DNA of 20,442 bases from a virus. Position 1 is the first letter of the stretch; the number at the start of each line of letters is the position of its first letter. Of the stretch, positions 1 to 20,442 are shown in pieces. Location of the stretch: the IMG/VR virus record IMGVR_UViG_3300042516_003920, positions 1 to 20,442 of that record; one strand, written 5' to 3'. The translations under genes and the position numbers were made by a program. The notes beneath the pieces are model-generated. The model was not told where the DNA came from. It saw only the letters and a list, made by a program, of their open reading frames with translations, and ran no database searches.

Positions 1-1
1 G

Positions 2-61
2 GGCTACATCGCCGGGCATGTCGTCAGCCTCGACCGCATTTCGGGCTGGTTCAAGAAGTGA
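2..61 (+). CDS. C-terminal end of an upstream phage gene (partial)
   Basis: The reading frame is open from the left edge of the window and encodes 19 residues ending in SGWFKK before a TGA stop. That stop overlaps the GTG start of the next gene in a GTGA junction, the coupling style used throughout this window, so it is probably the real end of a co-transcribed gene. Nothing in the remaining residues identifies the family. By position it should belong to the tail module or the end of the late operon, but that is inference. Confidence 0.5.
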   Translation, partial: GYIAGHVVSLDRISGWFKK

Positions 62-753
62 ACCTAGTTCCGGCGTCGTGCTGCTGTGGCTGCGCGATTG
101 ACTGCGAGTGTTTGGCCAGTACGTATACGCTGTCGTATCCGGCTATCACGTTTTATTACAACGGCTGCACCGAAGGCGTTTGCGGAACTGTAACAGCAAC
201 GGCTCCTGCACAAACCGTAACACTGTATCGCTGTTGTGAGACTTACTATCCGTGCGGGGACCTTGCCGTTACTGGCGTTCTTTACCGGTCAAATCCGGTG
301 CCACTTGATGACATAGAGTTGTGTTGCGTCGATGGGTATTTCGGCGACGAGTGCGCAACAGTGCCCGCGTGGATCATCTACGCCATGAGCGGTGGATGCG
401 TACCGGAATGCGAGACCCCAAACGCATTCAGCGGCTGGCTTGTATCGGCTGTCGTGGTGATAGGCCGACTCAACGCAGATTGCGAGGTCTGCAACGACCC
501 AACCCCGCGCGACATTTCCGGAGACGGGTGCCTTGGCTTTGAGTTCCCTGCCTATTGGGTAGACACTCTGTTCACGGGGTCGGGAACATGTCCAACGTTT
601 CCGCAAGCGCCTGTCACTGGGCTTGGAAGTCCTGCTTCGTCAAGTCACTACAACCCTAGCGACCCCAGCGACCCGTGCGATCCGACCGGCAGTTATTCGG
701 TGTGTGATACTGATACGAGTCCGCCGTGCACCCTTACGGCAACTGTCTCGTGA
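58..753 (+). CDS. Cysteine-rich hypothetical protein, late-operon end
   Basis: This 231-residue protein contains 23 cysteines, about 10 percent. They occur as a CCC-x-C run near residues 8-12, several CC pairs and many CxxC or CxxxxC spacings, spread over the whole length. The rest is rich in Thr, Tyr, Gly and Pro, with an Asp/Ser/Pro repeat-like stretch near residue 200 (SDPSDPCDP). There is no clear signal peptide or long hydrophobic segment. The GTG start overlaps the previous stop (GTGA), and the stop overlaps the next gene in the same way. Codon use looks less GC-biased than in the replication and head genes, which may indicate separate acquisition. I do not recognise the family. The composition fits a metal-binding or disulfide-stabilised surface protein, perhaps attached to the tail, but no function can be assigned. 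Confidence 0.75.
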   Translation: MNLVPASCCCGCAIDCECLASTYTLSYPAITFYYNGCTEGVCGTVTATAPAQTVTLYRCCETYYPCGDLAVTGVLYRSNPVPLDDIELCCVDGYFGDECATVPAWIIYAMSGGCVPECETPNAFSGWLVSAVVVIGRLNADCEVCNDPTPRDISGDGCLGFEFPAYWVDTLFTGSGTCPTFPQAPVTGLGSPASSSHYNPSDPSDPCDPTGSYSVCDTDTSPPCTLTATVS

Positions 754-1259
754 TCGAGTGCGACCACTGGTCCCCGTGCACGGTCAAGTCAGGCGGCTGC
801 TGCGCCGCCGGTCACTACGGTGGGCGTCCCAGCCTGGGCGTCTGCGGCCAGTGTCCGCACCGGGTTGTCGGCGGTGAGCAGCCCATCGGCACGACCGTCA
901 CGCACGGAGCCACCACGACCAAGGCAGTGCAATACCTGAAGACGGAGGCCATGCACGCCCTGAAGGGGCCGGCACCAGCCGACGTTGTCGAGACCCGCTC
1001 AGCGCTGTGCCGCAGCTGCGAGTTCCGGGTGGACAGCCTCGAGGACAACACTGACCCTGGCGGCATCGGCTTCTGCACGAAGTGCGGCTGCGGTGGCAAT
1101 CGACGAGCAGCACTCAGCGTGAAGCTGACGCTCGCGGGCACCTCCTGCCCCGTCGGGAAGTTCAGGGCGAGTGACGGCACCAAGGGCAGCATCGAGAGCA
1201 TGATGCAGGCCCTCAAGGGCGTGGCGATGACGCTGGCGGATCAGGCGAAGAAGGTCTAG
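750..1259 (+). CDS. Zinc-cluster (cysteine-rich) phage protein
   Basis: The protein has 169 residues from a GTG start that overlaps the previous stop (GTGA); an in-frame GTG at 726 would add eight residues. Two cysteine clusters are visible. The first, about residues 4-37, has C4, C10, C17, C18, C32 and C35 around a GGxPSxGVCxxCPH motif. The second, about residues 87-138, has CxxC, then FCTKCGC, then SCPVGKF. The second pattern (CxxC...CxxCGC...K...CPxGKW/F) resembles small zinc-ribbon domains seen in many phage proteins. The C-terminal 30 residues look helical. It follows another cysteine-rich gene and ends tail to tail with a minus-strand gene. Zinc binding is likely from the motifs; the biological role is unknown. 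Confidence 0.75.
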   Translation: MIECDHWSPCTVKSGGCCAAGHYGGRPSLGVCGQCPHRVVGGEQPIGTTVTHGATTTKAVQYLKTEAMHALKGPAPADVVETRSALCRSCEFRVDSLEDNTDPGGIGFCTKCGCGGNRRAALSVKLTLAGTSCPVGKFRASDGTKGSIESMMQALKGVAMTLADQAKKV

Positions 1260-1471
1260 ATCGCTCGCTTCACGAGCAACAGCAAGAACAGAAAGCCACA
1301 CAAGAACGCGAGGCCAATTCCGCCGGCCAGCATGCCTTCTGCATTTGGTGCCTTCGACACGGCTCCGACCAAAGCAAGCACCAAACCAAAGGCAGCGAGC
1401 GAGCCCGTCGTGATCTTTAGAACCCGGCGAAGCAGACTGGTCTTGGCGACGCCTTCCTGCGTGGTGTGCAT
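1256..1471 (-). CDS. Small two-pass membrane protein, only minus-strand gene
   Basis: This is a 71-residue protein from an ATG at 1471. An in-frame TTG at 1516 would give 86 residues. After a basic N-terminal stretch there are two hydrophobic segments, roughly residues 22-40 and 47-67, joined by a short polar loop, and the protein ends in KRAI. It is the only convincing gene on this strand. Its stop overlaps the 3' end of the zinc-cluster gene, and its 5' end faces away from the integrase gene. A lone gene in opposite orientation between the late operon and the integrase fits a moron expressed in the lysogen, and two-pass membrane proteins there sometimes act in superinfection exclusion. That role is inference only. 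No convincing Shine-Dalgarno or promoter was found. Confidence 0.5.
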   Translation of the reverse strand: MHTTQEGVAKTSLLRRVLKITTGSLAAFGLVLALVGAVSKAPNAEGMLAGGIGLAFLCGFLFLLLLVKRAI

Positions 1472-1553
1472 CGAAGCACGATAACGGACCGCACCGTCCG
1501 AGATCAACCGCGACAAACACGAGTTTTTTGCAATCGCTTAGCCTGTCGGCCCC

Positions 1554-2930
1554 ATGCGGCTCCGGGTCACCGTAGAGTGGGTTGTGGATTCACCGGGTAC
1601 AGCCGTCCGGGCTGACCTCCTCGACCAAGTCGAGGCGTGGTGCGTTTTTGCTACAGAGGTTGAGGGGCACAGCCGCCGGCACGCTGAGCAGGCGGCTCGG
1701 TGGGTTCGTGCTTGGGTCCTTCACATGAGGGACAACAACATGCACCCGACGCCTGACTCTTGCGTCGCGTGGCTGCGTGACATGACTCGGGGGGCAAGCC
1801 TCAGCCCGCAGACGATCCGCAACCGGGCCAGCGCCTGCCGACGCTTTGCCGGCTGGATGGTTGTCCAGGGCGTGCTGGACGCCAACCCGTGGACCAGCGT
1901 GCCCATGCCCCGGGGGCGAGCCCGGCAGGGTGCGGACGCATTCACCGACGATCAGGTCGCCGCACTGATCGCTCACGCGGAACGCATGGCCACCAAGGGC
2001 CGCAAGCCAAGCGACCGGGCGTCAGCTGCCAACCGAGCCAACCTGTACAGGTTTCTGAGCCTGACCGGACTGCGGCGCGGCGAGGCCCGGGCCCAGCGTT
2101 GGGATGACATTGACCTTGAGGCCCGCACCATGGTCGTCACGCTCGACAAGGCCCGCCGGGCTGATCCCGTGCCGCTGTCCGTTGCAGCTGCTGGCATGCT
2201 CCGGCAACTGCTGGCAGAGCGTGGCACCAGCCCGCTGGTCTTCCCCACGATCGTGACCGACAAGGCCCTCGAGGCGGACTGCCGTGCCTGCGGGATCACC
2301 GGCCGGGGGAAGTGGCACCGCTTCCGGGTCGGCTTTGTGACCGAATCCTTCGAGGCCGGCGTGCCGCCGGAACTGATCCAGCGGCTGGTCAGGCATCGCA
2401 GTATCGACCAGACCCACCGATACTTGCGACACAAGGAGGAGCGGCTCCGGAATGCAGCCGAGGCACGAACCTCAAAAATCTTTGAGGATTCCTCCCTGTC
2501 AAAACCTCGTGCTGCCGATAGGTTCCCCGTGGATTCACGTATGACCACGGGTGCACCTACTACCGAGAGCAGTAAGACGACCAGCCAGGTCGCCGCACCC
2601 GTGGCAAATGAATCCACACTCATCCTGGCTGGTCTTCTGTCTGCTCTCGGCCGCTCCGGTTCATCCGGTCTCCCGACAAACGAAAAGGCCCGCGTCCGTG
2701 GACGCGAGCCTCTTCTGAGTCGGGGTGACAGGATTTGCACCGACGCCCCCACGGGGGCACCGGAGCGGCTTCTTCTCGCGGCGATCGAACTGATCGACGC
2801 AGTGCTGCAGCTGCAGCAGGGAGCCGCCAGTGAGTCAGCAGAAGACCGTGAACGATGGACGGTTCGGGCAGGTGGTCGAGGACGTGGGACTCGCCATTCA
2901 GGAACTGCGCAACGACGGCCGCGGGCTTGA
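1554..2930 (+). CDS. int: Tyrosine recombinase (phage integrase)
   Basis: This enzyme would catalyse site-specific recombination between phage attP and bacterial attB. The N-terminal SAM-like core-binding domain spans roughly residues 20-120, and the catalytic domain roughly 125-310. All active-site residues are visible: R174 in TGLRRGE, K199, H255 and R258 in WHRFR, H281 in RHRSID, and nucleophile Y290 in HRYLR. The reading frame then stays open for another 168 residues, far longer than the usual short tail. This tail is low-complexity, passes through several inverted repeats and an antisense tRNA fragment, and overlaps the next gene by about 100 bases. It probably reflects reading through attP rather than a folded domain. 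In an integrated copy the frame should stop at codon 395 (see findings). The ATG start is the first in frame after the divergent gap. Confidence 0.92.
   Translation: MRLRVTVEWVVDSPGTAVRADLLDQVEAWCVFATEVEGHSRRHAEQAARWVRAWVLHMRDNNMHPTPDSCVAWLRDMTRGASLSPQTIRNRASACRRFAGWMVVQGVLDANPWTSVPMPRGRARQGADAFTDDQVAALIAHAERMATKGRKPSDRASAANRANLYRFLSLTGLRRGEARAQRWDDIDLEARTMVVTLDKARRADPVPLSVAAAGMLRQLLAERGTSPLVFPTIVTDKALEADCRACGITGRGKWHRFRVGFVTESFEAGVPPELIQRLVRHRSIDQTHRYLRHKEERLRNAAEARTSKIFEDSSLSKPRAADRFPVDSRMTTGAPTTESSKTTSQVAAPVANESTLILAGLLSALGRSGSSGLPTNEKARVRGREPLLSRGDRICTDAPTGAPERLLLAAIELIDAVLQLQQGAASESAEDRERWTVRAGGRGRGTRHSGTAQRRPRA
2470..2494. repeat. Overlapping inverted repeats after the integrase catalytic domain
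   Basis: CCTCAAA and TTTGAGG form a perfect 7-bp inverted repeat around the loop AATC (2470-2487). It overlaps a second palindrome, GAGGATTCCTC (2484-2494). The site begins just where the conserved integrase domain ends. It could be an arm-type recombinase or excisionase site, or a hairpin in the int mRNA; sequence alone does not decide. Confidence 0.5.
2579..2634. repeat. 11-bp perfect inverted repeat in the presumed attP arm
   Basis: GACCAGCCAGG (2579-2589) and CCTGGCTGGTC (2624-2634) are exact inverse copies 34 bases apart. Inside them, TGAATCCAC (2609-2617) is the inverse of GTGGATTCA at 2529-2537, which also occurs at 1584-1592 at the 5' end of int. Such spaced short repeats beside the attachment core fit arm-type binding sites for integrase and accessory proteins. 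The function is inferred from position. Confidence 0.45.
2682..2711 (-). terminator. Rho-independent terminator, probably carried from a host tRNA gene
   Basis: Read on the minus strand, AGGCTCGCGTC, loop CACG and GACGCGGGCCT form an 11-bp stem followed by TTTTCG. The one imperfect pair is a G-U wobble in minus-strand RNA but a C-A mismatch in plus-strand RNA, and the T-run is on the minus side, so the element works in the minus direction. It lies seven bases beyond the antisense tRNA 3' end, the position of a natural tRNA terminator. This suggests the phage carries tRNA 3' end and terminator together as its attachment identity region. Confidence 0.65.
2718..2737 (-). other. attP: Probable attP core: 3' end of a tRNA gene
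   Basis: The complementary strand of these 20 bases reads CAAATCCTGTCACCCCGACT, which looks like the end of a T-loop, the 3' half of the T stem and the 3' acceptor strand of a tRNA. The match ends abruptly. Upstream on the minus strand a real tRNA would continue with the invariant TT of the T-loop and the 5' T stem, but here the sequence is unrelated. A truncated tRNA 3' end beside an integrase gene is the classical form of attP. The acceptor sequence may fit a proline tRNA, but this is uncertain. An adjacent GCCCC-CACG-GGGGC inverted repeat (2745-2758) lies on the phage side. The exact crossover cannot be placed. Confidence 0.6.
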
Positions 2931-3264
2931 CGCGCGCAAGATCGAACTGACGCTGGAGCACCACGCCGGCGACATGGTGCGGGCTTTGGTGAGCACCATT
3001 CCGTCCGGGCGGATTGAGGCCCGGTTCGTGCTGTTGGCTGCGGACGCTGTGATCACGAACCGGATTGAGATGGTGATGGATGAGGTGCGGCGGGTGCAGG
3101 CCCGTCGCCGAGCCGAGTCGCAGGACGCAGCACCGCTGGCTGTGATCGGTCAGGGGACGAGCCAGCGTGAGATTCGTGGCGAGCCGGCGGACGCAGCAGG
3201 CGGGCTCGTGGGCCGTCTGCGGCGGTTTGTGGGTCGCTTGCTGGGAGTGGAGGCCGTCCGATGA
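2830..3264 (+). CDS. Hypothetical early protein
   Basis: This 144-residue protein starts at a GTG preceded by GGGAG with a spacing of about seven bases, which supports this start despite the 100-base overlap with the open tail of the integrase frame. The sequence is mixed helical and charged. A region around residues 35-90 (HHAGDMVRAL to VMDEVRR) looks like a compact helical domain, and an Arg-rich C-terminal segment ends in LRRFVGRLLG, possibly an amphipathic helix. I do not recognise a family. It is the first gene of the early operon, and its stop overlaps the next ATG in an ATGA junction. Confidence 0.65.
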   Translation: MSQQKTVNDGRFGQVVEDVGLAIQELRNDGRGLDARKIELTLEHHAGDMVRALVSTIPSGRIEARFVLLAADAVITNRIEMVMDEVRRVQARRRAESQDAAPLAVIGQGTSQREIRGEPADAAGGLVGRLRRFVGRLLGVEAVR

Positions 3265-3425
3265 GTCAGGCCGAAGTAGCAGACGCCCTTGGGATCACCC
3301 GCCAGACCGTTCGGGAGATCGAGCAGGCCGCGTTGGAGAAGCTTCGCAGGAAGCTGATCCGGATTATCCGAAACGAGGCCGACCTGGCACGGCTGGCTGG
3401 CCTGTTCGAGGAGGCGTGCCGATGA
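3261..3425 (+). CDS. Small sigma-70 region 4-like HTH protein
   Basis: A 54-residue protein begins at an ATG overlapping the preceding stop (ATGA) and ends in another ATGA junction with the exonuclease gene. Residues 2-32, from SQAEVADALG through TRQTVREIE to LEKLRRKL, follow the helix-turn-helix pattern of sigma factor region 4.2, where the usual form is GxTRERIRQIExxALxKLR. A typical sigma factor has more than 150 residues and other regions, so this is a stand-alone region-4-like domain. It may bind -35 elements or the RNA polymerase flap and regulate phage promoters, or may simply be a compact DNA-binding protein. Coupling at both ends makes it a real gene with good probability despite its size. 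Confidence 0.7.
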   Translation: MSQAEVADALGITRQTVREIEQAALEKLRRKLIRIIRNEADLARLAGLFEEACR

Positions 3426-4255
3426 CGCCCTTCGCTCTTTCTGAGCAGCTGGTGCCGGGCATGTCCAGCATGCACTACCACGGCATTCAGGCGTTCTCCA
3501 GCAGCTTTGGCCGCGAGATGGTCAGGAGCAGCCCCGCCCACGCGATGGCCCGCAAGGACCGACCGCAGACGCCGGCGATGGTGCTGGGGTCCGCGGTGCA
3601 TGCTGGCGTGCTCGAGCCGCACGCCGGCGCCGTGGCCATTGCCCCGGACGTGGATCGCCGCACGACTGCCGGCAAGGAGGCCTACTCGGCTTTCGTACGC
3701 GAGGCCTGTGGCAAGATCATCCTGACGCACGACCAGGGCGAGACCTACCGCGGGATCGTTGACGCCGTTTCCGAAAGCAAGGCCGCGACCAACCTGCTGC
3801 ACGTGTGTCAGAGCCGCGAGCTCAGCGGGTTCACGGTGGACCCGATTAACGATGTCCTGTGCAAGGCCCGTTTTGACGCCATCAGCGTGCAGGACGGGGT
3901 GATCCTTGACCTCAAGACGACCAGCGGGCTGGCAACGCGGTCAGAGTTTGAGCGGACCATCGGGTCGTTGGGCTACGGGTTTCAGGCGGCTCTGTACACA
4001 TGGGTCGCGGCACGCCTGGGCGTCCCGTCCCCTGCGTTCATGTTCTTGGTGGTCGAGGTGGAGTACCCGCACGGCGTCGGTCTGTTTGCGATGCAGCAGG
4101 AGGTCATCGACCTGTACATGCCAAGGGTGCAGGAAGCGATTCAGGTGTACGCGCAGTGCGTGAAGGCCAACGCATGGCGGTCGTACCCCGACGAGGTGCA
4201 GTCCATTGGCATCCCCGCGTGGGTCCGCAAGGGACTCGAGGAGGTGGCAGCGTGA
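3422..4255 (+). CDS. PD-(D/E)XK exonuclease (RecE/exonuclease VIII-like)
   Basis: This 277-residue nuclease probably resects double-stranded DNA ends to give single strands for the annealing protein encoded next. Visible motifs are GSAVH (56-60), E133 in SRELSG, D152 in ARFDAI, D163-L-K165 in ILDLKTT, and Q188/Y192 in GFQAALY. Together these make the PD-(D/E)XK core in the order found in the phage exonuclease VIII-like (DUF3799/PDDEXK_10-type) family. The ATG at 3422 overlaps the stop of the sigma-like gene. The frame is open further upstream to 3167, but that part overlaps two coupled genes and is not conserved-looking, so it is excluded. The stop forms a GTGA junction with the annealing protein gene. 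Confidence 0.85.
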   Translation: MTPFALSEQLVPGMSSMHYHGIQAFSSSFGREMVRSSPAHAMARKDRPQTPAMVLGSAVHAGVLEPHAGAVAIAPDVDRRTTAGKEAYSAFVREACGKIILTHDQGETYRGIVDAVSESKAATNLLHVCQSRELSGFTVDPINDVLCKARFDAISVQDGVILDLKTTSGLATRSEFERTIGSLGYGFQAALYTWVAARLGVPSPAFMFLVVEVEYPHGVGLFAMQQEVIDLYMPRVQEAIQVYAQCVKANAWRSYPDEVQSIGIPAWVRKGLEEVAA

Positions 4256-5115
4256 GCATTGTTCCGATGACAGACATGCAGGCGATTGAGCAGATCACGA
4301 TGACCGGTGACCTGTCGAGGTTGACCGCCGAGCAGCGGGTCGCATACGTGAAGTACGTTTGCGATTCGCTGGGTCTGAACGCCGCCACCAGGCCGTTCGA
4401 GTTTCAGATGTTCCAGGGCAAGTTGGTGATGTACGCCAAGAAGGACTGCACCGAGCAGTTGCGGAAGATTCACGGCGTCAGCATCAGGGTCCTGGAGCGG
4501 AAGACGGACACGGACAATGGCGTCTTTACGGTGTCTGTCCGCGGCATCGACAAAACCGGTCGCCGGGACGAAAGCACCGGAGCGGTTGGCATCGCCGGGC
4601 TTCGCGGCATGGAGTTGGCCAACGCCATGATGAAGGCGGAAACCAAGGCCAAGCGGCGGCTGACCCTGAGCATTTGCGGGCTTGGTTTCTTGGACGAGTC
4701 CGACATTGCCGACGGCGGCGCTGCCAGCGCCCCAGTCCGCGTCAGTACGACGGATCAGCTCCGTCGCCTGAACGCCCTGGCACAAGGCACTGTCACGGCT
4801 CCATCGACGGAGGCCGTGGCGGCTCCCGCGGCGGCGCCGGTCGAGGAGTCGGAGCCTCGGCCGGCGACCGCTGCGCTCGGCTGGGAGCAGCAGCTGGGCC
4901 AGCCCGCCACGGACGGCGGGCCGGCGGAGCCAACGCTAGAGGATCTTGCGGAGCAGGTGGCCGCTTTGGCCCGGCAAGCGGGCGGCAAGCGGACAGCGAT
5001 GCAGGCTCTGGCGAAAGCAAAGAAGGACGGGAAGGACGAGGCGGGCACGCGCCGCGTGCTTGAGGAATGGCACGAAGCACTCAGCAACACCATCAACAAG
5101 GAAAGCATGCAATGA
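4252..5115 (+). CDS. RecT/Bet-like single-strand annealing protein
   Basis: This 287-residue protein would anneal complementary single strands made by the upstream exonuclease. The conserved part covers residues 30-152: GLNAATRPFEF, GKLVMYAKKDCTEQLRKIHG, the GRRDESTGA loop, and AMMKAETKAKRRLTLSICGLG followed by LDESD. This resembles annealing proteins paired with phage exonucleases. Residues 155-235 are an Ala/Pro/Glu-rich linker, and the last 50 residues look helical. The GTG start overlaps the exonuclease stop. The frame is open back to 4000 but would overlap the nuclease domain, so that extension is rejected. Assignment rests on motif resemblance and context; a profile search would distinguish RecT, Bet and other annealing families. 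Confidence 0.7.
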   Translation: MSIVPMTDMQAIEQITMTGDLSRLTAEQRVAYVKYVCDSLGLNAATRPFEFQMFQGKLVMYAKKDCTEQLRKIHGVSIRVLERKTDTDNGVFTVSVRGIDKTGRRDESTGAVGIAGLRGMELANAMMKAETKAKRRLTLSICGLGFLDESDIADGGAASAPVRVSTTDQLRRLNALAQGTVTAPSTEAVAAPAAAPVEESEPRPATAALGWEQQLGQPATDGGPAEPTLEDLAEQVAALARQAGGKRTAMQALAKAKKDGKDEAGTRRVLEEWHEALSNTINKESMQ

Positions 5116-5939
5116 ATCTTGACATAAGCGTGGAAAACATTACGCCTTCACTGGCGGCTGATTGGCTGAAGGCAAACACGTGCAACCGACCTATGCGGCA
5201 GAGCCGCGTCGACCAGCTTGCTCGCCAAATGAAGGCAGGACACTGGGGACTGACGCATCAGGGCGTTGCATTCAACTGCGACGGCACCCTGCTGGATGGA
5301 CAGCATCGTCTTGCGGCAATCGTGCAGGCAAATGTGCCCGTGAGCATGGTCGTGACCAGGGGCGTGCGTCAGGACATGCAGTTGTTCATGGACGATCACG
5401 CAAAGCGCACGGCAAACGATTCGCTGTCGTTGTACCGAAGCGAACAGATCACGCAGCAGGACGTGGCCGTCTTGCGAGCCGCTACCAGTTTGTCCGCAGC
5501 GTCTTTTTGCAACAACGCCAGCAATGCCGAACTGAACATTGCATTGGACACGTTCAAGGATGCGCTGTTGTTCTGTCACAACTACAGCGAACGCAAGCGG
5601 GCCCGTGGCATCGGTGCCGCGCCAGTGTGGGGTGCGGTTGCGTTGGCGTGGTTTTACGTCACGGACCTCAAGCGTCTAGATCAGTTTTGCCGCATTGTCA
5701 GCGGCGACGCAATGGCAACAGATGAAACGGACAACGCACCGCACCTGCTGCGAGAGTGGCTGCTCAAGAACGGATTGAGCGGAGGCCCAATGCGCCAGGA
5801 GGCGTTCAAGAAGACGCAGCGAGCCATAAAGGCGTTCATGGAACGCACGCCCCTTTCACGATTGTGCGGAACAGTGCACTTCTATCCGTATCCGTTAGTC
5901 AACCCCATTCGATCATGCGCGAAGGAGACGCTTCAGTGA
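5112..5939 (+). CDS. ParB/Srx-like fold protein (DGQHRL motif)
   Basis: The protein has 275 residues and starts at an ATG overlapping the annealing protein stop (ATGA). Residues 15-75 hold the signature of ParB N-terminal-domain-like proteins: CNRPMRQSRVDQLARQM, then GTLLDGQHRLAAIV with the DGQHRL nucleotide-contact motif at 62-67. The remaining 200 residues are helical and contain no obvious HTH. Phage proteins of this kind are common in replication and recombination operons and are usually annotated as ParB-like or hypothetical; some ParB-fold enzymes are nucleases or CTPases. Codon use appears somewhat less GC-biased than in flanking genes. The exact activity is unknown. Confidence 0.7.
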   Translation: MNLDISVENITPSLAADWLKANTCNRPMRQSRVDQLARQMKAGHWGLTHQGVAFNCDGTLLDGQHRLAAIVQANVPVSMVVTRGVRQDMQLFMDDHAKRTANDSLSLYRSEQITQQDVAVLRAATSLSAASFCNNASNAELNIALDTFKDALLFCHNYSERKRARGIGAAPVWGAVALAWFYVTDLKRLDQFCRIVSGDAMATDETDNAPHLLREWLLKNGLSGGPMRQEAFKKTQRAIKAFMERTPLSRLCGTVHFYPYPLVNPIRSCAKETLQ

Positions 5940-6388
5940 ACATCATCCACAACAGCAACGACGAGCAGGCAAAGACGAAGACCACCCGCACCGACAAGGT
6001 GCTTCCAGCCGGCACCTACGAGGCCGAGATCGTCAAGGCGACGGCCCGGCAGAGCGAGTACAGCAAGAGCAACGACAACCCGGACGGCTGGGAGCTGAGC
6101 CTGTGGATTGACGTGCACCACCAGGGCGAGCGGTTTCGGGTGTTTGAGTCGATTCCAACGACGCACGTCAACCGCCTCAACGAAGTGCTGGCGGCGTGCG
6201 ACTTGCCCAAGCTGACACCCAAGATCCACCGGATCGAGGAGTCCAACCTCGAGGGCCATGTCGTCACCATCCGCACTTTCGTCACCAAGGGCAACAAGGC
6301 CCGCGTCGGTGACTTCACAAAGCGGACCAGCAAGCCGGCAACCGCCAAGGTTGCCGTGAAGGTGGACGACAGTGACATCCCGTTCTGA
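5936..6388 (+). CDS. Single-stranded DNA-binding protein-like, acidic DIPF tail
   Basis: This 150-residue protein begins at a GTG overlapping the previous stop and preceded by AAGGAGA. It ends in DDSDIPF, close to the acidic C-terminal peptide (DDDIPF) through which bacterial SSB recruits replication and repair partners. The body has a beta-rich look: LPAGTYEAEIVKA (25-37), WELSLWIDVHH, FRVFESIP, and VVTIRTFVTKGNKARVGDF. This resembles the DUF669-type phage proteins that take the place of SSB. It sits after the exonuclease and annealing genes and before the primase-helicase, where an SSB would be expected. Not a canonical SSB by N-terminal sequence; the function is inferred from the tail and context. 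Confidence 0.7.
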   Translation: MNIIHNSNDEQAKTKTTRTDKVLPAGTYEAEIVKATARQSEYSKSNDNPDGWELSLWIDVHHQGERFRVFESIPTTHVNRLNEVLAACDLPKLTPKIHRIEESNLEGHVVTIRTFVTKGNKARVGDFTKRTSKPATAKVAVKVDDSDIPF

Positions 6389-6626
6389 TCCGAAGGCACC
6401 TGGGGTGACTCAAGGATGGTCCAACAGCCGGGCCCGCCCTTCGGCGGCAGATCCGGCCACGACGCCGCAAATGACCCGACGGGGTCGCGGAAATGCAGGT
6501 GCAAGCCCTGCTCCTTCCCCTCGTGTGCTGCTTTGGTTTTGGCTGGGCTTCGCGTGGGGCTCGGCGGGCACGTGTGCATTCCTTGTAGCGGCCTTGGGCC
6601 GCGGATGGTTGGAGGCTTTGATATGA
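6372..6626 (+). CDS. Small hypothetical protein with one membrane segment
   Basis: This 84-residue frame starts at GTG 6372, overlapping the SSB-like gene by 17 bases; an internal ATG at 6471 would give 51 residues. The first half is polar, Pro/Arg/Ser-rich and probably disordered. The second half has one hydrophobic segment, about residues 52-74 (VLLWFWLGFAWGSAG). The stop forms an ATGA junction with the next gene, which supports translation through the region. No family is recognised. Among the less certain calls in this operon; the ATG 6471 start may be the real one. Confidence 0.45.
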   Translation: MTSRSDPKAPGVTQGWSNSRARPSAADPATTPQMTRRGRGNAGASPAPSPRVLLWFWLGFAWGSAGTCAFLVAALGRGWLEALI

Positions 6627-6967
6627 GCGACGATCCAGCCAGCAAGGACGGACTGCGATGGGAGATTCGACGGAGCCTCGTTGAACGCCTGCGTATTCCT
6701 TGGGAAGGAATGGGCGACATGGCGAACCAGCAACGTGCCGAGGCAGCCGTGCAGATCAGCACGATGATGGACGAAATCGAGGAACTGCGCGGCATGCTCA
6801 AGGTTGCAAACGAAATGGCAGAGCATTACGCGCAGGAACGCGACGAGGCGAGGCGGGAAGTGTGCAAGCTGAAGTCGTGGAACGTGCAGGAGCGGCTTGG
6901 ACCAGAGGGCTACGCGCTTCTGCGGAAGTGGGACTGTTTCGCGCGCCACACTTCTGAACATCTGTAG
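6623..6967 (+). CDS. Hypothetical coiled-coil protein
   Basis: The 114-residue product starts at the ATG of an ATGA junction. The frame is open further upstream to 6416, but that part is antiparallel in composition to the neighbouring frame and not needed. Residues 35-82 (QQRAEAAVQISTMMDE to ERDEARREVCKLKS) form a long charged helix with heptad-like Leu/Met/Ala spacing, probably a coiled coil. The N-terminal part (RWEIRRSLVERLRIPWEGM) and the C-terminal part (GYALLRKWDCFARH) look like short helices. No known domain is recognised. It lies between the SSB-like gene and the primase-helicase. Confidence 0.6.
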   Translation: MSDDPASKDGLRWEIRRSLVERLRIPWEGMGDMANQQRAEAAVQISTMMDEIEELRGMLKVANEMAEHYAQERDEARREVCKLKSWNVQERLGPEGYALLRKWDCFARHTSEHL

Positions 6968-6993
6968 CGGATTCGATCCTCGGCAAGGACGCC

Positions 6994-8895
6994 ATGAACA
7001 CCACCGCAGAAGTCGAGGCAGCATTCCAGCTGCTGGGATTCATCTTTGAGGCCGACGACCTGATCGAGTTTCGCACGCTCGGCCGCGTGGTCAGCAGCCG
7101 ATGGGCCACGCTCAACGAGGCGGCCGCAAAGATCGAGGAACTGGCGGCCCTGGGCTCGGGAGTGCAGATCTATTTTGGGGCCAACCCTCGCAGCAGGCAG
7201 GGCGGCAAGGCGGAGGATGTCGCCCTTGCCCGCTGCCTGTTCGCAGACTTCGACGGTGGCACAACGGTTGAGCAGGCCCGGCTGCGATGGAGGGACGCTT
7301 GCATCCCCGAGCCGACGGTGATCGTGACCACGGGCGGCGGTCTCCACGCTTGGTGGCGACTTCTCGAGCCCATGACCGACATGGCCGACTGGACCATGCG
7401 GCAGAAGGCCTTGGCCCGCCGGTTGGGTGCCGACCAGAGCTGCACGGACGCCCCCCGGATCATGCGGCTGCCGGGCTTCGTAAATTGGAAGTACCCCCAT
7501 CGTCCGCTGTGCGTCGTCGAGAGCTGCGAGCCTGACAACGCCTTCAGCCTCGAGGAGTTCCCAACTCGCCTTGAGCCCGCCCAGGTTGAGCCGCCGGCTG
7601 CGGTCGAGGAGGTGGCGAGGGGCAGCCTTTCCAGTTTCAGCCGTCGGTTCTTGGGCGACGGGTTCTGCCTGCCGCACGGGCGCCGGCAGACAATCTTCAC
7701 GGTCGCCTGCGACCTGAAGGCACGGGCGTGGGATCAGGGCGAGGCCGAGGCCGCGATCATGGGCCGCGCACGGCAGCTGGGGCTTAGTCCCGACGAGCTG
7801 CTGGACGTGCCCAGGCAGATCCGCAACGCCTTCAGCAAGGAGCGGCAGCCGCTGGACGGGCCCGCGGAGGAGGCAACGCCGGTGGTGGATGACACTCCAC
7901 CCGTCGGCATCCTCGACCTCATTGGCCGCAACCCAAAGATGCGGCGGCCGATCGTCCACGACCTGCTTCGGTCCGGCGAGACCATGAACATCATCGCCGC
8001 TCCCAAGACCGGCAAGAGCTGGATGGTGCTGGACCTGGCCCTGAGCGTGGCCACCGGCCGCGTTTGGCTGAATCGTTTCAAGGTCGAGCGGTCCCGCATC
8101 CTGCTGATCGACAACGAGCTCCACGAGGAGACCTTGGCCGAGCGCATCCAGCGGGTCGCTGGGGCCATGGGAATCGCCCCTGCCGAGCTCGAGGGGTGGC
8201 TGGAGGTCAAGAGCCTGCGAGGCTGCCTGCAGTCCTTCCAGAGCCTTGGCAGCGGTCTGTTCAAGGACATGCCGGCTGGCAAGTACGGCATGGTGGTCTT
8301 TGACGCCTTCTATCGGTTCAACATTGGGGACGGGGCCGACGAGAACGACAACGCCAGCATGGCCGCGACGTACAACCTGCTGGACGCCATGGCAAAGCGG
8401 CTCGATGCCTGCTTGGTGTGCATTCACCACACCAGCAAGGGCAACCAGTCAGAGAAGTCAGTCACTGATGTCGGAGCCGGGGCCGGGTCCATGAGCCGGG
8501 CAGCCGACACGCACCTGGTGCTGCGGGAGCATGAGCAGGCAGGGCACCTCGTCATCGACGCCGCATGCCGCAGCTGGCCGCCACTGGAGCCGACCGTGGT
8601 GCGGTTTGAGTACCCCCGCTTCTACCCCGAGCCCAACGCCGACGCCGGAGCCCTCAAGAAGGCCAAGAAGAAGGGCGACGGTTGGAACGAGCGTCGGTTT
8701 GTGGAGGAGTTCTTCCCGACGCCGGCGACGGAGTGGAGTCACAAGGAGTTGGTGGCTGCTGGCGCCGAGGCCGGTCTGTCTGCCAACCGAGTTCGGACAC
8801 TTCGGGAGTCGGCCTGTGCCAAGACGCCCAGCCGGAAGCCGTTGCTGGAGCGGGTCGGAGACAGCAGTTCGACCAAGTACCGGAGGGCGTCGTGA
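6994..8895 (+). CDS. Primase-helicase fusion (AEP-like primase plus RecA-type ATPase)
   Basis: This 633-residue protein appears to combine primer synthesis and replicative unwinding. The N-terminal third resembles archaeo-eukaryotic primase/RepB-type primase domains: D85-F-D87 in LFADFDGG for metal binding, H118 in GGGLHAWW, and PRIMRLPGFVNWK (about 154-166). The middle holds a RecA-type ATPase (AAA_25/RepA-like): Walker A APKTGKS with K341, Walker B ILLIDNE with D373, a second acidic motif in VVFDAF, and CIHHTSKGN. The last 90 residues may be a winged-helix segment. The start ATG follows AAGGA. The stop overlaps a small ORF inside a repeat cluster, which may be the origin used by this protein. 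A primase with no metal activity and a pure RepA-like helicase role is the alternative. Confidence 0.85.
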   Translation: MNTTAEVEAAFQLLGFIFEADDLIEFRTLGRVVSSRWATLNEAAAKIEELAALGSGVQIYFGANPRSRQGGKAEDVALARCLFADFDGGTTVEQARLRWRDACIPEPTVIVTTGGGLHAWWRLLEPMTDMADWTMRQKALARRLGADQSCTDAPRIMRLPGFVNWKYPHRPLCVVESCEPDNAFSLEEFPTRLEPAQVEPPAAVEEVARGSLSSFSRRFLGDGFCLPHGRRQTIFTVACDLKARAWDQGEAEAAIMGRARQLGLSPDELLDVPRQIRNAFSKERQPLDGPAEEATPVVDDTPPVGILDLIGRNPKMRRPIVHDLLRSGETMNIIAAPKTGKSWMVLDLALSVATGRVWLNRFKVERSRILLIDNELHEETLAERIQRVAGAMGIAPAELEGWLEVKSLRGCLQSFQSLGSGLFKDMPAGKYGMVVFDAFYRFNIGDGADENDNASMAATYNLLDAMAKRLDACLVCIHHTSKGNQSEKSVTDVGAGAGSMSRAADTHLVLREHEQAGHLVIDAACRSWPPLEPTVVRFEYPRFYPEPNADAGALKKAKKKGDGWNERRFVEEFFPTPATEWSHKELVAAGAEAGLSANRVRTLRESACAKTPSRKPLLERVGDSSSTKYRRAS

Positions 8896-9035
8896 TGCAG
8901 ATAACTTCTCTTGAGGGATTCTCTTGCGGGCCCTCAAGAGCCGCCTCAAGAGCGGGCAGGAATCTCTTGTGGTGCGCACCTAAAGGTGCGCCCCACAAGA
9001 GGTGTCCTGCTGCCATCCGGAACCTCAAGAGATGA
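8895..9035 (+). CDS. Possible 46-residue ORF through the repeat cluster
   Basis: An ATG overlapping the primase-helicase stop (TGATG) opens a 46-codon frame that ends in an ATGA junction with the next gene. The product is Arg/Cys/Pro-rich and has no recognisable fold. Coupling at both ends is the same as for real neighbours here. But the DNA is dominated by short direct and inverted repeats, so it may be a cis-acting site that ribosomes cross rather than a functional protein. Confidence 0.3.
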   Translation: MQITSLEGFSCGPSRAASRAGRNLLWCAPKGAPHKRCPAAIRNLKR

Positions 9036-9045
9036 CCCTCAAGAG
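8908..9045. repeat. Cluster of eight CTCTTGAGG / CCTCAAGAG-type 9-mers
   Basis: In 138 bases the 9-mer CTCTTGAGG, its inverse CCTCAAGAG, or a one-base variant occurs eight times. Forward copies are at 8908, 8921 (CTCTTGCGG) and 8964 (CTCTTGTGG). Inverse copies are at 8932, 8944, 8993 (CCACAAGAG), 9023 and 9037. The copies at 8921 and 8932 form an imperfect 20-bp palindrome. The two variant copies at 8964 and 8993 match each other and close a long hairpin. The cluster lies directly after the primase-helicase gene and reaches into the start of the next gene. An iteron-type replication origin or an operator array is likely; which one cannot be told from sequence. Confidence 0.7.
8964..9001 (+). 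promoter_or_regulatory. Long hairpin inside the repeat cluster
   Basis: The arms CTCTTGTGGTGCGCACCT and AGGTGCGCCCCACAAGAG pair over 18 positions with one mismatch, leaving a minimal AA apex. The base covariation between the outer repeat copies (TGTGG with CCACA instead of TGAGG with CCTCA) indicates the pairing itself is preserved. No T-run follows, so it is not a standard terminator. It may be a cruciform or single-strand initiation element, or an RNA control structure. Confidence 0.6.
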
Positions 9046-9394
9046 AAGGGTGGCGGGAAAGGCGGACCTTGTCCTTCGGGCCCTGGTGTGGCTGGAGGTG
9101 GGCCGGACCACCACGTACGCCTACGGCAGCCTCAGGCAGAACGCGGCAAGGGATCGCCGGCGCCGGGCCCTGTACGCCACCCTCCTGCACCGTTTGGGCC
9201 GGCTGAACGTCCGGGGCGTCGCCGAAGCCCTGCAGGTGAGCGAGTACGTGGCCGGCAAGGCCATCGCCATGGACGCAATCCCGCAGGACGAGGTGATGGA
9301 ATGGGCTCGTTTAGTGCACGAGGCGGTGATGCAGTTGGAGGTGATGGATCTGCGTGCACAAGGTGAGACAATCCCGTCATGGAGGCGATCCTGA
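9032..9394 (+). CDS. Hypothetical protein with possible HTH
   Basis: The ATG lies in an ATGA junction and inside the repeat cluster; the frame extends upstream to 9002, but the coupled ATG is preferred. The 120-residue product has a basic first half (GKADLVLRAL to RDRRRRALYATLLHRLGRL). About residues 62-90 (VRGVAEALQVSEYVAGKAI then PQDEVMEWARL) have the spacing of a helix-turn-helix of the Cro/XRE kind. It is therefore a candidate DNA-binding regulator, perhaps of the repeats around its own start, but the HTH match is by eye and the family is not recognised. Confidence 0.6.
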   Translation: MTLKRRVAGKADLVLRALVWLEVGRTTTYAYGSLRQNAARDRRRRALYATLLHRLGRLNVRGVAEALQVSEYVAGKAIAMDAIPQDEVMEWARLVHEAVMQLEVMDLRAQGETIPSWRRS

Positions 9395-9618
9395 GATGGG
9401 GCCCCTGCGACGGGGACACTGTCGAGGTGGACGAGGACGCCCGCGAGCTGCGGGTGCCTGTCGCTTGCGGAGTGTGCCTGGACGACTTGCCGGCCGGGCT
9501 GTCCAAGGACGTGTACTCCGAGGCCCTGTACCTGCTCGATCCGGACAGCGGCGGATGGTTCTACTCGGGTCGCCTGCGCTACAACGGCGAGGGCCAGGCG
9601 TACCACCATCCGGCCTAG
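9379..9618 (+). CDS. Small acidic hypothetical protein
   Basis: This 79-residue protein starts at an ATG 16 bases inside the previous gene. It is acidic with a predicted beta-rich pattern: ILRWGPCDGDTVEVDED, ELRVPVACG, then GGWFYSGRLRYNGEGQAY. The pattern of a short barrel-like domain with W/Y at the end of strands is similar to many small phage proteins of unknown role. It is followed by a 39-base gap with a strong AGGAGG site for the resolvase gene. No function is assigned. Confidence 0.6.
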   Translation: MEAILRWGPCDGDTVEVDEDARELRVPVACGVCLDDLPAGLSKDVYSEALYLLDPDSGGWFYSGRLRYNGEGQAYHHPA

Positions 9619-9657
9619 GTGCTTGTTTCGCCCTTGAAAAACAGGAGGATGGGAAGC

Positions 9658-10026
9658 ATGGGTAAGGCCAGCCGCGACAAGGGCAAGCGTGGCGAACGTG
9701 AGGCTGCCGCTCAGATTGCGCACCATTGGGGTGCCACCGGAGCCCGCCGGGCTCAGCAGTTTGCCGGCGTCAACACGGGGACAGCGGACTTGGTGGGCGT
9801 GGATGGATTGAGCGTGGAGGTCAAGCGTTACGCCCGCATCGCCTGCCTCGACTGGCTGGAGCAAGCAGAGCTGAGCGGCACGCCGGGCACCGTGCCCGTG
9901 GTGCTGTTTCGAGAGGACTGCAGCACCGAGTGGACGGTCATGCTGCGGGTGCACGACGTGCCTGAGTTTGCTCGGCGGATTGTCGGCATGCTCAAGGAGG
10001 CGACGCCAAGCGTCGATCCAGCGTGA
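9658..10026 (+). CDS. Holliday junction resolvase-like PD-(D/E)XK nuclease
   Basis: The 122-residue product fits the small Hjc-like resolvase class that cuts branched DNA during phage recombination and packaging. It begins KASRDKGKRGEREAA with E13. Then follow RRAQQFAG, TADLVGV with D44, and LSVEVKR with E54 and K56, which make the complete E-D-ExK active site. The later CLDWLEQAE helix is also typical. ATG 9658 follows AGGAGG at a spacing of about ten bases; ATG 9649 is too close to that site and an upstream GTG at 9619 is less likely. The stop overlaps the next GTG. Confidence 0.8.
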   Translation: MGKASRDKGKRGEREAAAQIAHHWGATGARRAQQFAGVNTGTADLVGVDGLSVEVKRYARIACLDWLEQAELSGTPGTVPVVLFREDCSTEWTVMLRVHDVPEFARRIVGMLKEATPSVDPA

Positions 10027-10994
10027 AGAAGACCAAGAGGGACGAGACCGGGGCAATCATCAGCAAGCCTGTGCGGGAGAAGTATCCCGACCGCAAGCGT
10101 GGCTGGAGCGTCGAGCACCACGGCAAGAACATCCACGTGATCAGGGTGCATCGGCCGAACACCAAGAAGGTCGAGCAGTGGGTGCTGCTGTTGGCCGACA
10201 ATCACGTTGACAACCCAGCCGCGAGGAACGATGTCACCACGCGGCTGATGGCCCAGGCCGTCGAACGCGACGCAGTGGTCATCGTCGTTGGTGATTTTCT
10301 AGACCTGATGCAGGGCCGGAACGACCGACGCTCGAGCAAGACCGCTCTGCGGTCAAACCTGCTGTCGGACGGTTACTTCGACAAGGTCATCGACATGGGT
10401 GCCGACCTGTGTGCACCGTATGCAAGTCACCTTGCCGTGCTGGCCCAAGGCAATCACGAGAGCGGCTGGATGCGGCACAACGAGACGGACCCAACGGCAA
10501 ACCTGGTGCGGGCGATCAAGGACCGTGCACACTCGCCGGTTGGAGCTGGTGCGTACGGCGGCTGGATCAAGTTTCAGTTTAGCGTCGGCGGGAACCATCT
10601 GAGCTATTCGATGCGGTACCAGCACGGAACGGGTGGAGGTGCCAGCCCCATGACCATGGGCATGCTGGACGCGCGCCGCATGTACTCGTGGATCGAAGGT
10701 GCCGACTCCATCGTGATCAGCCACAACCATGCGACAAACGTGGCCGGGATCGCACGTGAGTACCTGCGTTCGCAGAACGGCGTGTACAGCGTCGAGAAGA
10801 AGTACTGCGACATGATCCGCGTGGGCACGACCAAGGATTCGTGGAAGGACGGCGCTCACGGATGGGAAGTCGAGAAGGGATTCGGCCCGTCGCCGATCCG
10901 GCAGAAGTGGCTGCGGCTGTACATCGCCTGGGATTACGAGGGCGGCAAGGGCGGCAAGGCTCGCATCGCGTGGGACGTGCACGATGCCCAGTGA
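10023..10994 (+). CDS. Calcineurin-like metallophosphoesterase
   Basis: This 323-residue protein has the full metal-binding set of the calcineurin-like family: D59-x-H61 in LLADNHVD, G90-D91 with D94 in VVGDFLDL, G-N144-H145-E146 in QGNHES, H201 in RYQHG, and H234-x-H236 in ISHNHAT. It should be a dimetal phosphatase or phosphodiesterase acting on a nucleotide, nucleic acid or protein substrate, which the sequence does not reveal. The first 50 residues are basic and may bind nucleic acid. The GTG start overlaps the resolvase stop. Phage relatives are often found between replication and packaging genes, as here. Confidence 0.85.
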   Translation: MKKTKRDETGAIISKPVREKYPDRKRGWSVEHHGKNIHVIRVHRPNTKKVEQWVLLLADNHVDNPAARNDVTTRLMAQAVERDAVVIVVGDFLDLMQGRNDRRSSKTALRSNLLSDGYFDKVIDMGADLCAPYASHLAVLAQGNHESGWMRHNETDPTANLVRAIKDRAHSPVGAGAYGGWIKFQFSVGGNHLSYSMRYQHGTGGGASPMTMGMLDARRMYSWIEGADSIVISHNHATNVAGIAREYLRSQNGVYSVEKKYCDMIRVGTTKDSWKDGAHGWEVEKGFGPSPIRQKWLRLYIAWDYEGGKGGKARIAWDVHDAQ

Positions 10995-11271
10995 CTTTCG
11001 CACCAAGATCAACGGCCGCACGTGGCGGGTGCAGTTCGTCGAGGCCCGTGCGATGGGCAAGGACTGGGGTCGATGCCCGCACCCACCAGGGCGTCATCCC
11101 ACGCTCGAGATCCGACGCAGCCTGAAGGGCATCAACATGCTCGACACCTTGGTGCATGAGGTGTTGCACGCCCAGCGTGTGGAGCTGGATGAGCAGGCTG
11201 TCGAGGAAACCGGGTCCGCGATTGCCAAGGCGTTGTGGCGTGCGGGCTATCGACTGCAGGAGGAGGCATGA
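10984..11271 (+). CDS. Small HExxH metallopeptidase-like protein
   Basis: The 95-residue product contains HEVLH (58-62) in LDTLVHEVLHAQRVELDE, followed by QAVEETGSAIAKAL, where E74 or E75 could be a third zinc ligand. The overall design, a short N-terminal beta region and a zinc helix, resembles minimal SprT/IrrE-type gluzincin-like domains found in phages. The gene overlaps the phosphoesterase by 11 bases and ends in an ATGA junction with the HNH gene after AGGAGG. Proteolytic activity is possible but not certain from so small a protein; targets are unknown. Confidence 0.7.
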   Translation: MPSDFRTKINGRTWRVQFVEARAMGKDWGRCPHPPGRHPTLEIRRSLKGINMLDTLVHEVLHAQRVELDEQAVEETGSAIAKALWRAGYRLQEEA

Positions 11272-11615
11272 GACAGCGACCGCCTAGGCTGAGGGTTGGC
11301 AGGCCGGCGGCTCCACGCCTGGACGTCAGTCACGAGCGAGACCGCGGCACGACCCACGAGCGTGGGTACGGTTGGCAGTGGCAGCAGCTGCGGCAGATCG
11401 TGCTGAACGACGAGCCGCTGTGCCGGCGTTGCAGCTCACGCAATCGGGTGTCCGGTGCTGTGCTGGTGGATCACATCGTCCCGTTGCTGGACGGTGGCAC
11501 GCACGATCGAAGCAACCTGCAGAGCCTGTGTTTTGACTGCCACGCGGTGAAGACGCAGGCAGACGTGCGGGCGAGGCGGCGGCGTGGTGCAAGGAAGACC
11601 GGGGGGGTCGCGTGA
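11268..11615 (+). CDS. HNH endonuclease
   Basis: This 115-residue nuclease is likely involved in DNA packaging with the terminase. Motifs are C52-xx-C55 (LCRRC), D68-H69 in VDHIVPLLDGG, N83 in DRSNLQSLC, and C88-xx-C91-H92. The pairs of cysteines bind a structural zinc, and H69/N83/H92 form the HNH centre. The N-terminal 30 residues are basic. Phages with HK97-like heads frequently encode such an HNH protein just before the small terminase, where it helps the terminase cut cos DNA. The ATG overlaps the previous stop and is preceded by AGGAGG. Confidence 0.88.
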   Translation: MRQRPPRLRVGRPAAPRLDVSHERDRGTTHERGYGWQWQQLRQIVLNDEPLCRRCSSRNRVSGAVLVDHIVPLLDGGTHDRSNLQSLCFDCHAVKTQADVRARRRRGARKTGGVA

Positions 11616-11833
11616 ATTGGGCAAGAGCGGCATGACCGACTTCGGGCCCTGCGTACACGCGGCCAAGGGTTGCCGATTGGGGGCAGTAGCGCGCCCGCTG
11701 GCAGGCCGGCCAGGGCCTGGACCGCTCGGATGCCGGGTTTCTGCGGCGGGTCGATCCTGAGGCAACGTAGCGGGCGCGAGATAAGCAAATGCGGACATTG
11801 GGCCCGATTTAGATGCAAGAAAGTGAGGCTGAG
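11616..11833. other. Structured gap between HNH and terminase, candidate cos region
   Basis: This 218-base gap is the largest in the right half of the operon. CGCGCCCGCT (from about 11690) has an exact inverse AGCGGGCGCG (from about 11768), and a smaller CAGGCC-GGCCAG-GGCCTG hairpin lies between them. No convincing promoter or gene is seen; a 42-codon frame at 11632-11760 has no supporting feature. Because cos sites of HNH-associated phages usually lie beside the small terminase gene, this is the best candidate for the packaging site. That is inference. Confidence 0.35.
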
Positions 11834-12313
11834 ATGGGCAAGCGCGGACCAAGACCAACACCCACGACCATCCTGAAGTTCAGGGGCAGCGAGCTTGTGG
11901 CCAAGCGCGGCGAAGAGCCGGCCGGCAGCGACGGTGCTCCCCTGCTGCTTCCGTTCGTGTCGAGCGACGAGCGGGCCCGGTACTACTTCGATCGGCTGAT
12001 CGAGGACCTGCGTCGCTTGGGCGTGTACGCCGCGGAGGACTACGCCGCTCACAACCTGTACGCGCATCTGATGGCCGAGGGCGAGCGGGCTCACGCATCG
12101 GTGCTGGCCGAGGGCATGGTCGTTGAGTGTCGTGGTCAAAAATGGCAGAATCCGATGAAGAAGGTGCGGGACGACGCCTGGGCTGAGGCGTCGCGTATCG
12201 GCAAGGAGTTTGGGCTGACTCCTGCAAGTCGAGTGGGTCTAGTGTCGTCGAGAAAGAACACACAGGGGGATGCCTCGGGCATCGACGCGCTCCTCAAACC
12301 CAAGACCGCCTAA
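11834..12313 (+). CDS. terS: Terminase small subunit (P27-like)
   Basis: This 159-residue protein recognises phage DNA for packaging and feeds the large subunit. It starts MGKRGPRPTPTTILKFRGS, a typical P27-family opening. The helical body is LLLPFVSSDERARYYFDRL then LRRLGVYAAEDYAAHNLYA, and the near-terminal SRIGKEFGLTPASRVGLV matches the usual FGLTPxSR motif. ATG 11834 is preferred over ATG 11813 because the family begins with this basic motif and GTGAGG precedes it. The gene overlaps the large subunit by 44 bases. Confidence 0.85.
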   Translation: MGKRGPRPTPTTILKFRGSELVAKRGEEPAGSDGAPLLLPFVSSDERARYYFDRLIEDLRRLGVYAAEDYAAHNLYAHLMAEGERAHASVLAEGMVVECRGQKWQNPMKKVRDDAWAEASRIGKEFGLTPASRVGLVSSRKNTQGDASGIDALLKPKTA

Positions 12314-13904
12314 GCTCGGCCCCGTCGCCGGCTTCAGTGCATCGGCCACCGCCCGCAAGGGCGACTGGTTCGACGTTTCGGAGTTTGCGCGCCTTGAGAC
12401 ATTCTTTGGACTGTTGCGTCATCAGAAGGGCGTGTGGGCTGGCCAACCGTTCAAGCTGCTGCCGTGGCAGCGTGATCTGCTGGGGTCGCTGCTGTGCTGG
12501 AAGCGGGCCGACGGCACCCGGCGATTTCGCCAGGCGTATATTGAGATCCCACGCAAGAACGGGAAAAGCACCCTGCTGGCTGCGATCGGGTTGTACATGC
12601 TGCTGTGCGATCACGAGCCCGGGGCCGAGGTCTACTGCTGTGCCAGCGCCCGCGACCAGGCCGCAATCGTCGGCGACGCCTGCCGGCAGATGGTTCAGAG
12701 CAACCAGGCACTGGCCAGCCGGGTCGAGGTGTTCCGCAACGTCATCACGTTTGGCACGTCGAAGCTCGAGGTGCTCAGCAGCGACGCCGGCACCAAGCAC
12801 GGCCGCTCGGCGAGCTGCGTGATTTTTGACGAGGTGCACACGTTTGCCGACCGCGACCTGTACGACGCGATGGTCACGAGCATGGGTGCACGCCGCCAGC
12901 CCTTGCAAGTGAGCATCACCACGGCTGGCCACGACCGCAACAGCCTTTGCTGGGAGCTGCACGACTACGCGGAGAAGGTTCGGGAGGGAATCATCGACGA
13001 CCACGCTTTCATGCCGGTGGTGTTCAGTGCCCCGAAGGACGCCGACTGGAAGAGCCCGAAGACGTGGCGGGCTGCCAACCCAAGCCTGGGCACGACGGTC
13101 ACCGAAGAGTTCCTGCGGGCCGAGTGCGACAAGGCCAAGGAATTGCCGACCTACGAGACGACGTTCCGGCAGCTGTACCTGTGCCAGTGGACTGAGGCCA
13201 AGACGGTTTGGATCAGCAGCGACGCATGGAAGGCGTGCGCCTCGAGCGCCGCGGACCCCGACAGCCTTGCCGGCCGAGAGTGTTGGGGCGGGCTCGACCT
13301 GAGCACCACCACGGACCTGAGCTCGCTGGCGCTGGTGTTTCCCTCGGCGGATGGTTCGGTGGACGTGCTGTCCTGGTCGTGGTGCCCCGAGGAGGGCATC
13401 CGCCGGCGGAGCCGCAGCGACCGGGCCCCCTACGACGTGTGGGCGTCACGCGGCGACCTGATCCCAACGCCAGGCACGGTGGTGGACTACGAGTTCATCG
13501 CGGCAAAGATCCGGCAGGTGTGCGAGCGCTACTCTGTTCGGCATATCGGCTATGACCCGTGGAACGCGACGCAGCTGGCGTCCGGGCTGTTCACGGAGGG
13601 CGTCCCCATGCTTGAGGTGCGTCAGGGATTCCGCACCCTGTCCGAGCCGTGCAAGCGGTTGGAGGCGTTGGTCGTCAGCCGCAAGATCCGGCACCCCGAC
13701 AACCAGCTGCTGAACTGGGCCGTGAGCAACACGATCACGGACGCCGATCCTGCCGGCAATCTGAAGATCTCGAAATCGAGCAGCACGGAGCGCATTGACC
13801 CCGTGGCCGCTCTTGTCACCGCCCTTGCCACGTGGTTGCACCAAAGCGATCAGGGCGGCCCCAGCGTTTACGAAGAACCCGAAAGGACGATCACATGGGT
13901 CTGA
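12270..13904 (+). CDS. terL: Terminase large subunit
   Basis: This 544-residue packaging motor has an N-terminal ATPase and a C-terminal nuclease. The ATPase shows an adenine-binding PWQRDLLG region, Walker A RKNGKST (95-101), and Walker B VIFDEVH with D187 and E188. The RNase H-like nuclease shows D343 in GGLDLSTTTD and D429 in GYDPWNAT. The order and motifs match the Terminase_1/YmfN-like family of HK97-type siphophages, and the length is normal. ATG 12270 lies in the end of terS with GGGGG just before it. The stop overlaps the portal gene by 10 bases. Confidence 0.95.
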   Translation: MPRASTRSSNPRPPKLGPVAGFSASATARKGDWFDVSEFARLETFFGLLRHQKGVWAGQPFKLLPWQRDLLGSLLCWKRADGTRRFRQAYIEIPRKNGKSTLLAAIGLYMLLCDHEPGAEVYCCASARDQAAIVGDACRQMVQSNQALASRVEVFRNVITFGTSKLEVLSSDAGTKHGRSASCVIFDEVHTFADRDLYDAMVTSMGARRQPLQVSITTAGHDRNSLCWELHDYAEKVREGIIDDHAFMPVVFSAPKDADWKSPKTWRAANPSLGTTVTEEFLRAECDKAKELPTYETTFRQLYLCQWTEAKTVWISSDAWKACASSAADPDSLAGRECWGGLDLSTTTDLSSLALVFPSADGSVDVLSWSWCPEEGIRRRSRSDRAPYDVWASRGDLIPTPGTVVDYEFIAAKIRQVCERYSVRHIGYDPWNATQLASGLFTEGVPMLEVRQGFRTLSEPCKRLEALVVSRKIRHPDNQLLNWAVSNTITDADPAGNLKISKSSSTERIDPVAALVTALATWLHQSDQGGPSVYEEPERTITWV

Positions 13905-15706
13905 CCGACATCCTGCGCCGATACCTCGGCCCCACGCCGCCTCGTTCCGACTTTGAGGACACCGTCCCCATCGGGCAGGCAACCAGCGGCAGCGTCCAGT
14001 CGTACGTTCAGTCGTACTCGTACTCGGGCGAGTCGATTACGCCATCCCGTGCCCTCGAGGCCCCCAGCGTGTACGCCTGCGTGCGTCTGATTGCCTCGAG
14101 CATCAGCCGGCTCGAGTGGCAGGTGCTGCGTGAGTCGCCCGAGGGCAAGATCACCGACTCAGCTCACCCGCTCTACAACCTGCTGAACTACGAGGCGTCC
14201 GATGACGTTGGCGCCATCCAGCTGCGTGAGAAGCTGCTGACGGATTGCCTGCTGACCGGCAACGCATACGCCTACATCCACCGCGATGCCAGCGGTCGCC
14301 CAAAGGCCCTTGAGGCGTTGCGACCCGACTACGTCGCCATGTACCGCGACGGAGCCAACCAGCCCTACTACCAGGTTTGGACCGGACGCTACAGCGGAAA
14401 CAACGCCGAGAAGTCCATGCGTCGATTCCGGGCGTATGACATGTTTCACTTGGTCGGGCCGACCACGTTTGACGGGCTGCTTGGCGTGCCACCGATTCAC
14501 CTGGGCCGCGATGTCATTGCCCTTGAGCTTGAGATCACCGAGTACGTGACGCGGTTCATCGCCAACAACGCGGTGCCGGCAGGCACCCTGCAGATGCCTG
14601 GGCGGCTGAGCCCCGAAGCGTCAAAGCGTCTGCGGGAAGCGTGGCAGGCCGCTCACGGCGGTGCCAGCCGAGCCGGCCGCGTGGCGGTGCTCGAGGACGG
14701 GCTCAAGTACGAGCCGATCTCCGGCACGTTCAAGGATTCCGAGCTCATCGAGATGCGGAAGTATTGCCGGCAGCAGATTGCGGCGATGTTTCAGGTGCCG
14801 GCCCACAAGGTCGGCGACACCGACTCCGGCTCGTACAACAGCAACGAGCAGGCAGACTCGGAGTTCGTCAAGCACACGCTGGCGAGCTGGGCCGCTCGTC
14901 TTGAGCAGGAAGCCAGCCGCAAACTGGTGATGCGTGGAGAGCCTTGGTGCACCCGCATCAACTTCAGCGACCTCCTGCGGGCTGACATGACCAGCCGCTT
15001 CTCGGCGTATGCCACCGCCATCACCAACGGCATCCTGACCGTCAACGAGGCCCGGGCTCTTGAGGGTCGCCCAGCGGTCGATGGCGGCGATCAGATCCGG
15101 GTGCCCATGAACACCGAAGCCCCCGGCCAGCAGCCCGCTGAAGGGCCCAGCGCGCCCGCTGAGGTGCCGGCAGACAAGGAGCCCTCCGTGGACCTTGAGC
15201 CCGGTGAGGCTGAGCCTGAGGCCACAGGCACGCCCGAGGTGCCCGACAGCGTGGACATGGACCCCGACGACGAGGCAAAGCGGTCGGCTGAGGCCATCGG
15301 TGCCGCCCAGCGGATGGCCGCAGTGGCCGCGGTCAGGCCTGCTGTGGAGGGCGCCTTCCGTCGCCATCTGCAGCGGGTCACCGAGTACCTGCAGCGACAG
15401 CGCACTCAGGCGAAGCTCGACAAGTGGGCTCCGCCCATCGACTGCCTCGAGGGCGAGCTGCGGGACACCGTGGCCGGGTTGGGCCGGATCTTTGGCGACC
15501 AGGCCAAGGCCGAGAAAGCCCTGAGCGATTGCATGCTCCGGCACGCCCGCCACCTGCGTGGCAGCGTCGGAAAGATCGCCGAACTGAGCGACGCCATCAG
15601 CGGATGGCACACCCTGCCCGGCGCGGCTGCGGCCGAGCTGCTGGACATGGTTCGCATGGAAATCACCGACACCCCTGTCCTGGAGGACAACAATGCACAA
15701 GCCTGA
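13895..15706 (+). CDS. Portal protein, HK97 family, with C-terminal extension
   Basis: The 603-residue protein forms the dodecameric ring for DNA entry. The core (about 1-405) has classical HK97 gp3-like features: SVYACVRLIASSISRLEW, GNAYAYIHRD, FHLVGP, a NAVPAGTLQMP segment, FQVPAHKVGD and NSNEQADSEFVKHTL. Beyond about residue 405 comes a Pro/Glu/Ala-rich linker (406-466) and a helical region of about 135 residues, making the protein nearly 200 residues longer than HK97 portal. ATG 13895 follows AAAGGA. The frame is open back to 13832, inside terL. The 3' end overlaps the protease gene by 14 bases. Confidence 0.92.
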   Translation: MGLTDILRRYLGPTPPRSDFEDTVPIGQATSGSVQSYVQSYSYSGESITPSRALEAPSVYACVRLIASSISRLEWQVLRESPEGKITDSAHPLYNLLNYEASDDVGAIQLREKLLTDCLLTGNAYAYIHRDASGRPKALEALRPDYVAMYRDGANQPYYQVWTGRYSGNNAEKSMRRFRAYDMFHLVGPTTFDGLLGVPPIHLGRDVIALELEITEYVTRFIANNAVPAGTLQMPGRLSPEASKRLREAWQAAHGGASRAGRVAVLEDGLKYEPISGTFKDSELIEMRKYCRQQIAAMFQVPAHKVGDTDSGSYNSNEQADSEFVKHTLASWAARLEQEASRKLVMRGEPWCTRINFSDLLRADMTSRFSAYATAITNGILTVNEARALEGRPAVDGGDQIRVPMNTEAPGQQPAEGPSAPAEVPADKEPSVDLEPGEAEPEATGTPEVPDSVDMDPDDEAKRSAEAIGAAQRMAAVAAVRPAVEGAFRRHLQRVTEYLQRQRTQAKLDKWAPPIDCLEGELRDTVAGLGRIFGDQAKAEKALSDCMLRHARHLRGSVGKIAELSDAISGWHTLPGAAAAELLDMVRMEITDTPVLEDNNAQA

Positions 15707-16220
15707 AACCCGTGCCGTTGGCACGATGACCCCTGCGGCCGACATGAAGGTCCGCGGTTACGCCATCCGCTGGAATCAGTACGACATGGGCCGCGAGATG
15801 GAGCGGGTTGACCCCAAGGCGTTTGACCGTTCCATGGAGGAGCCCGGCGACATTGCCCTGCTTTGGAATCACGACACCGGCAAGCCGCTGGCCCGGGTTC
15901 GAGCCGGCAACCTTCGACTGTGGACCGACGAGAACGGGCTGGGCTTTGAGGCAACACTGCCGCAGACCCCTACCGCCCAAGAGGCCCACGCCCTGATTCA
16001 GAGCGGCGTGGTCAGCCAGTGCTCGTTCGGGTTCATGGTGCGCGAGGAGCGGTACGAGAAGGGCGAGAACGGCAAGCCGTGTCGGGTGATCTTGGACGCC
16101 GACCTGCTCGAAATCAGCCTTGTGACGTTTCCAGCGAACAGTTCGACCAGCGTCGAAGCCCGCGAGAAGCCAGCCGAGCCGGCGTCACGTCGTGTGCTCC
16201 GGATGTTTCCACCGGCGTGA
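15693..16220 (+). CDS. Prohead (HK97 family) serine protease
   Basis: This 175-residue protease of the S78/U35 family trims capsid proteins during head maturation. Catalytic His is H60 in LLWNHDTGKPLAR and catalytic Ser is S111 in VVSQCSFGF. The ADLLEISLVTFPANSST segment supplies the conserved acidic and Pro residues. The start follows GGAGG. It lies between portal and capsid genes as in HK97. Its probable targets are the two capsid proteins downstream, both of which contain RALSEG at the border between N-terminal extension and capsid fold. Confidence 0.93.
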   Translation: MHKPETRAVGTMTPAADMKVRGYAIRWNQYDMGREMERVDPKAFDRSMEEPGDIALLWNHDTGKPLARVRAGNLRLWTDENGLGFEATLPQTPTAQEAHALIQSGVVSQCSFGFMVREERYEKGENGKPCRVILDADLLEISLVTFPANSSTSVEAREKPAEPASRRVLRMFPPA

Positions 16221-16228
16221 AATGTAAA

Positions 16229-16267
16229 CCGCTATTGACCTGCCTCTTTTGGCAAGGACAATAGCGG
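16229..16267 (+). promoter_or_regulatory. Hairpin and overlapping possible promoter before the first capsid gene
   Basis: In the 232-base gap before the first capsid gene, CCGCTATTG (16229-16237) and CAATAGCGG (16259-16267) form a perfect 9-bp inverted repeat. Inner CCT/AGG and GCC/GGC pairs extend it, with one A-A mismatch and one bulged A, to a loop of TCTTTT. No T-run follows. TTGACC at 16235-16240 and GACAAT at 16257-16262 with 16-base spacing could be a sigma-70-type promoter using the same bases. The remainder of the gap shows no gene. Either a leader RNA structure or a regulated promoter for high capsid expression is plausible. Confidence 0.4.
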
Positions 16268-16452
16268 GCGACAACTCATCACCACCGTTCTCAGCGAGCC
16301 ACCGCCTAGTGCGATTCGACTGACGAGCGAGCGGACCTCCGTGCAGCCCGTGTGGCGCACTGGCCCGATCAGCGGATGTCAACGACGACGACAACCGCCG
16401 GGGCAGTGCGCCATTTTCATGCGCAGTCCCGGCGTCAACCCCGGAGATTGCG

Positions 16453-17634
16453 ATGGATAACAAGAACAACCTGGACCGCAGCTGCGAGGAGTATCGCGGC
16501 CTGTTCAGCAAGTACATGGCCAAGGGCCACCGCGGCCTGACGAATGCCGAAGCCCGCGCCCTGAGCGAGGGCAGCGCCACCGGCGGCTCGGTGCTGTTCC
16601 CGACGACGTACTCCAACCAGTTCATGTCGATCCTTGGCGACGACGAAGTTCTCGCCAGGACGACCAAGGTCTACAGCTCCACCGGAGTCTTCAGCGTGCC
16701 CGTGATTTCGGGCAACGACCAGTGGCCTAGCGTCGGCGGGTTCAGCACGCAGAACAACCCCGGCGAAGGCAGCAGCCTGCTGGACGCGACGGCTGGGTCT
16801 CAGACTCAGGTGACCGTCCCCACCATCGCCAACCCGCGAAGCAACAACACCCTGAACGGGACCACGACCTCGACACTGACGCTCCGCCGCGTTTCTGTCA
16901 TGGTCAAGGTCTCACAGGAACTGCTGGAGGACAGCGCCAGCCGTGGCGACGCCTCGGTCGAGCAGATGATCGTGCAGCAGGCGTCGCAGGACATTGCTGC
17001 CGCTCTCAACAAGCAGATCCTGATTGGCAACGCCACACCAAGCAGCGTGGTCTCTGGTGACGCGACCAACGCCGGCACCGATTCGTGCCACGGAGTTGTG
17101 AACACGTGCCGCAATCACGGACGTGTTGCGATTGCCGGCAGCGGGTCAGGAGGAATTAGCGGCGAAGGCAGGAATGCAACGACTGACCCGACTGTGTACA
17201 TCGGGTTCGTGCGCGCGAATCGTTTGGCGCCGCAGTACTGGAAGAGGTCACTGATTGTCTTCAACAGTCAGATGACTGGTAGCAGCACGACAAACTACGG
17301 CAGGACGCTGTTCAGCACTGCGAGCCCAGGCCCTGCGCTCTATGCAATGTCTGCGCCTCGCGTGCTGTTTGGACAGCCGTGGACGATGTGCGACATGGCA
17401 ACGTCTGCGCAGGGAAACAGCATTCCAAGTGCGCTCGACGCTCACTTTGTTGCGTGCGATTTCAGCCGATACATGCTGGCGTTCTCGTCGAACGGCCTGG
17501 GCATTACGCGGCTCAACGAAACCTTTGCCGACTCGAACACCGTTGCGTTTGTCGTGTCGGTTCGCGCCGCTGGGGCGCTGATTGATCCGAACGCAGCGTG
17601 GACCTACCTCTGGGACGGCACCACTTCGGGATGA
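16453..17634 (+). CDS. First HK97-fold major capsid protein
   Basis: This 393-residue protein has the HK97 capsid layout. A short N-terminal segment (1-34) is followed by RALSEG (35-40). Then SATGGSVLFPTTY gives the N-arm start, LTLRRVSVMVKVSQELLED marks the spine-helix approach, the helix continues to NKQILIGNATP, and the C-terminal TRLNETFADSNTVAFVV closes the P domain. A typical HK97 delta domain of about 100 residues is missing. Compared with the second capsid protein, codons are less GC-rich, particularly in the 3' half, which suggests different histories. The start is an ATG after CGGAGA. It may form the main shell, co-assemble with the second protein, or be a diverged former copy. Confidence 0.88.
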   Translation: MDNKNNLDRSCEEYRGLFSKYMAKGHRGLTNAEARALSEGSATGGSVLFPTTYSNQFMSILGDDEVLARTTKVYSSTGVFSVPVISGNDQWPSVGGFSTQNNPGEGSSLLDATAGSQTQVTVPTIANPRSNNTLNGTTTSTLTLRRVSVMVKVSQELLEDSASRGDASVEQMIVQQASQDIAAALNKQILIGNATPSSVVSGDATNAGTDSCHGVVNTCRNHGRVAIAGSGSGGISGEGRNATTDPTVYIGFVRANRLAPQYWKRSLIVFNSQMTGSSTTNYGRTLFSTASPGPALYAMSAPRVLFGQPWTMCDMATSAQGNSIPSALDAHFVACDFSRYMLAFSSNGLGITRLNETFADSNTVAFVVSVRAAGALIDPNAAWTYLWDGTTSG

Positions 17635-17662
17635 CCAAATGGGCGAAGGAGGCCCTAATCAC

Positions 17663-18955
17663 ATGAACGGATACAACGAACTTCGTGCGGGCAACGACGC
17701 CCGCTACCGCGAGATGCAGCAGATCATCGAGGCCGCCAACAAGGTCGGCGGCGACATGGACGCCGAGACCACCAAGCGCTTCGAGTCTCTCGACGCCGAG
17801 TACCGCCGGGTGCAGGGCGTGATCGAGAAGAACCACCAGCTGATGGCGCTGGCGGCTAAGGACCGCGAGGCCGGTTTCGTGGACGTCGGCCCCGACGCTC
17901 CCGAGATGCGCCGCGCTCCCGCTGCCCGCGAGACCGCCCAGCGGGCCCCCCGCTTCGGCGACTTCCGCTGCAGCGACGAGTACGTCAAGGCCTACGAGAC
18001 CTACCTCAAGCGTGGCGAGCACACCCCCGTGTCCGAGATGCGGGCCCTCAGCGAAGGCACCGCCGGCTCCGGCGACGTGCTGCCCCCGGTCGAGTTCCAC
18101 AACGAGCTCGCCAAGCGTCTGCAGAACATCGTGACCGTGCGCAACATCTCCCGCGTCCTTCCGCTCGGCAGCTGGAAGCGTGAGATCGCGTTCGAGACCG
18201 CCCTGCCCAACGCGGCATTCATCGCCGAGGGCAGCGCCCCGACCGAGAACACCGGCACCTTCACGAACCGCGTCCTGCAGCCCCGCCGCCTGGCCGGCCT
18301 GTCGCTCGTGTCGAACGAGCTCATGGAAGACGCTCCCGCTCGTGGCCCCGGCTTCTCGATCGAGTCGATCCTCACCGAGCAGTTCGCCCGCAAGTTTGGC
18401 GAGGTCGAGGAGTCGGGCTTCCTGGTCGGCAACGGCACCGCGCCCAACCCCAAGGGCATCCTGACCTACACCAGCGGCGCCAACACCACCGTGAGCACCG
18501 GCGCGACGATGAGCGGCACCGTGGCCTCCCCGGGCCTGACGGCTGCGAACGTGATCGACTGGGTGTACTCGATTCCCCGCCAGTACCGCATGCACTCTTC
18601 GTGCGCCATCGTGACGAGCGACGCTGTGCTCGGCATGATCCGCAAGCTCGGTGCGGTTGGCGGAACCACGAATTACTTCTGGCAGCCCAGCGGCATGCTC
18701 GGCGAGCCGGATCGGATCATGGGCATCCCGGTCTACGCGAGCGCGTACGTCAACAGCATCACCGCCGGCAGCGTCATCGGCATCGCCGGTGCGTTCGACT
18801 ACTGCGTCATCGGTGAGCGAAGCGGCTACACCCTCAAGGTGCTCCGCGAGCGTTACGCCGACAGCAACCAGACGGGCTTCCTCGCGCAGAACCGCGTGGA
18901 TATCACCCTCACTCAGACGGAGGCGTTCCGTTACCTCCTGTCGCCGGCCAGCTGA
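17663..18955 (+). CDS. Second HK97-fold major capsid protein
   Basis: This 430-residue protein is a full-length HK97-type capsid protein. Residues 1-126 are a charged helical delta domain, acting as built-in scaffold, and RALSEG lies at 127-132. The mature fold follows: GDVLPPVEFHNELAKRL, AFIAEGSAPTEN, LAGLSLVSNELMEDAP, a helix ending in FLVGNGTAPNPKGILTY, PDRIMGIPVYAS, and RERYADSNQTGFLAQNRVD near the end. Codons are strongly C/G-ending, as expected of a heavily expressed gene. ATG 17663 follows GAAGGAGG; ATG 17639 and upstream TTG/ATT-type starts are less likely. It lies 28 bases after the first capsid gene. Confidence 0.92.
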   Translation: MNGYNELRAGNDARYREMQQIIEAANKVGGDMDAETTKRFESLDAEYRRVQGVIEKNHQLMALAAKDREAGFVDVGPDAPEMRRAPAARETAQRAPRFGDFRCSDEYVKAYETYLKRGEHTPVSEMRALSEGTAGSGDVLPPVEFHNELAKRLQNIVTVRNISRVLPLGSWKREIAFETALPNAAFIAEGSAPTENTGTFTNRVLQPRRLAGLSLVSNELMEDAPARGPGFSIESILTEQFARKFGEVEESGFLVGNGTAPNPKGILTYTSGANTTVSTGATMSGTVASPGLTAANVIDWVYSIPRQYRMHSSCAIVTSDAVLGMIRKLGAVGGTTNYFWQPSGMLGEPDRIMGIPVYASAYVNSITAGSVIGIAGAFDYCVIGERSGYTLKVLRERYADSNQTGFLAQNRVDITLTQTEAFRYLLSPAS

Positions 18956-18974
18956 TCACTGACCTGAACCCACA

Positions 18975-19002
18975 CCGCTCGGGGGGGAAACCCCCCGGGC
19001 GG
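18975..19002 (+). terminator. GC-rich GAAA-loop hairpin after the capsid gene
   Basis: CCGCTCGGGGGG, loop GAAA and CCCCCCGGGCGG form a 12-bp stem with one U-G pair and a very stable GNRA tetraloop. It begins 20 bases after the capsid stop. Only ATTT follows, so termination is likely partial. This would lower expression of downstream connector genes relative to capsid and protect the capsid mRNA 3' end. Confidence 0.6.
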
Positions 19003-19012
19003 ATTTCCAACC

Positions 19013-19207
19013 ATGCCAACCGTTCGCGTCATTCAGGCCTACGCCGACCTCAAGGAAGCGCACTCGCCTGGCGACGTGCTGAATGTTGACGAGCGCACGG
19101 CCACCGAGCTGATTGCCACGGGCCTTGCCGAGCGGCACGAGCCCGGGCCTCGGGCCTGCGTCAAGCACGATTGCTGCAAGGCGGTCAAGAAGGGAGCCAA
19201 GGCGTGA
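19013..19207 (+). CDS. Small hypothetical protein between capsid and connector
   Basis: This 64-residue protein starts at an ATG 11 bases after the hairpin, with no clear Shine-Dalgarno. It has a beta-alpha start (TVRVIQAYADLKEAHSPGDVLNVDERTATELIATGLAE), which resembles the short domain of capsid-adjacent phage proteins that set a LxxGxAE motif after a DxxxAxxL helix. The basic tail CVKHDCCKAVKKGAKA holds three cysteines and a histidine and could bind metal. The stop overlaps the next GTG. It may be a small head accessory protein; function unproven. Confidence 0.65.
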   Translation: MPTVRVIQAYADLKEAHSPGDVLNVDERTATELIATGLAERHEPGPRACVKHDCCKAVKKGAKA

Positions 19208-19803
19208 CCGAGGGCCTGCGCACCAACCTGTCAGACACCGGCGCCACATCGCCCGTGATCTCTTCCAGCGAGCTGAAGACGCACGCACGCATCTATCACA
19301 GCCAGGACGACACGTACCTCGGCACCCTGATCACGACGGCCACGCAGATCATCGAAGCCGAGACGCGGCGGGCCATGATCAATCGGGCTTTTGCGTTCCA
19401 GCTCGAGGCGTTCCCGGCCGACGGAGAGATCATCCTGCCCCGCTCGCCGCTGTCCACCGTCACCAGCGTGACCTACACGGACACGGCCGGGGCCACGCAG
19501 ACCCTGTCGGCAAGCACCTACCACGTCTACTCCGTCAACGGCGTCGGCCGGGTCGTGCTCAAGAGCACGTCGTCATGGCCCGACACGCAGGACACCGGGA
19601 ACCTTGACGTCACGATCAACTTCACCGCCGGGTACGGGGCTTCCTCAAGCAACGTGCCGGCCGCTCTCCGGCATGCGACGCTGCTGGCAGCGACGCACCT
19701 GTACGACAACCGCACCAGCGTCAACGTCGGCAACATTGTCAACGAGCTGCCGATGACCGTGCAGCGTCTCATCGTGCAGTACCACAGCGGGGACTACGCA
19801 TGA
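19204..19803 (+). CDS. Head-tail connector protein (HK97 gp6-like)
   Basis: This 199-residue protein is likely the first ring added below the portal. Residues 20-60 (SSSELKTHARIYHSQDDTYL then TTATQIIEAETRRAMINR) are the signature helices of the Phage_connect_1/gp6-like family. A central beta region follows (LPRSPLSTVTSVTYTD, YHVYSVNGVGRVVL, VTINFTAGYG), then helix VPAALRHATLLAATHLYDNR and the C-terminal PMTVQRLIVQYHSGDYA. The GTG start overlaps the previous stop; the open frame back to 19171 is not needed. It ends in an ATGA junction with the adaptor gene. Confidence 0.88.
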   Translation: MTEGLRTNLSDTGATSPVISSSELKTHARIYHSQDDTYLGTLITTATQIIEAETRRAMINRAFAFQLEAFPADGEIILPRSPLSTVTSVTYTDTAGATQTLSASTYHVYSVNGVGRVVLKSTSSWPDTQDTGNLDVTINFTAGYGASSSNVPAALRHATLLAATHLYDNRTSVNVGNIVNELPMTVQRLIVQYHSGDYA

Positions 19804-20150
19804 GCATGAACCCGGGCTACATGCGGACGCCGCTGGCGATCTACAACCCGACCGACTCGGTGGACGAGTTTGGCCAGGTGACCAGCACCAAGACCACCAG
19901 CACCGGCACGATCTTTGCCGCCATCAACGAAGCCAGCGCCGAGGAGAAGAGCAACCACCGGCAGCTGAATCAGACGGTCACGCACCGCATCCGATGCCGA
20001 TGGCACCCGGACATCACCCACCGCACGCAGCTGCGGACCGTTGCCCAAGAGCAGGGCAAGACCACCACGACTTGGGAGGTCGTCACCGCGATCGACTGGC
20101 AGGAGCGGAGGCAGTACCTCGACCTGGTCTGCAGGCAGGTGATCACGTAA
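19800..20150 (+). CDS. Head-tail adaptor (SPP1 gp16-like)
   Basis: This 116-residue protein is a small beta-barrel stopper or adaptor joining head and tail. Features match the head-tail joining family: MRTPLAIYNPTDSVDEFGQVT at the start, a TIFAAINEASAEEKSNHRQLNQ segment, THRIRCRWHPDIT in the middle and the terminal TAIDWQERRQYLDLVCRQV. The last part corresponds to the usual DxxxRxxxLxLxCxE ending. Start and stop overlap neighbours (ATGA and TAATG). Confidence 0.88.
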   Translation: MSMNPGYMRTPLAIYNPTDSVDEFGQVTSTKTTSTGTIFAAINEASAEEKSNHRQLNQTVTHRIRCRWHPDITHRTQLRTVAQEQGKTTTTWEVVTAIDWQERRQYLDLVCRQVIT

Positions 20151-20442
20151 TGGGCGACTGGCGCAAGAGCAATCTGAAGAACTACCTCGTTGAGGGCATC
20201 CCGCAGATGGAGGCAACCATCCGCAACATGCTGGACGAGGACCTGTCGAAGGCCATCCTGTCAACGCTGCGGGACATCGGCACACCGACACAGGCTGCCC
20301 TGATCCAGCACTACAACAACGCCCCGGCCAAGCACGACAACGAAAGCACCAAGAAGGCCCTGCAGCATCGATGGTGGAACAAGTTCGACCGCAAGGGGCG
20401 TCCGGTTGGCTACAGCCGTTTCCGGATCTTGCGGGATTTGGT
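20150..20442 (+). CDS. Next head-tail or tail gene (partial, runs off the window)
   Basis: The ATG shares a base with the adaptor stop (TAATG), and the frame remains open to the window edge for 97 codons. The visible part is helical: GDWRKSNLKNYLVEGIPQME then IRNMLDEDLSKAILSTLRDIG. A basic segment with HRWWNKFDRKGRP follows. By position it should be the HK97 gp10-like minor tail or tail-completion protein, but the visible residues do not prove this family. Confidence 0.6.
   Translation, partial: MGDWRKSNLKNYLVEGIPQMEATIRNMLDEDLSKAILSTLRDIGTPTQAALIQHYNNAPAKHDNESTKKALQHRWWNKFDRKGRPVGYSRFRILRDL

Follow-up and report, generated by a model that had tools for sequence, protein, structure and literature searches.

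Two tandem HK97-fold major capsid protein genes suggest a two-protein shell in a group of small uncultured phages

The phage genome studied here carries two successive genes for HK97-fold major capsid proteins, MCP1 and MCP2, and this two-MCP arrangement is, as far as the recovered genomes tell, common to a widespread group of small uncultured phages. That these phages build a two-protein HK97-fold shell is in our judgement very likely. For the roles of the two proteins we lean towards a division of labour in which MCP2 would be the self-scaffolding major subunit and MCP1 would form capsomers of its own, most likely the pentons. The window, i.e. the whole stretch of DNA analysed, is an IMG/VR virus record of 20,442 bases, in which the genes follow the order integrase, replication genes, terminase, portal, protease, MCP1, MCP2, small protein, head-tail connector and head closure; no tRNA was found in it. 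Near its left end it encodes two cysteine-rich proteins without a Pfam match (58-753 and 726-1259). The features of the capsid region are:

13892-15706, + strand: portal protein (Pfam PF04860, E 2.8e-96)
15693-16220, + strand: prohead protease (Peptidase_S78; PF04586, E 2.8e-42; PHROG 80), the sole protease ahead of the pair
16453-17634, + strand: MCP1, second HK97-fold capsid protein, 393 aa, ATG at 16453 (PF05065, E 1.4e-15)
16555-16572, + strand: RALSEG of MCP1, presumed processing region, residues 35-40, read from the sequence
17663-18955, + strand: MCP2, main HK97-fold capsid protein, 430 aa, ATG at 17663 (PF05065, E 4.6e-45); in its longest form the open frame begins at 17582, upstream of this ATG
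18041-18058, + strand: RALSEG of MCP2, presumed processing region, residues 127-132, read from the sequence
19013-19207, + strand: small conserved protein of 64 aa, adjoining MCP2 (weak DUF7302)
19171-19803, + strand: head-tail connector (Pfam PF05135, E 2.5e-10)

MCP1 and MCP2 are about 27% identical, and a profile-profile comparison with hhalign aligns them over 318 columns with 99.4% probability. The Pfam family PF05065 (Phage_capsid, cut-off 24.2 bits) is matched by MCP1 with 57.9 and by MCP2 with 154.6 bits, a search of the phage's own genome with this family recovers both, and both match PHROG 10 ('major head protein'). Confidence in the AlphaFold models is low (mean pLDDT 51 for MCP1 and 47 for MCP2); the best Foldseek matches of both are HK97-type shells and encapsulins, the weak MCP1 model giving 258 HK97-fold matches at E<=0.001, and the nearest solved structure to MCP2 is the RcGTA capsid (6tb9, E 6e-19). 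Pfam, PHROG 10, hhalign and Foldseek thus all agree with the initial annotation, which had recognized two successive HK97-fold capsid genes; neither protein fails a test for this fold. Its count of residues ahead of a shared RALSEG hexapeptide, 34 in MCP1 and 126 in MCP2, is exact, and a single protease gene precedes both MCPs as it had stated. The hexapeptide itself, present in both proteins, is less special than had been supposed: it drifts in relatives, yet does so jointly in both proteins.

We scanned 2.9 million viral contigs with each protein and with alignments of each, separately, in six scans. The first four scans yielded 88 contigs, of which 76 hold both genes and the other 12 end where the partner would lie; wherever both flanks are present, MCP1 lies directly before MCP2 (76/76 uncultured viral contigs). 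The six scans gave 278 overlapping loci, 256 with both genes, and MCP1 comes first in every pair. Not one of these 278 loci has enough sequence and is without MCP1 or MCP2, which answers the question, raised earlier, of whether relatives keep both genes: neither is lost in any testable relative. There are 86 distinct full-length pairs, or 68 once pairs more than 95% identical are removed, and the lowest identity among full pairs is 24% for MCP1 and 36% for MCP2. The median pairwise dN/dS is 0.13 for MCP1 and 0.18 for MCP2; by this ratio both genes are under purifying selection. In the tree MCP1 forms a single clade with a support of 99/97, the corresponding values for MCP2 are 60/63, and the outgroups are not resolved between MCP1 and MCP2, a topology as compatible with an origin of MCP1 by duplication as with one by acquisition. 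Since the pair is kept in every testable relative, it marks a stable two-MCP lineage and not an accident of one contig.

In two of the records, L024 (G004) and L071 (G008), the ends of the contig overlap, by 946 bases (96%) and by 127 bases (100%), respectively, so that these genomes look complete, at about 26.8 and 27.0 kb. The record L033 (3300045125_000050) contains frameshifts in terminase, portal, protease and MCP2, which are probably sequencing errors. Two scans for a host, covering 84,980 genomes of bacteria and archaea, found no carrier and gave one partial match of 27%. Neither the window-type MCP1 nor the L139-type MCP1 has a match among 50,697 phage records, and for the short-type MCP1 of L125 and L011 the phage collection gives just ordinary MCPs of other phages, at 24-30%. 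As the collection searched holds no window-type MCP1, the gene could easily be dismissed as a spurious duplicate. A literature search for other tandem-MCP phages returned the T7 10A/10B frameshift, T4 and unrelated uses only, which is weak evidence of novelty because subscription journals were thinly covered.

The two proteins differ most clearly in how they begin. In every genome with a findable motif, 30-35 residues lie ahead of RALS in MCP1 and 120-129 in MCP2. HK97-type phages that have no scaffold gene use the delta domain in its place. AlphaFold predicts long helices of such a domain at residues 2-27 and 34-69 of MCP2; MCP1 has no counterpart to them and is without a delta domain in all relatives, which suggests that it would need MCP2 for entry into the procapsid. 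The short N-terminus of MCP1 (LDRxxEEYRxLFxxYLxxG...) aligns with the last part of the MCP2 N-terminal region. Behind the RALS motif follows a linker of several forms (ATGG/AGSG, GLG, SGGT and GQGG-like), and its class matches between MCP1 and MCP2 in 62/62 genomes, for long and short MCP1 alike, with class borders set by the analyst, ATGG counted as matching AGSG, and three genomes having the motif in neither protein. With the rest of MCP1 held constant, the identity of MCP1 residues 1-56 tracks MCP2 identity (partial r 0.58-0.60, p 0.002); with the N-terminus held constant, the MCP1 shell shows no correlation with MCP2 identity (partial r -0.01). L014 and L029 illustrate this coupling: their MCP1 proteins are 94% identical with the differences mainly in the first 55 residues, and their MCP2 proteins differ too (65% identical). 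We read the coupling as a need for propeptide and N-arm to suit the partner or the protease, with a shell domain that can be replaced. Part of the coupling could stem from a hot spot of recombination at the conserved N-terminal DNA.

Exchange of the MCP1 shell is seen in pairs of genomes: L148 and L149 have MCP2 proteins that are 92% identical and MCP1 proteins that are 25% identical, and in L160 and L221 the values are 99% and 32%. L027 and the window are near-identical phages: terminase, portal and connector are 97-99% identical, and protease, MCP1 and MCP2 have been cleanly swapped as a block. The small gene is also exchanged between these two, and a fibre-like gene is added in L027. The free exchange of shells, together with the missing shell-shell correlation, fits separate capsomers better than mixed ones. 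Two MCP1 variants (L031 2601-3854 and L114 2681-3931) carry a repeat-like insert at the extended loop (GSGYTSAPTVSFSGGGGSGATATA), which is probably exposed.

The annotated difference in codon bias between the two genes is real: in the window Nc is 39.8 for MCP1 and 29.5 for MCP2, and 36.9 for terminase and portal. The bias is stronger in MCP2 than in MCP1 in 43/45 genomes, in line with MCP2 being the abundant subunit. In the subclade L020-L026 MCP1 is about as codon-biased as MCP2, which, taking codon bias as a guide to abundance, does not fit a strictly minor MCP1.

Between the protease and MCP1 genes lie two putative regulatory features:

16235-16262, + strand: sigma-70-like promoter TTGACC-N16-GACAAT, directly after the protease, the sole promoter-like site in 15600-19300
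16282-16452, + strand: candidate structured 5' leader RNA of the capsid pair (fold z -5.2)

Shuffles of the region 15600-19300 contain a mean of 0.2 promoter-like sites, and relatives have a -35/-10-like pair in the same place. The gap between protease and MCP1 measures 170-232 bases in all relatives checked, with the promoter-like pair at its start and the ribosome site at its end. A consensus structure of the leader from 22 relatives is 98.4% paired, with 11 pairs changed on both sides, and its covariation score is 0.269 versus 0.114 in shuffled alignments (reached in 0/500), and slid controls do not exceed 0.058. The Shine-Dalgarno sequence of MCP1 is paired in one stem, CUCCG:CGGAG, which is kept in 21-22 of the 22. 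A covariance model recovers the leader at the same site in distant clades (L167 with E 3e-12, L070 with 1e-6 and L178 with 0.002), the hits in others being weak or absent; in 51/62 leaders the fold surpasses that of shuffled sequences by over 2 sd, and a search of Rfam gave no match. We considered that the gap might instead hide an N-terminal extension of MCP1 with a delta domain and rejected this: the frame upstream offers no usable start, nor is it conserved at the protein level, which leaves an RNA leader as the reading of the gap. This RNA may adjust the translation of MCP1.

In some relatives the gene for the small protein that follows MCP2 and the connector gene are separated by an additional gene of about 285-580 codons, for example:

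L027, 7433-8689: fibre-like gene
L183, 5534-7180: fibre-like gene
L068, 7329-8237: fibre-like gene

By spacing, the window has no such gene between MCP2 and connector, and its MCP1 is of the long type, outside the fibre-linked clade. The gene is found with 0/32 long and 35/41 short MCP1 genes, and a search with its commonest form detected none in long-type records. The six short-MCP1 genomes without it form, as far as they are in the tree (L011, L156, L160), an MCP1 subclade of their own; counted by MCP1 clade the distribution is 35/35 versus 0/38. One change on the tree of the MCP1 shell domain (branch support 89) is needed to account for the presence of the gene, compared with 5 on the MCP2 tree, 9 on the connector tree, 11 on the portal tree and 12 on the protease tree. 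MCP2 separates MCP1 from the fibre-like gene, and the connector is its direct neighbour, yet their trees fit worse. An independent-pairs sign test on the MCP2 tree, which alone is not significant, has 3-4 pairs in agreement, none opposed and 4-5 uninformative. Most of the encoded proteins combine a conserved N-terminal peptide (MKGNAYVPFMLRRG, MSRSNAAAALLFRRKG) with one of three unrelated C-terminal domains: a domain common to tail proteins with weak resemblance to CBM_4_9, a glycine-rich domain (PF21722), and a domain with a GDSN motif that is SGNH hydrolase-like by eye. The gene position suggests that the product is a head fibre; the occurrence of fibre-like domains in tail proteins as well counts against this.

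We infer from the genomes that both proteins are present in the virion and form separate capsomers, with MCP1 at the penton position and, in one clade, involved in fibre docking. The delta domain, about 100 residues at the N-terminus of MCP2, would act as scaffold, and MCP2 would make the hexamers. MCP1 would have lost, or never had, such a domain; its short helical propeptide, matching the end of the MCP2 delta domain, would together with the N-arm allow it to join the MCP2 procapsid, where the same protease would trim both. It would then make capsomers of its own, most likely eleven pentons, like T4 gp24. In one MCP1 clade, which is not that of the window, these capsomers would be the docking site for a head fibre encoded just downstream of MCP2. 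The pair is probably transcribed from its own promoter, and the leader RNA could hide the MCP1 ribosome site. A bolder version, which we offer as a possibility short of probable, would see MCP1 as an exchangeable vertex module like a penton base, with different clades plugged into a near-constant MCP2 shell, one clade taking a fibre that is held by its N-peptide and bears swappable sugar-binding or hydrolase-like heads, and a specialized leader RNA setting the amount of MCP1 relative to MCP2.

The place of MCP1 in the shell can have other explanations. The initial annotation had envisaged a mixed shell, with the second protein supplying the scaffold domain for both. A shell of both proteins in which the MCP2 delta domain serves the two is supported by the universal pair, the lack of this domain in MCP1 and the matched processing and N-arm segment; the mixing of both proteins in the same hexamers has become less likely. 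Mixed hexamers, to which MCP2 would lend the delta domain, would accommodate the common motif, the matched linkers, the missing delta domain of MCP1 and the equal codon bias in one subclade. On the other hand, MCP1 shells with 25-32% identity are swapped beside MCP2 proteins with 92-99% identity, which misfits intimate contacts within a capsomer, and the shells do not correlate once the N-terminus is controlled for; we consider mixed hexamers unlikely. Alternatively, MCP1 might be a non-penton element, for instance by surrounding the portal as a ring of capsomers, capping an elongated head or forming a decoration layer. The lower codon bias of MCP1 fits a minor component of this kind and the linkage to the fibre-like gene fits any exposed position, but there is no elongated-head or portal-ring signal and portal identity is weakly tied to the MCP1 shell (r 0.31), which makes this likewise improbable to us.

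Two complete shell genes, each with its own ribosome site, could also serve two kinds of particles or a size switch with one MCP each. Such either/or capsids are at odds with an MCP1 that has no scaffold domain, no separate scaffold gene seen beside it, and an N-terminus matched to MCP2, and we give this reading little chance. Finally, MCP1 varies more between genomes than MCP2 does and has often been replaced, as might be expected if it were a decaying or recently gained copy that plays no role, and the initial annotation had itself thought of a newly acquired alternative capsid gene. This idea had to be given up: MCP1 is never lost or broken in any relative, its dN/dS is that of a constrained gene (see above) and it constitutes one old clade, so that a roleless copy is hardly credible. 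The preferred reading remains that of MCP1 in capsomers of its own, most likely pentons.

That an HK97-fold shell can have a penton protein of its own is textbook knowledge, learned from T4, a large and complicated phage. If our reading is true, the phages described here provide a small system of about 27 kb in which the pair is obligatory, one member is naturally swapped and a fibre gene is linked. It could serve to study what distinguishes hexamers from pentamers, by what route a scaffold-less subunit enters the procapsid, and how head fibres choose their seat. The single-MCP phages of HK97 type (for example Heliusvirales NatCom phages, Javan100, phi1605), to whose MCP the MCP2 is 28-36% identical, share the order portal, protease, MCP. 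In these phages, the nearest isolated ones, the protease gene is followed by just one MCP, in contrast to the two found here.

The RcGTA capsid, the closest solved relative of MCP2, carries head spikes, which are fibres attached to the pentamers via short N-terminal peptides and bind polysaccharide (PMC7296036). The fibre-like proteins in relatives of the window phage likewise have a conserved N-terminal peptide; RcGTA differs in having one capsid protein and a separate base protein under the fibre, and no base protein was identified here. T4 Hoc combines a conserved capsid-binding part with variable outer domains (PMC10385173). Its C-terminal domain binds the centres of gp23 hexamers, whereas here the N-terminal peptide is conserved, the C-terminal domains are exchanged and the gene goes with one MCP1 clade.

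In T4, gp24 forms the pentons (PMC3012670, PMC9958956), and one prohead protease removes the N-terminal propeptides from gp23 and gp24 (PMC3012670, PMC5694885). The likeness to gp23 and gp24 lies in two HK97-fold relatives that always occur together, and in one prohead protease, which in our phages would cut both. The differences are considerable: the genome has about 27 kb, a delta-domain scaffold lies inside MCP2 instead of a separate core, the proteins are of the Phage_capsid family, the presumed minor gene comes first, and the MCP1 shell is freely exchanged and linked to a fibre-like gene. No match to the T4 capsid family was obtained, the sole Pfam match being PF05065 and the PHROG matches being of the phrog_10 kind, so that the pair may work like that of T4 and is not a member of the T4 family. 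The arrangement is very probably a widely conserved two-protein shell, analogous to T4 gp23/gp24 but outside the T4 family.
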